Below are positions 1 through 64,000 of a stretch of DNA of 64,000 bases, one piece after another. Source of the stretch: Desulfosporosinus acididurans (GTDB lineage Bacteria; Bacillota; Desulfitobacteriia; Desulfitobacteriales; Desulfitobacteriaceae); NCBI RefSeq assembly GCF_001029285.1, contig NZ_LDZY01000001.1, positions 1 through 64,000 on the forward strand, in the 5' to 3' direction. Under the pieces are notes generated by a model. The model ran no database searches and was not told the DNA's origin. It saw nothing but the letters and a program-made list of their open reading frames with translations. Numbering within the stretch: the first letter of the stretch is position 1; every line of letters starts with the position of its first letter. The translations under genes and the position numbers were made by a program.

Positions 1-1045
1 AAAAAATCGCATTCAGAGGTGGCTGAAAATCTACTTTCCCGAGCATGAAACGGTGTTTGGAAAGTTTGATGCGACAAGTAGCATGCTGGTTCTGCAAGTT
101 GCCCCGCAACCTAGGGATATCAAAAGACTTGGAGTAGAAGGAATAAACCGAATTTGGAGAGACAACAAGTTGAGAGCAGTCGGAATGAAAAGGGCTAAGA
201 GCCTGTATGAAGCTGCTCAGAAGAGCATTGGTTGCACCGAAGGAGAGTCTTGTTCCCGAATGGAAATTCAGCTATTACTCCAAGACTATCACACTAAAAC
301 AGCACAATATCAGGCAGTCATAGAAACCATCGATGAGTTGTGCCGTCAGATACCAGAAGTAGCGAAGTTACTTGAAATTAAAGGTGTTGGCCTTGTTACC
401 GTGGCAGGCTTTCTCTCCGAAGTTGGAGATATTAGACGCTTTAATTCTCCAAAGCAGATCCAAAAGCTTGCGGGCTTAGCCTTACGAGAAAGCAGCTCAG
501 GTAAGCACAAGGGACAGACCACGATCAGTAAGCGCGGCCGCGCACGACTGAGGGCAATCCTATTTCAAGCAGTGATGCCGCTAGTCGCAAAAAACGCAGA
601 GTTTGCAGAGATACACAACTACTACACAACAAGGATCAAGAATCCCCTGAAGAAGAAACAATCACTAATTGCCTTAAGCTGTAAACTAATTCGGGTGTTC
701 TATGCAATATTAACAAAAGGTACAGAATACGATCCGGAAAAGCTAATTAAGGACATTCATCGTCCAGTTGAGCATTTAGCAGCGTAATTAGAATAGCAGC
801 GAAACCATAAGAAACAAACGATCTGTGGGTTAAAGCGTCACCACAGAAGCGAGCAATCCAGGTAACCTAGCAAAACAAAAGAGCTGGTAGTCAGTCGCAT
901 ATTTTTCCATTAGAGCAAGGACTCGGTAGAGGAGCATAACTGACACCCAATCATGGATAGGTGGAACGAAGGAATTTAGGGCAGATTTATAATCTTGACC
1001 CTGTTAGACATGGGAGGTTTACCACCGTGAGAATCATGGGTTTAC
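1..1045 (+). mobile_element. IS110-family insertion sequence, 3' part
   Basis: The transposase reading frame is open at the left edge of the window, so only the 3' part of the element is present. About 260 bases of AT-poor, structured non-coding DNA follow the transposase stop. A long non-coding end is typical of IS110/IS1111 elements, where it encodes the guide (bridge/seek) RNA. No IS110 terminal inverted repeat is expected, so the right boundary near 1045 is an estimate from the change in base composition. Confidence 0.6.
2..787 (+). CDS. IS110-family transposase, C-terminal part (partial at left edge)
   Basis: This is a DEDD-type recombinase of the IS110 family, of which the linker and C-terminal Transposase_20 domain are visible. 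The frame stays open upstream of the GTG at 53: residues such as RWLKIYFPEHETVFGKFD are read from base 2, so the GTG is internal and the N-terminal DEDD domain lies outside the window. The helix-hairpin-helix-like stretch LLEIKGVGLVTVAGFLSEVG and the following KLAGL and SKRGRARLR segments are characteristic of Transposase_20. The catalytic Ser region is present and nothing in the visible part looks broken, so the copy may be intact. Confidence 0.9.
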   Translation, partial: KNRIQRWLKIYFPEHETVFGKFDATSSMLVLQVAPQPRDIKRLGVEGINRIWRDNKLRAVGMKRAKSLYEAAQKSIGCTEGESCSRMEIQLLLQDYHTKTAQYQAVIETIDELCRQIPEVAKLLEIKGVGLVTVAGFLSEVGDIRRFNSPKQIQKLAGLALRESSSGKHKGQTTISKRGRARLRAILFQAVMPLVAKNAEFAEIHNYYTTRIKNPLKKKQSLIALSCKLIRVFYAILTKGTEYDPEKLIKDIHRPVEHLAA

Positions 1046-1458
1046 AACGGCCAACATATCCACAAATAGTAGACGTTGGCTTTGCCATATCCAATTTCTC
1101 CGAATTAGACATTTTATGCGAATTCTATCCGTGGTGAGCTAATTTGGTTAGCTAGGAATTCTATGAAAATACGAGATATCTAAAGAAAATATCAAGATAT
1201 TATAGGGAGGGAAAAATTAAAATCAACAACTGTTCTGTCTATTTCTACGGAGATTATGATGAAAGCACATGAAACCACGTACTCTGGCATTATATACTTC
1301 GTATATAACTAATTGCTGAGTGAATAGTGTAAAATAAATTAATATTTTCTTAAAGCAGGTAATTCTGAATTATTAGCGAACTCTAATTATTAGGAAGAAT
1401 AATGACATGAGATGTTGTAAGGTGCCATTACATAGTCACGTAAAAAGGAGAGAGGCTA
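788..1458. other. Non-coding IS110 end and promoter region of the next gene
   Basis: The first ~260 bases look like the structured non-coding flank of the IS110 element and may carry its guide RNA. The rest is AT-rich. It includes an inverted repeat AGCTAA/TTAGCT near 1138-1154 flanked by GAATTC copies. No open frame with a ribosome site was seen. The last bases carry the ribosome site AAGGAGAG of the small gene that follows. Confidence 0.4.
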
Positions 1459-1686
1459 ATGAGCGGAAGGTGTTATACACTTCATAATGGAAACAAAAAA
1501 TTAAATGGTAATTTCAATACCGCCATAAGAGGAACTACTGCTGCTGTCATCTATTTAAAGACATCGAACAACTATAACGCCAAAGAAGACCAAGATGATC
1601 GAAAAAAGGCCATAATCTCGGTGAGTATTATATGTACCTTCTTATTCTTCTTGACTACTCTTGTTATGGTTGCAAATATAAACTAA
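1459..1686 (+). CDS. Small membrane protein of unknown function
   Basis: This 75-residue protein has a polar, Asn/Lys-rich N-terminal part of about 50 residues. One hydrophobic segment (about residues 51-72, IISVSIICTFLFFLTTLVMV) ends the protein. The start is backed by AAGGAGAG eight bases upstream, and a strong hairpin follows the stop, so it looks like a real single-gene unit. The topology suggests a tail-anchored protein with the polar part in the cytoplasm. I do not recognise the family. It sits between an IS110 end and a HAD phosphatase on the other strand, which gives no functional clue. Confidence 0.55.
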   Translation: MSGRCYTLHNGNKKLNGNFNTAIRGTTAAVIYLKTSNNYNAKEDQDDRKKAIISVSIICTFLFFLTTLVMVANIN

Positions 1687-1702
1687 TTTTTAACATAAAC
1701 AC

Positions 1703-1749
1703 GAAGATTGTTAGAAGCCGCTCACAGTTAGCGGCTTCTAACAATCTTC
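1703..1749 (+). terminator. Hairpin terminator after the small membrane protein
   Basis: A perfect 20-bp inverted repeat (GAAGATTGTTAGAAGCCGCT and its complement) encloses a 7-base loop. No clear T-run follows, so it could also act as an RNA-stability hairpin. Placed just after the stop codon. Confidence 0.6.
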
Positions 1750-1835
1750 CAACAGATAATATAAATAGATTTACTATGTTATAATGAGAGACCGATGTTG
1801 GTAAGAGAAAGATTATAACATTCTGGGATTTCCCT

Positions 1836-2459
1836 TTACTGTAAGTCCATTATAGACAAAATGTCCTCTGGGAAATAGGCGATATAATCTGGTTGTTCAC
1901 CTTGTAACATCTCTAGCAAATCATATCCCCAGTTGGCCCAAATAATCTTAATGTCCAGCTTTTTACAGGAACTTACATCTCTTATTTCATCTCCGACATA
2001 AATTACTTCTGACGGTTCTAACTTTTTGGAGATTAATAATTTTTTAATCACCTTGTCCTTACCTAAAATATTATGAGAATTAATAATAGTTTCAAATACA
2101 TTAAGTTGTTTTTTACCCAAAAAATCTCGGATGTTACTCTCAGAGTTTGAAGAAACTATCGCTAATTCATATCCTTTTTTCTTCAGCTCAATTAAAATTT
2201 CTCTCATACCTGTAACCAAAGCAATACTTTCCAAAGAATGTTTGTACTGTTTAGCAAAATCAGCCGCAAAGAGCGGGAGTTTGTAAATCGGAAAATTAAG
2301 GGTCCTAAATCGTTCGTGCAGAGGAAGCCTTTTAATTGAATCGAAACTCTTGATTTTCCTTACATGATATTTGTCAGCGAGTTGATTGTAAATGTTGACA
2401 GAAATATTTTGAGAATCAACCAGAGTGCCGTCGAAATCAAACATAAGTAATTTCACCAT
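1836..2459 (-). CDS. HAD-superfamily hydrolase, phosphoglycolate-phosphatase-like
   Basis: This 207-residue cytoplasmic protein is a HAD phosphatase of the Gph/PGMB subfamily. It has all four motifs: DFDGT at residues 8-12 (nucleophile D8 and acid/base D10), VSSNSE for motif II, a Lys in the KDKVIKK region for motif III, and GDEIRD for motif IV. The helical cap is inserted between motifs I and II. The substrate is not readable from sequence; phosphoglycolate, a sugar phosphate or a nucleotide are all possible. It is monocistronic, and GGAATGCTCC upstream gives a weak ribosome site. Confidence 0.85.
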   Translation of the reverse strand: MVKLLMFDFDGTLVDSQNISVNIYNQLADKYHVRKIKSFDSIKRLPLHERFRTLNFPIYKLPLFAADFAKQYKHSLESIALVTGMREILIELKKKGYELAIVSSNSESNIRDFLGKKQLNVFETIINSHNILGKDKVIKKLLISKKLEPSEVIYVGDEIRDVSSCKKLDIKIIWANWGYDLLEMLQGEQPDYIAYFPEDILSIMDLQ

Positions 2460-2616
2460 CGGAATGCTCCTTTTATGTTATTAAAAGGGTAAACGAATCT
2501 TGTATAGTATATTCACCCTAAAACATAATTTGACATTTGACAGTTCTTCTTTCACAGACCATCAGTGATTAGTTATCATCGTTATATTCAAGAATGACAA
2601 AAGGGGGACAAAAGAT

Positions 2617-5600
2617 TTAAAATTTGGCTATATGTCCTTGAAAAGCTCTTTGCTCTAATTTAGTGTTTACTAATGAATAAATAACCGGTATCACGATAAA
2701 GGTCAGGAAGGTCGCTGTCAAGAGTCCAAACATGATCGTTACCGACATCGGTCCAAATAACGCGCTTTTGGATAAGGCAAGAGGTATAAGCCCGGTGATG
2801 GTTGCCGTAGAACTTAGTATAATCGGACGAAATCTTTGACTAACAGCAAACATACAAGCTTCATCAATCGATAGCCCCTCTTCCCTCCCGCCGTTAATAT
2901 ATTCAATAAGCAGGATCGCGTTTCTAATGACTACCCCAATAAGGCTTATGATTCCCATTACGGCTGTTAAGGATAGCGGCATTCTAAAGACCATGAGTCC
3001 AATAACAACTCCTATTAAGGATAATGGCAGAGAGCACATAATAATTAAAGGCTGGACAAAGGATTTAAATTGAATAAATAATAAAACGTAAATTATTAGA
3101 ATCGTTAAAACTCCTGCCAAGGCGAGACTGGTGAAGTTCTTCTCGATTTGATTTTTTTCTCCGTCATAGAGAACATTGACACCATTCAAATCCATGGCAG
3201 CAATCTGCTGACTTAACGCATTTTCGATATTAACCGAATTGTATCCAGTTTTAACATCACTGTACACTGTCACCGTTTTTTCCTTTTTGTAGTGTTTAAT
3301 TTGATCTAGCTCAGGAGTGAGTTTTATGGATGCCACCTGGGCTAAGAGAACCTTATTATCTGTAACACTGGATTTAATTTGCAAGTTTTCAAGATCTTTT
3401 ACTGAGGAAATATTAGTTTTTACTAAAATGCCAAACTCACTGCCGTTTTTTCTGTAAACTGAGCCGCTGTAACCATTTAGGGCAATGTTAATTTGCTCAA
3501 GAATATCTGATTTAAGCAACCCAAGCTGTGACGCTTTGGCCACATCAATATTGACCTCATATTCATAGGATTTCTGCGCCGCATCATCTCTAACGTTCAT
3601 AGTTCCAGGTATATTTAACAACTTCTGCTGAATCTTTTCGGAAGCAGAATATAGTTTCTCCAAATCATCTCCTGTAAGCCTCAAGCGTATAGGGGCCCCT
3701 ATTGGCTGAGCTTGTTCTAATTGTTTTACTGTAGCTGTCCCTTGACTAAGTTTGCTGTCCAATAAACTTTGTAGATGCTCAGCGAGCTCCTGCCTTGTTT
3801 GGAACCGATTTGTTTTGTTCAGATCGATTCGTACCATTATTTGTGCTGTATCTTTGGAAGCTGCTACTGAAGCTAAGGTTATATAAAATTTTGGCATACC
3901 TCCGCCTATGGCAGAGGTATATCCTGTCACTTCTTTTTGAGCTTTAAGGACATTTTCAACTTGTTTAACCAAATTTGCTGTACTGTCAATATCTTCAACC
4001 TTCTCATTGGAAACATCGATATACAGGATATTCTTATCAACATAAGGGAAAAACTGCATTCCTAAGGTTTTCATTAGGCCAAGAGCGGCTAAGAAAATTC
4101 CTAAGGCTACGACAACAATCCTCAGTTTATGCTTTAGTCCATAGCTTAAAAGTTTACGGAACATTTTACGGACAATGCTTTCTTTATTAAGAGTTTTACT
4201 TTTTCTAAAAAATAGAGAAGACATGGCAGGCGTTACAAGTAAGGCGGAAATATACGAACAAGTCACACAGATCATAACAACCTGAGGCAAGGTCCTTAGA
4301 AATTCCCCAACAGCCCCTGGGATCGTGAGCAGCGGAGCAAAGGCACCCACGATAATTAACGTGGATGTAAATACCGGCACAAATAGTCGCTTTATGCCTT
4401 GAAATGCTGCCTCATTTCCAGATAGCCCTTTATCAATACCTACTTGGACAACGTCACCGATTACAATTGCATCATCGACCAGTATTCCCAGAGCTATGAT
4501 AAGGGCCGTGGTAGACATTTGCTGAACTTTAATCCCCAGGATATACATCGCAAGAAAGGACATGGATATAGATATTGGGATAACCGCAGAAACCACCATG
4601 GCATTGCGAAGACTCATTCCAATGAGTACAGTGATAATAACCAGAATTATTCCTTCGCGAAGATTCTTCATGAAAAAAGAAACGGAATCACTGACGTCTT
4701 TAGGCTGAAACGTTACCTCGTCGATCGTCAAGTCATTTGGCAGTTGTTTCTTTAGAGCATCTAATTTTTTACTAATGTTATCACCAATCAGGACAATATT
4801 TTTATTGTCTTGGAAATATCCTGCCAGCAATACCGCATTAGCACCGTTATCTCTAAATTTAAGACTCGAATCTTGATCATAATCCATGTATACTTTAGCA
4901 ATATCTTTGATTCTTAAGGTTTCTCCGGTAGTCGGTGAAACCCCTATTATTGTATTTTGGATATCTTGAAGGGAAGTAAATGTCCCCGGCGTTTCAACCT
5001 TGATCTTCCCTGTTTTCAAATTCAAAGATCCGGATGGAATATTAATATTTTGAGCTTTTAGTACTTTACATACGTCGTCTAAGGACACGTTATATTTATT
5101 GATTTGAGTCCAATCGACGTCAACGATTACTTGTTTATCCTGCTTTCCCTTGACATCAAATCTGGAAATACCGTCAACATTGCTCAATTCTTTCTTAATA
5201 TCATCGGCATAATCACCCAGTTGCTCATAGGAATAATTCTTACCCGAGATACTTAAAATCATCCCCGCTGTCTCTGTAAGGTTAGTATCAATCGTACTAT
5301 CTTGACATCCATCAGGAAGCTCCGATTTTAAATCTTTAATTTTATCTCTTAGGTCTCTCCAAGCTTTATCTTTATCGGCATCATTGTTCAAATAGACGAT
5401 AACGATAGAAGCACTATTCTTGGAATATGATTCGGCATAATCATAGCCATCAATTTCCTCAACTTTATCTTCTATTTTCTTAGTGACAAGTGTTTCTATA
5501 TCACTTGGAGAAGCTCCGGGATAAATCGTGGTAATCATAGCAGCAGGAGAGGAAACGTCCGGGCTTTCTTGCTTAGGAACTACATAATAACTATAAAACC

Positions 5601-5673
5601 CTGCGATAATAACTAAAACTACTAGAAATAAGACTATTTTTTTATTCTCAATGGCTGCTTTAATCAGTCTCAA
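2617..5673 (-). CDS. RND-family efflux transporter (AcrB-like)
   Basis: This 1018-residue protein has the usual length and layout of an HAE1/AcrB-type RND pump: TM1 near residues 10-30, a large extracytoplasmic loop, TM2-6, a second large loop and TM8-12. The proton-relay acidic pair is seen in TM4 (GILVDDAIVIGDVV). It would export drugs, lipids or metals using the proton gradient. Copper/silver RND pumps of the CusA type carry Met pairs that are not evident here. The start is a TTG with GAGGTG upstream, 11 bases after the adaptor gene, so the two are co-translated. No outer-membrane channel gene is nearby, which fits a monoderm host. Confidence 0.93.
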   Translation of the reverse strand: MRLIKAAIENKKIVLFLVVLVIIAGFYSYYVVPKQESPDVSSPAAMITTIYPGASPSDIETLVTKKIEDKVEEIDGYDYAESYSKNSASIVIVYLNNDADKDKAWRDLRDKIKDLKSELPDGCQDSTIDTNLTETAGMILSISGKNYSYEQLGDYADDIKKELSNVDGISRFDVKGKQDKQVIVDVDWTQINKYNVSLDDVCKVLKAQNINIPSGSLNLKTGKIKVETPGTFTSLQDIQNTIIGVSPTTGETLRIKDIAKVYMDYDQDSSLKFRDNGANAVLLAGYFQDNKNIVLIGDNISKKLDALKKQLPNDLTIDEVTFQPKDVSDSVSFFMKNLREGIILVIITVLIGMSLRNAMVVSAVIPISISMSFLAMYILGIKVQQMSTTALIIALGILVDDAIVIGDVVQVGIDKGLSGNEAAFQGIKRLFVPVFTSTLIIVGAFAPLLTIPGAVGEFLRTLPQVVMICVTCSYISALLVTPAMSSLFFRKSKTLNKESIVRKMFRKLLSYGLKHKLRIVVVALGIFLAALGLMKTLGMQFFPYVDKNILYIDVSNEKVEDIDSTANLVKQVENVLKAQKEVTGYTSAIGGGMPKFYITLASVAASKDTAQIMVRIDLNKTNRFQTRQELAEHLQSLLDSKLSQGTATVKQLEQAQPIGAPIRLRLTGDDLEKLYSASEKIQQKLLNIPGTMNVRDDAAQKSYEYEVNIDVAKASQLGLLKSDILEQINIALNGYSGSVYRKNGSEFGILVKTNISSVKDLENLQIKSSVTDNKVLLAQVASIKLTPELDQIKHYKKEKTVTVYSDVKTGYNSVNIENALSQQIAAMDLNGVNVLYDGEKNQIEKNFTSLALAGVLTILIIYVLLFIQFKSFVQPLIIMCSLPLSLIGVVIGLMVFRMPLSLTAVMGIISLIGVVIRNAILLIEYINGGREEGLSIDEACMFAVSQRFRPIILSSTATITGLIPLALSKSALFGPMSVTIMFGLLTATFLTFIVIPVIYSLVNTKLEQRAFQGHIAKF

Positions 5674-5684
5674 TATTGTTCACC

Positions 5685-6899
5685 TCACTTTTCAGAAACT
5701 TGATAACCCGCTTTAATATTCTTCATTCCCTCAATAACAAGTTTATCTCCGGCTTTTAAACCTTCTACTGAAACTTTATCCTCATGCGCATCGCCTAAGG
5801 TTATATTTTTCCGAACAGCTCGGCCATTCTCTATAACATATACGTAATCTTCACCGTCATTTAGAATGCAGCTGATGGGAATCAAAATCGACCTCTGATC
5901 CCCTGTCTCTATGTACACTTTTACACTTTCACCGATATAAAATTGATCGTTGTCGATAGGATTTAAAAGCTTAATTTCAGTACTAAACGTCCCTGATTGC
6001 TGATCCGCCATTTGCACAATATTGCTGATTTCGCCATCAACACTCTGATTATCTATAGTTATCGTTGCTTTCGTGCCGACTTTAATTTTCTTGACATCCT
6101 TATCTGATAATCCGACAGTAATGACTTGATCATCGCTTCTCATTAAAATAACGGGATTTCCGGCTGGCTGTAATTCCCCTTCTTTACAGAGAACATCGAC
6201 CACATAACCATCCAGATCCGAAACCATTGAGGCATCCTGTACCAAGTCCATTTTGGAATTATAATCAGCAGTCGCTGCATTCAACTGAGCTAAAAGTGCT
6301 TCTTTGTCTTCATCTCTAGATCCATCTCGAAGCTGCTGCAAAGTCTGCTGCGCACTGTTCAGAGCAGCTTCGCTGCTGTCAAGTTGCAGCTTTGAACCAT
6401 CCAAAGCCTGTTTGGAAATCGCTGAACTATTATATAAGGTAACATTTTTATCATACAAATCCTTATAATAATTATAATTATCCTGCGCATTTTTCACCGC
6501 AATCTCGGCCTTATTAATATCTTCTTGCTGTGCACCATTTACGGCTTTGTTATATTGGGCGGCTGCTGCATTCATTTGGGACTGAGCAGCTTGCATTGCA
6601 TAATTTAAGTCTGTTTTGTCAAGATCAACCAGGGGCTCGCCTTTGGTAACATGCTGTCCTTTCGTAACGTAAATTTTGGCAATTTTGGCGGAACTTTTAA
6701 AGGATAGCTTTCTTACCTCACTCTCGCCGGTAATCCCCTGATACTCCAGCGAAACTGGATAGTTCTCTTCCTTTACCTGTATTGTCTTGACAGGATAGGT
6801 TTTTGTATCAGATTTATTGCTGTCACTATTTGCTCCACATCCACTAACGAGTAAAAATGACAAGAACAATGAGAAAATAAGTAAAACTCTTTGTTTCAT
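5685..6899 (-). CDS. RND efflux adaptor (membrane fusion lipoprotein)
   Basis: This 404-residue HlyD/AcrA-type adaptor has a lipoprotein signal peptide ending in LLVSGC (Cys21). A barrel-sandwich/lipoyl half-motif follows, then a long alpha-hairpin rich in Ala and Gln (about residues 95-210). The second lipoyl half, a beta-barrel and a membrane-proximal domain end it. It would sit on the outer face of the membrane and couple to the RND pump encoded directly downstream. GAGGGGG precedes the ATG. Promoter and operators lie ahead of tetR, so this is the second gene of a three-gene operon. Confidence 0.92.
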   Translation of the reverse strand: MKQRVLLIFSLFLSFLLVSGCGANSDSNKSDTKTYPVKTIQVKEENYPVSLEYQGITGESEVRKLSFKSSAKIAKIYVTKGQHVTKGEPLVDLDKTDLNYAMQAAQSQMNAAAAQYNKAVNGAQQEDINKAEIAVKNAQDNYNYYKDLYDKNVTLYNSSAISKQALDGSKLQLDSSEAALNSAQQTLQQLRDGSRDEDKEALLAQLNAATADYNSKMDLVQDASMVSDLDGYVVDVLCKEGELQPAGNPVILMRSDDQVITVGLSDKDVKKIKVGTKATITIDNQSVDGEISNIVQMADQQSGTFSTEIKLLNPIDNDQFYIGESVKVYIETGDQRSILIPISCILNDGEDYVYVIENGRAVRKNITLGDAHEDKVSVEGLKAGDKLVIEGMKNIKAGYQVSEK

Positions 6900-6994
6900 C
6901 CCCTAATCCCCCTCGAGTTATCTCTTAGCAAAATGATTACCGTTCCCTGATTTTTATCTGCTTATCGTGTTCACCCAACTATTCTTTAGGCCTC

Positions 6995-7600
6995 TTAATT
7001 TTGTAAGCCGTTGACTAAAACTTTGGAAGCGCTTCTGCATAATCGTTCAATTTCCATCGGTATAAGGTCGCCTTTCAATCGAGTCTGAACAATAAAAAGA
7101 CCAATTAAAGATTCTACATACATCAAAGAAACTGTAAAAAAGTCATTTTTCTCAAGTTTCTTTTCATCATGTAACCTGACTAATTTTCTCTCCAATATTT
7201 CAACGATCGATCTAAACGTGCTTGTAACATTTTCAACGAGCTCTGATCTCTGCTTGGACTCAATTATTGCCACAATCAATACACCCTTGCTTTGAACGAT
7301 CCTCCTATACAATTCCATTCCAAATTGAAAAAGCATTTCTTCTAAGGGAATGTCACTTTCTATGATGCTCTCAAGTTTTGAATTGCTGTGTTTAGTAAGA
7401 TCTTTGGTTATCGCTAAGAAAATCCCCTCTTTATTTTTAAAGTGCCTAAATAGAGTTGCTTCATTGACATTAGCTTCTTTGGCGATCATTTTCGTAGTCG
7501 TACCTTTAAAGCCATGATCCACAAAAAGTTGTTTAGCTGCTTCAATAATTCTGATACTCAGAGTATTATCAGTTAAATTACCAGTCTCTATCGTCTCCAT
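6995..7600 (-). CDS. TetR-family repressor of the RND efflux operon
   Basis: The N-terminal part is a TetR helix-turn-helix (IIEAAKQLFVDHGFKGTTTKMIAKEANVNEATLFRHFKNKEG). A helical ligand/dimer domain of about 140 residues follows. A longer frame opens at a TTG further upstream, but I chose the ATG at 7600: AGGTGGTGG lies just before it, the HTH then begins about 15 residues in as usual, and the extra N-terminus would cover the operators. As first gene of the operon it likely represses itself and the pump until a toxic ligand binds. Confidence 0.9.
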   Translation of the reverse strand: METIETGNLTDNTLSIRIIEAAKQLFVDHGFKGTTTKMIAKEANVNEATLFRHFKNKEGIFLAITKDLTKHSNSKLESIIESDIPLEEMLFQFGMELYRRIVQSKGVLIVAIIESKQRSELVENVTSTFRSIVEILERKLVRLHDEKKLEKNDFFTVSLMYVESLIGLFIVQTRLKGDLIPMEIERLCRSASKVLVNGLQN

Positions 7601-7631
7601 TTTATAACCACCACCTATTGACATTATGCGT

Positions 7632-7690
7632 GCAAGCACTTGCCTGTTTATTGTACCAAACCAATGCTGTCTATGCAAGCAAGTGCTTGC
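7632..7690 (-). promoter_or_regulatory. Promoter of the tetR-MFP-RND operon with two TetR-type operators
   Basis: The minus strand carries TTGCAT (7673-7678), a 17-base spacer and TACAAT (7650-7655). Two 12-bp sites are exact reverse complements of each other: GCAAGTGCTTGC at 7679-7690, just upstream of and touching the -35, and GCAAGCACTTGC at 7632-7643, at the expected transcription start. Each site is itself a palindrome with arms GCAAG/CTTGC. Their placement around the promoter ahead of tetR makes autorepression the simplest reading. Confidence 0.8.
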
Positions 7691-7723
7691 ACTTATTTTG
7701 CCCGGATCACTAAGCCTAGCGCA

Positions 7724-7760
7724 AAAGAAAAAGAGCAACAGTTTTTTGTCACTGCTGCTC
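7724..7760 (-). terminator. Rho-independent terminator of the hydrogenase-chemoreceptor gene
   Basis: On the minus strand a 10-bp stem (GAGCAGCAGT with one wobble partner) and an 8-base loop are followed by CTTTTTCTTTT. It separates the upstream gene from the tetR operon promoter. Confidence 0.75.
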
Positions 7761-7782
7761 CCTAAATGATCAGACTTCCAAA

Positions 7783-9696
7783 TTAATGAGTCGAAATATC
7801 TTCAACAAATGCTAGAATATCCTGACTCTTCGCAGTTAAGTTTTCAAGTGATGTTGAAATTTTCTCGACTTGATTACTTATTTCAAGCATTTCTTGGTCT
7901 AATGTCACGGATATATTGGCAATACCTCCGATTAAATCCACCATCAACTTCTCATCATTGATTGTTGATTTCACGACTTCGTTAGACCTTTCAGCTAATT
8001 TTCTTACTTCCTGAGCCACTACTGCAAAGCCTCTGCCTTGATCTCCCGCACGTGCGGCTTCAATTGCGGCATTAAGAGCCAAGAGATTGGTCTGACTTGC
8101 TATTCCTTCAATTAAATTCGATGAATTAACAAAATGGTTTAATTTATCATTCATTTCTTCAACATCTTGTCGTAAAGTTGAAGCTATTTCGGTATTATTA
8201 GATACCCTGGACATAATGTTTTGGATGTTTTTCACACCGTTCTCATTTTCAGCTGCTATTTCGTTTAAAGAAGCCTTAATATTAACAACATCATTTTCAA
8301 GTTTTTTACTGTATTCCAGTCTTTCAGCGCTCAAGTCCTGAAGTTGAGTTAATATCTCGGAGTTCTTACGGTTTAAATTAATTAATTCGCCTTTAGAATA
8401 GTTAACACAATTACTTGGAACGCTTAATCCGTTGTGGATTGCCTTCGCCATTTCTTTACATGTCGAATAACCACAGGCAACACAATTAATTGTACGAGAT
8501 TCGACATCTTCTTTGTGCATGGACTTAAATAATTGATCATACTCAGGCTCAGTTGGTTCCGATAAGTCTCTCGCTTTTTTGGCAGTATTATATACACGTA
8601 CGAAATCTTCTAATTTTAGAGTTCTATTAAAATAATCGTTTAACCATTCCATACGCTTTATAGATTTTTTAAATCCCTGTTTTTCTTCTTCCTTCATTTT
8701 CCTAGTTTTCATGGCATTAAAACTAAAATCTATATCGTCTAGTACGTTATCCTTGATTATTGAAGCTGTGCCGATATTACAGCCATGCTGACAATTTAAA
8801 ATATCGACGAGAAGAGGTACAGGCTTATTTTCTTTAACACGATCACCATAGATTTCCAAATAACCATAGACGGTATCTGGTCCTTCCACTTGTCTTACCC
8901 AAGCATTGGGAACAAAAGCCTCAACGTTTTCTCTTAACCCCCCTGGTCTGCTATAAAGGCACCCCAAAGAACAGGCTAGATCAGAAAAATCGACCTCATT
9001 GTAATTTTTGAGGTTAATCTTGTTATTTTCCAGATATTCTTTCAGTTTTTTAAACGTTACATTGTATCCTATTATATTTTGTGTGGAGCCAAATTCCCCC
9101 TTTTTTGCTATACAAGGAGACAACATTGCTAATTCCGAGTTATCCTTTAAATACTTTTTCACATAAATTGCTGAGCAAAGCATCGGACTATGAATGGGAG
9201 AAAGTTGGGGTAATAATTCTGGCTTTAACTTCTCAATGTAATTAACTATCACAGGACAAGGTTGAGCAATCACTGTGTGTAAGTTCTGCTGTTCTATAGT
9301 TCTTAGATATGCCCATGTCGTAATATCTGCTCCAAAGGAGACATCATAGATTACATTGACACCATTTTTAATCAAAAAACCGAATAATCTTTTAAAGTCA
9401 GGAAAATTTACTCTGATCGACGGCGCTGCCAATACAGTAATCTTCTTCCCATGTTTTAGATCATTAAAGAAGCGTTCAGTATCATCAAGATAAGAACGTG
9501 CACCATGATCACATGTTGAGATGCATTTACCACATTCAATACATCGTTCGTAGTTTATTTTAGCCTTAACCTTATCATTCTTAACGTAGACAATATTAGC
9601 ATCAACGGGACATTCCCGAACACATTTATTACACCCCTGACAACTACTTTCGTCCGTTACAATATTACCATTAAAAGTTGAAGAATCTTGCTGCAT
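7783..9696 (-). CDS. Soluble chemoreceptor with ferredoxin and [FeFe]-hydrogenase-like sensor domain
   Basis: From the ATG at 9696 (AGGGGA five bases upstream) the 637-residue protein has four parts. Two [4Fe-4S] motifs come first (Cys19/22/25/29 and Cys52/55/58/62). An H-cluster-type domain follows, with all four cluster Cys in place: C147 in QPCPV (L1), C195 in SPCIAKKGE (L2), C302 and C306 in NCQHGCNIG (L3). A further Fe-S motif CVACGYSTC...C spans residues 405-430. A chemoreceptor signalling domain ends it, with the hairpin tip around [20 protein letters not shown]. There is no membrane segment. The Cys before C147 that carries protons in catalytic hydrogenases is Pro, so sensing of H2 or redox state rather than turnover is likely. 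It would signal to CheA/CheW. Confidence 0.88.
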
Positions 9697-9891
9697 AGTT
9701 TCCCCTTTCATACATTTCCTCATAAGCAAATAGGCAGAATTTTAGAGAGTGCGTCCATACATCATTCAGATCGGAAAACTGCGAAAATAACAATTAAAAT
9801 TATAGTCCAAAATAAAGATCCAAAGAAGTCCCTATGGTCACATAATTTAATGCCAAAAGCATTAATACGATTGGCATTGGATTTTATACGC

Positions 9892-9920
9892 AAAAAACAC
9901 AGGCAAATAATCGGCCTGTG
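9892..9920 (-). terminator. Terminator downstream of the RpoA-CTD-like pseudogene
   Basis: The stem CACAGGC/GCCTGTG has a 9-base loop and is followed on the minus strand by TTTTTTG. It lies about 45 bases past the stop of the frameshifted gene. Confidence 0.65.
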
Positions 9921-9965
9921 CTTAGATTAACTTTGAAGGGCAATTTGTTATTACTTTTTTTCCCC

Positions 9966-10284
9966 TTACTCCCTTAATTTATTTTGCACCGCATTTTCTT
10001 CTTCAAATAATGTCATTTTATAGTGTAAATCCTCCAGGCAGGCGGGGCCAAACCCTTTTAGATTTAATAAATAATCATCTGTTGTTTTTTGAACATCGTC
10101 AATAGTATCTATTCCGGCATTTGAGAATATTATAGGTCCTGGAAGTGAGATTTAATACAGATAGTTCAGGCGATTTGAGTAATTTTGCACAAAGGAGTTC
10201 GCATTTTTCGGCGTCTTCCTGCCGATTATACCTGGTCTGACAAAGCGAACAAGCAAATACGCTAGTCAATATTTCCATGACCAT
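9966..10284 (-). pseudogene. Frameshifted gene: Cys-motif plus RNA polymerase alpha-CTD-like domain
   Basis: The 5' frame starts at an ATG behind AGGAGAGGG and encodes a Cys-rich head (CSLCQTRYNRQEDAEKCELLC, a possible zinc site). It then enters LSVLNLTSRTYNILK and stops at 10099. The other frame continues seamlessly as NAGIDTIDDVQKTTDDYLLN, then LKGFGPACLEDLHYKM, to a stop at 9966. Joined, this is the helix-hairpin-helix fold of the RpoA C-terminal domain. The frames meet near 10119-10122 in an AAA run, which fits a 2-base loss or 1-base gain. It is a recent frameshift or a sequencing error. The protein would bind DNA or a transcription regulator, which is inference. Confidence 0.75.
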
Positions 10285-10351
10285 AGTTACCCTCTCCTAA
10301 CCCCACAAATAAAATGTTTTATAACATTTCGGTCATATCAATTTCGTGGAA

Positions 10352-10380
10352 GGTGAGAATATCATGGTGACATTCTCACC
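10352..10380 (-). terminator. Hairpin downstream of the SulP gene
   Basis: A perfect 9-bp stem GGTGAGAAT/ATTCTCACC encloses an 11-base loop, 30 bases past the sulP stop. It has only a weak T-run on the minus strand. Confidence 0.5.
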
Positions 10381-10410
10381 TTTAAATTTGCTTTCTCAAC
10401 TCGTCCAAAT

Positions 10411-12114
10411 TTAAAAGTTAAGAGCAGCTCTTGCCCTTACTAAGGCATTTGAGGTTGAAGCAAAGACTTCATTTTCGGACATAAAGATATTTTCCGGGCC
10501 AATGTCAGTATCAAAGTTTGACTTTTTAAACAAGGCTGCAAGATCCGGTTGAACACCACTAATGATCAAAGTTCCGTTATTTTCCCGCACATTCCTGACA
10601 AAGACCTTCAAAGCTGTCAGTGACGTTAAGTCAACAGTGGTTACATGATTCATTCTGAGAATAAACACTTTGGATTTATCAACCAAACTTTCAAGTTTAT
10701 CTCCTAAATCGGTTGCTCCCCCGAAATAAAGATTTCCTTCAAGTTGAATTACCAAAACGTCAACCTTTTCTTCAACGGTTTTCACTTCTTCGAGAATCAC
10801 CTGGGATCCATCACTCTGTGCTGGAATCAAAAGCTTAAGCGGTGCTTTGTTGGTATCCTTCAGATATAAGGCAATGGATAGAGCAATCCCTGAATAAATT
10901 GCATAATCCAAGTTTGGCAGCACAATAACTAAGATACAGGTTACCCACATGGCAATGGAATCGGAAGAGAATATACCTGCTTTCACGACTTTCTTTATTT
11001 CTTCTTTGTCAATCAAACCATACCCTGTATAAATCAGGACCCCTGCCAAACCTGCACTTGGTATATATTTCGCATAGGGTGCAAACAGCATGAGAACAAT
11101 GGCTACAAACACACCGGAAAGAATTCCGGCTAATCTGCTGGCTCCCCCGTTAATATAGTTAATGGCGGAACGGGAAAATGAACCCGAAGCCGGAAGGCAC
11201 TGGAAGAAAGCCCCTATGATATTTGATAAACCCTGCCCTATAAATTCTTGATTGGAATCAATTTTTTGCCGGGTTTTCGTGGCAATTGATTTAGAAATAG
11301 ATATTGCTTCAACTAAACCAATGATGGAGATGGCAAACGCTCCGCTCAGCATATCTTTGACTGAGGAAAGGCTAAAATGAACCATGGTAAAGGGAGGAAA
11401 GCCGGAAGGGATATTACCTGTAAGTTTGACGCCTTTCTTTTCCAGATCAAACATAATGATAAAAAAGATAGGCAGAATAATCCCAATTAAAGCTCCCGGA
11501 AGATTTTTACTGATCTTTTTGCATATCAGCACAATTATAATAGTCATCAGGCCGATGCCTAAAACATAGGGATTCGTTTTATTTAGATGAGTGATAATAT
11601 AATATACTTTTTCCAGCGTAGACATTGCTGAAGAGTTTTTAATCGATATCCCCAGAAATGTATTTAATTGTCCCAGAGCAATGATCGTTCCTGCTCCGGC
11701 TGTAAACCCTACCAAGACGGTGTGGGAAACAAAATCAATCACTTTGCCGAGTCGAACTACTCCATAAAGAACCTGTAAAACGCCAACCATAAAGGTCATT
11801 AGGAAAAGCATTTGATAAGCATTAGGGAGATGCATAAAGCGTATCATAGCGCTTGCAGTGAGTAAACAAATCGCATTCGTCGGTCCTGTAATCAGTTGGT
11901 TAGAACAGCCAAAGGCGGAACCTATAATCGCCGCAATGATCCCGGTATAGAGACCATAAATCGGATTGACGCCCGCAATCAGAGCATAAGCCATATACTG
12001 AGGAAGACCAACAACTACAACAGTTAAGGCACCTATAATATCATGCTTGAGATCCCCTTTTTTATATCCTTTAACCGTTTCAATAATCGGAACCCATTTA
12101 GTCATTGAAGGCAT
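10411..12114 (-). CDS. SulP-family anion transporter with STAS domain
   Basis: This is a SulP/SLC26 membrane transporter for sulfate, bicarbonate or another inorganic anion. The N-terminal two thirds hold the 10-14 membrane segments, with the family signatures near residues 45-75 (VVVVGLPQYMAYALIAGVNPIYGLYTG) and ASGSFSRSAINYINGGASR. The last ~120 residues form a cytoplasmic STAS domain (VLVIQLEGNLYFGGATDLGD). I start at the ATG at 12114 because AGGTGGGAG lies 4 bases upstream; a TTG 18 bases earlier lacks a site. A truncated Usp gene lies upstream, and SulP and Usp genes often pair. The substrate is not determined. Confidence 0.9.
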   Translation of the reverse strand: MPSMTKWVPIIETVKGYKKGDLKHDIIGALTVVVVGLPQYMAYALIAGVNPIYGLYTGIIAAIIGSAFGCSNQLITGPTNAICLLTASAMIRFMHLPNAYQMLFLMTFMVGVLQVLYGVVRLGKVIDFVSHTVLVGFTAGAGTIIALGQLNTFLGISIKNSSAMSTLEKVYYIITHLNKTNPYVLGIGLMTIIIVLICKKISKNLPGALIGIILPIFFIIMFDLEKKGVKLTGNIPSGFPPFTMVHFSLSSVKDMLSGAFAISIIGLVEAISISKSIATKTRQKIDSNQEFIGQGLSNIIGAFFQCLPASGSFSRSAINYINGGASRLAGILSGVFVAIVLMLFAPYAKYIPSAGLAGVLIYTGYGLIDKEEIKKVVKAGIFSSDSIAMWVTCILVIVLPNLDYAIYSGIALSIALYLKDTNKAPLKLLIPAQSDGSQVILEEVKTVEEKVDVLVIQLEGNLYFGGATDLGDKLESLVDKSKVFILRMNHVTTVDLTSLTALKVFVRNVRENNGTLIISGVQPDLAALFKKSNFDTDIGPENIFMSENEVFASTSNALVRARAALNF

Positions 12115-12150
12115 ACAACTCCCACCTTTCAATAAGCGCAGTAACGTAAA

Positions 12151-12164
12151 GTGAAATTTTTCAC
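12151..12164 (-). promoter_or_regulatory. Possible Rex-type redox operator upstream of sulP
   Basis: GTGAAATTTTTCAC has 6-bp arms GTGAAA/TTTCAC and matches the core of the Firmicute Rex (NADH/NAD+ sensor) consensus, though the outer TT and AA are absent. It lies 37 bases ahead of the sulP start codon. Confidence 0.35.
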
Positions 12165-12620
12165 TATTAATCTAAGAGTTTTTCTTTATTTTTGACAAAT
12201 CATTTTTTACTTCTACAATCTCTTAGCTGTACATACTTTAAATTCCAACGATGATACCGAAGTCACATTTTTTAGCAGTCTTTATGACTGTTTTATCTAA
12301 TATCGATTATTAGTTATAGAAGGTAAAATTCAAAAATCCAATCAGGGCGCTAACGAAACTCTTTCTAAATCATGTTCCTCCCCTTTCCCTCTGAATTTTG
12401 TTAATAACGTTAGAGATTGAATTAGTACTAATCCTCAACAAATCAATCATCCTTCCTCTCTTTGAATTATCACTATTTATTACAAATTCAGATTAGCACT
12501 GTGGACTGTATAAGTCTATAGAAAATCAGTATCCTCACCATCATATATGCTTATGAACAATTTGATAATTCATCTTATCACTAGTCCCATTGGCATTTCT
12601 CAAGTTCTCTTCTGAAAACC
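12165..12620. other. Intergenic region with no gene seen
   Basis: About 450 AT-rich bases lie between the sulP promoter side and the Usp terminator. They have stop codons in all frames and no frame backed by a ribosome site. I see no riboswitch-like or long palindromic structure. It may be what remains of a deleted gene, since the neighbouring Usp is truncated. Confidence 0.4.
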
Positions 12621-12621
12621 T

Positions 12622-12654
12622 TAAAAAAGCTCCCCAAGCAGCATTTGGGGAGCT
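12622..12654 (-). terminator. Rho-independent terminator after the Usp remnant
   Basis: The perfect 10-bp stem AGCTCCCCAA/TTGGGGAGCT is followed on the minus strand by TTTTTTAA. This is a textbook intrinsic terminator for minus-strand transcription through the usp region. Confidence 0.85.
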
Positions 12655-12720
12655 AAAGAATAAGAAGGGTTCCTATAACTTTATGCACTAATTTGTAGTT
12701 TATAACTGCTATCGAAATAG

Positions 12721-12752
12721 CCCCGATGTTCAGCTTTAACTGAACGAGTTCA
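12721..12752 (+). repeat. Solitary IS200/IS605-like right-end hairpin, copy 1
   Basis: CCCCGATGTTCAG..CTGAACGAGTTCAT contains the hairpin GTTCAG/CTGAAC and the terminal motif GAGTTCA. It belongs to a family of repeats found six more times in this window. Its end overlaps the stop codon of the usp remnant. Confidence 0.6.
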
Positions 12753-13068
12753 TTTGACAATTAAAACTGAACATTTTGCGCCATAGAGAACACGTTGACT
12801 AACACTGCCTAGCAGACAATCTGTGATGGCTCCATATCCGCATTTCCCCATGATTACCATGTCGATTCTCTCATCTTCAATTTCCTTTAGTATTACCTTG
12901 TCAGGTTTACCGTTCAATATTTTCCGTGTGACGGTAATCTCTGCGGTATTATTGATGCCGGCCATTGTTGCGTCTAAGGCAAACTTTCCTTCTTGTTCAA
13001 TCTGGTCTGGTGAAATAATGAACATATCCAGACATGAAACTTCAAGCAGAATTTCGGCGGCGTTTTAA
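12750..13068 (-). pseudogene. Universal stress protein (UspA family), 5'-truncated
   Basis: The C-terminal two thirds of a UspA fold are clear: DMVIMGKCGYGAITDCLLGSVSQRVLYGAKCSVLIVK contains the ATP-binding G-2x-G-9x-G(S/T) pattern. Reading upstream in frame gives NAAEILLEVSCLDMFIISPD and then a stop. The first ~35 residues, with the VAVDGS strand and its Asp, are therefore missing. The ATG at 13025 would be internal to the normal fold. I read this as a remnant left by a deletion that joined it to the gene at 13080. A short shifted-start protein cannot be ruled out. Confidence 0.7.
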
Positions 13069-13079
13069 TTTTTAGTTAA

Positions 13080-13517
13080 TTAAGCTGTTCGATGACGGGT
13101 TATCTTGGGATACCTAAATCCAGCCTCTTTGGCCATAGTTACGAAAAATTCTTTGTCACATGCGACCGTGATCTTAAAATAGGATAATTCCTTAAAATGG
13201 GTATCAGTACACTCTTTAATTTCAACCTGCCATTGGATTCCTTGACCTTGGGCAAACGTTAGTATTTTCGTCAGATAGTCCAAACTTACATTAACCAATC
13301 CCAGCGGAGTTACATTATCATCATCAGGGGTAACAATTTTATTGATTACTTGTATCTCCATATCCTGAGGGACTTCCGCACCGGTAGCAATGAGTCGTTT
13401 AATTAAATCATCATATATTAATTGATACGATTTCAGCTCTTCTCCTCTTAAGTTTCTGACGCCATCATCTTGACCTTTTAACGTAAATCTCTGAATTAAT
13501 TGATCACACTTTCTCAT
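13080..13517 (-). CDS. Conserved-looking protein of unknown function
   Basis: This 145-residue soluble acidic protein has a good ribosome site (AGGAGG seven bases before the ATG). The first half is mainly helical with DDLIKRLIATGAEVPQDMEIQVINKI. The second half has alternating hydrophobic strands (IQWQVEIKEC, YFKITVACDKEFFVTMAKEAGF). It has no signal peptide, membrane segment or catalytic motif that I recognise. It shares strand and direction with the Usp remnant directly downstream and may have formed a stress-related pair with it. Confidence 0.65.
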   Translation of the reverse strand: MRKCDQLIQRFTLKGQDDGVRNLRGEELKSYQLIYDDLIKRLIATGAEVPQDMEIQVINKIVTPDDDNVTPLGLVNVSLDYLTKILTFAQGQGIQWQVEIKECTDTHFKELSYFKITVACDKEFFVTMAKEAGFRYPKITRHRTA

Positions 13518-13792
13518 ATAGAATAACCTCCTTTGCTTGATAAAGTACTAACATTCACAATTACACCTGTCTTTATCCACCATATCCTTGTTAAGAGCTG
13601 CTATCCTTCGAGATTGATTAAAGATTAGCGTTATCCTCAACTAAATCGTAACATTCCCCAGGCTCTTATGTCTATAGGATATCCCTATGTTATCGATTAT
13701 TCATTTTAATCGGCATTATAGTAACCCCGCTTCAGGCTCTGGAAAATCTGCAGCTAGTTGCAATGATGTAAGAAGAAAGTATTAGATTTTTG
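13518..13792. other. Intergenic region with no gene seen
   Basis: AT-rich sequence upstream of the unknown gene. It should hold that gene's promoter, but no convincing -35/-10 pair stands out. No open frame with a ribosome site was found on either strand. Confidence 0.4.
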
Positions 13793-13821
13793 CAAAAAAA
13801 GAGCTGTGTGAAAACACAGCC
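13793..13821 (-). terminator. Terminator of the ribose operon
   Basis: GCTGTGT/ACACAGC forms a 7-bp stem with a 4-base loop. On the minus strand it is followed by CTTTTTTT. It lies about 45 bases past the rbsK stop. Confidence 0.85.
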
Positions 13822-13864
13822 CTAAAACTGAATTAAAGTATTAGTAGTTTAATTCCCCGTAATT

Positions 13865-14794
13865 TTAGCGCTCATCTTGAGCTAAAAAAGCATTGATTTC
13901 CGCCCGTTGCGGGATTGAAGTTTGGGCGCCTTTTCTAGTTACAGTAAGAGCCGAAGCTGCTGAAGCAAAATGCAAAGCAGCCTGAAGGGGCTTGCCCTCA
14001 GCAATAGCGGCAGCGTAGGCCCCTACAAAAGTATCACCGGCTGCCGTTGTATCCAGCGCTTTAACCTTGAACGCCGGTTGATACATCGTTGTTCCTTCAC
14101 TGCTCATATAAAATAATCCCTTGGCGCCTAAGGTTACAATGATTTCCCGACACCCTTGTGCCACTAAGATTTTGCCGGCAGAGTGCACTTCCTCAATACT
14201 TTCAGTTTTAACTCCAGTTAATACAGCCGCCTCTGTTTCGTTAAGAATTAATAAATTAACCATGTGATAGATATTCTCTGGCGGCACAAAAGCAGGCGCA
14301 GGATTGTATATAATATACTTTCCTTTCGCTGCAAAGTATTCGAATACATAGGCTAAGGTTGGGTAGGGTATCTCATTCTGAAGAATGATTAGGTCTGGCT
14401 CGTCCAGCAACTTGCCTGCCTCGTCAATATCCTTCGGATCTAACGCTCCGTTGGCCCCTGGAGAAATAATAATACGATTTTCCCCTAGTCCATCGACGGT
14501 AATGAAAGCCAGTCCTGTTGAAATATCCTGCTTGACAAGCACTCCACCTGTTCCGACACCCGAGGATCGCAGGTTTTCTAAGAGAATTTCTCCATAAGCG
14601 TCCACGCCTACTGCCCCGATCATTTCGACTTTAGCTCCCGCACGAGCTGCAGCTACTGCCTGATTTGCGCCCTTCCCGCCCGGAATATAGCTCGTTTCAA
14701 TGGCTTTAATTGTTTGGCCCGGCAAAGGCGCTTTTTCAACGCGATTGACAATATCCATGTTAAGGCTGCCGATCACTGTCATGGAACGCATCAT
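13865..14794 (-). CDS. rbsK: Ribokinase
   Basis: This 309-residue PfkB-family kinase phosphorylates D-ribose to ribose 5-phosphate with ATP in the cytoplasm. The N-terminal GSLNMDIVNRVEKAP and the GGKGANQAVAAARAG signature (PfkB motif 1, about residues 38-52) are present. Motif 2, DTTAAGDTFVGAYAAA, carries the catalytic Asp in its GD pair. GGGAGGTG nine bases ahead supports the first of two adjacent ATGs. It is the last gene of rbsDACBK, and a terminator follows. Confidence 0.96.
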   Translation of the reverse strand: MMRSMTVIGSLNMDIVNRVEKAPLPGQTIKAIETSYIPGGKGANQAVAAARAGAKVEMIGAVGVDAYGEILLENLRSSGVGTGGVLVKQDISTGLAFITVDGLGENRIIISPGANGALDPKDIDEAGKLLDEPDLIILQNEIPYPTLAYVFEYFAAKGKYIIYNPAPAFVPPENIYHMVNLLILNETEAAVLTGVKTESIEEVHSAGKILVAQGCREIIVTLGAKGLFYMSSEGTTMYQPAFKVKALDTTAAGDTFVGAYAAAIAEGKPLQAALHFASAASALTVTRKGAQTSIPQRAEINAFLAQDER

Positions 14795-14889
14795 CCTGCT
14801 TCACCTCCCTTAAGACATAATCCAGAAACAGTTACAAAGGAATGATTACTCCCTCGACTAATTTACTGAAATAAAAGCATCTGATCAGC

Positions 14890-15846
14890 TTAAAAACCTT
14901 TAAATGATGTTCCTTTTTCAACAAGTTTCAGAGGTGAGCTGACAGTCGCCGAAACGGAATTGCCCTTGACCAGTTTCATAGCGTTCTGAACTCCTAATAC
15001 TCCTTCTTCAGCTGGCTGTTGAGCAATGTCAGCATAGAAAAGTCCTTGTTGAACGTTATTGACCGCTTCTTGTTCACCATCAATACCGACAATCGCAATC
15101 CCTGTTTTATTGCTTTGTTGAATTGCTTTCGAGGCGCCTAGAGCCATCTCATCATTTTGGGCGAAGACCCCTTTAACATCGGGATTAGCCTGAAGAATAT
15201 TTTGCATAACGTTTAACGCTTTACTGCGGTCAAAATTAGCCGATTGTTTAGCAACAACTTGAATTCCCTTTGCTGTCGCAATTTCTTGGTCAAACCCTTG
15301 CTCTCTGTCCCGTTCAGCTGAAGTACCAATGATCCCTTGAAGCTCAACGACTTTGCCCTGGCCATTCAGAGCTTTTATAATCTCATCAGCAGCCATTTTT
15401 CCTGCCTGAACGCTGTCGGAGGCAATGAAACAGGATACTTTACCGGAATTTACACTACGATCCAAGGTTATAACAGGGATGTTCGCTTTATTAGCAGCAG
15501 CAACTGCGCTGGACAAACCTTGACTATCGGTTGGGTTAAGAATAATAGCACTTACTTTTTGCTGAATTAAGTCTTGAACTTGGTTCAATTGAGTAGCAGC
15601 GTCATTATTACCATTATCGATAATAACTTTTACGTTTTCTTTCTCAGCTTCCTGTTTAACTCCATTTTCCATAGCTACAAAAAACGGATTATTGGTCGTG
15701 GAGACAGCGAAACCAATGGTATAATCGCCGGATTTTGCTTGAGCAGCTGTTTTGTCGCCTGAACCATTGTTAGAAGCAGTACCGCATCCAGAAACAAGAC
15801 CCACTGTCAGAACACCTAGCCCCAAAATAGTTTTCCATTTTTTCAT
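14890..15846 (-). CDS. rbsB: Ribose ABC transporter substrate-binding lipoprotein
   Basis: This is a type I periplasmic-binding-protein fold. A lipoprotein signal peptide ends in LTVGLVSGC, so it is anchored outside the cell and hands ribose to RbsC. The binding-domain hallmarks IGFAVSTTNNPFFVAMENG, NPTDSQGL, TLDRSV and GVFAQNDEMALGA match RbsB. I prefer the ATG at 15846 to the one six bases upstream, since AGGAG lies only two bases from the latter. A gap of about 60 bases separates it from rbsC. Confidence 0.94.
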   Translation of the reverse strand: MKKWKTILGLGVLTVGLVSGCGTASNNGSGDKTAAQAKSGDYTIGFAVSTTNNPFFVAMENGVKQEAEKENVKVIIDNGNNDAATQLNQVQDLIQQKVSAIILNPTDSQGLSSAVAAANKANIPVITLDRSVNSGKVSCFIASDSVQAGKMAADEIIKALNGQGKVVELQGIIGTSAERDREQGFDQEIATAKGIQVVAKQSANFDRSKALNVMQNILQANPDVKGVFAQNDEMALGASKAIQQSNKTGIAIVGIDGEQEAVNNVQQGLFYADIAQQPAEEGVLGVQNAMKLVKGNSVSATVSSPLKLVEKGTSFKGF

Positions 15847-15905
15847 TGCCATTTCTCCTCTTTACATTTATTTTTATTTATTTGAAGAAGAGGCCGCAGG
15901 GCCTC

Positions 15906-16847
15906 TTACCTCGCTGAGGATTTCTTGCGATCAAGCATAATCGCCGCAAGAATAATTAATCCTTTCACGGCATCTTGATAGAAAGAATTGACATTGAGCA
16001 GATTCAAACCATTATCAATAATTCCGAGAATCAAGGCCCCGATAAGAGTCCCTACTAACGTGCCTTCTCCCCCGGCCAAACTGGTCCCGCCAAGTACGAC
16101 TGCCGTAATGGCATCCAGCTCATATCCTACGCCTGCAGTTGGTTCTGCAGAGCCTAAACGGGAAGCTAAAATTATTCCTGCTAAAGAAGCCAAAATACCA
16201 CTGACAACATAAACACTCAAAAGATAACGTTTTACTGGAACTCCAGCCAAGAAGGAAACTCGCTCATTTCCTCCAATTGCATAAATGCGTCTTCCGGCAA
16301 TTGTTCGATGGAGTACAACCCAAGCGGTAATAAGGACAAAAGCCATTACCCAGACCGGAATAGGAATTTCCAAAAATGTCCCGGTGCCGAATTTAGCAAA
16401 CTCTTGAGGCAAATTATAAATAGGCATGCCATTGGTATAGATTTCTGTCATTCCTCGAAACAGCGTCATCGTCCCTAAGGTAACAATAAAAGGGGCCAAG
16501 CCTGCATAGGCGACAAACAATCCATTAACTGCTCCAGCCACCCCCCCAAAAGCCAAAGCTGCAATAACAGCTACCCAAGGGTTAACGTGTCCGACCATTA
16601 GCTGCGAAGCAAGCGCTGCACTTAAAGCCAGAGTAGATCCAACCGATAAATCAATCCCAGATGTAAGAATGACAAAGGTCATTCCCACTGCAATCAAAGC
16701 ATTCACTGAAATTTGCAGGGCAACGTTGCGCAGATTTCCAAAGGTAAAAAACTTAGCGGTTGCAAAAGAGAGAATGAAAATTAAAATAATGAGACCAATT
16801 GTCGGTCCTAAATGATAACGTTTAATAGTTTTGATAATTCGTTCCAT
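15906..16847 (-). CDS. rbsC: Ribose ABC transporter permease
   Basis: This 313-residue BPD_transp_2 permease has 8-10 membrane segments. It carries the family motifs ILTSGIDLSVGSTLALSAAL and YAIGGNERVSFLAGVPV (the loop that contacts the ATPase), then ELDAITAVVLGGTSLAGGEGT. Two copies would form the channel for ribose. Its ATG overlaps the rbsA stop codon by one base, which indicates translational coupling. Confidence 0.95.
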   Translation of the reverse strand: MERIIKTIKRYHLGPTIGLIILIFILSFATAKFFTFGNLRNVALQISVNALIAVGMTFVILTSGIDLSVGSTLALSAALASQLMVGHVNPWVAVIAALAFGGVAGAVNGLFVAYAGLAPFIVTLGTMTLFRGMTEIYTNGMPIYNLPQEFAKFGTGTFLEIPIPVWVMAFVLITAWVVLHRTIAGRRIYAIGGNERVSFLAGVPVKRYLLSVYVVSGILASLAGIILASRLGSAEPTAGVGYELDAITAVVLGGTSLAGGEGTLVGTLIGALILGIIDNGLNLLNVNSFYQDAVKGLIILAAIMLDRKKSSAR

Positions 16848-18334
16848 TATACCTCACCTCCCGTAGCTAAACGCATAAACGCTTCTTGTTCCATCTCTCC
16901 GCTCTGTAATTCGCCCATAATAACTCCTTCGTGCATTACATAGACCCTATCGCTCATGCCCAACAATTCAGGCAAGTCGGAAGAAATCAGCAAAACTGCC
17001 TTTCCTTCTAACTTCAATTGGTTCATTAGCTGATAGATTTCCTGTTTCGCTCCCACGTCAACGCCTCGTGTCGGCTCATCCAAAATCAGCAATTTCGGGT
17101 TACAAGATAACCATTTACCAATGACGACCTTTTGTTGATTTCCACCGCTTAAATTTTGTGCAGACTGCTCAATAGTTGGAGTTTTAACTCTCAATTGTTT
17201 AACCCAATGCTCCGCATTCTCCCGTTCCTTTTGCCTGGAAATTATGCCCCAACGACTTCGCGCATCGAGGGTTGGGAGAGCCAAATTTTCACGAATGGAA
17301 AAGGGAAGATGCAGTCCTTCATTTTTACGGTCCTCGGTTACAAGGGCTATCCCGGAACGAATTGCATTAATAGGGGTTCTTAAGGAGAGTTTCCGGCCTT
17401 CAAGGATGATTTCGCCGGACTTTAAAGCATCGATTCCACTTAAAGCACGAGCCACCTCCGTGCGTCCGGAACCCATCAGGCCGCCAAGGCCCACGATTTC
17501 CCCTGCTCTAACTTCTAAACTAACGTTCTGGACAAATTGCGTACTTAATTGCTTTGCACGCAGTACAATCTCAGTCGGTGTCGTTTCAACATGAGGATAG
17601 CGTTCCTCAATCTCCCGGCCAACCATTAAAGAAACCAATTCCCGCTCTGTTGTCTCCTCGGTCTTAACCGTGGCAATGAACTGACCGTCCCGTAATACTG
17701 TCACCCGATCTGCCACAGCAAACAATTCCTCCAGGCGATGGGAAATATAAATAATTCCAACGCCTTTATCCTTGAGAGAACGGACAATTTCAAAAAGTCG
17801 TTCTGTTTCAGCCCGGCTCAAAGCGGAGGTAGGCTCGTCCATAATGAGAAAGCGAACATCTTTCTGCAAGGCCTTGCCAATTTCCACTAACTGCTGTTCG
17901 CCAACACTTAGGCCGCCCAGCGATTCTTTGGGATCACGGTTAAGATTCAATGCTGCCATTGTCTCCCCAACCTTCTTATAGAGAAGAGGATAATTAACGA
18001 AACCCAGAGTCCGAAATTCATTCTCATGCCCAATCAGAAAGTTTTCGGCCACCGATAAGTTAGGAAATAGGTTAAGCTCTTGATATATCATCTCGATCCC
18101 TAGGTTCTGGGCATCGGGAATCGCCTTAATAGATACAGTCTCTCCGTCGATTGCTATTTGCCCTGCATCTGCTGCATAGACCCCAGTTAAGATTTTCATT
18201 AATGTGGACTTACCGGCGCCATTTTCACCAAGTAAGGCCACTACCTCTCCCCCACTGACCTGCAGGTCTACCCCTTGAAGAACCTTGACACCTGAGAAGC
18301 CTTTACAGATTCCCTTCATTTCTAAGAGTGCCAT
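16847..18334 (-). CDS. rbsA: Ribose ABC transporter ATP-binding protein (two ATPase domains)
   Basis: This 495-residue protein has two ABC domains in tandem, the usual length for RbsA. The first has Walker A GENGAGKST near residue 36, signature LSVGEQQ and Walker B FLIMDEPT. The second has a degenerate Walker A (GLMGSGRTEVA, without the usual GKS/T Lys), signature LSGGNQQ and Walker B LLILDEPTRG. A degenerate second site is normal in this family. It powers uptake through RbsC and sits between rbsD and rbsC in the operon. Confidence 0.95.
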   Translation of the reverse strand: MALLEMKGICKGFSGVKVLQGVDLQVSGGEVVALLGENGAGKSTLMKILTGVYAADAGQIAIDGETVSIKAIPDAQNLGIEMIYQELNLFPNLSVAENFLIGHENEFRTLGFVNYPLLYKKVGETMAALNLNRDPKESLGGLSVGEQQLVEIGKALQKDVRFLIMDEPTSALSRAETERLFEIVRSLKDKGVGIIYISHRLEELFAVADRVTVLRDGQFIATVKTEETTERELVSLMVGREIEERYPHVETTPTEIVLRAKQLSTQFVQNVSLEVRAGEIVGLGGLMGSGRTEVARALSGIDALKSGEIILEGRKLSLRTPINAIRSGIALVTEDRKNEGLHLPFSIRENLALPTLDARSRWGIISRQKERENAEHWVKQLRVKTPTIEQSAQNLSGGNQQKVVIGKWLSCNPKLLILDEPTRGVDVGAKQEIYQLMNQLKLEGKAVLLISSDLPELLGMSDRVYVMHEGVIMGELQSGEMEQEAFMRLATGGEV

Positions 18335-18345
18335 AAATTCACCAC

Positions 18346-18738
18346 CTAAAATACAACGCTAGACTTTAAGATGACATTGGCATAAGAGGTCCACTCACCA
18401 GTGCGGACAATTACTGCAGCCGATGCTAAACGTTCTTTAAATACTTCGTGACTTACAAGTTCCAAAGGAGCATCTGTCGCCTCCTTGATTTTAGCAAACA
18501 AATCCGGATGAGCCTCTTGCAGTTCCTCAGCGATTGTAATTTGTTCGACGCTCAATTCGCCAAGAACAGCATTGAACACATCCTCAAAAGCAGGAACACC
18601 CTCACAAACCGCTAAATCAACAAATGGGATCTGGGGCGGGATCGGTAACCCATAGTCTGCAATAACTAAGGTCTGACCATGACCTAATGCAGCAATGAAT
18701 CGTGACAATTCCCCATGAAGCACGCCTTGTTTTTTCAT
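18346..18738 (-). CDS. rbsD: D-ribose pyranase
   Basis: This 130-residue RbsD/FucU mutarotase interconverts the pyranose and furanose forms of ribose for RbsK. The N-terminal ELSRFIAALGHGQTLVIADYGLP contains the catalytic His (GHGQ). The C-terminal RTGEWTSYANVILKSSVVF is the conserved tail. It is the first gene of the operon, 11 bases ahead of rbsA. Confidence 0.95.
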   Translation of the reverse strand: MKKQGVLHGELSRFIAALGHGQTLVIADYGLPIPPQIPFVDLAVCEGVPAFEDVFNAVLGELSVEQITIAEELQEAHPDLFAKIKEATDAPLELVSHEVFKERLASAAVIVRTGEWTSYANVILKSSVVF

Positions 18739-18831
18739 TCCCTTGACACCCCTGTCTTTTTTTCTGTATTATCGCTTGATCGAAGGCAGTAGTTTGACAA
18801 TGACATTTGTACCTTTTGCACCTTTAGAATA

Positions 18832-18874
18832 TGATACCGTTACCACATCGAATCGTTAAAACTATAGTTGAAGG
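18832..18874 (-). promoter_or_regulatory. rbsDACBK promoter region with RbsR-type operator
   Basis: TGATACCGTTACCA (18832-18845) is a LacI-family operator with the central CG. It nearly matches TGGAACCGCTACCA ahead of rbsR. A weak promoter (TTAACG, 17 bases, TATCAT on the minus strand) would place the operator over the spacer and -10, so repressor binding would block polymerase. The operator is clearer than the promoter. Confidence 0.6.
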
Positions 18875-18912
18875 ACATTGTTAGGAAATGATTGCCAGTT
18901 CATCTAAGTAAC

Positions 18913-19911
18913 TTAAATACACTTTGTTGTTGAAGCCCGGGGCACTAACTTAACCTCTAATTCATAAATGCGATTATCGACCTCGGCCCCTTCTATTTTC
19001 TTGATTAATAAATCTGCAGCCAAGACTCCCATTTCATAAATAGGCTGAGCTATTGTTGTTAACTCCGGTTCAACAGCCTCTGCCAGATGAATTCCATCAA
19101 ACCCGCAAATAGCTATCTGATTCGGAACGTTTATACCCAAACGCAGGAGAGTTTTTAGCGCACCCACCGCCATCAAATCATTGCCCACAAAAATACCATC
19201 GACATCAGGATGCCGTTCCATCAACACATGGGCGGCATTCATTCCTCCGTCCAGCTTAAAATTCCCAGGTACCATTAAAGTCGGGCTGTACCATTTAAAA
19301 TTCTTAACAGATTCCTCATAGCCGATTAAACGGTCTTTAGCAGTATTAATTTCCTGAGGCCCATATATATGAGCAATTTTATTGCATCCTGCGTCAAGTA
19401 AATGTTGAACAGCAAGTTTGGCGCCTTCAAAATTGTTGGAGCGAACAACGGTACAACCTTCTTGGGAAGGTGCTCGGTCTAAAACAACAAAAGGTATATC
19501 GATTTTCTCTAAATACTCGACATCATTGCGGTTAAGGTTATGGGAAGCAAAAATAATCCCACTGATATACTTTTGTTTAAGAATATTAATGTAGGCCTTC
19601 TCTTTATTTGCCTGGCCGTCAGAATTGCCGAAGATTACAGTATATCCTGACGTCCGCGCCACATCTTCAACAGCCCTGCTTAACTCAGGAAAAAAAGGGT
19701 TCACAATATCCGGCAGAATTAAGGCAATCGTTCTGGTCTTCTTATTCGTTAATCCCCTGGCAACGTCACTCGGCTCATATTTTAACATTTGAATAGCCTT
19801 ATTGACTTCTCTCTCCGTCTCGATATTAACATAACCACTCTTATTTAAGACTCTGGAGACCGTTGAAATCGAGACCCCCGCTAACCTTGCAACATCCCTT
19901 ATAGTAGCCAT
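18913..19911 (-). CDS. rbsR: LacI-family repressor of the ribose operon
   Basis: This 332-residue protein starts with a complete LacI helix-turn-helix and hinge (ATIRDVARLAGVSISTVSRVLNKSGYV, residues 2-28). A type I periplasmic-binding-like ligand domain follows (LPDIVNPFFPELSRAVED, GIFVGNDLMAVGAL). It lies just upstream of rbsDACBK on the same strand, and matched operators lie ahead of both units. Ribose would be the inducer. No stop-proximal terminator is evident, so read-through into rbsD is possible. Confidence 0.88.
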   Translation of the reverse strand: MATIRDVARLAGVSISTVSRVLNKSGYVNIETEREVNKAIQMLKYEPSDVARGLTNKKTRTIALILPDIVNPFFPELSRAVEDVARTSGYTVIFGNSDGQANKEKAYINILKQKYISGIIFASHNLNRNDVEYLEKIDIPFVVLDRAPSQEGCTVVRSNNFEGAKLAVQHLLDAGCNKIAHIYGPQEINTAKDRLIGYEESVKNFKWYSPTLMVPGNFKLDGGMNAAHVLMERHPDVDGIFVGNDLMAVGALKTLLRLGINVPNQIAICGFDGIHLAEAVEPELTTIAQPIYEMGVLAADLLIKKIEGAEVDNRIYELEVKLVPRASTTKCI

Positions 19912-19947
19912 ATATAACTTTCAACTCCGATTGTCTTGCATATCATG

Positions 19948-19961
19948 TGGAACCGCTACCA
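19948..19961 (-). promoter_or_regulatory. RbsR-type operator ahead of rbsR
   Basis: TGGAACCGCTACCA is a 14-bp near-palindrome with central CG. It lies 37 bases before the rbsR start codon and nearly matches the site ahead of rbsD. This implies autoregulation. Confidence 0.6.
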
Positions 19962-20040
19962 CAGATTTGCCTAATATGTCTCACCAAAGTACAGAATAGT
20001 CTCATTTTTCACAGGTCGAAATCCTTCTTTTTAATCATTT

Positions 20041-20124
20041 TCATTTTTTCTGCCACGAATCTGCAAAATAACGCTGTTTCAAGCACTCTTTGCATAGCTT
20101 ATTCTTAAAAATAGCTAAAATCAT
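20041..20124 (-). CDS. Possible 27-residue peptide in the rbsR leader
   Basis: An ATG behind CCGGAGAC opens 27 codons (MILAIFKNKLCKECLKQRYF, then ADSWQKK). A Cys-x-x-Cys pair and a basic composition stand out. It lies in the ~300-base leader between a strong promoter and rbsR. It could be a leader peptide, a small zinc-binding protein or a chance frame. I do not recognise it. Confidence 0.25.
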   Translation of the reverse strand: MILAIFKNKLCKECLKQRYFADSWQKK

Positions 20125-20209
20125 GTCTCCGGATGTCAGTTTATTTTCTTGCAGCCTAAGATCTGGGAATCAAAAAGCCAAGTCACTCAGCTACTCTTCA
20201 TTTAAAATA

Positions 20210-20266
20210 TGAAACCGTTTTCATATGGTTCGTTATCAATATACTGATTTTTGGCTGAATTGTCAA
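20210..20266 (-). promoter_or_regulatory. Strong promoter with CcpA/LacI-type operator, upstream of rbsR
   Basis: On the minus strand TTGACA (20261-20266), a 17-base spacer and TATATT (20238-20243) form a near-consensus sigma-A promoter. TGAAACCGTTTTCA at 20210-20223 sits about 8-22 bases past the expected start and fits the CcpA cre consensus. A roadblock-type catabolite control of rbsR (and perhaps rbsDACBK by read-through) is likely. The rbsR leader would then be about 320 bases long. Confidence 0.75.
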
Positions 20267-20297
20267 TCAAATAATTTTACCAGCAGCTCAATTTCAG

Positions 20298-21458
20298 TCA
20301 AGATGATTGTTTCTTCTTGGCCTTTCCATAGAGCTTAAAGGTTAAAGAATGACCGTTGATATCACTTCGGATTAGAATGAAATCCCCTGAGTCATTTCTG
20401 AACTTGAAATCCAGATCCGGATAGGCAACCGTTGCATCCTGCCCTGGAGGAACATAGGCCACAGGCAGGCTATGACGCGACCGCTCAATAACAGTTACCG
20501 ATGAGGATGCTAAACGAACTGCATTGTATAAAGTGCTGGAGACCTGACAGACTCCGCCGCCTAGACCCGGCACGAAGGAATTTCCTTCAATAATTATAGC
20601 TTCTTGATACCCAGCTTCAACAGTTCTGGGTCCTACAGTTTGGTTAAATGAAAACGTCTCTCCCGGTTTTAGAACCAAACCATCAATAGCTTTGGCTGCT
20701 AACTTAAGATTGATGGTCCGTTCTTTTTGATTTAAATCGAAGATGGTTGAGTATTCACTTATAAGATCATAGCTCTTTACTTTCTCCAAGTCCTCTTGGG
20801 TTAGACCTGGCTTTATGCTTTTAAATGGGATAGGAATATGTGCTGCATCCTCGATAGGAACCTTTTTTATGCTTGTTATTAGGTTCTCGATATCAACTTG
20901 TTTTCCAACCTTTTCGGCGACTATTTGCATTGAGTCATCAGGGTTAACGATAAAGTGGGCATTTTCTGCGGGCATATTCAAACTTGAGAGACGTTGAGTC
21001 AGGATGCCTGACAGGGTTTGATTATTCCACGTGTAGTCTGGTGTAAAAGTTATACCCCAACTCGCTTTAAATTTAGCTTCAGCTTTATTAAGGATATTCC
21101 CTTCTCTTCCGATAAGATAGGCCTGCTGCAGTGGCTCTTCATAAGAATATGTGAAACCAAGTTCTTTCATCGTAAATGAAAAGGTTTTCTCGCCGGCTGT
21201 GAGCTGAAGGGGATGTTCGTATAGTTTAGTTCTCTGTTGTTCCAGCTTGGACTGGGCATCTGCAAACGTTAATTGTCCCAAAGGAATTTCTAAGACAATA
21301 CCCTTGGCAATCTGTCCCGTGTCCCTGGTATATAAAACGAGTGAAAGGCCTATCCCACCGATAATTACAAGAGCAATAATGGCAATAATTATGAGGGGGT
21401 GCCGTTTGGCCGAAATCAGAGGTTTTGACTCATCTGCGGAGCCGGAATCTTTATCCAC
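20298..21458 (-). CDS. VanW-family protein with peptidoglycan-binding-like domain
   Basis: This 386-residue protein has a cytoplasmic head and one membrane anchor (about residues 22-46, IIIAIIALVIIGGIGLSLVLY). A putative peptidoglycan-binding domain (PG_binding_4 type) spans roughly 60-220. The VanW domain (VLKPGETFSFNQTVGPRTVEAGY, GLGGGVCQVSSTLYNAVR) ends it. Such YoaR-like proteins face the wall in Firmicutes and their biochemical role is not settled. The start is a GTG behind GGGAGA. It appears monocistronic. Confidence 0.88.
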   Translation of the reverse strand: MDKDSGSADESKPLISAKRHPLIIIAIIALVIIGGIGLSLVLYTRDTGQIAKGIVLEIPLGQLTFADAQSKLEQQRTKLYEHPLQLTAGEKTFSFTMKELGFTYSYEEPLQQAYLIGREGNILNKAEAKFKASWGITFTPDYTWNNQTLSGILTQRLSSLNMPAENAHFIVNPDDSMQIVAEKVGKQVDIENLITSIKKVPIEDAAHIPIPFKSIKPGLTQEDLEKVKSYDLISEYSTIFDLNQKERTINLKLAAKAIDGLVLKPGETFSFNQTVGPRTVEAGYQEAIIIEGNSFVPGLGGGVCQVSSTLYNAVRLASSSVTVIERSRHSLPVAYVPPGQDATVAYPDLDFKFRNDSGDFILIRSDINGHSLTFKLYGKAKKKQSS

Positions 21459-21587
21459 GTTAAAATCTCCCTTCGCGCTTAGTAACGTTTAACTATATGC
21501 GGGAAGGAAGAAAAACTTCATTGATCTTCCGCTGGATATTGCTGGAGAAGACATACAATATTAAGTCTGAATTAAGTCTGAATTCTT

Positions 21588-21692
21588 GAGGGGCTGTTGC
21601 ATAATGAATAAATGGATGATTCAAACCACTATTTATGCAGGGCTTTGTTTAATGAGGGACGCTTATGCATTTTGCAACGCAACAGCCTCTTT
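21588..21692. repeat. MITE-like remnant of an insertion sequence
   Basis: About 105 bases are bounded by GAGGGGCTGTTGC and GCAACAGCCTC, which are inverted repeats of one another. The inside contains GATTCAAACCACTATTTATG. A diverged copy of that interior lies at 29249-29330. The size and ends suggest a non-autonomous derivative of an IS with a GGCTGTTGC terminus. It is followed by the promoter of the cupredoxin gene. Confidence 0.6.
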
Positions 21693-21718
21693 CGGGTTTT
21701 TAAAAAAAGCTTTAGAAA

Positions 21719-21772
21719 TTCACAAGAAATTCACAACTCATTCATAACAAAATCGTATTGGATCCCTATACT
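21719..21772 (+). promoter_or_regulatory. Three 11-bp-spaced TTCAyA boxes and promoter of the cupredoxin gene
   Basis: TTCACA at 21719, TTCACA at 21730 and TTCATA at 21741 form direct repeats with an exact 11-bp period. The last one reaches the -35 position of a -10 TATACT at 21767-21772. Tandem half-sites at one helical turn are the binding mode of OmpR/PhoB regulators. Such a regulator gene (22922) lies just downstream. The same boxes precede the genes ending at 29592 and 30216. Confidence 0.65.
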
Positions 21773-21829
21773 TAAACCATAAAATTGCAGATCAATATTA
21801 GGTACTTTTAAGCACAGGAGGAACTAAGT

Positions 21830-22693
21830 ATGAAAAAAACAAAATGGATTGTAGGTCTCTCAATCGCTAGCTTAATAGCTTTTTCTGGCTCAGTATATGC
21901 TGCTATGAACTCTAAATCCGTAATACCCCATTCCTCGGGGAATAACAGCAATTATTTACTTACTGTTTATAAAAATCCAACTAGCCAAACAGCCGCCAAT
22001 ACCAGTGCAAGTAATTTTGCAGATGATAATTCAAACACCAGCCCAGGATCCTACGGATTTCCTGGTGGGTATGGTATGATGGGCGGCTACTACAGCAATA
22101 GTTCCGGAAACAACGGTTCCGGGAACAATAGCTTCAGTAACGGCCAGACAGGTGGCTATTGCGGTGGCTCTGGATTCATGAATGGTTACGGATATGGAAA
22201 TGGAAACGGGAACACATATAGTCAATCTTTAAAGGATGCGACTAGTGCGGCAAACGAAATGAACTCTTCTTTGACCAATGCCACCGTCGACAAAAATTCA
22301 AATACCATAACTTATACTGGCTCAGCAATAAAAATTGTAATGCTGGGCGGACCTGAGGAAGCAGACGGCAAATTTGTGATCGGTGGTTTAATAAATCCAA
22401 CTCTAAAAATTCCTCAAGGCGCTAATGTAACGTTAGAAATCATCAATGAAGATAAGGGCATGCCCCATGGAGTTGAGTTAACAACCGCAGCTCCTCCCTA
22501 TGCCTATATGCCAATGATGCAAGGAGCCACTTATCCCGGCAGCTTTATCCCACCAGTTCCGGAGTCGGCAAATAACCAGTATCCCTCTGCCCAAGTCTCA
22601 TTCTCCGCAAGTCAAACCGGTGAGTTCTACTATATCTGCCAATACCCTGGGCATGCAGCCAAAGGAATGTTCGGCAAAATTGTTATTGGCTAA
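21830..22693 (+). CDS. Secreted type 1 copper protein (cupredoxin, sulfocyanin/rusticyanin-like)
   Basis: A signal peptide (residues 1-24, ending SVYAA) is followed by a low-complexity Gly/Asn/Ser/Tyr linker (about 55-135) with GYGMMGGYY and GYGNGNGN. A single cupredoxin domain ends it. The four type 1 copper ligands are visible: His213 in MPHG, then Cys270, His275 and Met280 with C-x4-H-x4-M spacing. It would bind copper on the outside of the cell for electron transfer or copper buffering. The linker resembles the secreted GYGMMGGY protein at 30216-30554. It is monocistronic with its own boxed promoter. Confidence 0.88.
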   Translation: MKKTKWIVGLSIASLIAFSGSVYAAMNSKSVIPHSSGNNSNYLLTVYKNPTSQTAANTSASNFADDNSNTSPGSYGFPGGYGMMGGYYSNSSGNNGSGNNSFSNGQTGGYCGGSGFMNGYGYGNGNGNTYSQSLKDATSAANEMNSSLTNATVDKNSNTITYTGSAIKIVMLGGPEEADGKFVIGGLINPTLKIPQGANVTLEIINEDKGMPHGVELTTAAPPYAYMPMMQGATYPGSFIPPVPESANNQYPSAQVSFSASQTGEFYYICQYPGHAAKGMFGKIVIG

Positions 22694-22788
22694 AATATTA
22701 AGACGGCTCCAGAGTCAAAAATCTCGCAAAAAAAGGACAAATTTCTTGATTGATTGCTGTTTCGTGAAAAACTATAGTCTTCAAAATC

Positions 22789-22823
22789 AAGGAGCGCACC
22801 CGTTTAAGACGAGTGCGTTCCTT
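22789..22823 (+). terminator. Hairpin after the cupredoxin gene
   Basis: The 11-bp stem AAGGAGCGCAC/GTGCGTTCCTT (one wobble pair) encloses a 13-base loop. No long T-run follows. It separates the cupredoxin gene from the two-component genes. Confidence 0.5.
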
Positions 22824-22921
22824 ATTAGGAAACTAGCCGAGTCTTTAATTGCTTGAGATTGTCCGAAAATGTCGTTTTCTTGTATAATAGCTATAAGCCT
22901 TGGGAATGGAGGAACTAATTT

Positions 22922-23614
22922 ATGAGAATTTTGCTCGTTGATGATGAAAAGAAAATCACTTCAGTGCTAAAAGCCTACCTTCAACAAGAAGGCTTTCAAG
23001 TGAATACTGCCCTCAATGGTTTAATTGCACTAACCATGTTTAATGAAAACGCTTATGATCTTGTTATCCTGGATTTAATGCTTCCTGGCATGTCAGGAAC
23101 AGAAATATGCCAAGAAATTCGGAAAACCTCCTCAGTACCGATCATTATGCTCACAGCCAAAGTGGAAGAAGAAGACCGCATTCAAGGTTTAAGTATCGGT
23201 GCCGATGATTACATTACCAAGCCCTTCAGCCCTCGTGAAGTCGTTGCCCGTGTACGGGCAGTCCTTCGGCGATCAAATAACGAGACCTCTCCTCTGGCGG
23301 ATGTCATTACTTACGACAATGGTCTCACCATCGATAACATTCAGCATGAAATTCGACTTCATGATCAAGAAGTCTTTCTAACTCCCACCGAATTTAAAAT
23401 CCTGGGCGCACTGGCCAAACATCCCGGACGAGTTTACTCCCGCGGCCAATTAGTGGAAATCGTTCAGGGCCACGACTTCGAGGGAGATGACCGGGTTATA
23501 GACGCCCATATTAAAAAAATCCGCCAGAAAATCGAAACAACACCAAGCGATCCTCAAATTATTATGACGGTTTACGGAGTTGGCTACAAATTCAACCCCA
23601 ACGCCGGAGGATAA
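22922..23614 (+). CDS. OmpR/PhoB-family response regulator
   Basis: This 230-residue protein has a receiver domain with the acidic pocket (LVDDEK), phospho-acceptor Asp51 (VILDLMLPG) and the conserved Lys in YITKPFSP. A winged-helix DNA-binding domain follows (LTPTEFKILGALAKHPGRVYSRGQLVE ... DAHIKKIRQKI). GGAGG lies upstream of the ATG. It overlaps the kinase start region by spacing only (one base between them), so the two are co-translated. I infer that it binds the 11-bp TTCAyA repeats ahead of three nearby secreted-protein genes. Confidence 0.94.
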   Translation: MRILLVDDEKKITSVLKAYLQQEGFQVNTALNGLIALTMFNENAYDLVILDLMLPGMSGTEICQEIRKTSSVPIIMLTAKVEEEDRIQGLSIGADDYITKPFSPREVVARVRAVLRRSNNETSPLADVITYDNGLTIDNIQHEIRLHDQEVFLTPTEFKILGALAKHPGRVYSRGQLVEIVQGHDFEGDDRVIDAHIKKIRQKIETTPSDPQIIMTVYGVGYKFNPNAGG

Positions 23615-23615
23615 G

Positions 23616-24998
23616 ATGAGAAAAAAATTATTTCTGTCCACCCTTATCATTACCCTTATTACCTTAACCTTCAGCATACTTGCTGTTGATCTGGTTTTTC
23701 ACCAGCAATTCAGTAATTACTTAACGAAAACCAACGAAACGTTAATTGAACAATTACCATCACGTCTTAGCGCCGCCTATCAGAGCAAAGGGGCCTGGGA
23801 TCCCGCTTCACTCCAAGACATAAGCCAATCACTCCCTGCAGGGACTATTGTGACCTTGACTGATCCCAGCGGCAAACAAATTACTACGCTAAGCAACATG
23901 ATGGGCGGTATGATGAATGGTCAGGATGGAATGAGTATGGGGATGTCGATGTACTCGACTCCAGCCACAAGTTGGAAAACAAAAACTCTGACCGTTTCCG
24001 GGCCTCAAGGAATTCTGGCTACAGCCTCTGTTCGCTACCCCTCATCGGCACCGATTCTCAATCCCCAGGACGTCCAATTTCAGTCCTCAGTCTTTTACTC
24101 GTTACTGTTAGCTGGAAGTCTAGCCTTACTCTTTGGAATTATCCTCAGTTATTTTACCAGTCGTCATCTCGTTAAACCGTTGAAACGATTAACTCAAGCC
24201 GCCGATCACATCGGCAAAGGGCACTTAGATGAACGAGTAGATATTATGACCAACGATGAGGTCGGACAATTAGCCGTCGCATTCAACGTGATGGTTGACA
24301 ATTTGAAACGCCAGGAAACTCTCCGCAAACAGTTCACAGCAGATATTGCCCATGAACTGCGCACACCTCTAACGTCTATCAAGAGCTATATTGAAGCATT
24401 CCAAGACAACGTTCTGCCTGCGGATGAAGAAAACCTTTCCTCCATTCATGAGGAAATTGATCGCCTTGTTGATCTATCCAGTGACTTAAAAGACCTAAAT
24501 GTAGCTGAAATGGGAGCTTTGAAACCGATCTTCGAATCGGTAGACTTGAAACATCTTCTGGAAAAAGTTACCCATAGTCTCAATCCCTTAATTCAAGAGA
24601 AACAATTAACTCTCAATTGGAACCCTCCAGCCGAATCGGTCATTATGACGGGAGACGGGCGGCTCTTAACAAGGCTGTTTTATAATCTAATACACAATGC
24701 TTATCGCTATTCGAATGCCGACGGTGAAGTAACCGTCACGTTGAAACCAGAGCCCAATTTTTCAACAGTCAGTATCAAAAACACGGGCAGCGGCATTCCG
24801 AAAGAGGAACTTCCTTTTATCTTTGAGCGCTTTTACCGTACCGACAAATCCCGCGCCCGCGAAACTGGAGGAACGGGTATTGGTCTCGCACTAGTACGCC
24901 AAATCACTACCCTTCATCAAGGGACGATCCAGGTTCAAAGTGAAGTAGACAAGGAGACGGTATTTAGTATCCGGCTTCCAAGAAAAATCCAACAATGA
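23616..24998 (+). CDS. Membrane sensor histidine kinase with Met-rich extracellular sensor
   Basis: From the ATG behind GGAGGATAAG the protein has 460 residues: TM1 (about 5-27), an extracellular domain to about 165, TM2, HAMP, HisKA with FTADIAHELRTPLTSIKSY, and HATPase_c with the N box (NLIHNAYRYS), G1 and FERFYR. The extracellular domain holds a Met-rich loop at residues 95-112 (MMGGMMNGQDGMSMGMSM; eight Met). Clusters like this bind Cu(I) or Ag(I), so copper sensing is likely. A 12-residue-longer in-frame start inside the regulator gene lacks a ribosome site. Confidence 0.92.
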   Translation: MRKKLFLSTLIITLITLTFSILAVDLVFHQQFSNYLTKTNETLIEQLPSRLSAAYQSKGAWDPASLQDISQSLPAGTIVTLTDPSGKQITTLSNMMGGMMNGQDGMSMGMSMYSTPATSWKTKTLTVSGPQGILATASVRYPSSAPILNPQDVQFQSSVFYSLLLAGSLALLFGIILSYFTSRHLVKPLKRLTQAADHIGKGHLDERVDIMTNDEVGQLAVAFNVMVDNLKRQETLRKQFTADIAHELRTPLTSIKSYIEAFQDNVLPADEENLSSIHEEIDRLVDLSSDLKDLNVAEMGALKPIFESVDLKHLLEKVTHSLNPLIQEKQLTLNWNPPAESVIMTGDGRLLTRLFYNLIHNAYRYSNADGEVTVTLKPEPNFSTVSIKNTGSGIPKEELPFIFERFYRTDKSRARETGGTGIGLALVRQITTLHQGTIQVQSEVDKETVFSIRLPRKIQQ

Positions 24999-25066
24999 CC
25001 CGACTATTAAAAATGCCATCGTTAAGTAACAACTTCCCATGCTCGGATGAAAATAGATCAAGCTGC

Positions 25067-25107
25067 AAGGAACTGTTTTAGCCTCAGGGCCAGAACAGTT
25101 CCTTTTT
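25067..25107 (+). terminator. Terminator of the two-component operon
   Basis: The stem AAGGAACTGTT/AACAGTTCCTT has a 16-base loop and is followed by TTTTT. It lies 70 bases past the kinase stop. Confidence 0.8.
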
Positions 25108-25202
25108 AGTTCTTAAGATTGCTTCCATTTATCTATATTTACAGATAGCCTTTGTTTCTCAGCTGACTCACTTTAAATCACTCGAAATTAGTGCACTATA
25201 AT

Positions 25203-26531
25203 CTACTTTAACGGAATATTAAGAACCTCATTATAGGTCTTGACATAAGTCATTCGCTGGACGTCGAGTTCAAGGTTTTGCCCTGTTCCTGGAAAATGAA
25301 GAGTTCGCGTATGAATAACCTTATCCGATTTTCCCTCCATAATTTTGTCATAACGATCATTCTGAGTATCATTCAGGCTCACCTGTTTCCCATCCATTAA
25401 AAGGTAGACTTTTGTCAAAACCACTCCATCCTCACTGCTCAGGGTAATATAGGTATCCCCTCCTGAGGTATAGACTTTCTTGATTTCGATGGTTTGCCCA
25501 AGAATGTTAAGGGCAGAATTATCCGAACCGATCTTGAGGTTAAAACTCTTATTCACCTGGTGATCCGCCCCTAAGCTGACAAGCTTTATCTCTAGTTTTT
25601 GGAGGTCCGTAGGCAGAGCATCATAATCTTCATTAAAAGTTATCCCGTGAAAGTTTGTGCCCATTCCTCCCCCTTGTATAGCAACTTCCTTATCGTTCGC
25701 ATAGAGTCTTAAGTCAAAAGAATTCAAAGAGATATGCTTAAGGTGCTCTTCCCCGCTTAATTTTGCTTCTGCAAGCTCCAGAATATTCATCACTGACCCC
25801 TCAATTACGGTTTTAGTGGGTGATGCGAGAAGAGAATCGATGTGGATTTTATTTCCATCAACATTAAATGTTTCATTAATGTTCTTTTTCAGAGTATAAC
25901 CCATAGCTGTATTGCGATTGAGGGTGAAAGTGATATTGCCCCTATCCGTCGTACCCTTATCTGTTATAGACACCGTTAATGTCAAGTTCTTTTCGAAGAA
26001 CTTTGGCGGGGCAAAACTTGTTACGGATTTGATTTCGGTATTATCCGCACTAATTTGCCCAGTACTGTTATTCTCCATATACTCTCCAAACAAACCCTTA
26101 ATAGTCATCATCGGCGTCATATCTCCATGCTCCAACTCTCCTGCCGGTGCTTTCAGGGTACTAAAGAGCAGAAGCTGATTGCTGTCCAGCATTACCCCGT
26201 CCAAAGTCAAGGTAAAACCATTCTTAAAGGTATAACTTTTCCCAATGCTCTGTCCTTTCCCTAACGTATTCAGTTGCTTTAAAGTCCCGTTCATAATCTG
26301 GTCATATCCCAGCAATTGCTTACCATAATACGCCAGAGCATCATAGTTATAAGCAATGAGAGAAAAAGCTACGAGAATCACAGCAATACTCACTTTCCAT
26401 CTCTCTAGCGGACGCCGAGGGGCCCTTCGACTAGTCAGGGCGCTTCGCAGCCTTATTTCCAATTCATCGGGAACAGATAAACGTTCAACGTTTGCTTTCC
26501 CTTCTTCAAAAAGTTCCTCAAATTTGTTCAA
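25203..26531 (-). CDS. Membrane anti-sigma factor, DUF4179-like
   Basis: A cytoplasmic head of ~45 residues carries FEELFEEGKANVERLSVPDELEIRLRSAL. One membrane segment (WKVSIAVILVAFSLIAYNYDALAYYG) follows, then a large extracellular region of ~370 residues rich in beta strands. It overlaps the end of the ECF sigma gene and is translated with it, the usual layout for a sigma and its membrane anti-sigma. The start is uncertain: a TTG at 26531 has GGGGGTGAG five bases upstream, while a TTG at 26546 lies within the sigma gene. The signal sensed is unknown; the neighbourhood suggests envelope or metal stress. Confidence 0.8.
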   Translation of the reverse strand: MNKFEELFEEGKANVERLSVPDELEIRLRSALTSRRAPRRPLERWKVSIAVILVAFSLIAYNYDALAYYGKQLLGYDQIMNGTLKQLNTLGKGQSIGKSYTFKNGFTLTLDGVMLDSNQLLLFSTLKAPAGELEHGDMTPMMTIKGLFGEYMENNSTGQISADNTEIKSVTSFAPPKFFEKNLTLTVSITDKGTTDRGNITFTLNRNTAMGYTLKKNINETFNVDGNKIHIDSLLASPTKTVIEGSVMNILELAEAKLSGEEHLKHISLNSFDLRLYANDKEVAIQGGGMGTNFHGITFNEDYDALPTDLQKLEIKLVSLGADHQVNKSFNLKIGSDNSALNILGQTIEIKKVYTSGGDTYITLSSEDGVVLTKVYLLMDGKQVSLNDTQNDRYDKIMEGKSDKVIHTRTLHFPGTGQNLELDVQRMTYVKTYNEVLNIPLK

Positions 26532-27045
26532 CCCACTCACCCCCAATGCTTCGCTGCAAGAGTCTAAGTCCGGTATGAATCCGTGATTTTACCGTTCCCA
26601 ACGGGATATTCAGAATCTGGGCAATAGATTCATAATCCAGGTCCAAATAGAAGCGCAGTTTAAGTACCTCCCGCTGTCCTTCGCTTAATTTAGCCCAATG
26701 CTTCTTGAGCGAGATTTGCTCCTCCTTTTCAGAAAAAACATCTTGATAACTGCCTTCCGGAACCTTTTCCATAGCAATAACCTTTTTCTGCTTACGTAAC
26801 ATCTTGTGGCAGCAGTTAACTAAAATGGTCTTGCTCCAACTGTAAAAAGAGGCTTCGTTTTTTAGTCGCCTGATGTTCTCAAACAGAAGCACAATCATAT
26901 CTTCCATTGCGTCCAGTGCATCCTCTTTGTTCCCCATATAAACATAAGCCAGCCTGTAGAATTCTTCTTTTTTCGCCATTACCAGTTGGACCAAAGCCTC
27001 TTGATCCCCCGCTTTTGCCCGTTTCAGCTGTTCTTCCAGATCCAC
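26518..27045 (-). CDS. ECF-type RNA polymerase sigma factor
   Basis: This 175-residue sigma-70 group IV protein has region 2 (EEFYRLAYVYMGNKEDALDAMEDMIVLLFENIRRL ... FYSWSKTILVNCCHKMLRKQKK) and region 4 (LSEGQREVLKLRFYLDLDYESIAQILNIPLGTVKSRIHTGLRLL). The start is a GTG behind GAGGTGAC. It is coupled to the DUF4179 anti-sigma gene and faces sigI divergently. Confidence 0.93.
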   Translation of the reverse strand: MDLEEQLKRAKAGDQEALVQLVMAKKEEFYRLAYVYMGNKEDALDAMEDMIVLLFENIRRLKNEASFYSWSKTILVNCCHKMLRKQKKVIAMEKVPEGSYQDVFSEKEEQISLKKHWAKLSEGQREVLKLRFYLDLDYESIAQILNIPLGTVKSRIHTGLRLLQRSIGGEWVEQI

Positions 27046-27388
27046 CTTGTCACCTCACTCCGGTCTGTTCTGAAAGTAAGAGTATTAAGGATGGTAAAAA
27101 GTTCATTAGAATCACAGGAAATTTATACAAATACAATTTATACCTATTGAACTATAACCAAACGTAAATTATCCCAATTTCCTTGAATTGATTATAGTTT
27201 ATCAAGGCGCCTTCTGCCTAGCATAACCGATGCTCAGTAGCCACCCCTGCATTAGTATGGTATTGGAAAATGTTTCTGATTATTAAGGAGTAGTTATCGA
27301 AACAATAGTAAAAAGGAAACTTTTTCGTCGAGGTACCCCCAAAATTACGGACCTTTACACGAACTATTTACTAAGTGGAGGGGTTAAA
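27046..27388. other. Divergent promoter region between the ECF sigma gene and sigI
   Basis: About 340 AT-rich bases have no open frame backed by a ribosome site. The right part holds the candidate SigI promoter described separately. The ECF gene's own promoter is not obvious. No long hairpin separates the two units. Confidence 0.4.
27335..27363 (+). promoter_or_regulatory. Candidate SigI-dependent promoter of sigI-rsgI
   Basis: ACCCCC (27335-27340) and CGAA (27360-27363), 19 bases apart, match the -35 and -10 elements reported for SigI promoters in Bacillus and Clostridium. The expected start lies about 15 bases before the ribosome site GGAGGGG of sigI. This points to positive autoregulation. 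Confidence 0.55.
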
Positions 27389-28123
27389 GTGCAAAGCGTA
27401 TCGATTCAACAGATGTTAAAATTAGCCCAAAACGGAAATGAACTTGTGAGGGAAGAGCTTATTAGAACTCATAAACCTTTTATCATAAAAATCAGTTCAA
27501 GCGTTTGTAAGCGCTATCTTACTTGGGGGCATGACGATGAACTTAGCGTTGCTTTGGTGGCCTTTAATGAAGCCATAGACAAGTACAACCCTGATGAAAA
27601 TGCAGCTTTCTATGGGTTTGCTAAAACAGTTATAACCCGCCGCCTAATTGATTACTTTCGCAAAGAATCTAAATATCAGCATTTATCACTTAATCCTACA
27701 GAATTTGACGATAACGAACCGTTCGATTATGACTCAGAAGTATCTTTTGAACGTTATAAGGAAAAGGAACAAAACAATGATTTCGCCCATACAGTCAAAG
27801 ATTATATCCAAATCCTCGCTGACTATGGAATAACTATGGAAGATTTAGTTAAAGTTTCGCCAAAACATCGCGATAGCAAAGCGACTCTTTGCCGAGCAGC
27901 TCTTGCACTTTCTCAGCAACCTAATTTAATGCAATACCTTAAAAAGAATAAATGCTTGCCTCTTAAAGAGTTAGAACTTTTGACCGGTATAAAACGCAAG
28001 GTCTTAGAAAGAGGGAGAAAGTATTTGATTGCCACTGTTTTAATTCAAACCCATCCAGATTTAGGACCTTTAAAGAGTTTTACACAATTTGATTTTGTCA
28101 ATCAAAGAGAGGGGTTAGCGTAA
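27389..28123 (+). CDS. sigI: RNA polymerase sigma factor SigI
   Basis: The 244-residue protein matches the SigI family rather than ECF sigmas. It has an N-terminal sigma-2-like region (LVREELIRTHKPFIIKISSSVCKRYLTWGHDDELSVALVAFNEAIDKYNP) and the SigI-specific C-terminal domain (ELELLTGIKRKVLERGRKYLIATVLI). In Bacillus and clostridia SigI directs cell-wall, heat or extracellular-polymer responses. The start is a GTG behind GGAGGGG. The next gene is an RsgI-type anti-sigma, overlapping by one base. Confidence 0.9.
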   Translation: MQSVSIQQMLKLAQNGNELVREELIRTHKPFIIKISSSVCKRYLTWGHDDELSVALVAFNEAIDKYNPDENAAFYGFAKTVITRRLIDYFRKESKYQHLSLNPTEFDDNEPFDYDSEVSFERYKEKEQNNDFAHTVKDYIQILADYGITMEDLVKVSPKHRDSKATLCRAALALSQQPNLMQYLKKNKCLPLKELELLTGIKRKVLERGRKYLIATVLIQTHPDLGPLKSFTQFDFVNQREGLA

Positions 28124-29205
28124 TGAAAGAGGCTAGAGGTATCGTTATGAAGACCTCTAAAAAGAAGACGATCCTATATACTGAAGGTGGTGACTATCTG
28201 GAAATTCCAACCCCAAAGACACCTCCTATGCTGGGGCAAGTGATCGAAATGGATCTGCCTATCCATAAGGCTTCCGGGCAAAAATTTATTAAATTAGCTT
28301 CCATTGCTGCGGTGCTTCTTTTGGTCGTAGGTTTAGGGGTATTCAATATTGCTTCCAACGCAAATACTGCCGTAGCTGCCGTTGTGATGGATACTAATAA
28401 TAGTAAGGAACTTTTAGTTAACCGCGATGCCAAGGTTCTCAAGGTCGTTGATTTGGCCCACGGAACTCAAGCTTCATCATCTGAAGTACAACTTCAAGGA
28501 AAAGATATTTATACTTCGGTAAACTTAATAATGGCTTCGGCGAATTCTCAGGGAGTATTCAAACAAGGTAAGAACCTGATCATGGCCAGTGTTATTCCCT
28601 TAGACAGCCGTCAATCGGATATTGTTAATCAGGTCAAGCTCCGAGACTCAATGGGACAATATATGCTTGCCAATAACATTTCCGGTGCCCTGATGGTAAC
28701 CAAGACGGATGAAAACACTCAAAAAACTGCGCAAAGCCTCGGCATGAGTGTAAATCATTATCTGGTCTATAAACGTTTAAGGGATCAAGGATTCATGGTA
28801 AATCAGAGCAATTCAAGTTATAACGACACATCACATATGCTGGCCGAGTCAAGCACTACCCTTAATTCACTGTTCCCTCAAGAAAGTATGACAATCATGC
28901 CGCATAAGGGGACAAATCAAGAGGCACCCAACTCCATGGGGACCCCGATGACCGGCGAGAAAATGCCCTCAATGAGTTCACCAGAATCCGGTTCAGTTCA
29001 TAATAAAAGCCAAGATCAAAATCGAAGTCCAATGAATGGAGATAACAATCAGAGTCCCCCAAATATGATGAATTCATCACCTTCTTCATCAAATCAAACA
29101 ACGCCTGTCCAGCCTCACATGGGCACCGCTCCTTCAAACTCGATGCCAAAGTTAAACAGCTCGGGCAGTGCTGGCAGCTCCGGAAGCCATGGAATGATGC
29201 ATTAA
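28123..29205 (+). CDS. rsgI: RsgI-type anti-SigI factor
   Basis: The 360-residue protein has the RsgI N-terminal domain (ARGIVMKTSKKKTILYTEGGDYLEIP), one membrane segment (about residues 55-75, IKLASIAAVLLLVVGLGVFNIAS) and an extracellular region. That region starts with the conserved NAVAAVVMDTNNSKELLVN-type stretch. It ends in a ~110-residue Ser/Asn/Pro/Met/Gly tail with repeated PM and NMM groups. Clostridial RsgI tails carry polysaccharide-sensing modules; here there is instead a disordered, Met-rich tail, in keeping with the neighbouring Met-rich proteins. The ATG overlaps the sigI stop. Confidence 0.85.
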   Translation: MKEARGIVMKTSKKKTILYTEGGDYLEIPTPKTPPMLGQVIEMDLPIHKASGQKFIKLASIAAVLLLVVGLGVFNIASNANTAVAAVVMDTNNSKELLVNRDAKVLKVVDLAHGTQASSSEVQLQGKDIYTSVNLIMASANSQGVFKQGKNLIMASVIPLDSRQSDIVNQVKLRDSMGQYMLANNISGALMVTKTDENTQKTAQSLGMSVNHYLVYKRLRDQGFMVNQSNSSYNDTSHMLAESSTTLNSLFPQESMTIMPHKGTNQEAPNSMGTPMTGEKMPSMSSPESGSVHNKSQDQNRSPMNGDNNQSPPNMMNSSPSSSNQTTPVQPHMGTAPSNSMPKLNSSGSAGSSGSHGMMH

Positions 29206-29248
29206 AACTTAACACAAGAGGCAGATGGATAACAAATATTTATTCTTT

Positions 29249-29330
29249 TTTATAAATAAACCATGTATTTAGTGGCTGATTGAAACCACTATTTATGCAT
29301 GGTTTTGTTTTATGACAAGTTGTATTTTGT
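29249..29330 (+). terminator. Terminator of sigI-rsgI built from a MITE-like repeat
   Basis: A long imperfect hairpin (AAACCATG...CATGGTTT with inner AGTGG/CCACT, 29258-29305) is followed by a T-rich run. The right arm (29278-29314) is a diverged copy of the interior of the repeat at 21588-21692. An IS remnant appears to serve as the operon's terminator and to have replaced the 5' end of the next frame. Confidence 0.6.
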
Positions 29331-29499
29331 GAAATACGATGACCCGAACGCTAAGAGCATTACTCAAGAGTTTGAGATAAAGAAACACCCCGTGACAATC
29401 ATCATCGACAAAAATAATCATCCTGTTTTAAGGATCAATGGATTTGATCAAAATAAGCCCAAACTAATTGAAGACGAGGTCACTGAAGTTCTTAAATAG
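29299..29499 (+). pseudogene. Thioredoxin-fold protein, C-terminal remnant
   Basis: Residues from KYDDPNAKSITQEFEIKKHPVTIIID onward (then KNNHPVLRINGFD) match the second half of a thioredoxin fold, including the cis-Pro (HPV) before the strand and the C-terminal helix. The CxxC half is missing. The first ~10 codons come from the adjacent IS-like repeat and have no ribosome site. I read it as a truncated relic of a Trx/TlpA-type gene, not an expressed protein. Confidence 0.6.
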
Positions 29500-29503
29500 T
29501 TCT

Positions 29504-29553
29504 TAAAAAGCAGAGGACATGGGCGTCCTTCGACAGTAGCCCTTGTCCTCTGC
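29504..29553 (-). terminator. Terminator of the secreted Met-rich protein gene
   Basis: The 15-bp stem GCAGAGGACATGGGC with its partner (one mismatch) has a 14-base loop and is followed on the minus strand by TTTTT. It can also stop plus-strand transcripts from the left. Confidence 0.85.
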
Positions 29554-29591
29554 TTCATTTCAACTGAATGAAGTTATTGAACTAAAAATAT

Positions 29592-30002
29592 CTAAAAATT
29601 CATCATGCTGCTTCCGGCGCTTGTCGTTGTCCCATTTCCGTTGGTCATCGTATTTCCGCCATACTGGTTCATAAATTGATTCATTTTATCAAGATTGTCC
29701 TGTCCAATTTGAGCTTTAACATTAGGATCCGAATTCATCATCCCTTCCATTGCCTGAACATCCCCGGTTTCCATGGCTTTTTGCATGGCACTTGAATTAT
29801 GGAGATTTTGCATAGCCGGTGAATTCATGATCGCTTGGTGCTGGCTAGGGGTAAACGTTTGCTGCATGAAGTTTTGCATTTGACTATACCAGCTGCTGCC
29901 TTGTTGCTGATTTGTTCCAGCGAGTGCCGGTAAAGCCAAAAGACCTACTGCTAACGTTGCGGTGCCCACAATTGCAGTAATTTTTTTACCAAAGTTTCTC
30001 AT
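29592..30002 (-). CDS. Secreted Met/Gln/Asn-rich small protein
   Basis: A signal peptide (residues 1-29, ending LPALAG) is followed by a mature part of ~107 residues rich in Met, Asn and Gln (MQNFMQQTF, PAMQNLHNSSAMQKAMETGDVQAMEGMMN) and a flexible GGNTMTNGNGTT tail. The signal peptide is close to that of the next gene (TTVLAIG/TATLAVG ... LPALAG), so the two are related. Met-rich extracellular proteins often bind Cu(I). Two 11-bp-spaced boxes lie at its promoter. The function is inferred, and I do not recognise a named family. Confidence 0.7.
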   Translation of the reverse strand: MRNFGKKITAIVGTATLAVGLLALPALAGTNQQQGSSWYSQMQNFMQQTFTPSQHQAIMNSPAMQNLHNSSAMQKAMETGDVQAMEGMMNSDPNVKAQIGQDNLDKMNQFMNQYGGNTMTNGNGTTTSAGSSMMNF

Positions 30003-30058
30003 TGATTATTCCCCCTAAATTATTATCTTGAATCTACATATTTATCTTCCATGTACTT

Positions 30059-30101
30059 AGTGTAACCTCTGCCTACGATTATCTCATGAAAAAGTTTTGA
30101 A
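30059..30101 (-). promoter_or_regulatory. Two TTCAyA-type boxes and promoter, Met-rich protein gene
   Basis: On the minus strand TTCAAA (30096-30101) and TTCATG (30085-30090) are exactly 11 bp apart. A -10 TACACT (30059-30064) places the second box at the -35. The arrangement copies those at 21719 and 30598. Confidence 0.5.
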
Positions 30102-30215
30102 TTTCCCATCATTTTTTATTCTCCCTTTCGTTTTTATAATAGACTGAACCTGATATTTAGAATTTTAAGTAAGGCAGCTAATTGTTACCTCATCATTCCG
30201 TATCCACCATTTTCT

Positions 30216-30554
30216 CTAATATCCGCCCATCATACCGTAGCTGCCAGTTCCACCGTTTTCACCATATCCGCCCATCATACCGTAGCTGCCAGTTCTACCG
30301 TTTCCACTATACCCGCTCATCATGCCATAGCCATAGCCATAGCCATTACCATTATTACTGTCATTTGATCCATAGCCTCCGTATCCATTCATACCATAAC
30401 CATATGGCATGCTCCATGCAGGCGTTTGGTTATTTGAAACTTGATTAACAACTCTTTGAGTCATTGTCCCAGCTAATGCCGGAATGGCAAAGAGCCCAAT
30501 CGCTAGTACCGTTGTTCCGAAGAGCATGGAGATTTTTTTGTTTAGTTTTTGCAT
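30216..30554 (-). CDS. Secreted Gly-Tyr-Met repeat protein
   Basis: A signal peptide (1-29, ending IPALAG) and a short TMTQRVVNQVSNNQTPAW linker precede a repeat region. It runs GYGMNGYGGYG, GYGYGYGMMSGY, then two units of GRTGSYGMMGGY/GGTGSYGMMGGY type. The repeat is shared with the linker of the secreted cupredoxin. The stop at 30216 may be recent: just past it a further degenerate repeat unit (GENGGYGMMR) can be read in a shifted frame to about 30187. It is likely an extracellular copper- or surface-associated protein. The promoter has four tandem boxes. Confidence 0.72.
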   Translation of the reverse strand: MQKLNKKISMLFGTTVLAIGLFAIPALAGTMTQRVVNQVSNNQTPAWSMPYGYGMNGYGGYGSNDSNNGNGYGYGYGMMSGYSGNGRTGSYGMMGGYGENGGTGSYGMMGGY

Positions 30555-30597
30555 GATAATTCCTCCCTTAAATTTTTGTAAGCCTCTTGCTGATCCT

Positions 30598-30652
30598 TAT
30601 TATGACATTACGTTTTGAATAAGCCATGAATTAAATATGAATAACCTATGAA
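30598..30652 (-). promoter_or_regulatory. Four 11-bp-spaced TTCAyA boxes and promoter, GYGMMGGY protein gene
   Basis: On the minus strand TTCATA (30647-30652), TTCATA (30636-30641), TTCATG (30625-30630) and TTCAAA (30614-30619) follow at exactly 11 bp. A -10 CATAAT lies at 30598-30603, so the last two boxes cover the -35. This is the best array in the window and reads as an OmpR-family activator site. Confidence 0.7.
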
Positions 30653-30753
30653 CGGAAAGGCTGAGTTTTATATACCAGTTAAAATAATTACTTAAATATC
30701 AAACAATTCCCATTGAATTAGTAGGATTTATATTGTAAAATATGAAACATATA

Positions 30754-30772
30754 AATGATAATTGTTATCATT
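30754..30772 (+). promoter_or_regulatory. Fur-type box ahead of the NRAMP gene
   Basis: AATGATAATTGTTATCATT is a 19-bp palindrome (arms AATGATAA/TTATCATT) of the Fur/PerR class. It sits 84 bases before the NRAMP start, near the expected promoter, and implies iron (or manganese) repression. Confidence 0.7.
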
Positions 30773-30855
30773 ATTTTTAGAGCTGCTTGCCTCTAAAGTA
30801 CATAATCATGCTAAAGTTTCGTTTTAATAGTCTATAAAAGTTTGGAGGTAACTTA

Positions 30856-32130
30856 ATGGCAGACGAACAAACTCTTAATATTGAAAAGATATCTCCCTCA
30901 AATTCTAGTGGCATTAAACGACTAGTACTGTTACTTGCCACCATAGGACCCGGTTTAACTGTCATGCTCGCAGATACTGACGCAGGTTCAATTATCACTG
31001 CCGCACAATCAGGAGCACAGTGGGGATATAAACTGCTGACTCTCCAGATACTTCTGATCCCTATTCTATATTTTGTACAAGAATTAACAATTCGAATAGG
31101 GATTACAACTCGACGTGGGCACGGTGAGCTAATCCAGGAAACCTTTGGAACAAAATGGGCTTGGGTATCCATTGGCACTCTCTTTCTAGCAGCGCTCGGC
31201 GCCTTAGTAACAGAATTCTCGGGGATTGCAGGTATAAGCGCTTTGTTTGGTGTACCACAATGGGTCACGGTTCCTTTCGTCGCCTTAATTTTAATTCTCA
31301 TTTCCTCAACTGGAAACTATAAAGTTGTTGAGCGAATTGCCATATTGGTTGGTCTTTTTGAACTCGCATTTGTTCCGGCTGCCCTTTATGCAAAACCAAA
31401 TTATTATTCAATGATGCACGCGATCGTTGGTAATCAGCCGCTTAATAACCATTCCTATTGGCTGCTGGTCGCCGCAAATGTTGGGGCAGTCATCATGCCC
31501 TGGATGATATTCTATCAACAAGGGGCTGTCGTCGACAAAGGCCTATCGTCAAAGGTCATTAAGTACAGTAGAATTGACACAGCAGTTGGGTCTGTCGTTA
31601 CCCAAATTATTATGGGATGTGTTTTGATTTTAACTGCCTCTACCATAGGCCGGGTTAATCCCAATACACCACTTGAAAATGTTCAGCAGATTGCCGCTGC
31701 TTTGACGCCCTTTCTCGGTACCATAACAGGCAAAACACTCTTTGCTGTCGGTTTAACGGGAGCTGCCTTGATCGCCGCTATCGTCGTTTCTTTGGCAAGT
31801 TCTTGGGCATTCGGTGAAGTTTTAAAAGTTCCGTGCAGTTTAAATAATACATGGAAAGAAGCGCCTGCTTTTTATGGTTTCTATTGTGCTACGATAGTAT
31901 TAGCTTCAATTATTACCCTTGTCGGCATCCCTCTGATATCACTCACAATTGCAATTGAAGTGATGAATACACTCCTCCTGCCAATTGTCATGGGGTTATT
32001 GCTGGCTCTGGGTTGGAGGGTTCTTCCCCATCCGTATCAGCTCCGCAGATGGGAAAAATGTATTCTTCTGTTTATCTACATCGTTGTTTGTTCTTTAGGA
32101 CTTTATACACTTATTCAATTGTTTCTGTAG
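30856..32130 (+). CDS. NRAMP-related divalent metal transporter with altered metal-site motifs
   Basis: This 424-residue protein has 11 predicted membrane segments and the NRAMP fold. TM1 reads GPGLTVMLADTDAGS: the canonical DPGN is DAGS (D42-S45). TM6 reads GAVIMPWMIFYQQG: the canonical MPH is MPW (M214-W216). The binding Asp and Met are kept, while the Asn ligand and the gating His are not. It would import Fe2+, Mn2+ or another divalent ion with a changed selectivity or proton coupling. GGAGG precedes the ATG. A Fur-type box lies upstream and two terminators follow. Confidence 0.85.
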   Translation: MADEQTLNIEKISPSNSSGIKRLVLLLATIGPGLTVMLADTDAGSIITAAQSGAQWGYKLLTLQILLIPILYFVQELTIRIGITTRRGHGELIQETFGTKWAWVSIGTLFLAALGALVTEFSGIAGISALFGVPQWVTVPFVALILILISSTGNYKVVERIAILVGLFELAFVPAALYAKPNYYSMMHAIVGNQPLNNHSYWLLVAANVGAVIMPWMIFYQQGAVVDKGLSSKVIKYSRIDTAVGSVVTQIIMGCVLILTASTIGRVNPNTPLENVQQIAAALTPFLGTITGKTLFAVGLTGAALIAAIVVSLASSWAFGEVLKVPCSLNNTWKEAPAFYGFYCATIVLASIITLVGIPLISLTIAIEVMNTLLLPIVMGLLLALGWRVLPHPYQLRRWEKCILLFIYIVVCSLGLYTLIQLFL

Positions 32131-32182
32131 CCTGATTCCCTTCCCCTCGAAATCACTTCTACGCATTTAAACATTCTGTTAA

Positions 32183-32227
32183 CACAAGAAAAGGTTATGG
32201 GCTGTACACTCATAGCCTTTTCTTGTG
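32183..32227 (+). terminator. Terminator of the NRAMP gene (first)
   Basis: CACAAGAAAAGGTTATG pairs with CATAGCCTTTTCTTGTG (17 bp, one mismatch) around an 11-base loop. TTCTTTC follows. Confidence 0.7.
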
Positions 32228-32310
32228 TTCTTTCACATCTGTGAAAGTTCGTATAACTCCGTTATCTTAAGGTAAAAGAGCATTTTTTGCCTATAAATTA
32301 GAACCTTAAA

Positions 32311-32342
32311 GAAAACCCTCCCATTTTATTGAGAGGGTTTTT
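32311..32342. terminator. Bidirectional terminator between NRAMP and cop genes
   Basis: The stem AAAACCCTC/GAGGGTTTT is followed by T-runs in both directions. It can end the NRAMP transcript on the plus strand and the csoR-copA-copZ transcript on the minus strand. Confidence 0.75.
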
Positions 32343-32400
32343 GCAAAATTATTAAACATGAATATAATCAAAGTTTGTATTGCTTATATCCCAAGATTTC

Positions 32401-32598
32401 TTATTGAGCGCTATATCCGGCATCAGTAACCGCTTTGATCAGATCTTCGCGATTAGCATTACCAACGACAATAGCTTCCCCTTTTTCAAGGTCAACACTT
32501 GCCTTTTCGACACCACTTACTCCGCTGAGTGCTTTTTCCACATGCATTTTGCAATGATTGCAAGTCATTCCTTGAACTTTTAACGTAGTTTCGCTCAT
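32401..32598 (-). CDS. copZ: Copper chaperone CopZ
   Basis: This 65-residue HMA-domain protein has the Cu(I) site GMTCNHC (Cys12 and Cys15). It carries copper to the N-terminal domains of CopA in the cytoplasm. I start at the ATG at 32598, eight bases after GGAGG; a TTG five codons earlier overlaps that site. It is the last gene of csoR-copA-copZ. Confidence 0.93.
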   Translation of the reverse strand: MSETTLKVQGMTCNHCKMHVEKALSGVSGVEKASVDLEKGEAIVVGNANREDLIKAVTDAGYSAQ

Positions 32599-32693
32599 CT
32601 TATTTACCTCCAATTAATTGTTTTATAATTATCTCCAGGCAGATTGGATTTACCCAGAGAAATTTAGCAGTAATTTAAACCGCAATACAAGAC

Positions 32694-35612
32694 TTACGCC
32701 GCTAGCTTTTTATCATAGTTTTTGAGGAGCAGAGAACTTGTTACAACCGAAACGGAGGAAAAGGCCATAGCCAGTCCAGCCCATTCTGGGGGTAATAATT
32801 TACCGGTAATCGGATAGAGCACGCCGGCTGCTATGGGAATACCAATGGTGTTGTATATCAGGGCCCAAAAGAGATTTTGCTTAATTTTCCCTAAAGTTTT
32901 TCGTCCCAAGCGAATGGCACGCTCAACATCAAGCAAGTCATTCCGAACTAAAACAACATCACCGGTTTCTTTCGCAACATCTGTACCGGAACCGATAGCT
33001 ATGCCGATATCGGCCTGAGCCAAAGCGGGTGCATCGTTAATGCCGTCACCGACCATAGCAACCTTCAGCCCTTGATCCTGAAATTTTTTAACGATATTAA
33101 TCTTATCCTGGGGCAGAACCTCAGCAATCACCTCGTCAATTCCCACTTGAGAGCCCACAACCTTAGCCACTTTGTTATTATCCCCGGTAATCATAAACGT
33201 CTTGATTCCTAAATCATGCAAACGAACAATGGCTTCTTTGGTGCTTTCCTTGAGAACGTCGGCCAGAGCAATCAAGCCAATAACTTCTCCACCTAACGCT
33301 ACAAAGCTTGTGGTTTTTCCTTCTTCAGCCAAACGCTGGAAGTCACGCTCTGAAGAACCTAAGTTGGCGTTATATTTTTGGATCAATTTGATATTTCCAA
33401 TCAGCATTTGCTTGCCTTGGTAAGAACAGATAATTCCGTGACCGCTTTCTTCCCGATAATTCTGGACTTCTTCGATGGCTGCACCTTCATCTTTAGCCCG
33501 GCTAACCACTGCCTGGGCCAGAGGATGAATCGAAGGATTTTCTCCGGCTGCTGCCACTTTAAGAACGTCTTTTTCCGTATAACCATTGAAACCTATGATG
33601 TCGGTCACTTCCGGCCTTCCTTTTGTAAGCGTACCTGTCTTGTCGAATCCAATGGCCTCAAGTTTAGAAATTCCTTCTAACACCGCTGCGGATTTAAATA
33701 AAATCCCTCGGTTTAACCCCACGCCGCTTCCCACCATTACTGCCGTCGGGGTTGCCAACCCTAAAGCACAAGGACAAGCGACAACAAGTACAGCAATTCC
33801 AGCTGTTAAAGCGAAGACAAAGCTGCTATGAATTAGAAAATACCAGATCAAAAACGTAACGAGTGCAATGGAAACAACAGTAGGAACAAAATAATTCGCG
33901 ATGGTATCGGCTAAGCGCTGAATCTCGGGTTTAACTCCCTGGGCATCTTCAACCATCTTTATGATTCCTGAAAGCATAGTGTCTTTGCCTGTTTTCGTTG
34001 TCTTTACCTTAATCGTTCCTGAGGAGTTGATCGTGGCTCCGACAACCGGGTCTCCTACTCCTTTGTCAACGGGGATCGATTCCCCCGTGATCATTGCTTC
34101 ATCAATACTGGCTTGACCTTCGATGATTTCACCGTCAATGGGGATTTTTTCACCGGGTTTAATGACGACGATATCTCCGATTTTCACGCTGGAAGCAGGA
34201 ACTTCCTTTTCCTCACCATTATCGAGGATTCTTGCTTTATCGGCCTGGAGTTCAAGCAGTCGTTTTAAGGCTTCCCCTGCGCGCCCCTTGGCTTTAGCTT
34301 CCAGATATTTGCCGAAACGAATAAACACAATCAATAAAGCGGAGGTATCAAAAAACGTGGGGCCTTTGAAGAAGATTCCGGGAAATGTTGTCATGAAACT
34401 ATAGGCGTAGGCTGCTGTTGTCCCTAAAGCTACCAGGACATCCATATTCGCGGAACGGTTCTTTAAAGCATGGTAGGCTCCCCGATAAAAGGTCCAGCCG
34501 GCGGTAAATTGAACAATGGTAGCCAAAACAAACATTAGATATACACTCGTTTGACTCATCTTGAGATACATGAGAGGCATAATGGGGGCCGAAAGAACAG
34601 CACTGAAGATCAGCCAATAAAGTTGCTTTTTAACCGTTTGATCCTCGCGGTTCTCTCCTTTCTGTTCAACAGGAGTATAGCCAGCATCCCTCACCTGCTC
34701 GAAAACTCCCTGAAGGTTAATGACACTCGGGTTATACTCAACACTGACGGTCTCTGTGGCAAAATTTACAGTGGCAGAGTTTACGCCCGGTGTGTTCTTC
34801 AATTTCTTTTCAATGGTTAAGGCACAGTTAGCGCAAGTCATGCCATTGACTTTAAACTGTTGCTTACCTTCCTCTCCGCCTTCACTATAAGCTCCATAAC
34901 CTAAATCTTTGACTTTGGCTACGACGTCTTCTGTCTTCACAAGGTTCGGATCGTATTCTATGGCCAGCTTTTCCGAGGCAAAGTTCACAGATGCCCGAGT
35001 TACGCCTGACATTTTTCCAATACCTTTTTCGATGGTCAAAGCGCAATTGGCACAAGTCATACCCGTAAGTTTAAACAGCTTTTCTCCTTTATCTTCAGTC
35101 GGTTTGTTGGTGGTGAGCGGAGGATTTTGCTCTCCCTCATTTTCCTTTAAATCCTCTTCCGGTAGAGGTGACAATGAATACCCCGCTTCCTCGACCGCCT
35201 GCCGGATATCTGTTTCATTTACCTGACTGGGATCGTAATCGAAATTGGCTTTCGAATCGTCTAATGAAACCTGTACGTTTTCCATTCCCGGCAGCTTTTC
35301 TAAGGCCTTACTTACCCGGTTCACGCAATGCTGACAGGTCATTCCATACACTGAAACTTGACCGGGTATTTTAGTGGAATCCTCTTTAAATTCCGGATCA
35401 TCCACCTCGTAACCTGCCTCCTCAATCGCATGGTGAATAGTCTCACGATCAGTTAATGATGGTTCCCAGTTAAAGCTGGCATTTTCTTCGTTTAAAGAAA
35501 CCTGAACATTGTTCACTCCGGGAAGACCTTCCAAGGCTTTAGTAACATGCTTAACGCAGTGCTCGCACGTCATGCCCCGAACGTTAATTTTTAAGGCTTG
35601 TCCTTTGGTCAT
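32694..35612 (-). CDS. copA: Copper-exporting P-type ATPase with four HMA domains
   Basis: This 972-residue P1B-1 ATPase pumps Cu(I) or Ag(I) out of the cell. Four metal-binding domains carry CxxC at residues 16-19, 93-96, 187-190 and 260-263. Two is usual in Firmicutes, so the N-terminus is doubled; domains 1-2 ([18 protein letters not shown]) and 3-4 ([12 protein letters not shown] twice) form two similar pairs. The membrane CPC site (VVACPCALG), phosphorylation site [12 protein letters not shown](N) and [10 protein letters not shown] motifs are intact. GAGGTG precedes the ATG, next to a hexanucleotide repeat. Confidence 0.97.
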
Positions 35613-35622
35613 AAGTGATCAC

Positions 35623-35658
35623 CTCAATCTCAATCTCAATCTCAATCTCAATCTCTAT
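35623..35658 (-). repeat. Hexanucleotide tandem repeat at the csoR-copA junction
   Basis: Five perfect copies and one variant of CTCAAT (GAGATT on the coding strand) fill the gap between the csoR stop codon and the copA ribosome site, and contribute bases to both. Slippage would change the csoR-copA spacing by 6-base steps without affecting either frame. Confidence 0.85.
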
Positions 35659-35993
35659 CTCATCATCCTGAAAATTGTATTAAGGACTTCATCGATAACT
35701 TCATCATCGTTAGCATCAAGACGCTCGCGAACGCAGGATTTCATGTGTTTTTCAAGCAGAAGCTTGGAAACGCCATTTAAGGCGGACTGTACAGAGGAGA
35801 TTTGATTCAGTATATCGTCACAGTACACATGTCTTTCAATCATACCCTTTATGCCGCGAACTTGACCTTCTATTCGATTCATACGGTTAGACAAATCTTT
35901 AATCGTTTTTTCACTGTGATGACTTGTCCGGTTATTTTCATTGCTCGTCTCTGAGCAACACCCGCACGATTGGATGTCTTTATCTTCATTCAT
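35655..35993 (-). CDS. csoR: Copper-sensing repressor, CsoR family
   Basis: This 112-residue all-helical repressor has the CsoR/RcnR/FrmR fold (RMNRIEGQVRGIKGMIE). Cu(I) ligands are in place: Cys58 (HVYCDDIL), His83 and Cys87 (EKHMKSC). This identifies the copper branch over the formaldehyde or nickel branches. The N-terminus has extra Cys (CGCC, residues 10-13) and a His pair. The ATG at 35993 has AGGAG eight bases upstream; a GTG nine bases earlier is too close. It heads the csoR-copA-copZ operon. Confidence 0.92.
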   Translation of the reverse strand: MNEDKDIQSCGCCSETSNENNRTSHHSEKTIKDLSNRMNRIEGQVRGIKGMIERHVYCDDILNQISSVQSALNGVSKLLLEKHMKSCVRERLDANDDEVIDEVLNTIFRMMR

Positions 35994-36019
35994 TGAATTC
36001 ACTCCTTTGTCTATGAACC

Positions 36020-36049
36020 TATAGTATACCCCCCTAGTCTATTTGTCAA
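36020..36049 (-). promoter_or_regulatory. csoR-copA-copZ promoter with CsoR operator
   Basis: On the minus strand TTGACA (36044-36049), a 17-base spacer and TACTAT (36021-36026). The spacer holds TAGGGGGGTATA, the G-tract/TA arrangement typical of CsoR operators. Repressor binding would block the promoter until Cu(I) releases it. Confidence 0.78.
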
Positions 36050-36401
36050 CGCTTCATACATATGAAAGCTTTTCCTTCTTACAATATAATAATGTACAAG
36101 TTCCTTGATCTATCCCTTGGCCCAACTCCGAAGAAAAAAGCCCTTGAAAATTATCAAGGGTATCATGCAAAATAAGAGCAGAATCAGCTTACTTCTATTC
36201 AATTTAAAAGCCCATAACTTTCGTAAGCTAACCTTCGTCATTTCTGATGGCAGTCCCAACAATAGAGCTTTACCCCAACGTATGTATGACATCTTTGGCA
36301 AAATTGCTCTTCGTTGGAATGAAATAAGAATCTCTTTATGATCTTAGGGTAACTCCAAGGCGAGAACAAGTAATGAAAATTAATGTGAATTTTTAATGAA
36401 C
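36050..36401. other. Intergenic region with a minus-strand terminator and weak overlapping frames
   Basis: A minus-strand hairpin CCCTTGA/TCAAGGG (36141-36160) is followed by TTTTTT. A 63-codon minus-strand frame (36110-36301) runs through that hairpin, ends in a hydrophobic stretch and lacks a good ribosome site. It may be a relic. The plus-strand frame in the same place looks like its shadow. Confidence 0.35.
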
Positions 36402-36446
36402 AAAAAAATACAAGGGCATAGCAAACTTTGTTCGCAGCGCCCTTGT
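36402..36446 (-). terminator. Terminator of the FAD/Fe-S oxidase gene
   Basis: The 8-bp stem ACAAGGGC/GCCCTTGT has a 21-base loop and is followed on the minus strand by TTTTTTT, just past the stop. Confidence 0.75.
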
Positions 36447-36463
36447 TATTAAAGCATATAGAT

Positions 36464-39316
36464 TCAGCGTGGATTAGTGCACTTATCTACAAGGTAAACA
36501 ATTGATTGATAGCTAATACCACTATGATAGGAGAGCCCGATTTCACAGGTTCTGCTATTGGAATAACCAGCCTGACAGTTTTCAGGGAGAGAATCTTTCA
36601 AAGCCGCTAAGGCCGAACGATTTAGTTCCGGAAACGTGAAGCCGCGATCTCCGGCAAACCCGCAGCAATGAACATCTTTGGGCATGATAACATTTTCAGC
36701 ACAGGCATGGGCTACAGTATAAAACTTCTCTTTCAGATTCATCTTCACCGAACTGCAGGTTACATGAATAGCAATTGTTTCTTTCCGCTGATTGAAAGTC
36801 AAACGATCAAGCAAATAGTCGTGAATAAATTCAACGGGTTCATAAAGTTTTAACGAGTGCATCACACGCTTCATTCGATATAAACAAGGGCTTGTATCAC
36901 ACAGAATAGGATATTTTCCTCCTTCACTTGCTGCAAATAACGCTTTCTCCAGCTCAGAGCTTTTCTGATCAGCGGTCTCGAAAAACCCCTTGCTTTCCCA
37001 AGGCATACCGCAGCAAAGTTTGTCCATAGCGGGAGGATAAATCACTTCATAACCGGCTTTGTCCAAAACAGAGAGCATGGCCTCACTCAAACTCCTCTGA
37101 TCAAGATCGTTTTTGGCTGCTCCCATGGAACGGCTGATACAGCTGGGGAAATAGACAACTTTCCTCCCATCTTTCCCACCGGTATGCTTAAGGGAGGAAA
37201 CTCTGCCAGCTTTAGGCATCCACGGGTTCCAGAGAGGAATCGCGTTCCCGGAAATCTTTCTCGCACCTTGGGTTAAACCCTCCATCAGCTTCGTGCCCAA
37301 AATACTGTGAACTCCATGGACAGTACCCAGCCCTAAACGCATGACTCCCGTTACACCAGTCATATGATTAGCTAGACTTTCCGCAATTCTGCGGCTGTTA
37401 GCTGTTGTCTCTTGAGAACGCAAAAATTTAATGTAGTCCCCCGTATTGATTCCTAACGGACAGCTCGTTGCACACAAGCCATCGACAGCACAAGTTTTAT
37501 TGCCGGAATAGGCGAAGTCTTTCTCCAGACGAGATAAGCGTTGGGGGTCTGCTCCTGTTCGGCGCAATTCCTGAATTTCTCGCTGCACAACAATCCGCTG
37601 TCTTGGGGTTAAGGTTAAATTCTTAGAAGTACAAATATCTTGACAAAAGCCACAGTTTGTACAGGTATCAATAATCTTATGGGCTTGGGGCATATTTTTG
37701 AGATTTTCCACATAGACGTTAGGATTGTCATTAATAATAACACCTGGATTAAGGAGGTTATCCGGGTCAAAGGTCGCTTTAAGCAGTTTCATAAACTCAT
37801 AAGCCTTTTTCCCCCATTCCACCTCCACGAAAGGAGCCATGTTGCGGCCAGTACCATGCTCAGCTTTCAGGGATCCGCCAAAACGATTGACAACCAAATC
37901 ACTGACTTCTCGCATTAGTCCTTCATAACGGGGTAAATCCTCCGGACGACCGAAATCTTGAGTAAATACAAAATGCAGGTTTCCATCAAGGGCATGTCCG
38001 TATATAATAGCATCCTGATAAGCATACTTGTCCAAAATTCCCCGCAAGGCCAAAGTCGCTTCGGCAAGGTTCTTTTTAGGGAAAGCAACATCTTCTATGA
38101 CTACCCCAGTCCCCAAAGCTCTTATCGCGCCGACAGCCGGAAAAATTCCTTTGCGAATATTCCAGAGGTTCTCATACTCAGCCTTAACATCAGTGAAACT
38201 CAATGGCAAAACGGTCGGAATTTCTCTGAGCAGATCTTCCACAGTTGTAATAGTTTGCTGCAGTGATTCTTGATCAGCACCCCGTACTTCAACAAGCAAA
38301 GCCGTGGCTGTCGGAGAAAGAGTTTTCAAGTACTCAGGCATACCAGGCTTTTCTTCCATAGTTTTCAAAGAAATCCGGTCCATTAATTCGGCGGCAGATA
38401 CTGTTTGTCTGTCCAATTTTTGCACAGCTAAGCAGGCTTGTTCCATATCGGGATAGATGATTAAGGCAGACGCTTTATGCTTATGCTCCACGACGGTATG
38501 ATAAGTAATCTCTGCTATAAAACCCAACGTTCCTTCGGAACCAATCATGAGATGTTTGATAATGTCAATGGGGTTTTCAAAGTCCACAAAAGCATTGAGA
38601 CTATATCCTGTTGTATTCTTGATTTTGTACTTGTGGCGAATTAAAGCTTCAAGCTCAGGGTCAGACATGATTTGAGCTCTTATTTCGCGGATTTTGCTAA
38701 CCCAAACAGTATGAGAATCCAGAAAACTCGAGCAAGATTTCTGATCTTCGGTGTCCAACATAGTTCCATCGCCGAAGATTACTTTCATCTCCGCAACAGT
38801 TTGATAACTGTTGTCTGCTGTCCCGCAGCACATGCCGCTGGCATTGTTGGCGGCAATGCCGCCAATCATCGCATGATCAATTGATGCTGGATCAGGTCCG
38901 ATCTTTCGGGCATATTGAGCTAAATAGCGATTTGCTTCAGCTCCAATAATCCCTGGCTCCACCGCTATCTTGTTACCTTCATCCAAGATGGAGCAGCCCC
39001 TCCAAGACCCTTGCAATACCACGAGGACAGAATCCGTCACTGCTTGTCCCGAGAGGCTGGTGCCTGCTGTTCGAAAAGTTACAGGCACCTTATATTCCAG
39101 GGAAGCATTCAATATGTGTTTGACCTCCGCCGCATCGCGCACTTTGAGAACAATTTTGGGAATTAAACGATAAAAGCTGGCATCAATCCCATAGGCCAAT
39201 GTATGCAAAGGGTCGCAGAAACGACGATCGGCGGGTATATATTGGGCTGCTCGTTCCCAAAAACCTTGATAAGGTTTTGCTAAATTCGCTGCATCAGCTT
39301 TCTGATCTTCGTTCAA
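36464..39316 (-). CDS. FAD-linked 2-hydroxyacid dehydrogenase fused to Fe-S subunit (GlcD-GlcF-like)
   Basis: This 950-residue cytoplasmic enzyme fuses two modules. The N-terminal ~530 residues form a VAO-type FAD domain (VTFRTAGTSLSGQAV, IGPDPASIDHAMIGGIAANNASGM) with the C-terminal FAD-oxidase part (GHALDGNLHFVF, KAEHGTGRNMAPFVE). Two [4Fe-4S] motifs (CTNCGFCQDIC, CAVDGLCATSCPLG) and a GlcF-like half with two CCG motifs (CCGMPWE, CCGFAGDRG) follow. The family includes D-lactate, D-2-hydroxyglutarate and glycolate dehydrogenases. D-lactate is the likely substrate, which is inference. The start is a TTG after a GA-rich stretch and is less certain. Confidence 0.88.
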   Translation of the reverse strand: MNEDQKADAANLAKPYQGFWERAAQYIPADRRFCDPLHTLAYGIDASFYRLIPKIVLKVRDAAEVKHILNASLEYKVPVTFRTAGTSLSGQAVTDSVLVVLQGSWRGCSILDEGNKIAVEPGIIGAEANRYLAQYARKIGPDPASIDHAMIGGIAANNASGMCCGTADNSYQTVAEMKVIFGDGTMLDTEDQKSCSSFLDSHTVWVSKIREIRAQIMSDPELEALIRHKYKIKNTTGYSLNAFVDFENPIDIIKHLMIGSEGTLGFIAEITYHTVVEHKHKASALIIYPDMEQACLAVQKLDRQTVSAAELMDRISLKTMEEKPGMPEYLKTLSPTATALLVEVRGADQESLQQTITTVEDLLREIPTVLPLSFTDVKAEYENLWNIRKGIFPAVGAIRALGTGVVIEDVAFPKKNLAEATLALRGILDKYAYQDAIIYGHALDGNLHFVFTQDFGRPEDLPRYEGLMREVSDLVVNRFGGSLKAEHGTGRNMAPFVEVEWGKKAYEFMKLLKATFDPDNLLNPGVIINDNPNVYVENLKNMPQAHKIIDTCTNCGFCQDICTSKNLTLTPRQRIVVQREIQELRRTGADPQRLSRLEKDFAYSGNKTCAVDGLCATSCPLGINTGDYIKFLRSQETTANSRRIAESLANHMTGVTGVMRLGLGTVHGVHSILGTKLMEGLTQGARKISGNAIPLWNPWMPKAGRVSSLKHTGGKDGRKVVYFPSCISRSMGAAKNDLDQRSLSEAMLSVLDKAGYEVIYPPAMDKLCCGMPWESKGFFETADQKSSELEKALFAASEGGKYPILCDTSPCLYRMKRVMHSLKLYEPVEFIHDYLLDRLTFNQRKETIAIHVTCSSVKMNLKEKFYTVAHACAENVIMPKDVHCCGFAGDRGFTFPELNRSALAALKDSLPENCQAGYSNSRTCEIGLSYHSGISYQSIVYLVDKCTNPR

Positions 39317-39335
39317 TGAAATCGCCCCGCCCTCT

Positions 39336-39824
39336 CTACTTGATTAAAAACAAGGCATTTATTTTTTTGATGTGTTCTTTTTCTTCATTCAACAAGTCTT
39401 TTACTATATCTTTGCCTGTATTATTAACAAAGTTTTCGAACTCTTGAAAGATCATGATAGAGTCCTTTTCGAAGCTCAAAGCGAAGCGCAAAATATCCAG
39501 ATCGGTTTTTATTCCTTTAACCAGGTCTTCAACATTATTCAAGTTAAAAATATGGTTATTTACAATTGACGTTAAATAGTCTCCATATTCCCCGGCATAA
39601 CTTTCATTGGGTATAAATTCCTTAGAAAGCCTTTCGCCTAATTTCTCAAAGTCTTTTAAATGTTTTTCTTCTTCCTTCGCGAGATAAGCTAAGACCTCCT
39701 TGAGTTGAAGATCTTGGGCATAGGAGAGAGCTTTTTCATAAAATTCCTTTCCCGATTTCTCCATTTCAAGCGCCAGCTTAATAATTTCTTCACCTGTAAA
39801 GTTAACAATACTCCAAGACATCAT
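39336..39824 (-). CDS. Ferritin-like (rubrerythrin-type) di-iron protein
   Basis: This 162-residue four-helix protein has two ExxH-type sets: ALEMEKSGKEFYEKAL ... AKEEEKHLKDFEKL in the first helix pair and FALSFEKDSIMIFQEFENF ... LNEEKEHIKKI in the second. No rubredoxin-like Cys pair is present. Such proteins act in peroxide or iron handling in anaerobes. The gene sits 19 bases upstream of the FAD/Fe-S oxidase and may be co-transcribed with it. GAAAGGGTGG precedes a double ATG. Confidence 0.85.
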   Translation of the reverse strand: MMSWSIVNFTGEEIIKLALEMEKSGKEFYEKALSYAQDLQLKEVLAYLAKEEEKHLKDFEKLGERLSKEFIPNESYAGEYGDYLTSIVNNHIFNLNNVEDLVKGIKTDLDILRFALSFEKDSIMIFQEFENFVNNTGKDIVKDLLNEEKEHIKKINALFLIK

Positions 39825-40187
39825 GATCCACCCTTTCTCTTCCTAATAGATTATGTGATGTAGGATATGTAAGAAACAACAGAATAGTTTTGTTTTTATT
39901 TTATAATTATTATAAATATAAGTCAATAATATTTTGACAGCAATTTAAAATTAATTATTATATAGTTTTTGATTCAGTGAACTAGAAGTGGGGGGCTTAA
40001 AAAATGGATCAAAGACTTTTCGTAACAAAGTAAGTTGAGATAACGACTTATGCCTTAATATAGATATGGCTTTATAATTTCAGAATCTGTGATGAACTCA
40101 AAATATCTTCATATAATCAATTAGAAATTAAATTATAGAAATTCTCTTCGACTACCTCCCATTGCTCAAAAGAAAGGTGAGTATGTT
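39825..40187. other. Divergent AT-rich promoter region
   Basis: This region separates the minus-strand ferritin-like gene from the plus-strand ubiD gene. A nine-codon frame at 40003 (MDQRLFVTK) behind GGGGGG is too short to call. I see no operator or riboswitch. The last bases carry AAGAAAGGTG, the ubiD ribosome site. Confidence 0.35.
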
Positions 40188-41528
40188 ATGGTGGTTAACT
40201 CATTACGAAGCTGGCTGCATCAATTGCGTCAAGAAGGCAAACTCAAATATGTCAATCGAGAGGTCGACCGCCGTTACGAATTAGCGGCTGTCTCTAAAAA
40301 GGCGGATGGTTTATATTGCCTTCAGTTCAATCATGTGCGCGGCTCAAATATCCCTGTCGTTACAAATATAGCTCATAGCCGAGATCTTATTGCGCTGGCG
40401 CTCGGCGTTCGCAAGGAAAAGCTGGCTGAACATTTTGCCTGGGCCCAAGGCCATCCTGGTCAGTGTCAATTAATCCCCCCGGGTCAAGCACCTGTTAAAA
40501 GCAAAATAATGCAGCCTGATTTAAGGAGCTTACCAATCGTCATCCACCACGAAAAAGACGGGGGAGCATTCATTACCGCAGGCTTGCTGATAGCCAAAGA
40601 TCCGGAAACCGGCATACGCAATGTTTCTATTCACCGTTTACAGATGTTTTCTCCCAAACACCTAGGAATCCTCATGCTTCCTAGACATCTGAGGCAGATT
40701 TATCAAAAAGCCGAAGCTATGAACGTCCCGCTGGATATTGCCATTGTTATCGGTGTAGATCCTATTCCTCTGCTTGCATCCCAAGCGCAAGTGCCACTCG
40801 GTTATGATGAATTTGCTGTTGCTGCTGCACTTTACGGCCAACCTTTTCCCATGGTGCGCTGCGAGACCGTGAATCTCGAAGTTCCCGCTCAGGCCGAGAT
40901 TGTCCTTGAAGGCCGAATGCTGCCCCATGTTCGTCATATGGAAGGACCCTTTGGCGAATTCCCCAAAACCTATACTCCCTCATATCCCAAACCCATGATT
41001 GAACTTACAGCCATGACTACGCGCAATAATCCGATCTACCACACCATTGTCCCCGCCAGTAACGAACATTTTTTAATCGGAGGGATTCCCCGCGAGGGCG
41101 GTTTATTTGAAACAATGAGCAAGACTGTCACTTGCGTCAGGCATGTTCGTTTCACTCCAGGAGGTACTTGTCGTTTCCATGCTATTGTATCCATCGCTAA
41201 GAAATCAGACGAAGAACCTAAAAATGCTATTTTAGCTGCTATTAACGGCAGCCAGGATATCAAACATATTGTAATCGTCGATCAGGATATCAATATCTTT
41301 AATAATTTAGACGTCGAATGGGCTATTGCCACTAGAACCCAAGCGGCTCGTGACGTTATTATCGCCCGTGATCTGCCCGGCAATCTTCTGGATCCTTCGG
41401 CAAGAAATTCCATAAGTGACAAAATGGGGATTGATGCCACGGTGCCGCTGGGGCATTACGAACGTTTTGCCAAAATGCATATTCCTGGTGAAGAAAAAAT
41501 TGTGCTCAATAATTATCTGAGCAACTGA
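40188..41528 (+). CDS. UbiD-family decarboxylase (prenylated-FMN dependent)
   Basis: This 446-residue protein has the full UbiD length and key features: DLRSLPIVIHHEKDGGAFITAGL, RNVSIHRLQMFSPKHLGI with the conserved Arg, and EGPFGEFPK with the catalytic Glu. The family reversibly decarboxylates aromatic or acrylic acids using prFMN made by UbiX, which is not in this window. The acid decarboxylated cannot be read from sequence. The methoxy-methyltransferase operon nearby makes methoxybenzoate-derived acids plausible. It is monocistronic. Confidence 0.9.
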   Translation: MVVNSLRSWLHQLRQEGKLKYVNREVDRRYELAAVSKKADGLYCLQFNHVRGSNIPVVTNIAHSRDLIALALGVRKEKLAEHFAWAQGHPGQCQLIPPGQAPVKSKIMQPDLRSLPIVIHHEKDGGAFITAGLLIAKDPETGIRNVSIHRLQMFSPKHLGILMLPRHLRQIYQKAEAMNVPLDIAIVIGVDPIPLLASQAQVPLGYDEFAVAAALYGQPFPMVRCETVNLEVPAQAEIVLEGRMLPHVRHMEGPFGEFPKTYTPSYPKPMIELTAMTTRNNPIYHTIVPASNEHFLIGGIPREGGLFETMSKTVTCVRHVRFTPGGTCRFHAIVSIAKKSDEEPKNAILAAINGSQDIKHIVIVDQDINIFNNLDVEWAIATRTQAARDVIIARDLPGNLLDPSARNSISDKMGIDATVPLGHYERFAKMHIPGEEKIVLNNYLSN

Positions 41529-41602
41529 GAATCATAATGGTTTTATCCACTATCATATGACTCCTGCTTCTGCTTCTACACTTTCGTCACCGAAACCACG
41601 GT

Positions 41603-41628
41603 GTTCAGCTTTAGCTGAACGAGTTTAC
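41603..41628 (+). repeat. Solitary IS200/IS605-like right-end hairpin, copy 2
   Basis: The hairpin GTTCAGC/GCTGAAC with loop TTTA is followed by GAGTTTAC. It lies between ubiD and its terminator. It is the shortest form of the repeat, with one substitution in the terminal motif. Confidence 0.6.
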
Positions 41629-41644
41629 TATGGATTTTAACGTA

Positions 41645-41706
41645 TAAAAAAATCGCCCACTGTGATTACTCATTGGTGTTAGCACAGTGGGCGATTATTA
41701 TTTTTT
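41645..41706. terminator. Bidirectional terminator between ubiD and the DsrE-like gene
   Basis: The 14-bp stem AATCGCCCACTGTG/CACAGTGGGCGATT is followed by TTTTTT on the plus strand and by a T-run on the minus strand. It serves the two convergent genes. Confidence 0.88.
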
Positions 41707-41757
41707 GTAAAAAATGGCAATACTCTGCTTTACCTAGCATTAATTTGCAATAATTAA

Positions 41758-42117
41758 TCAAGGCTTTATATAACAATATCCTTCATTTTGTTTTACAACA
41801 AGTTCTATTACTCCGGCTGGAACGGTTTCAACGTAATCATAAAGATTATCCTTTTTTAGATTATTGGCCACTAAGGCATTGTGGCAGGCTGCAAACTTGA
41901 CGCCCTGTTGATTCAAGCTTTCCATGATCTTAACATCATTATCAAAATCTAAAGCATGCTGATTTTGATCATAATACTTTACCGCCTCGGCATTTGCCAA
42001 GACCTCAACAAAATAATTATCCTCACCCGATGCTTTTAATAAATTGCTTACATTCGTTAATAACAGTTTCCATTTCGTCATTTCGTCGATATGAAATATA
42101 ACCTTATAGTCTTTCAT
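41758..42117 (-). CDS. DsrE/DsrF-like small protein
   Basis: This 119-residue protein resembles the DsrE-like family COG1416. It has an N-terminal strand (YKVIFHIDEMTKWKLLLTNVSNLLKA), VEVLANAEAVKYYDQ, and GVKFAACHNALVANNL with a single conserved-type Cys. Relatives act in sulfur relay or are uncharacterised. It appears monocistronic. The Cys makes a sulfur-related role possible, but the sequence alone does not establish it. Confidence 0.75.
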   Translation of the reverse strand: MKDYKVIFHIDEMTKWKLLLTNVSNLLKASGEDNYFVEVLANAEAVKYYDQNQHALDFDNDVKIMESLNQQGVKFAACHNALVANNLKKDNLYDYVETVPAGVIELVVKQNEGYCYIKP

Positions 42118-42252
42118 TACATTATCCCCTTCTAGAATTTGTTGGACGGCTCAATAATACGTCCAAGCTCCAAAAATATATGTCTATTATATTCATTCCT
42201 ACAATTATCTACAATATTTTTGTCCTATTTTAGGAAAAAATCCGCCTGCTCA

Positions 42253-42367
42253 GTGAACACGTTCAGCTAAAGCAGAACATCGGGGCTTCAGATACAATAA
42301 TGTCCAGTGGACATTATTGCCGAGCCGCCTTTCCCAACTGGAATACCTTGCGGCGAAGGAGGACTCT
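42253..42367 (-). repeat. Full-length structured repeat (IS200/IS605-like right end), copy 3
   Basis: Read on the minus strand it runs from AGAGTCCTCCTTCGCCGC, through GGCGGCTCGG and the perfect 25-base palindrome at 42295-42319 (CAATAATGTCC/GGACATTATTG), to the hairpin of the family (here with one mismatch) and a terminal GTGTTCAC. It is nearly identical to the copy at 55283-55396. It lies at the 3' side of metH. Confidence 0.75.
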
Positions 42368-42410
42368 ACTTTAGTAAAAGGCTGTTATAGCGAAGAAATC
42401 TATACCTTTC

Positions 42411-45400
42411 TTAAATAATGGTACCTAACATTTTCTTAAGCTCTTTAAGATCCTTTTGGGTACGTCTGGCGTAATCGTGCATTTGATCCTTATCAATTCT
42501 ATGAATATCAAAATAGTTGGCCTGGTATGAACTGAAGTACAAGCCGCAAACACTAGCCACAGGGTCCATCATATAATGGTCTGTTAAGCTGACACCCGTA
42601 TTTTTTTCTCCCTCTAATAGGTGAAACAGCTTGGCTTTTTCACTATGATCTCTAAGACAAGGATAGCCAAAAGCAGGCCTGATTCCATGATAAGATCCTT
42701 TAAATAAAGTTTCAGGTTCTGACATTTCATCTGGAGCGTATCCCCAATAATCCTTTCTGACATGATAGTGTAACAACTCAGCGAAGGCCTCGGCCAGCCT
42801 ATCCGCAAGAAGCTTCACCATAATTGCTCCATAGTCATTGCCTTGTTCTTTAAGTTTCTCGGCAAACTCTTTGACTCCTATACCCGCCGTGACAATAAAA
42901 CCGCCTAAATAGTCAGTCTTGCCGGACTCTTTGGGGGCTATATAATCAGCTAAGCAGCGATAGACCTTATCGTTGACAACGGTTTGCTGCCTTAACATAT
43001 TGAAGGTTGTAACCCTTCCTTGATGATACAATTCAATATCATCGCCTTGAGAGTTGGCAGGAAAAATACCGCAAACAGCATTGGCTGTCAGTATTTCTTC
43101 TTTCTCTAGTAGGTCTAACATTTTGTTAGCATCGGCCAAAAGCTTTCGGGCTTCATCACCGTATTTAGGATCTTCCATAATTTTAGGATAGGCCATTCCC
43201 ATATCCCAGGCTACAAAGAAATAAGACCAATCGATATAGGCTCTTAATTCGCTCAGAGGATAATTTTTCAACAATTTGGTGCCAATAAGGTTTGGTACCC
43301 TGATGGATTCTTCATTCCAATTTATCTCAAATTTCTTTTCCCTGGCTTCAGCGAGAGGCAGCAGCTTTCTTTTGGCGTTCTCATAGTTTTCTCTTAACGT
43401 TTGGTATTCATTGTCTATCTCCTTTAAATAGCCCTTGACCGTATTTCTATCAACAAGCCTTTTGGCAATTTCTACGGATTTCGAGGCATCAACGCTATAA
43501 ACGACACCTCTTGAATAGTTAGGGGCAATTTTCAAGGCTGTGTGAGTTTTAGACGTTGTGGCACCTCCAATCAGCAAAGGAATCTTAAACTCTTGCCGTT
43601 CCATTTCCTCCGCCACATGACACATCTCTTCCAAGGAAGGGGTGATCAGTCCGCTCAGGGCGATAATATCTGCATTTTCTTTTTGAGCCGTCTGGAGAAT
43701 TAGTTCAGTGGAAGCCATAACCCCTAAATCAATGACTTCAAAATTGTTGCAAGCCAGGATCACTGCAACGATATTTTTACCGATGTCATGAACATCACCC
43801 TTGACCGTAGCCATCACGATTTTTCCAGCGCAGTTTTTTGCGCCTGTCTTCTTCTCAGCTTCTATATAGGGTAATAAACAGCTGACTGCCTTTTTCATAA
43901 CTCGCGCACTCTTCACGACCTGGGGGAGGAACATTTTACCGTCTCCAAATAAGTTTCCGACCATCTTCATGCCTTCCATCAACGGTCCTTCGATCACCTC
44001 TTCAGCTCGGGCATATTGCCTTCTGACTTCCTCAACATCTTCATCAATAAATTCGGAGATACCCTTGACTAAAGCATGAATGAGCCGGTGTTCGCAGTCT
44101 TGCTCTCTCCAGGCAAGATTATTCTCGGTTTGGTTTCTGCCCGTCGTCTTATAGTTTTCCGCAAAAGACAAGAGTCTTTCCGCGGCATCAGGCATCTTGT
44201 TTAAGACGACATCTTCGACCGCTTGGAGAAGTTCCTGATCGATTTCATCGTAAATTTGAATCAGACCAGGATTAACAATCGCCATATCCAGACCGGCAGC
44301 AATAGCATGATATAAAAACACAGAATGCATAGCTTCTCTGATGGTATTATTTCCTCGAAAAGAGAAGGATAAATTACTTACCCCTCCGCTCACTTTGGCA
44401 GAGGGAAGATTATCTTTAATCCATTTTACGGTATTAATAAAATCGAGCGCATAATTATTATGTTCTTCAATGCCTGTGGCTATGGCTAAAATATTCGGAT
44501 CAAAAATGATATCTTCTGGGGGGAACTTCACCTTATTCACCAATAAATTATAGGCTCTTTGACAAACGGCTATTTTCCGTTCAAAAGTATCAGCCTGCCC
44601 CTGCTCGTCAAATGCCATCACGACTAGGCCTGCGCCATGCTTTTTTATTAACGCCGCTTGCCGGATAAACTCCTCTTCTCCGCCTTTCAGGCTGATGGAA
44701 TTAACAACAGCCTTTCCTTGAATGGCCTTTAAACCAGCTTCGATGACCTCAAATCTCGAGGAATCAATCATCACCGGAACTCTGGAAATCTCCGGTTCAG
44801 CGGCAAGAAGCTTGAGAAAACGATCCATTTCATGTTGAGCATCAAGAAGTCCGTCATCAAAGTTTATATCAATGATTTGAGCCCCATTCTGTACCTGTTC
44901 CTTAGCGATTGCTAACGCTTCCTCATAGTTTTTCTCTCTGATTAAGCGGGCAAATTTCGCTGATCCGGATACATTCGTTCTTTCCCCAATATTGACAAAA
45001 TTATTTTCTTTCTTAATGGCTATAGCTTCCAATCCGCAAAATATCGTCTCTTTTTCGAGCAGAGGAATTCTTCTTGGTTTGATTCCTTTTACAGCTTCAC
45101 TGATCGCTTTAATATGGGCAGGTGTGGAACCACAGCAGGCCCCAACAATATTCAAATGTCCTTCTTCTGCTAATTTCCTGACTAGAGCTGCTGTTTCTTC
45201 CGGACGTTCCTCATACTCCCCCAGTGAGTTAGGCAAACCGGCATTAGGGTGAAAACTTATATATCGATCTTGCGATTTTGACAGGTATTTTAAGAAAGGA
45301 ATAAGATCCCTGGCACCAAAAGAACAGTTTAACCCTATACCAAGAATCCCCTCTCCCCTAAGAGTGTGAGCGAAGGCCTCCAGGGTTTGTCCGGATAAGA

Positions 45401-46049
45401 TGCGGCCACTTTTATCAGCAATTGTTCCCGAGATAAATACGGGCAAAATGATACCTTTTTCCTCACAAATATTTCGAGCTGCGACAACTGCAGCTTTAGC
45501 ATTTAAAGCATCAAAAATCGTTTCGATTATAATAATATCCACTCCGCCGTCGGCAAGACCTGCGATCTGTTCTCGGTAAGCGAATTCAAGTTCGTCAAAG
45601 CTTATATTTCTGAACCCTGGGTTTTCAACATCCGGGGAAAGAGACGCTGTTCTATTGGTCGGTCCCACTGACCCGGCTACAAAACGCGGTTTGCTTGGGT
45701 CAATCTCTGTAAACAAATCGGCCTGGGCTTTCGCCAGCTTTGCCCCCTGATGATTGAGTTCATAGATCTTTTCCTCCATCCCATAGTCCATCTGAGATAT
45801 TCTTGTGGCATTAAAGGTATTTGTCTCGATTATATCGGCGCCGGCTTCCAAATAGCTTCCATGAATTGCTTGAATGATCTCAGGATGAGTAAGATTTAGC
45901 AGGTCATTATTCCCTTTTTGGTTTCTCTGACAAGAACACGTTCCTCTAAATTCCGGTTCCTGTAAATTGTATCCCTGGATGCAGGTTCCCATGGCTCCAT
46001 CTAAAACAAGAATTCTATCCTTTAAATAAGTCTCAATATTGTATCTCAT
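42411..46049 (-). CDS. metH: Cobalamin-dependent methionine synthase
   Basis: This 1212-residue protein has the full four-module MetH. The homocysteine-binding barrel has zinc Cys (GLNCSFGA and GACCGSTP). The pterin-binding barrel is [14 protein letters not shown] ... [11 protein letters not shown]. The cobalamin cap and binding module has the lower-ligand motif [12 protein letters not shown], then [11 protein letters not shown]. The C-terminal AdoMet-binding reactivation domain has [11 protein letters not shown]. It moves the methyl group of 5-methyl-THF to homocysteine. A further structured repeat lies in its leader. No cobalamin or SAM riboswitch was recognised upstream. Confidence 0.97.
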
Positions 46050-46100
46050 CTGTAAACCTCCTCGATCATTATATCTGCAACGGAATGTTATAACTATGAA

Positions 46101-46286
46101 GTGAACTCTTCAGCTTCAGCTTCAGCTTTAGCTTACCGTTATGACTTCAGTGACAAAAGTGTCCTGCGGACACTTTCGCTGAAAGCGCCTAGCCCATGAT
46201 AAATGATGTCGCGCTAAAGAATGGACTTACCTCTACCGAAGTAAGGTATGGGAATACCGCTCCCACTTACTAGAAGTGGGACTCTT
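46101..46286 (-). repeat. Long diverged structured repeat (IS200/IS605-like right end), copy 4
   Basis: On the minus strand it has AGAGTCCCACTT...AAGTGGGA, GTATTCC, the palindrome AAGTGTCCGCAGGACACTT, CACTGAAG, a run of GAAGCT repeats and terminal GAGTTCAC. The order of blocks matches copies 3 and 7, but it is longer and diverged. It sits 52 bases ahead of the metH start codon, so it is probably transcribed if the metH promoter lies upstream. Confidence 0.6.
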
Positions 46287-46372
46287 ACATTTAGATAAAT
46301 ACACCCAATCTTGCAAGAAAGGTTTCTCGATTAGATTTACTATACCATCGAACAATGGATATAAAGTAACTC

Positions 46373-46416
46373 TAAAAAACTATGGCTTGTTATAGTTTAA
46401 AACTATAACAAGCCAT
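46373..46416 (-). terminator. Terminator of the LysR-family gene
   Basis: The 17-bp stem ATGGCTTGTTATAGTTT and its exact complement are followed on the minus strand by TTTTTTAG. It is about 40 bases past the stop. Confidence 0.88.
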
Positions 46417-46457
46417 TTCTTACTCAAACTTGTCACATAGGGTTTCTGTTCTTAGAA

Positions 46458-47366
46458 TCAGTGATAATCTTGAATTACCTTCTCCAATTCCTGCACATAA
46501 GCAGCTGCCAGCTTGCTAAGTGTTACATTCTTATGCGAAATCCAGCCTACTGTTATTGTCTCGTCAATATTCAAGGGCACGGCGATAATGTTATTGCCGT
46601 TAAGGTCTGCACTTAAAACGCCGGTGGAAATGGTATAGCCGTTTAAACCAATCAAGAGATTAAAGAGTGTTGCCCTGTCACTCACGCGAATATTCTTTTT
46701 ATGGGTTAACGTACTGAGAATTTCCTCAGAAAAATGAAAAGAATTATATTGCCCTTGTTCAAAAGATAGACAAGGGTAAGGATCCAGATCGTCTAAGCTA
46801 ACGTTTGCTTGCTTGGCCAGCGGATTTTTAGCGCTGATAAAAACATGAGGCTGTGCTTGGAATAAAACAGTAAATTCCAGATTGCTTTCTTTCAAAAGCT
46901 TATTAATGACCTTGTTATTAAAGTCGTTAAGATAGAGGATACCGATTTCACTGCGGAGATTTTTTACATCGTCCAAAATTTCATAAGTTTTTGTTTCCCT
47001 TAAGGTAAACTCATAGTCTTCTAAAGCGTATTTTTGGATCAGATTTACAAAGGCATTAACTGAAAAAGCATAGTGCTGAGTTGAAACCGAAAAATGTTGA
47101 GGAGATGGCTTAGCATCCAGGTACCGGTTTTCCAACAGTTCTATTTGTTCTATAACCTGCCGGGCATAACCCAAAAATTCCGTTCCCTCCACAGATACAT
47201 TAATTCCCTTGTTAGTCCGCTCGAAAATAGTGATCTTAAGCTCTTCTTCCAATTCTTTGATGGCCATGGAAAGACTGGGCTGAGATATAAACAATCGCTT
47301 GGCGGCTTCATTAATCGAGCCCCAGTTTGCAATTTCAATGGCATATTTGAGCTGTTGAAATGTCAT
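46458..47366 (-). CDS. LysR-family transcriptional regulator
   Basis: This 302-residue regulator has an N-terminal winged helix (TFQQLKYAIEIANWGSINEAAKRLFISQPSLSMAIKELEEEL) and a two-lobed effector domain. The effector region (LFQAQPHVFISAKNPLA) is typical of CysB/CysL-like and related members; the effector is unknown. It lies between metH and fhs on the same strand with its own terminator. A role in methyl-group or sulfur amino acid control is plausible from position only. Confidence 0.9.
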   Translation of the reverse strand: MTFQQLKYAIEIANWGSINEAAKRLFISQPSLSMAIKELEEELKITIFERTNKGINVSVEGTEFLGYARQVIEQIELLENRYLDAKPSPQHFSVSTQHYAFSVNAFVNLIQKYALEDYEFTLRETKTYEILDDVKNLRSEIGILYLNDFNNKVINKLLKESNLEFTVLFQAQPHVFISAKNPLAKQANVSLDDLDPYPCLSFEQGQYNSFHFSEEILSTLTHKKNIRVSDRATLFNLLIGLNGYTISTGVLSADLNGNNIIAVPLNIDETITVGWISHKNVTLSKLAAAYVQELEKVIQDYH

Positions 47367-47450
47367 CCTTCCCCCCCTATTCTTCGTTAAACTACTTCGT
47401 GCTTTTAATGATACAGTATATCGGAATTCTTATAAGAATACTAGTGATTA

Positions 47451-47475
47451 GTGAACTCGTTCAGCTAAAGCTGAA
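47451..47475 (-). repeat. Solitary IS200/IS605-like right-end hairpin, copy 5
   Basis: Minus-strand TTCAGCTTTAGCTGAA is followed by CGAGTTCAC. Short form of the repeat, between the LysR gene and the fhs terminator. Confidence 0.6.
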
Positions 47476-47493
47476 GCAAAAATGTATCTTCGC

Positions 47494-47526
47494 AAAAAAA
47501 GTACCCTTCCAATAATGGAAAGGTAC
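47494..47526 (-). terminator. Terminator of the methyltransferase-fhs operon
   Basis: The 11-bp stem GTACCCTTCCA/TGGAAAGGTAC (one mismatch) with a 4-base loop is followed by TTTTTTT on the minus strand. Confidence 0.88.
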
Positions 47527-47565
47527 AAACGAAAGGTTTTAGAAAATAAGTGTGCAAACTCGAGC

Positions 47566-49236
47566 TTAGAACAATCCTGTAATTGTTCCGTTAACATCGA
47601 TATCCATTCTCGTCGCTGCCGGACGTTTGGGCAATCCTGGCATAGTCATGATTGCTCCTGTAATTGCCACTAAGAATCCGGCTCCGGCAGAAAGCCTTAG
47701 TTCACGCACGGTAATCGTGAATCCTGTCGGACGTCCCAGACGTGAAGCGTCATCTGAGAGAGAGTATTGTGTTTTGGCCATACAAACGGGCAAATTTCCA
47801 TAACCCATTTCCACATATTTCTTAATAGAGTTTTGAGCTGCTTTATCAAATATAACACCATCGGCCCCGTAAATCTCTTTAGCGATCTTCTCAATTTTGG
47901 CTTCAATAGGCAAATCTAATTCATAAAGGACTTTGAAGTTCGACTCTTTTTCTTCCAGCACGCGAAGAACTGTTTCAGCCAGCTCAACTCCGCCATCTCC
48001 GCCGCTCATAAAGACTTCAGAAAGGGCCACCTCCGCACCCAGCTCCTGACATCTCTTACGGACTAAACTCAGCTCTGCCTCGGTATCTGTTGGGAAGCGA
48101 TTAATTGCTACTACAGCAGGAACACCGAATTTAGCCATGTTTTCGATATGTTTCTCAAGGTTGACAATCCCTCGCCCTAAGGCTCCCAAATCCTCAGTAT
48201 CCAACTGATCTTTGGCGAGACCGCCATTCATCTTCAAAGCTCTAACCGTTGCCACAATAACAACAGCCTCTGGTTTCAAGCCGCCAAACCGGCACTTTAA
48301 ATCAAAGAACTTTTCAGCGCCGAGGTCAGCGCCGAAACCGGCCTCAGTAACGAGATAATCTACTAACTTGAGACCCAGTTTTGTTGCCATAATACTGTTG
48401 CAGCCATGGGCAATGTTAGCAAAGGGCCCGCCATGAATAAATACCGGTGTATTTTCTAACGTTTGAACAAGATTCGGCTTAATGGCATCTTTCATTAAGA
48501 GCGCCATGGCCCCTTCCGCTTCGAGATCGTGGGCCGTTACCGGCTTGCCATCATAGGTGTAGGCCACGACAATCTTGCCAAAACGTTCTTTGAGATCCAT
48601 AAGGTCACTGGCCAAACAAAGAACCGCCATGACTTCAGAAGCAACCGTAATATCATAGCCGCTCTCGCGGGGAACCCCTTCTGTCCTGCCGCCCAAGCCT
48701 ATCACAATTTTGCGCAGGGCGCGGTCATTCATATCTACAACTCGGCGGAAGACAATCTGACGAGGATCAATATTTAAGGGGTTGCCTTGCTGAATGCTAT
48801 TATCCAACATGGCAGCTAAGAGGCTGTGAGCCGAGGTAATGGCATGAAAATCACCTGTAAAATGAAGATTAATATCTTCCATAGGAACCACTTGAGCATA
48901 GCCGCCGCCGGCAGCTCCGCCTTTGATACCAAAACATGGTCCGAGGGATGGTTCGCGAATAGCAATCATGGCTTTCTTGCCCATTTTCCAAAGGGCTTGC
49001 CCTAGTCCTACGGTTGTTGTCGTCTTTCCTTCTCCGGCTGGGGTAGGATTAATAGCCGTTACTAAAATGAGCTTGCCATCAGGCTTATCCTTAAGACGAT
49101 TCCAAACATCAAGGCTAACTTTAGCTTTATACTTGCCGTAAGCCTCAATATCATCCTCTGTCAAATCAAGTTTTTGGGCAATCTCTGTGATTGGTTTCAT
49201 TTCCGCTGCTTGGGCTATTTCGATATCACTTTTCAT
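47566..49236 (-). CDS. fhs: Formate-tetrahydrofolate ligase
   Basis: This 556-residue enzyme has full length and forms 10-formyl-THF from formate, THF and ATP, or runs in reverse to make ATP. The P-loop [19 protein letters not shown] (about 66-84), [22 protein letters not shown] and the HFTGDFHAI signature are intact. It is the last gene of the operon with the corrinoid methyltransferase system. Methyl groups delivered to THF can therefore be oxidised to formate here or enter the Wood-Ljungdahl pathway. Confidence 0.97.
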
Positions 49237-49261
49237 GTCTTTTACCCCATTTCTTTAATCA

Positions 49262-49816
49262 CTATGGTTCAACTAAAATAAGGCTTACACAGGAAATAGT
49301 ATTCTCACCATTATTGTAAGGAATTCCACAACTCTTTTCTAAGGCAATAACGTCGATCCCACTGGCTTCGACAGACCAGACAGCTTCTTCTGGAAATCGG
49401 CACTCTAGATTATCTAAAAAAGCACATCTGCCGCAGTAAGTGCAGGGACCAACATTCAATGGGAGCAGTTTCTTATAAGCAAACGTGCGCCTAAGCTTGT
49501 CCCATAGTTCTCGAAATATCCTAGTGTGTTCTGAGGTTCCTTCCTGCATACCTTCCCAATCAAAGGAACTCTCTAACTGATATACAGTTTGGAAGAGTAA
49601 TCCTTGCCTAAACGTTAGAACCTTCTCCTTTAGTTCAGCAATCGATCCGACGGCAGGAGGACACATCCAGTTTTTATTAAAACTTCCGCAGACATTTTGC
49701 TCACATTGAGTTCTAAAGTCTTCATTAAATTGAATAGCCGCAACGTCGATAGTTGCCGCGTGTGCTGCTCCAAGGGATTTTGCCAGTAACGTCAGCTTTT
49801 CCATGTCAGGGTTCAC
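49262..49816 (-). CDS. DUF2284-type Cys-rich metal-binding protein
   Basis: This 184-residue protein has two Cys groups: CGSFNKNWMCPP near residues 43-54 and CTYCGRCAFLDNLECRFPEE near 125-145, plus Cys in the tail. The CxxCxxC..C group looks like an Fe-S cluster or a zinc site. DUF2284 proteins often sit with corrinoid methyltransferases and radical systems but have no settled role. A part in corrinoid reactivation or cluster delivery is inference. The start is a GTG behind GGGAGAGG, 25 bases ahead of fhs. Confidence 0.82.
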   Translation of the reverse strand: MNPDMEKLTLLAKSLGAAHAATIDVAAIQFNEDFRTQCEQNVCGSFNKNWMCPPAVGSIAELKEKVLTFRQGLLFQTVYQLESSFDWEGMQEGTSEHTRIFRELWDKLRRTFAYKKLLPLNVGPCTYCGRCAFLDNLECRFPEEAVWSVEASGIDVIALEKSCGIPYNNGENTISCVSLILVEP

Positions 49817-49900
49817 AATCAGCCTCTCCCTTCAATTCAGCAGTATAACCCAGGTTGAAAAAAGTTCTTTTCAGCCTGGGTTGTTTTGAGGCTAAGCGTT

Positions 49901-50878
49901 TCAGAACATCTCTTTACTTATTTTGTCAATAGCTTCACTGGCACATTGATAGACACCTGGGAAAGAACTAAAATTCAAACCCTGAGTCAAATTAGGAATG
50001 AAGTACAACTTGCCGCAGTTTTTACAAGCTCTTTCAACTTCTCTGGCAACGATTTCAGGTGTCCATCCTGGGAAATCAACAACACCGCTGTCAATATCCC
50101 CCATGAAGGTAATCTGCTTGCCGTAGTTCTTGATAAGCTCAGGCGTATTGTTAGTTGTCATAACTCCTTGCCAAATATCAATTCCCATTTCAATCATAAA
50201 AGGTACGAGATTAGCCGCATAGGAATCACTATGGTGAACGATTAACTCCACTCCGTTTTGTTTGTAGAATCCATATATTTTTTTGTAAGCAGGCAGATAG
50301 AACTCCTCAAACATAGCAGGGGATATAAAGGAAGATTTTTGACTGCCCCAGTCATCATGATGGAACAGAGCATCAGGATGGAGACGGTCGATCAATACTT
50401 TGGCATAGTTCAACTCATATTCCGTCAGGTAATCAATGAGTTCATGCATAGCCTCCGGTTCTTCATATAACGCCATTAAAGCATCTTCCATGCTCATAAG
50501 ATGGTGACACATTTCAAAGACGCCTGGTGCCACAAAGGCGGTTACGAATTGATCCTTGCGGTCAACGGAACTAGCATGAGCAACAGCTGCAGCCCAAGCT
50601 TCATCCGAATTATTAATAACAGGAGCTTTAACATAGTTTCTCCACTCGGTAATATCCTTTAATACTTTGTGTTCCTCGTCATGGACTGGGAACTGTCCCA
50701 ACTGGCCTTCCGGCCATCTGAACGTAATACCCCAATCATTCTTGAACTCAGTTCCTGGTTCAGCCATAAGTTTCGAGGGAACTTCCAAGATTATCTCCAT
50801 AAACTCGTATTGATTAACAAATCGATCTGGATTTCCACCTTTAATCGTTTCCAGTAAATTTTGTCGTTTCGTTAACAT
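49901..50878 (-). CDS. UroD-family corrinoid methyltransferase
   Basis: This 325-residue TIM barrel of the uroporphyrinogen decarboxylase/MtaA/MtvB family carries HHSDSYAANLVPFMIEMGIDIWQGV and a late HxC-like zinc region (ACKNCGKLYFIPN). True HemE residues are not evident and no haem genes are near. With a corrinoid protein and MeTr upstream it fits the substrate:corrinoid methyltransferase (MtvB/OdmB type) that demethylates methoxylated aromatics or another methyl donor. The substrate is unknown. Confidence 0.88.
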   Translation of the reverse strand: MLTKRQNLLETIKGGNPDRFVNQYEFMEIILEVPSKLMAEPGTEFKNDWGITFRWPEGQLGQFPVHDEEHKVLKDITEWRNYVKAPVINNSDEAWAAAVAHASSVDRKDQFVTAFVAPGVFEMCHHLMSMEDALMALYEEPEAMHELIDYLTEYELNYAKVLIDRLHPDALFHHDDWGSQKSSFISPAMFEEFYLPAYKKIYGFYKQNGVELIVHHSDSYAANLVPFMIEMGIDIWQGVMTTNNTPELIKNYGKQITFMGDIDSGVVDFPGWTPEIVAREVERACKNCGKLYFIPNLTQGLNFSSFPGVYQCASEAIDKISKEMF

Positions 50879-50907
50879 ATGTTACCCCCCTTTTATTTTA
50901 GGTTGTC

Positions 50908-51540
50908 TTAACCTTTTACCAATTCCTGAGCTTTTACTGCTGCACTTCCTGCATCAGGTGCAAAACCATCGGCGCCAATTTCAGCAGCATATTCAGCGGT
51001 TACAGGCGCACCGCCGACAATCACCTTAAATCCGCTTAAACCGCTGTCTTTAAGTGCTTGAATAGTGCTTCTCATGGCAGTCATAGTTGTTGTAAGAAGC
51101 CCTGAGCAGGCCACCAGGGTAACATTTTCATTTTCTTTGACGGCATCGATAAATTTAGATGCTGAAACGTCTACGCCGAGGTCAACCATTTTAAAGCCGG
51201 CACTTTCAAGCATCATTTTGACAAGATTTTTACCGATATCATGGAGATCACCTTCAACAGTACCAATAACACAGGTACCTAGCGAGGAGGTGTTATCGCT
51301 TACGAGATGGGGTTTAAGGACTTCAACCCCTTTGGACATTGCTTTAGCAGCCATCAACATTTCAGGAACAAAAATATCTCCGGCGGAAAAGCGGTCACCG
51401 ACAACTCCCATCGAGTCAATCATGGCCTGTAGGATAATTTCCGCTGCGTTTCCTTCATCTAAAGCCTCTTGTATCAAACCAGGTACAATTTTAGCTTTAC
51501 CTTTCTCGACATTTGCTTTTACTTCTTCGATCTTCGACAT
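50908..51540 (-). CDS. Corrinoid (cobalamin-binding) protein of a methyltransferase system
   Basis: This 210-residue protein has a helical cap (residues 1-85) and a Rossmann-type B12 domain. The lower-ligand motif is EGDLHDIGKNLVKMMLESAG, then SGLLTTTMTAM and GGAPVT. It shuttles the methyl group between the UroD-type enzyme and the MeTr encoded on its two sides. Spacing to the UroD-type gene is 29 bases. Length and motifs match MtvC/MtaC/OdmA-type proteins. Confidence 0.95.
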   Translation of the reverse strand: MSKIEEVKANVEKGKAKIVPGLIQEALDEGNAAEIILQAMIDSMGVVGDRFSAGDIFVPEMLMAAKAMSKGVEVLKPHLVSDNTSSLGTCVIGTVEGDLHDIGKNLVKMMLESAGFKMVDLGVDVSASKFIDAVKENENVTLVACSGLLTTTMTAMRSTIQALKDSGLSGFKVIVGGAPVTAEYAAEIGADGFAPDAGSAAVKAQELVKG

Positions 51541-51574
51541 TCCGAATTCCTCCCTTATTTTTTATTCAGACTTT

Positions 51575-51612
51575 AAGGTCACCACTTCTATAAGTGGTGG
51601 TGCCGAGTTCAC
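51575..51612 (+). repeat. Solitary IS200/IS605-like right-end element, copy 6
   Basis: A different hairpin, ACCACTT/AAGTGGT, is followed by GCCGAGTTCAC. It lies between the corrinoid protein and MeTr genes inside the operon. The terminal motif matches the family, but the stem differs, so membership is less certain. Confidence 0.45.
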
Positions 51613-51618
51613 TGATTA

Positions 51619-52422
51619 TTACTTCTTAACACCAAATTTTCCTTCTCGATATGCACCAATGTATTCCATGCAATATTCGTCCATGCCCAGAAGGGCTTCT
51701 GTTGCATAGAGCATACCCATTAGATCTTTGTTCGTCGGATCAAGGATCGCACTGTCCATACCGGAACTCATCGATAAGACAATAAAGGCTTGATTAACGA
51801 GTTTTCGGACAGGGAGATTGAAGGAAATGTTGCTGGCACCACCCGTTACATGAATGTCCGGATACTGCTTCTTAATTTCTTTGATAACATCCATGATCGT
51901 AAGAATGCCATTTTCTGAAGTGCAAAGCATTTGCACTAAAGGATCTATGTGTATTCTTGAAGGAGCAATATTATACTCTTTCGCTTTCTTCATAATCTCT
52001 GCAAACACTTCCAGACGCTTTTCACCCGTCTGAGGTATCCCAGTATCGTCACACAAGAGGGCAGCGCATTCCCATTTTGTCTCAGCAATGAGAGGGAAGA
52101 CAAGTTCAATCTTGTCACCTTCCATGGATACAGAATTTATGAGGCCTGGCTTATTACAAAATTTGATAGCTTCTGCACATATACGCGCATTAGGACTGTC
52201 TATAGATATAGGGGTATCTGTAACCTCTTGCACCAAATCAATAAGCCATTTAATGGTTTCAAGTTCAAGACTGTCTTCAACAGATGCACAAACATCAATG
52301 AAATTGGCACCGGCTTCACTTTGAATTTTAGCAAGGTTTTTAATAAATTCGGCATCTTTGCCGGCAATCGCCTTAGCCACGGAAGGAATAGCGCCGTTAA
52401 TTTTTTCGCCAATAATTATCAA
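51619..52422 (-). CDS. Methyltetrahydrofolate:corrinoid methyltransferase
   Basis: This 267-residue TIM-barrel pterin-binding enzyme resembles AcsE, MtvA and OdmD. IIIGEKINGAIPSVAKAI at the N-terminus, ANFIDVCAS, SIDSPNARICAEAI and GGASNISFNLP are the pterin-binding signatures. It moves the methyl group from the corrinoid protein to THF, or the reverse. It is the first gene of MeTr-corrinoid-UroD-DUF2284-fhs. The Wood-Ljungdahl AcsE is the close alternative, but the UroD partner favours an O-demethylase type. Confidence 0.92.
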   Translation of the reverse strand: MIIIGEKINGAIPSVAKAIAGKDAEFIKNLAKIQSEAGANFIDVCASVEDSLELETIKWLIDLVQEVTDTPISIDSPNARICAEAIKFCNKPGLINSVSMEGDKIELVFPLIAETKWECAALLCDDTGIPQTGEKRLEVFAEIMKKAKEYNIAPSRIHIDPLVQMLCTSENGILTIMDVIKEIKKQYPDIHVTGGASNISFNLPVRKLVNQAFIVLSMSSGMDSAILDPTNKDLMGMLYATEALLGMDEYCMEYIGAYREGKFGVKK

Positions 52423-52651
52423 GATTAATCTACCTCCATTTCAGGTCGTTCTTCAACGAGTTTCCTTTTCTCTTTTCAAAACAGGAAGCACGTCACCTCC
52501 AAATCAAAATATTTGTCTATACATTATATTATTATTATATATTTTATTTTTAAAAAATTCTACCTTTGTGAAATTTTACATATAATTCTGTTGAGATTGT
52601 ACATTACACTAGCCTATAGCTCCGACGAATTAATATTTGCAAATCTTCTAG
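52423..52651. other. Promoter region of the methyltransferase operon
   Basis: Very AT-rich sequence with alternating TA runs (52515-52560). On the minus strand TATGTAAAATTTCACAA near 52567-52582 is one good and one poor half of a Rex site. No riboswitch and no coding frame of note were seen. The ribosome site TGGAGGTGA lies near 52490, too far for MeTr; a closer AATGGAGGTAG precedes its ATG. Confidence 0.35.
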
Positions 52652-52680
52652 CAAAAAAGGTACCCAATCAGGGTACCTTA
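52652..52680 (-). terminator. Terminator of the APC permease gene
   Basis: The perfect 9-bp stem AAGGTACCC/GGGTACCTT has a 5-base loop and is followed on the minus strand by TTTTTT. Confidence 0.88.
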
Positions 52681-52722
52681 AAACCATTAATTCACAGACT
52701 TTTATCTGGCCATATCATTCTC

Positions 52723-54123
52723 TTAGTCAACATCGACCTTTGCTTCTCTATTTAAATTGCTATGTTTATACCCATACAAGAAATAGATAGCCAAACCAAT
52801 GACTAACCAGACAAAGAAACGAATCCAGGTAGCTCCAGGTAGTTTAAACATAAGAAATAAAGAGAATGCGGCAGCTAATAGTGGGACGACAGGTACTCCC
52901 GGGCACCGGAAAGCGCGCGGCAGATCAGGCTGGGATTTACGTAAAACAATAACCGCAATTGAGACAAAAACAAAAGCTGACATGGTACCGATATTGACCA
53001 TTTCCGCAAGGACATCGATTGGAGTTAATCCGGCTACTATTGCTACAATAATACCTGTTAACCAAGTGCTTTTATTAGGAGTTTTATGAATCGGATGGGT
53101 CTCACTAAAGATTTTCGGAAGTAAGCCATCACGAGACATTGCATAGAAAACCCGAGTTTGCCCATAGAGCATAACAAGCAGTACTGTCGTAATACCTCCA
53201 AGGGCACCTATGGAAATGATTCCGGCAGCCCAATTCTGATGCATTACTTGCAATGCTAAGGCAATAGGGGCCGAAACATTTAATTTCGTGTAAGAAACAG
53301 CGCCGGTCAAAAGAGCTGTTACAATGATATACAAAACAGTACAAACAATTAAAGAAGCGATAATTCCACGCGGTAAATCCTTTTGAGGATTTTTAACTTC
53401 TTCCGCTGCAGTCGAAACAGCATCAAAACCAATATAGGCAAAGAAAACAATAGCGGCCCCCCTGAACACTCCATTCCAACCATAAGGCATGAAAGGCTGC
53501 CAGTTAGCAGGCTTAACATAAAATATCGATACTACAATAAAGACTAAGACGGCAAATAATTTGATGGCAACGATAATATTGTTAACTCTGGTGCTTTCTT
53601 TAACTCCTTGGGATAAAAGCCAAGTAATCAGAAGAGCGATTAATAATGCAGGGATGTTGACTAGTCCTCCCGAACCCGCTGACAAAGTGCCCCAGGCAGG
53701 CAAATTAATGCCTAAACCTTGCAGCAGCTTAACAAAATACCCTGACCAGCCAATGGCTACAGTACTACAAGCTAGTGCATATTCCAGCATTAGATCCCAT
53801 CCGATGATCCAAGCAAAAAATTCACCAAGAGCAGCATAACTGTAAGTATACGCGCTCCCGGCCACAGGAACCATTGAAGCGAATTCTGCGTAGACCAGAG
53901 CTGCGAAGGCACAGGCAATTCCGGAAATAACAAACGATAAAACCAATGCTGGCCCGGCATACTCAGCTGCTGCTACACCTGTTAAGACAAAAATTCCGGT
54001 TCCAATAATAGCACCAATACCCAAAGCAGTAAGATCCAGTGCGCCTAAGGCTTTCTTGAGGCCACTTTTTTGCTGTGATTCCAAAATAAGCTTGGTGATA
54101 GATTTTTTTCGCAATAAATTCAT
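52723..54123 (-). CDS. APC-family amino acid permease (cationic amino acid transporter type)
   Basis: This 466-residue protein has 12 membrane segments. The N-terminal LTALGIGAIIGTGIFVLTG is the APC substrate-binding helix. GSAYTYSYAALGEFFAWIIGWDLMLEY and FFAYIGFDAVSTAAEEVKNPQKDLPRGI are typical of the CAT/YfnA subgroup. It would import an amino acid with protons; lysine, arginine or a branched-chain amino acid are possible. It is monocistronic, with a long AT-rich leader. Confidence 0.9.
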   Translation of the reverse strand: MNLLRKKSITKLILESQQKSGLKKALGALDLTALGIGAIIGTGIFVLTGVAAAEYAGPALVLSFVISGIACAFAALVYAEFASMVPVAGSAYTYSYAALGEFFAWIIGWDLMLEYALACSTVAIGWSGYFVKLLQGLGINLPAWGTLSAGSGGLVNIPALLIALLITWLLSQGVKESTRVNNIIVAIKLFAVLVFIVVSIFYVKPANWQPFMPYGWNGVFRGAAIVFFAYIGFDAVSTAAEEVKNPQKDLPRGIIASLIVCTVLYIIVTALLTGAVSYTKLNVSAPIALALQVMHQNWAAGIISIGALGGITTVLLVMLYGQTRVFYAMSRDGLLPKIFSETHPIHKTPNKSTWLTGIIVAIVAGLTPIDVLAEMVNIGTMSAFVFVSIAVIVLRKSQPDLPRAFRCPGVPVVPLLAAAFSLFLMFKLPGATWIRFFVWLVIGLAIYFLYGYKHSNLNREAKVDVD

Positions 54124-54556
54124 TAACTAAGTAGCTCCTTTCTTTATGACAATCGTTTGTAAGAAATCATCTCTTTGATTATTGGTGCCTATAACTGGGA
54201 TTTAACCCTCCTTCCTCAGTTATAAGTTTACTCTATTTATTTTTAAAAATAAATATTATTTGATTTAATTTTTATATAAAATTTTTTATTTCCTATAATT
54301 TTTCTATATAAGTTATCACTTATTTTTATATAAGATATAATAAAAAAGAATGTTTATTATATAAAAGAATTAAAATTTTTATGTAATTTAAATATATGTC
54401 ATTACAGGTAATTAATAACAGAGGTTTGATTTTAAACCTCTGCTCTCAAATTATTTAGTTATACTTTTGACATAATTTCAACCTGATATTAATACCTTGC
54501 TGTCCTTTAGTTATTATACTGTTCTATATCATTAACCATTTTTGAACGAATAATTC
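54124..54556. other. AT-rich intergenic region with two hairpins
   Basis: The permease leader holds TATAACTG/CAGTTATA arms near 54190-54228. A second hairpin CAGAGGTTT/AAACCTCTG at 54419-54442 may end the upstream minus-strand gene. The rest is extremely AT-rich. No T-box features were recognised, which matters because the gene is an amino acid permease. Confidence 0.4.
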
Positions 54557-55129
54557 CTATTCCATCTTTATATTTTCCTCTGAAGCTTCAAAATTATCCA
54601 CTTTCCAGGTTCCCTTCTCTTTTTTTATTAACAGAGTATAGCCAGTGCTGAAAGGGGTACCTCTCACAATTCTATTTTTCTTATTGTTCTTTTTGTTTAG
54701 TTCTTTAAAGTATTTGTCTTCAGCACTGATCACACACGTTTTTACGTTATAAACCACCTCTGCTTCCTGCCGATTCTCGCTCAAAGTAATTGAGAGAAAC
54801 TCACAATCTTCATATTTAGATTTAATCTTATTGTCTGTAAGGATTTTGATGGTGTTTTCTTCATCATTGTTCTTAACCAGTTTAATAAGATGGTCTACTG
54901 TATATAGATGATATTCGGCCCTTCCATCTAAAGATTCATAATTGCGTTCGGTTAAGGCTTTGGCAAAATCTTGACATACTTTCTTAATCACCAGCATCTC
55001 TTCGGTATCCTCAATCTTCACGACGTTATGGCCATCATCCGGCCTGGTATTATTATCAATGGTCTTATCCTGAGCGATCAGAGATCCCAGAATATCTGTC
55101 AAGACCTTTTTTAAAACTTCCGTCTTCAT
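54557..55129 (-). CDS. Protein of unknown function, NTF2/Tim44-like C-terminal half
   Basis: The 190-residue soluble protein has a helical head (MKTEVLKKVLTDILGSLIAQ). Its C-terminal ~130 residues, with KVCQDFAKALTERNYESLDG ... EAEVVYNVKTCV ... LLIKKEKGTWKVDNFE, have the strand pattern of NTF2/Tim44-like cone folds. No export signal. The ATG at 55129 has GAGGGAGA seven bases upstream and is preferred to one nine codons earlier. I do not recognise a named family. Confidence 0.65.
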   Translation of the reverse strand: MKTEVLKKVLTDILGSLIAQDKTIDNNTRPDDGHNVVKIEDTEEMLVIKKVCQDFAKALTERNYESLDGRAEYHLYTVDHLIKLVKNNDEENTIKILTDNKIKSKYEDCEFLSITLSENRQEAEVVYNVKTCVISAEDKYFKELNKKNNKKNRIVRGTPFSTGYTLLIKKEKGTWKVDNFEASEENIKME

Positions 55130-55282
55130 TTGATCTCCCTCTTTCGCGGTCCTCATAAACTCACACTTAAAGTAGTTTATGAATCATGAAACAATTCGGA
55201 TACTCACAAGATTTTGCCCTTTGGTCAATGATCTTTTCGGCAGGTATTAAGGTATATTACTTTTAGAACGTTAAAGATTGAA

Positions 55283-55396
55283 GTGAACTCGTTCAGCTAA
55301 AGCTGAACATCGGGCTTCAGATACAATAATGTCCAGTGGACATTATTGCCGAGCCGCCTTTCCCAATAGGAATACTTAGCGGCGAAGGAGGACTCT
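55283..55396 (-). repeat. Full-length structured repeat (IS200/IS605-like right end), copy 7
   Basis: Nearly identical to copy 3. It has the CTCCTTCGCCGC block, GGCGGCTCGG, the 25-base palindrome at 55324-55348, TATCTGAAGCCC, the perfect hairpin GTTCAGC/GCTGAAC and terminal GAGTTCAC followed by TTCA. No tnpA or tnpB gene is adjacent. Confidence 0.75.
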
Positions 55397-55557
55397 CTCC
55401 CACCTATGACAACGATTTTTTTCTAAACTCCTTGTCCATTTTAATGACTATCAGTGCAAATTTGTTCTTAAAAATAACAAGAAGGCTATCGCACTCCACC
55501 ATAAGCGAAAATAGCCTTAATGCTTCTTAATCTTAAGGAGCCGCCATAAATCATTAA

Positions 55558-56130
55558 TTATTTCTTCTTTGACAGAAGATTACTGATAAATCCTTTGATT
55601 CCGCCTTTTTTGGGGCTTTCCCAGGCAGGCTGAACAGGTATCTGCCCTCCGTACCCTTGATTAATCATGGGATTTGGATATCCCTGGGTTGGATAACCTT
55701 GGGGCGGATAACCTTGGGGTTGATAACCTTGTGGTTGATACCCTTGTGGTTGATACCCTTGGGATTGCGGCATCATTGGTTGCTGGAGCGCCTGATTTTG
55801 CTGGAAACCTTGCGGCGGATAACCGGGAGCAGCGTACCCCTGCCCTCCAGCTTGTGGACCAGGACCCCAATTTGCATTTCCTCCCATCATCCCGCCTGGC
55901 ATAGTTCCAGCCTGACCGCCTCCAAAGTTATTTGTTGGCTGGGAAAATCCTGGTGGCATAAGCAAACCACCCGGAAGCCCGAACTTAGGTGCAAATCTTT
56001 GCAGTCCTCGGCCTAATAATGGTGTCCGGTCAAATTGCCCTGAACCATTCGGCATTTGGTAGCCTTGAGTTCCTTGAGGCATCATTTGGACTTGTTGATT
56101 CCCAAATATATTCATTTTACCTAACGGCAT
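55558..56130 (-). CDS. Pro/Gln/Gly/Tyr repeat protein, YqfQ/VrrA-like
   Basis: The 190-residue protein has a central low-complexity region, including five or more tandem QGYQP/QGYPP units (about residues 125-150), encoded by 15-bp DNA repeats that can slip. The N-terminal RGLQRFAPKFGLPGGLL and basic amphipathic tail KGGIKGFISNLLSKKK recall Bacillus YqfQ/VrrA proteins linked to sporulation. That similarity is by pattern only. No signal peptide. GAGGGTG lies ten bases before the ATG. Confidence 0.65.
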   Translation of the reverse strand: MPLGKMNIFGNQQVQMMPQGTQGYQMPNGSGQFDRTPLLGRGLQRFAPKFGLPGGLLMPPGFSQPTNNFGGGQAGTMPGGMMGGNANWGPGPQAGGQGYAAPGYPPQGFQQNQALQQPMMPQSQGYQPQGYQPQGYQPQGYPPQGYPTQGYPNPMINQGYGGQIPVQPAWESPKKGGIKGFISNLLSKKK

Positions 56131-56314
56131 TGGTGCTTCACCCTCATTCCATTCTTGTAATATAGTAAATTATGGTACAATACAAGATATTCAAGTTATA
56201 ACCGTTTGTCACCAAGTAAGATAACAACAAATTACCTCTCTTTTACTATAAAGAGAGGTAATTTCAATTGTTCTTATTATTTTCCGGTATGTAGGTTTGT
56301 TTTGGGCTCTCTTA

Positions 56315-57838
56315 TCAACTGTTAGCTAACTTTCTTAATATATCTCTTTGCTGTCTATAGCGATTTCGATAGATTGTTGAATTGCTGCAATTTGGACTAT
56401 ATCGATTAGATATTTTTATGTTCTTAACAAGTGTCGTTGGCAAGTCCTCGATCGTTCCTGTCGCATAAGCCGCAATTAGACAATTTGTCAGTACGGCTCC
56501 ACCATAAATTTCCAACGTAATAGCTTCACTTTGCATAACATCGGCCTTAATCTGATTCCACAGATTATCTCTGCTCCCGCCCTCTGTAATAGTTATTCTG
56601 TTAATATCAATCCCGGCATTTCTGTAAGTATCTGTAATTTCCATGTAATCATAAGCAATTGCCTCTAAGACAGCTCGCCATAAAACAAATTGGTCCGTAT
56701 CTAAATTCATGTTTAAAAAACAACCTTTAATATTAGCCCATTCACCGTATCCGCCGGTTAAGTATGGTAGAAACATCACCTCATTACATCCAGGCGGAAT
56801 TTTTTCCGCTTTTTGGCTTAGCGATTGATAATATTTATCATCTTCAGCCTTTTGACAAAGATTATCCTTAAACCAGCGCAAGGCTAAACCTCCGGTTCTA
56901 ACAAATCCCCAATAAAAATAGGTATCTTTCAATGTTCCGCTATTAAAAATCAAACCGCTTCCTTTTTTACTTAATTCCGGGATTATTCCAGTGGTAGAAA
57001 CACAGAACATAGCACATGTTCCTGCCACATCAACAGCCTTATTCGCTTCAATAATTCCGCTTCCTAACATGGACTGCATTGTATCTCCTGCTCCGGCACA
57101 AATCGGGATACCTGCTGGACATCCAGTTTCTTGTGCTGCCTCTTCCGATAAGGCACCAATAATATCCCAAGGTTTTACAATCTTCGGCAGATATGCTTTA
57201 TCAATCTTTAAAAGAGCTAATTGTTCATCGGACCATTCTTTATCATAAATTCGGTAACCAAGACCCCAGCCCGACATTGTTCCCCAATCAATAAAAGCAT
57301 CACGGCTGTCTAAACCGGCCAAATTCATAAGAATGTAAGGAGCATTGTGGACAAACTTTCTGCCCCTTTCTTGAAACGCTTTATTATTAGCCAACAGCCA
57401 CCTGGCATGCAAAGCAGGAAACATGCAAGATGGTTCAGCATTGCCTGTCTCTTTGCCCCAAATATCCAGATCCAATTGATTTAAAGCTTCTACATCGCTT
57501 TGAGTCCTAGAATCCAAATAATTAATGTAAGGAGTAATCGCCTTCCCTCTCTCGTCAACCCCAACAATTCCACAAATAATTCCGTCACCCATAATGGCTT
57601 TAATTAGACTAGGATCAATGCCCTCAGTTTGCAATTGCTCAATACATTGTTTAATTCCCAATTTAGTCAAGGATAGGTATTCATCAGCATCCATATCCAC
57701 CCATCCCGGCTGGGGGCAGCTCATCGTTGTCTGATTGGATGCTTTTGCGACACAGTGCATAGTTTCAGTATAAACAGCCACTTTTACGCTTTGTGATCCT
57801 GCATCAAAACTAAGATAGCAGCTTTCCAAAGTATACAT
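56315..57838 (-). CDS. FGGY-family carbohydrate kinase under FMN riboswitch control
   Basis: This ~507-residue kinase has the two actin-like FGGY domains. LSFDAGSQSVKVAVY is the phosphate-1 loop, GIVGVDERGKAITPYINYLDSRT the substrate region, GAGDTMQSMLGSG and VDVAGTCAMF the FGGY signature area, and GGSRDNLWNQIKADVM the adenosine loop. It phosphorylates a sugar, polyol or similar group with ATP; the substrate is unknown. The only gene behind a complete FMN riboswitch, it may act on a flavin, ribityl or ribitol-type compound. AGGAG touches the ATG at 57838, so a TTG nine bases later (57829) may be the true start. Confidence 0.88.
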   Translation of the reverse strand: MYTLESCYLSFDAGSQSVKVAVYTETMHCVAKASNQTTMSCPQPGWVDMDADEYLSLTKLGIKQCIEQLQTEGIDPSLIKAIMGDGIICGIVGVDERGKAITPYINYLDSRTQSDVEALNQLDLDIWGKETGNAEPSCMFPALHARWLLANNKAFQERGRKFVHNAPYILMNLAGLDSRDAFIDWGTMSGWGLGYRIYDKEWSDEQLALLKIDKAYLPKIVKPWDIIGALSEEAAQETGCPAGIPICAGAGDTMQSMLGSGIIEANKAVDVAGTCAMFCVSTTGIIPELSKKGSGLIFNSGTLKDTYFYWGFVRTGGLALRWFKDNLCQKAEDDKYYQSLSQKAEKIPPGCNEVMFLPYLTGGYGEWANIKGCFLNMNLDTDQFVLWRAVLEAIAYDYMEITDTYRNAGIDINRITITEGGSRDNLWNQIKADVMQSEAITLEIYGGAVLTNCLIAAYATGTIEDLPTTLVKNIKISNRYSPNCSNSTIYRNRYRQQRDILRKLANS

Positions 57839-57861
57839 CTCCTTTAATGTTTATGAACGAT

Positions 57862-57897
57862 AATAAAAAATTCTCTTAAGCATCCTTAAGAGAATTT
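57862..57897 (-). terminator. Riboswitch terminator ahead of the FGGY kinase gene
   Basis: The perfect 12-bp stem AATTCTCTTAAG/CTTAAGAGAATT with loop of four is followed on the minus strand by TTTTTTA. It lies between the FMN aptamer and the start codon, 25 bases before the gene, which is the usual place for a transcription-off platform. Confidence 0.88.
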
Positions 57898-57940
57898 GAC
57901 AAGACAAACTTAATACATAATAGCGATTATGTATATGAAC

Positions 57941-58050
57941 ATCACCTTCTCTCATCCAGACTATACTGTCGGCTTCGGAATTCAACCGAATCTGCTTTAC
58001 GGCTCGCGGGCTTTACCGCCGATAGGGAATTTCACCCAACCCTGAAGGAT
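57941..58050 (-). ncRNA. FMN riboswitch (RFN element)
   Basis: The minus strand shows the RFN core in order: AGGGTTGGGTGAAATTCCC, CGGCGGTAAAGCCCGCGAGCC, then a variable stem, GGTTGAATTCCGAAGCCGACAG and GTCTGGATGAGAGAAGG. P1 closes by ATCCTTC with GAAGGTGAT. All conserved junction blocks are present. High FMN should favour the downstream terminator and shut off the FGGY kinase gene. A second hairpin ATACATAAT/ATTATGTAT (57913-57934) lies in the platform. Confidence 0.95.
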
Positions 58051-58070
58051 AATTATATTAACTTATTAAT

Positions 58071-58099
58071 AAAGTAACACCATTGCTTCACTTTGTCAA
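58071..58099 (-). promoter_or_regulatory. Promoter of the FMN riboswitch transcript
   Basis: Minus-strand TTGACA (58094-58099), 17 bases and TACTTT (58071-58076). The -35 begins right after the stop codon of the upstream gene, and the riboswitch starts about 20 bases after the -10. The riboswitch unit is thus independently transcribed. Confidence 0.7.
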
Positions 58100-58100
58100 T

Positions 58101-58829
58101 TTAAGCCAATTCCCCAGATATCAGATCTTTTAAGCGCTCAGTACCTAAAGAAAGCAATTGAAAACCAAATTTCATTAACTGAACATCATCATGCCTTATC
58201 TCTTCAAATCGTTCCACAGTTACATCCATTTTTTCGAGCAAGGAAGTATTATGCCTTAAATAACTTTTGAAGTTATCCAAATCGTAACAAGCTAAGAAGA
58301 ATAACTTAATCATCTTATTATCAATTTCAAGCTCACCTGTAAGTTTTAAATAACTAGGGATTTGACTAAACCCTTGTTCCATTTCTTCGTAAATTTCTAA
58401 CCCCTGGTCAGAAATCCACTCTTTAATAGTTTGGCTTTTTTTCTCATTCAACCCATGGCAACGGGAAGATTCAAAAATAAAGGAGTATTTTCCTCCCCCC
58501 AGCATGTCCACCGGCGCAATACGGCAAGACCAGGGCCGTTCTTTATAAACCCTACACCCTTTTGGGGTAATGAAAGGACATGTTAAATTATCCTCCTCAG
58601 ACATCTTAATCTGAACTATAGAAAAACCGGTGGGCAATTGCACGTTTAGAGTGTATTTATCCAGGAATTCTTCTGAAGAAATGCCGAGCAAATTTTTCAT
58701 TCTGAGGACATCATAAGGTGTAAGATAAATATTAATGTCGCGGCAGCATTTTTTAAAACAATCGAGACCGTCATGACAAAGAAAATTAAACTCACTGTCC
58801 TCATTCAAAACTAACTTTCGCTGATCCAT
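58101..58829 (-). CDS. YkgJ-family Cys-cluster protein
   Basis: This 242-residue protein has the YkgJ (UPF0153) pattern: FLCHDGLDCFKKCCRDINIYLTPYDVLRM at the N-terminus, then CPFITPKGCRVYKERPWSCRIAPVDM. The eight or so Cys likely bind Zn2+ or Fe. The role of the family is unknown. The C-terminal ~120 residues are helical with no motif. It lies 46 bases past the C39-like gene on the same strand and may be co-transcribed. Confidence 0.82.
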   Translation of the reverse strand: MDQRKLVLNEDSEFNFLCHDGLDCFKKCCRDINIYLTPYDVLRMKNLLGISSEEFLDKYTLNVQLPTGFSIVQIKMSEEDNLTCPFITPKGCRVYKERPWSCRIAPVDMLGGGKYSFIFESSRCHGLNEKKSQTIKEWISDQGLEIYEEMEQGFSQIPSYLKLTGELEIDNKMIKLFFLACYDLDNFKSYLRHNTSLLEKMDVTVERFEEIRHDDVQLMKFGFQLLSLGTERLKDLISGELA

Positions 58830-58875
58830 AATTAACTAAGTCTCCTTCCACTCCTTGTCGTTGTATAGCCAGAAT

Positions 58876-59523
58876 TCAGTTCTCATCAACGTAATCAAAA
58901 CTTACAAACCCACCGCCCAATGCAGTTGTCTGAAACCATTGCCCTAAATCAATTTCTTTTATATACCCGTCATCCAAAATTCTTATCGTTGCTCTGCTGT
59001 CTTCTTCGGCGTAAACCATTGAAATGATGGTTACCCAGTGCCAAGAATCCAATCGTTTTTCTTCTCCATTATCTAAATTTAGGAAAGCTACAGGTCTGTC
59101 ATTGCCCAATGCTTGATCTAAAAACATCAAAAGTTGCTGAAATAAGGGACGAGATTTTCGGCCTTTAGGTACATCTAAAATTTCAAGTTGTATAGTTCGT
59201 TTCATTGCTTCAGCATATTTCAGAACGTCATCGCCGAAAAGTTTTGTCGTTGGAATTCCGCGCATTGTTGGTTTCACATATTGATAAACTTCTTCCATTA
59301 ATAATAAGGCCTTACGCTTTGTCCATAGCCGCTTATCCGATATTGAGCTCTTTCGCGTACAGTTGAGATAATACACAATATTCGTTGCAACCGTCGGTCC
59401 GCATCCAGCTCGACGCTGCCACATCGTAGTATACCACTCTTGATTGCAGCCATAAAAACTATTTTGAGTATCTTCTTCCTGTATTTTAAAAATATTTTCG
59501 TTAGCAATTGATCGATTTATCAT
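58876..59523 (-). CDS. Papain-like (C39-like) cysteine peptidase-fold protein
   Basis: The 215-residue protein has a Cys-Gly-Pro nucleophile motif (RRAGCGPTVATNIVYYLN, Cys at about 41), a later His (SWHWVTIISM) and an Asp/Asn position (RILDDGYIKEIDL). This triad order is seen in C39-type peptidases and related bacteriocin- or peptidase-like proteins. There is no signal peptide, so it would act inside the cell. The substrate is unknown. A weak GGAGGATCC-type ribosome site precedes the ATG. Confidence 0.65.
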   Translation of the reverse strand: MINRSIANENIFKIQEEDTQNSFYGCNQEWYTTMWQRRAGCGPTVATNIVYYLNCTRKSSISDKRLWTKRKALLLMEEVYQYVKPTMRGIPTTKLFGDDVLKYAEAMKRTIQLEILDVPKGRKSRPLFQQLLMFLDQALGNDRPVAFLNLDNGEEKRLDSWHWVTIISMVYAEEDSRATIRILDDGYIKEIDLGQWFQTTALGGGFVSFDYVDEN

Positions 59524-59609
59524 AGGATCCTCCAGAAATAGAATTTGGTGAGGAGATGAAGGCCATTATAGTAATTATACCGTAAAGATCATCCGTTTTA
59601 ATAGCCGCG

Positions 59610-60566
59610 TTAGAGTTTTTCTAGAAAAGCCACACGCCTGGCACCCAAATAGCGTGAAGCCCAGTAAGAATTCGTTATATTATCAAAACAAACGCCGTAT
59701 GCCTCAGAATCAATCATCATATTGTTTCCAATATAAATCCCTACATGAGATGCACCAGCTTCATAAGTGCTGAAGAAAAGGAGATCACCGGGTTTTAGAT
59801 CCGTTTCGGGAATTCCTATGCCCTCCTTAAACTGATCTTGAGACACGCGATTTAATTTAACTCCAAAATGCCCATATACATACTGAACAAATCCTGAACA
59901 ATCAAAACCGGGACTTGGAGTAGTTCCGCCCCAAACATAAGGCGTTCCCAAATATTGTTCAGCGTAGGCTAAGATAGACTGAAAATTATAAGGAATAGAC
60001 ACTAACTGCTTGTTTTTGCTATTTAAAAGATCAGCGTCAGCAGCATCACTTGGATTTATGCCGTCCGCACGCCCGGCTGCAGCTAATGAGGTTTCTAAGG
60101 ATTGTTCTTGAGCCAATTCATCGATATTGGATTGTACTTCTAATGAAGAAAGTATTGTTGTTTTCTCTTGAGAATTCACTTGAGCAAGAAGATTTTGCTG
60201 GGTAGATAAGAGCTGTTGCTGTGTTTGTTGTAATTTCTTTTTATCTTCAAGCGAGGCCTTTACTGAAGCCATTTTCTCACTGATTAAGGACTGCTTCTTA
60301 GTAATATTGGTATTGGCAATTGAAATCTCCTGATTCAAGTCTTTAAAATCGTCAATAATATAAGAGACATATTCCCAGCGATCAAGAAAGTCTGACATAC
60401 TCGTGGATTGAAATAACACTTTCATATATGGAAGATAACCCACTTCTTCATTTCCACTTTGATAAAAAGTATTTAGGATATCTCCCAATTTATCACTATC
60501 GTCTTGATGTTGCTTTTGAAGCTGAATTTCCTGCGTTTGCAAATCCTTAAGTTGTTTTTGTTGGCT
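59610..60566 (-). pseudogene. NlpC/P60 peptidoglycan hydrolase, 3' part (interrupted by IS21-family element)
   Basis: This part encodes the end of a coiled-coil segment (QQKQLKDLQTQEIQLQKQHQDD onward) and the whole NlpC/P60 domain: YVWGGTTPSPGFDCSGFVQYVYGHFG with the catalytic Cys, then GDLLFF, SHVGIYIGNNMMIDS with the catalytic His. Such proteins cut peptide cross-links in the wall. The open frame extends 90 bases into the IS and could start there, but that leader is IS sequence. Removing the IS and one TGGCT copy rejoins the frame exactly as ...ALES-QQKQL.... The restored protein would have 429 residues. Confidence 0.92.
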
Positions 60567-60728
60567 TGTGAATGGTAAACTAAACCATACACATTTACGC
60601 CAATGAAAGCATACAGGTTTCTGCCACAAAGCATACAACTTTTTGCCAACAACCATACAACTTAAATCAAATACAGCGATCGGACTTTGTTAGAATAGTG
60701 ACTAGCAAAGAGGTCAGGAGCTGTTAGA

Positions 60729-62240
60729 ATGAAAGGATTTAAGATGTATAAACAGATACAACAACTTAAAGAGATTGGATTCACTCGGTCTCGGACAGCC
60801 AAGCAGCTGAACATAAATCGAGAAACTGTAACACGGTATTGGAACATGACAGCGGATGAATTCGCCAAGCAGCTGTATAGCATTAACCGGGAACTGTTAC
60901 TTTCAAACTATGAGGAAATTATCATCAACTGGTTGAAACAATATCCAACAATGACAGCCGCCCAAGTATGCGATTGGCTCAAGGAGCATTACAAAGAGGA
61001 TATCAAGGAACGAACTGTCAGTCGTTATGTCAAAGGGTTACGAGAGGAATATAATCTGAAAAAATCCAATCATCCCAGGGATTATGAGGCTGTAGAAGAG
61101 CTCCCAATGGGGCAGCAGTTACAGGTGGACTTTGGTGAAAAGTGGATGCAATCCATTGATGGGCAGCGTGTAAAGATTCGCTTTGCAGCCTTTGTACTCG
61201 CTCACGCACGTTACAAATGGGCATTCTTTCAAACTCGGCCATTCACAACAAGCGATCTGGTTTCAAGCTGTCATGAGTGCTTTAGATATATAGGTGGGAT
61301 GCCGCTAGAAGTGGTATTTGATCAGGATAGTATCGTCAGTGTATCGGAAAACTATGGAGATATTATTCATACCTTTGAGTTTGAGAAGTTCCGGCAAGAA
61401 TGCAATTTAAAAGTATACCTCTGCCGCGCAGCTGATCCGGAAAGCAAGGGTAAGATCGAGAATGTGGTTAAATTCATCAAGTATAATTTCCTTGAAAACA
61501 GACTTTTTGCGGATGAGGAAGTTCTCAACAGTTCGTTCCTAAAATGGCTGGATAGAACCGGTAATGCGAAAATTCACGGCACTACCAAAAAGATACCCGC
61601 CAAGGTGTTTGAAGATGAACGTGAACACTTAAGGCCCCTGCTAGACATCCGATCAAACAGTGATGTAACCATCTACAGAAACGTTCGGAAAGATAACACG
61701 ATCGTCTACGACAGCAATCGGTACTCTTTACCTCTTGGTACATACAACAATCAAAAAGAGGTCAGCATTGAAGCGAAGAGTGAAAAATTGACGATTATGA
61801 CCGTATTCGGTGAATTTATCTGTGAACATCCCATCGCAACCGGCAGAGGTCAATTAATTAAGAGCACCAGTCATACCAGAGATACTACAGACTCGATGGA
61901 TAAAGCTCAAACTACTGTTGATGAGTTGTTATTATTCAAGGCAACCGATTTTCTGCAGACAATTCGAACAGAAAAAGCGCGTTATGCCCGTGATCAGTTC
62001 CGGTTGCTGCAAACATTATGCGATAACTATGGGATTGATGACGTACTCAATGCCATCAAATATTGTGAGGTGAGCAAACTCTTCGGAATAACGTATGTAA
62101 AGGATTTTTTAGAGCATAGTGCCAAACCAAAGCAAGTCATCGTCCTCAATACTATTCCGGTTAGCAACAACAAGTACCATGTAACCACTGAGAAACGCTC
62201 TCTGGATGTGTATGCAAAGGCAGGTAGCAGCCATGAATGA
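60729..62240 (+). CDS. istA: IS21-family transposase IstA
   Basis: This 503-residue DDE transposase has N-terminal helix-turn-helix parts ([27 protein letters not shown]). The integrase core carries Asp134 ([10 protein letters not shown]), a second Asp ([12 protein letters not shown]) and the Glu in [24 protein letters not shown] lies eight bases before the ATG. It overlaps istB by eight bases and works with that ATPase. Confidence 0.95.
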
Positions 62241-62970
62241 ACGGATTGAACGTGTCAATGCATTGGTGTCAGGGCTGCATTTGGCCCCTGTTGATTTAGA
62301 AAACCTTTATGCTAAAAAGAATAATCTCACACCTCTCGAAAGCGTTGAGGTTTTCCTTTCGGAGCAACAACGTCTTCGGACGGAAAAGCAAAATCTAATT
62401 CGCAGAAGAAGAGCAAATCTACCGGCCGAAAAAACCCTGGAAACCTTCGACTTCGGATTCCAACGCAGCGTATCCAAGGAACAGATGCTAAGGTTGTCCG
62501 ATATGACTTGGGTTGAGCAAGCGTTTAACATTTGTTTCCTGGGACCACCTGGTATTGGGAAAACGCATCTGGCCTTGTCCTTAGCGGTACAGGCTTTAAA
62601 CCTAGGTTATGCCGTAGCTTTTACGACCTTGGATGAACTCATAATTACACTAAAAACCTCGCAAATCTCGACCGCCAGTAAGAGACGAATAAAAATACTC
62701 AACTCGGCATCACTGGTTATTATTGATGAAGTTGGCTTCATGCCACTTTCTACAATAGAAGCCAATTTGTTCTTCGGTTTCGTGTCTTCAATGTCCGAGA
62801 AAACATCACTCATCATTACCTCAAACAAAGGATTCGATGAATGGGCTGACTTTTTAGGGGATGCCACCATTACAACTGCGATTTTAGACCGACTTATACA
62901 CCACTGCGAGATTTTAAACATGACGGGAAACAGCTACAGACTCCAACATAGGAAGACTATTACACAGTAA
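62233..62970 (+). CDS. istB: IS21-family ATPase helper IstB
   Basis: This 245-residue AAA+ ATPase is DnaC-like. It has Walker [12 protein letters not shown], Walker [12 protein letters not shown] and sensor [13 protein letters not shown]. It loads the transposase on target DNA. The start I use (MNERIERVN) overlaps the end of istA by eight bases with a ribosome site CAGGTAG; a frame start nine codons upstream lies inside istA. Confidence 0.95.
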
Positions 62971-63025
62971 CAAAATGTTGTATGGTTTGTGGCGAAAAGT
63001 TGCTGGTTTTACTTGACTGCTTACA

Positions 63026-63363
63026 TGGCTCTCTAAAGCAGATTGATCATTGGTAATTCCCTCATTTATGGTTTGCAGAGATTGCTGCAATGATAAAATT
63101 TTCATATCAAGGGCAAGCTCCTGTTCTGTCTGATTACTGAACTGGCTATTTAGTTTTAATTCTTGTTCAGCGAATTGCTGCAATTCATTAGCGTCGTTCT
63201 TGTTTGGGGTTTCCTTTGCGGAATTACTTTGAGTCTGTAAATTTGTTAATTGTGAACTTGTCGGAGCATTTGTTTGTGTTTGGGCTTGGGCTTGCACCTG
63301 TAAAGGCAGACAAAAAATACATGCCATACAAATAAAAATTAATACTTTAAATTTATTATTCAT
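63026..63363 (-). pseudogene. NlpC/P60 peptidoglycan hydrolase, 5' part (interrupted by IS21-family element)
   Basis: This holds the signal peptide (residues 1-25, FKVLIFICMACIFCLPLQVQA) and the start of the coiled coil (LQQFAEQELKLNSQFSN ... ALDMKILSLQQSLQTINEGITNDQSALES). The frame runs on into the IS and stops there. It is the N-terminal part of the gene at 59610. Secreted P60 proteins with this coil-plus-NlpC layout occur in many Firmicutes. Confidence 0.92.
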
Positions 63364-63494
63364 TATTATTCCTCTTGTTGAATATTTATTATGTCTTAAC
63401 TACTATTCGCTAAAATCATTCTATATCCTTTGTTTTTAATGTTAAGTTTTTGTCAGCCTTTGCTTTTTTCTTAATTTCAGTTCACCTAAATCTC

Positions 63495-63540
63495 AAAAAG
63501 TTAAAGGACATCTCTTTTGAAGATATCCTTTAACTTTTTA
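63495..63540. terminator. Bidirectional terminator between the GGDEF and NlpC/P60 genes
   Basis: AAAAAGTTAAAGGA pairs with TCCTTTAACTTTTT around a 17-base interior that also pairs in part. T-runs follow on both strands. It would end the GGDEF transcript on the minus strand. Confidence 0.7.
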
Positions 63541-63612
63541 TAATAACTTTTATCCAATTGTGAGGCTTTCACCACTTAGTAATCATCTGGGTGGGGAAAA
63601 GATACACTATGT

Positions 63613-64000
63613 TTATGCTTCAACCCGATTTCTCCCCTTATGTTTTGCCACATAAAGCTTGTTATCAGCACATTCAATTAATTTTTCGGCATTAATCCTT
63701 GGAGCACGTGAGGAAGGTTTAATACTGCAAACACCCAAGCTTGCTGTGATTTTAATCGAACATTCTCCATATACTATTTCACTGTTTTCTACAGAACTTC
63801 TCATATGCTCAGCTATTTCAACGGCCCTTTTAAGACCGGCACCAGGAAGGCAGATTAAGAATTCCTCACCTCCATACCTTGAAATCCAATCACTTTCCCG
63901 TTGAATACATCCAGAAAGAATATCTGCAACAGCTTTTAACGTATGGTCTCCTGCTACATGACCATGGGTATCATTAACATTTTTAAAAAAATCGATATCC
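63613..64000 (-). CDS. GGDEF-domain diguanylate cyclase, C-terminal part (cut by the window edge)
   Basis: The frame is open to the right edge. It shows DIDFFKNVNDTHGHVAGD (Mg/GTP-binding Asp), then RESD as the inhibitory I-site (RxxD) five residues before the active site RYGGEEFLICLP. SLGVCSIKP and the usual DNKLYVAKHKGRNRV tail follow. It makes c-di-GMP from two GTP, with product feedback likely. The ATG at 63804 is internal. The sensor part lies outside the window. Confidence 0.94.
   Translation of the reverse strand, partial: DIDFFKNVNDTHGHVAGDHTLKAVADILSGCIQRESDWISRYGGEEFLICLPGAGLKRAVEIAEHMRSSVENSEIVYGECSIKITASLGVCSIKPSSRAPRINAEKLIECADNKLYVAKHKGRNRVEA

Follow-up and report, generated by a model that had tools for sequence, protein, structure and literature searches.

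The FMN riboswitch (RFN element) is known to control genes of riboflavin synthesis and riboflavin transport. In this pathway, RibB normally converts ribulose 5-phosphate to DHBP, a phosphorylated four-carbon methyl ketone, with loss of formate. Lumazine synthase (RibH) needs this product. Among the FGGY kinases, LsrK acts on an AI-2-like methyl ketone.

RibB belongs to the signature by which gut bacteria are scored for vitamin B2 prototrophy (PMC6593275), and RibBA-type fusions that have lost one of their activities are known from Arabidopsis (PMC3509567). For Sinorhizobium and Brucella, an alternative to RibB is posed as an explicit open question (PMC9478397). Five specificity positions of FGGY kinases were defined by Zhang et al. 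2011, and the substrates sit deep inside a cleft, which shuts around them (PMC3245297). Among the matches listed from the open-licence PMC literature, no RFN-controlled FGGY kinase and no link between such a kinase and RibB was found; 'FMN riboswitch' and 'xylulokinase' both occur in PMC7051946, in unrelated sections.

The locus described here lies in a window of 64,000 nucleotides, the whole stretch of Desulfosporosinus acididurans DNA that was analysed. It combines a canonical FMN riboswitch with an FGGY-family kinase gene.

The riboswitch and the kinase behind it

The aptamer was found at 58053-57940 on the minus strand (Rfam RF00050, 114.2 bits, E 7.4e-26). The score exceeded the gathering score of 66.2 bits, the full model (1-138) was covered, and this was the sole Rfam match at the gathering threshold within the 64-kb window. 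An intrinsic terminator with a 13-bp stem, followed by T-rich DNA, lies at 57897-57868 (minus strand). The terminator scan of this stretch gave two terminator-like sites, with 0.2 expected from shuffling; the second one is on the plus strand within the aptamer. The 47-base stretch holding the terminator hairpin has a fold energy of -14.7 kcal/mol.

The 3' side of the P1 closing helix with its adjoining bases (UGAGAGAA, 57942..57954, minus strand, from the RF00050 match and the sequence) is able to pair, by eye, with UUCUCUUA of the terminator 5' arm. Competition between P1 and an antiterminator could represent the usual OFF-switch layout, a switching direction that we infer. When a partial transcript up to the terminator 5' arm was folded, UGAGAGAA paired with another partner in the minimum-energy fold.

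A promoter-like site, found by eye on the minus strand, consists of TTGACA (58099-58094), a 17-bp spacer and TACTTT (58076-58071). It is absent from the list of the promoter scan because its -10 box agrees with TATAAT at 3/6 positions only, and it is a plausible, not a proven, promoter of the RFN and the kinase. The upstream gene (58101-58829) stops before this site. The FGGY-family kinase is encoded at 56315-57838 (minus strand, 507 aa as listed), and 184 bases separate the kinase stop from the following ORF on that strand (55558-56130). The original prediction of a complete RFN with terminator standing ahead of a lone FGGY kinase is thus borne out, and we consider this regulatory arrangement, read from the sequence, to be firm. 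Its claim of a dedicated promoter stands as far as the boxes themselves go, and the scan does not back it.

Elsewhere in the window, two further features were seen. An NlpC/P60 cell-wall hydrolase gene (59610-63363) is apparently split, by eye, by an IS21-like istA/istB pair (60729-62970), and a corrinoid methyltransferase trio (49901-52422) comprises URO-D type, B12-binding and pterin-binding proteins according to Pfam. The window's own genome has four RFNs in all. One of the others (locus L003, 378-1445) stands before the gene of an EamA-family transporter that may carry riboflavin.

Both Pfam domains of the kinase, FGGY_N (120.7 bits) and FGGY_C (61.5 bits), were above the gathering threshold. 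Translation probably begins at the TTG at 57829 (residue 4), which would give 504 aa, because the AAAGGAG directly abuts the listed ATG and the ATG of the C. magnum orthologue aligns to residue 4. The AlphaFold2 model has a mean pLDDT of 90.5. Among the 50 matches listed, it matched glycerol, xylulose and other FGGY kinases over the whole length (Z 33.9-43.9, rmsd 2.4-4.0, 16-24% identity). The FGGY fold is therefore confidently predicted, and the fold leaves the substrate unsettled.

At the five specificity positions, the kinase carries I88, C89, M139, D252 and M277 (ICMDM). In an alignment of 51 kinase sequences (the frameshifted L049 and the partial L051 were left out), the catalytic Asp252, equivalent to D245 of GlpK, was present in 51/51 rows. 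M139 was found in 49/51 rows and each of the other four positions was invariant. Another set of 19 sequences, 11 of which came from genomes represented in the alignment, had ICMDM in 16 cases; the other three, which belong to the order of Anaerostipes sp. 992a (Lachnospirales), had ILMDM. None of the eight E. coli FGGY kinases compared has ICMDM.

The best-scoring NCBIfam model was xylulokinase (TIGR01312) with 197.6 bits, and glycerol kinase (TIGR01311) reached 135.3 bits. These scores are far under the respective cut-offs of 380 and 590 bits. Together with the differing specificity residues, they argue against a kinase for a common sugar, the outcome that was named beforehand as fatal to a flavin link. 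The xylulokinase score can also be taken to mean a pentulose kinase that boosts the supply of ribulose 5-phosphate to RibB. We consider this very unlikely given the missed cut-off and the signature of E. coli XylB, which is MHGDV; besides, such an enzyme would be of no use where RibB is dead or absent, a state described below for many kinase genomes.

Distribution of the kinase and its RFN elements

In a collection with one genome per species, a pattern scan found 52 orthologous kinase loci with 59-92% identity, a sample biased to close relatives. According to Rfam scans of all 52 loci, the kinase is immediately preceded by a same-strand RFN in 26, and the other 26 have no RFN before the kinase. 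Homologues thus repeatedly carry the element, as had been proposed for a search of other genomes. The RFN-kinase loci include Desulfosporosinus, Clostridium, Anaerostipes, Anaerobutyricum, Frisingicoccus, Coprococcus and Megasphaera, with Lachnospiraceae among them. A hairpin search found a terminator between RFN and kinase start in 21 of the 26.

The kinase is sporadic. At E 1e-100, the window's own genome and one congener were the two positives among the 100 genomes around it, and the Anaerostipes order had 5 in 295 genomes. No relative was found in viral contigs. Every match in the plasmid collection was below 60% identity, with 26.7-27.8% among the ten matches listed. The kinase tree requires no fewer than 11 switches between presence and absence of the RFN. 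A genome-wide Rfam survey (L051, L054 and G008 left out) found no RFN in 11/11 Sutterellaceae-type kinase genomes.

No conserved neighbours of the kinase were found across the 52 loci, so the substrate cannot be named from gene context. In Pelosinus (L011), the gene of an ECF S component (PF07155) lies just upstream of the kinase; it was rejected as evidence of riboflavin import because its best solved relative (4hzu_S) has no name more specific than predicted membrane protein, and the NCBIfam model that fits it best is a hypothetical family, below the cut-off. In genome G207 of the Anaerostipes order (L214, 506-6585), the kinase orthologue is part of an operon-like run that looks catabolic, whose other genes encode a membrane protein, an SDR dehydrogenase, a SorC/DeoR-type regulator and glycerol kinase.

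The other RFNs of the kinase genomes were covered in 60 stretches, several of which were kinase loci themselves; about eight were left out. These RFNs stand before ribD operons, RibBA genes, ECF S components and MATE-type transporters (named by eye), and one stands before an S component and a flavokinase fusion. The MATE-type genes right behind RFNs were seen in Frisingicoccus and Coprococcus (L078, 393-1766, and L087). The fusion belongs to the Lachnospiraceae genome S29M_St_21 (L065, 387-1745, contig G110:C51), where the RFN is followed by an ECF S component and then by a fusion of a stand-alone flavokinase domain with an OmpR-type winged helix. This protein is possibly a flavin-sensing regulator.

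RibB in kinase genomes and in controls

Flavokinase, RibB and RibH were counted in 50 kinase genomes (those of L051, L053 and L054 left out). The flavokinase domain PF01687 was present in 48 of them; G115 and G121, where it was not found, are metagenome assemblies. In the window kinase itself, no Pfam match to PF01687 was found at E 0.001. A replacement of the flavokinase by the kinase was rejected on the 48/50 count.

The RibB domain (PF00926) showed a different picture. It was at full strength in 25 genomes (273-312 bits), weak in 12 (189-223 bits) and missing in 13, where 12 genomes had no match and Anaerostipes sp. 992a (G108) had a 36-residue scrap; the completeness of these assemblies is mostly not stated. 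RibH was present in 46 of the 50 genomes: 24/25 with intact RibB, 12/12 with weak RibB and 10/13 with RibB missing. Hence, RibB is dead or absent in 22 of 46 RibH-positive kinase genomes. No RibH match was found in G121, G125, G131 and G142, nor in two further kinase genomes, G147 (Sutterellaceae-type family) and G207.

The 12 weak domains appear catalytically ruined. None of the 12 retains Arg37, Asp42, Cys67, His153 or Glu174 (E. coli numbering), and Glu38 is kept in nine, Thr107 in five, His136 in four and Glu40 in three. All 25 intact domains keep every one of these residues. The RibA half of the 12 proteins retains its R.HSEC..CDC motif in all cases. Experimental loss of activity is cited for Ala mutants of Glu39, Glu41 and His154 in V. 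cholerae (PMC5228156), positions which are taken as E. coli 38, 40 and 153.

Selective loss of RibB was also visible in riboflavin operons. A Synergistales operon (L204) reads ribD-ribE-ribA (220 aa)-ribH, with RibB alone gone. The operon of Anaerostipes sp. 992a (L200) has ribD, ribE, a 296-aa protein with a non-matching N-terminal stretch and RibA as its only Pfam domain, and ribH. RibH without a RibB match was found in Dakarella massiliensis, Mesosutterella multiformis, M. porci and Duodenibacillus massiliensis. The window's own genome has an intact RibB.

Two ribB remnants were noticed in passing. The fourth RFN of the window's genome (G000:C25:7272-7702, L216/L059) precedes a ribB in decay, which has lost a large internal part and changes frame; an intact RibBA is encoded elsewhere. 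Anaerostipes sp. 992a has a second short ribB scrap away from its riboflavin operon (L215, G108:C5:75456-75563).

These counts bear on the substrates originally named. A non-orthologous riboflavin kinase, or a kinase for another ribityl compound, would agree with FMN riboswitch control. We regard it as highly improbable: PF01687 is already there in nearly all kinase genomes, the loss of RibB would be left unexplained, and FGGY substrates are bound deep in a closing cleft (PMC3245297). What accompanies the kinase in the genomes is RibB loss, and neither a riboflavin kinase nor a ribitol kinase would make up for it, so that reading is unsupported.

Two sets of controls were used. In the order of Anaerostipes (295 genomes), RibH was found in 134 genomes and RibB in 135. 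Among 130 RibH-positive genomes without the kinase, 129 had RibB: 128 at full length with at least 272 bits, and G352 with a gene truncated where its contig stops. The single exception (G377) has its RibH at the very last bases of a contig. The five kinase-positive genomes comprise three with strong RibB, G108 with its scrap, and G207 with neither RibB nor RibH. G352 and G416 were considered as cases of damaged RibB in kinase-negative genomes and rejected, both being at contig ends.

In the Sutterellaceae-type family (that of G123), 59 of 67 genomes were RibH-positive, with gene pieces at contig ends scored as present. Among those with the kinase, 17 lacked RibB and 13 had it; among those without the kinase, five lacked RibB and 24 had it (Fisher p 0.003, uncorrected for relatedness). 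The five are G464, G448, G450, G454 and G457. The absence in G464 may be due to a contig end, as its RibH contig has 3,598 bases.

A quick kinase tree (51 rows, 47 with a RibB state) showed at least five changes of RibB state, gain and loss not being distinguished. All 12 dead RibB domains fall into one clade and therefore count as one event. The Synergistales kinase sits on a long branch. Taken together, the sequence comparisons strongly suggest that the kinase replaces or supplements RibB, from several separate lineages.

Several observations count against a replacement of RibB. An intact RibB is kept by 25/50 kinase genomes, 5/29 kinase-negative RibH-positive genomes of the Sutterellaceae-type family have no RibB match, and FMN control and RibB loss are not coincident in Sutterellaceae-type genomes. 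As the latter have no RFN, the lineages with the most RibB absence are not under FMN-riboswitch control. Two of the 12 loci with dead RibB (L022 and L032) also have no RFN before the kinase. The first and third observations, the catabolic-looking context in G207 and the patchy RFN on the kinase tree would also fit an FMN-responsive or other role outside flavin synthesis, with RibB loss as a coincidental decay towards auxotrophy. This is rather unlikely in our view. The RibA motif, ribD, ribE and ribH persist in RibB-dead operons, and decay of RibB only is absent from the 130 kinase-negative RibH-positive controls in the order of Anaerostipes.

A proposed route to DHBP and its relation to known systems

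On balance, the kinase probably by-passes RibB, with ATP + 3,4-dihydroxy-2-butanone -> DHBP as the simplest chemistry; substrate and product are what we infer. At low FMN, transcription would run through the RFN into the kinase gene. With FMN bound, the terminator would form and the kinase would be shut off, the OFF direction being presumed. The kinase, once made, would phosphorylate 3,4-dihydroxy-2-butanone with ATP to give DHBP. In the window's genome, it would act as a supplement or salvage enzyme because RibB is intact there. The residues binding glycerol in GlpK (R83, E84, Y135 and F270) correspond to I, C, M and M in the window kinase, and Ile, Cys and Met in place of Arg, Glu and Tyr would favour a methyl ketone over a polyhydroxy sugar.

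The 3,4-dihydroxy-2-butanone might be made from pyruvate and glycolaldehyde by a thiamine-diphosphate enzyme. In one Negativicutes genome (L040, 1979-5846), the kinase ATG lies 11 bases past the genes of the large and small subunits of acetolactate synthase. Acetolactate synthase is a TPP carboligase. This context is a single case, and the genome keeps RibB. A precedent for the kinase is given by XylB, which phosphorylates 1-deoxy-D-xylulose; pyruvate dehydrogenase can form 1-deoxyxylulose from pyruvate and glyceraldehyde (PMC3424233). More tentatively, we propose a RibB-independent riboflavin route in gut and sediment anaerobes, possible rather than probable as a whole: a thiamine-diphosphate enzyme (e.g. 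acetolactate synthase, as in L040) would make the dihydroxybutanone from pyruvate and glycolaldehyde, the FGGY kinase (RFN-controlled in many Bacillota) would convert it to DHBP, and RibB would be freed for repeated loss.

The same co-occurrence with RibB loss would be expected if the kinase formed another phosphorylated compound (a deoxyketose, a tetrulose or an AI-2-like pentanedione) from which a second enzyme makes DHBP. LsrK, a related FGGY kinase, matched the fold of the model with Z 39. This scheme is unlikely, though it deserves some weight: it needs a second missing gene, and none is conserved beside the kinase. With direct formation of DHBP as the preferred reading, the broad 'flavin precursor' of the original prediction is retained and most likely narrowed to the four-carbon DHBP branch, and its riboflavin and ribitol options are dropped.

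If the kinase supplies DHBP, it is a candidate gene for the missing class of RibB alternatives, and it would add a specificity to the FGGY kinases and a member to the RFN regulon. If true, the predicted B2 phenotypes would change for Anaerobutyricum hallii, an Anaerostipes and several Sutterellaceae. The idea is open to a clean genetic test.

Compared with known systems, the locus shares the canonical aptamer and the terminator with the FMN riboswitch regulon. RibB and the kinase would share DHBP as their product, and RibB genes, like the kinase, stand behind RFNs in other kinase genomes. They differ in Pfam family and in chemistry: RibB rearranges ribulose 5-phosphate with loss of formate, whereas the kinase would phosphorylate. 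The missing RibB alternative of Sinorhizobium and Brucella poses the same question of a DHBP source besides RibB (PMC9478397), although these are Alphaproteobacteria, unlike the kinase lineages here. XylB, GlpK and LsrK share the two actin-like domains and the catalytic Asp with the window kinase, and the XylB substrate 1-deoxyxylulose is the five-carbon analogue of the proposed four-carbon substrate. Besides its ICMDM signature and its low NCBIfam scores, the FMN riboswitch upstream sets the window kinase apart.
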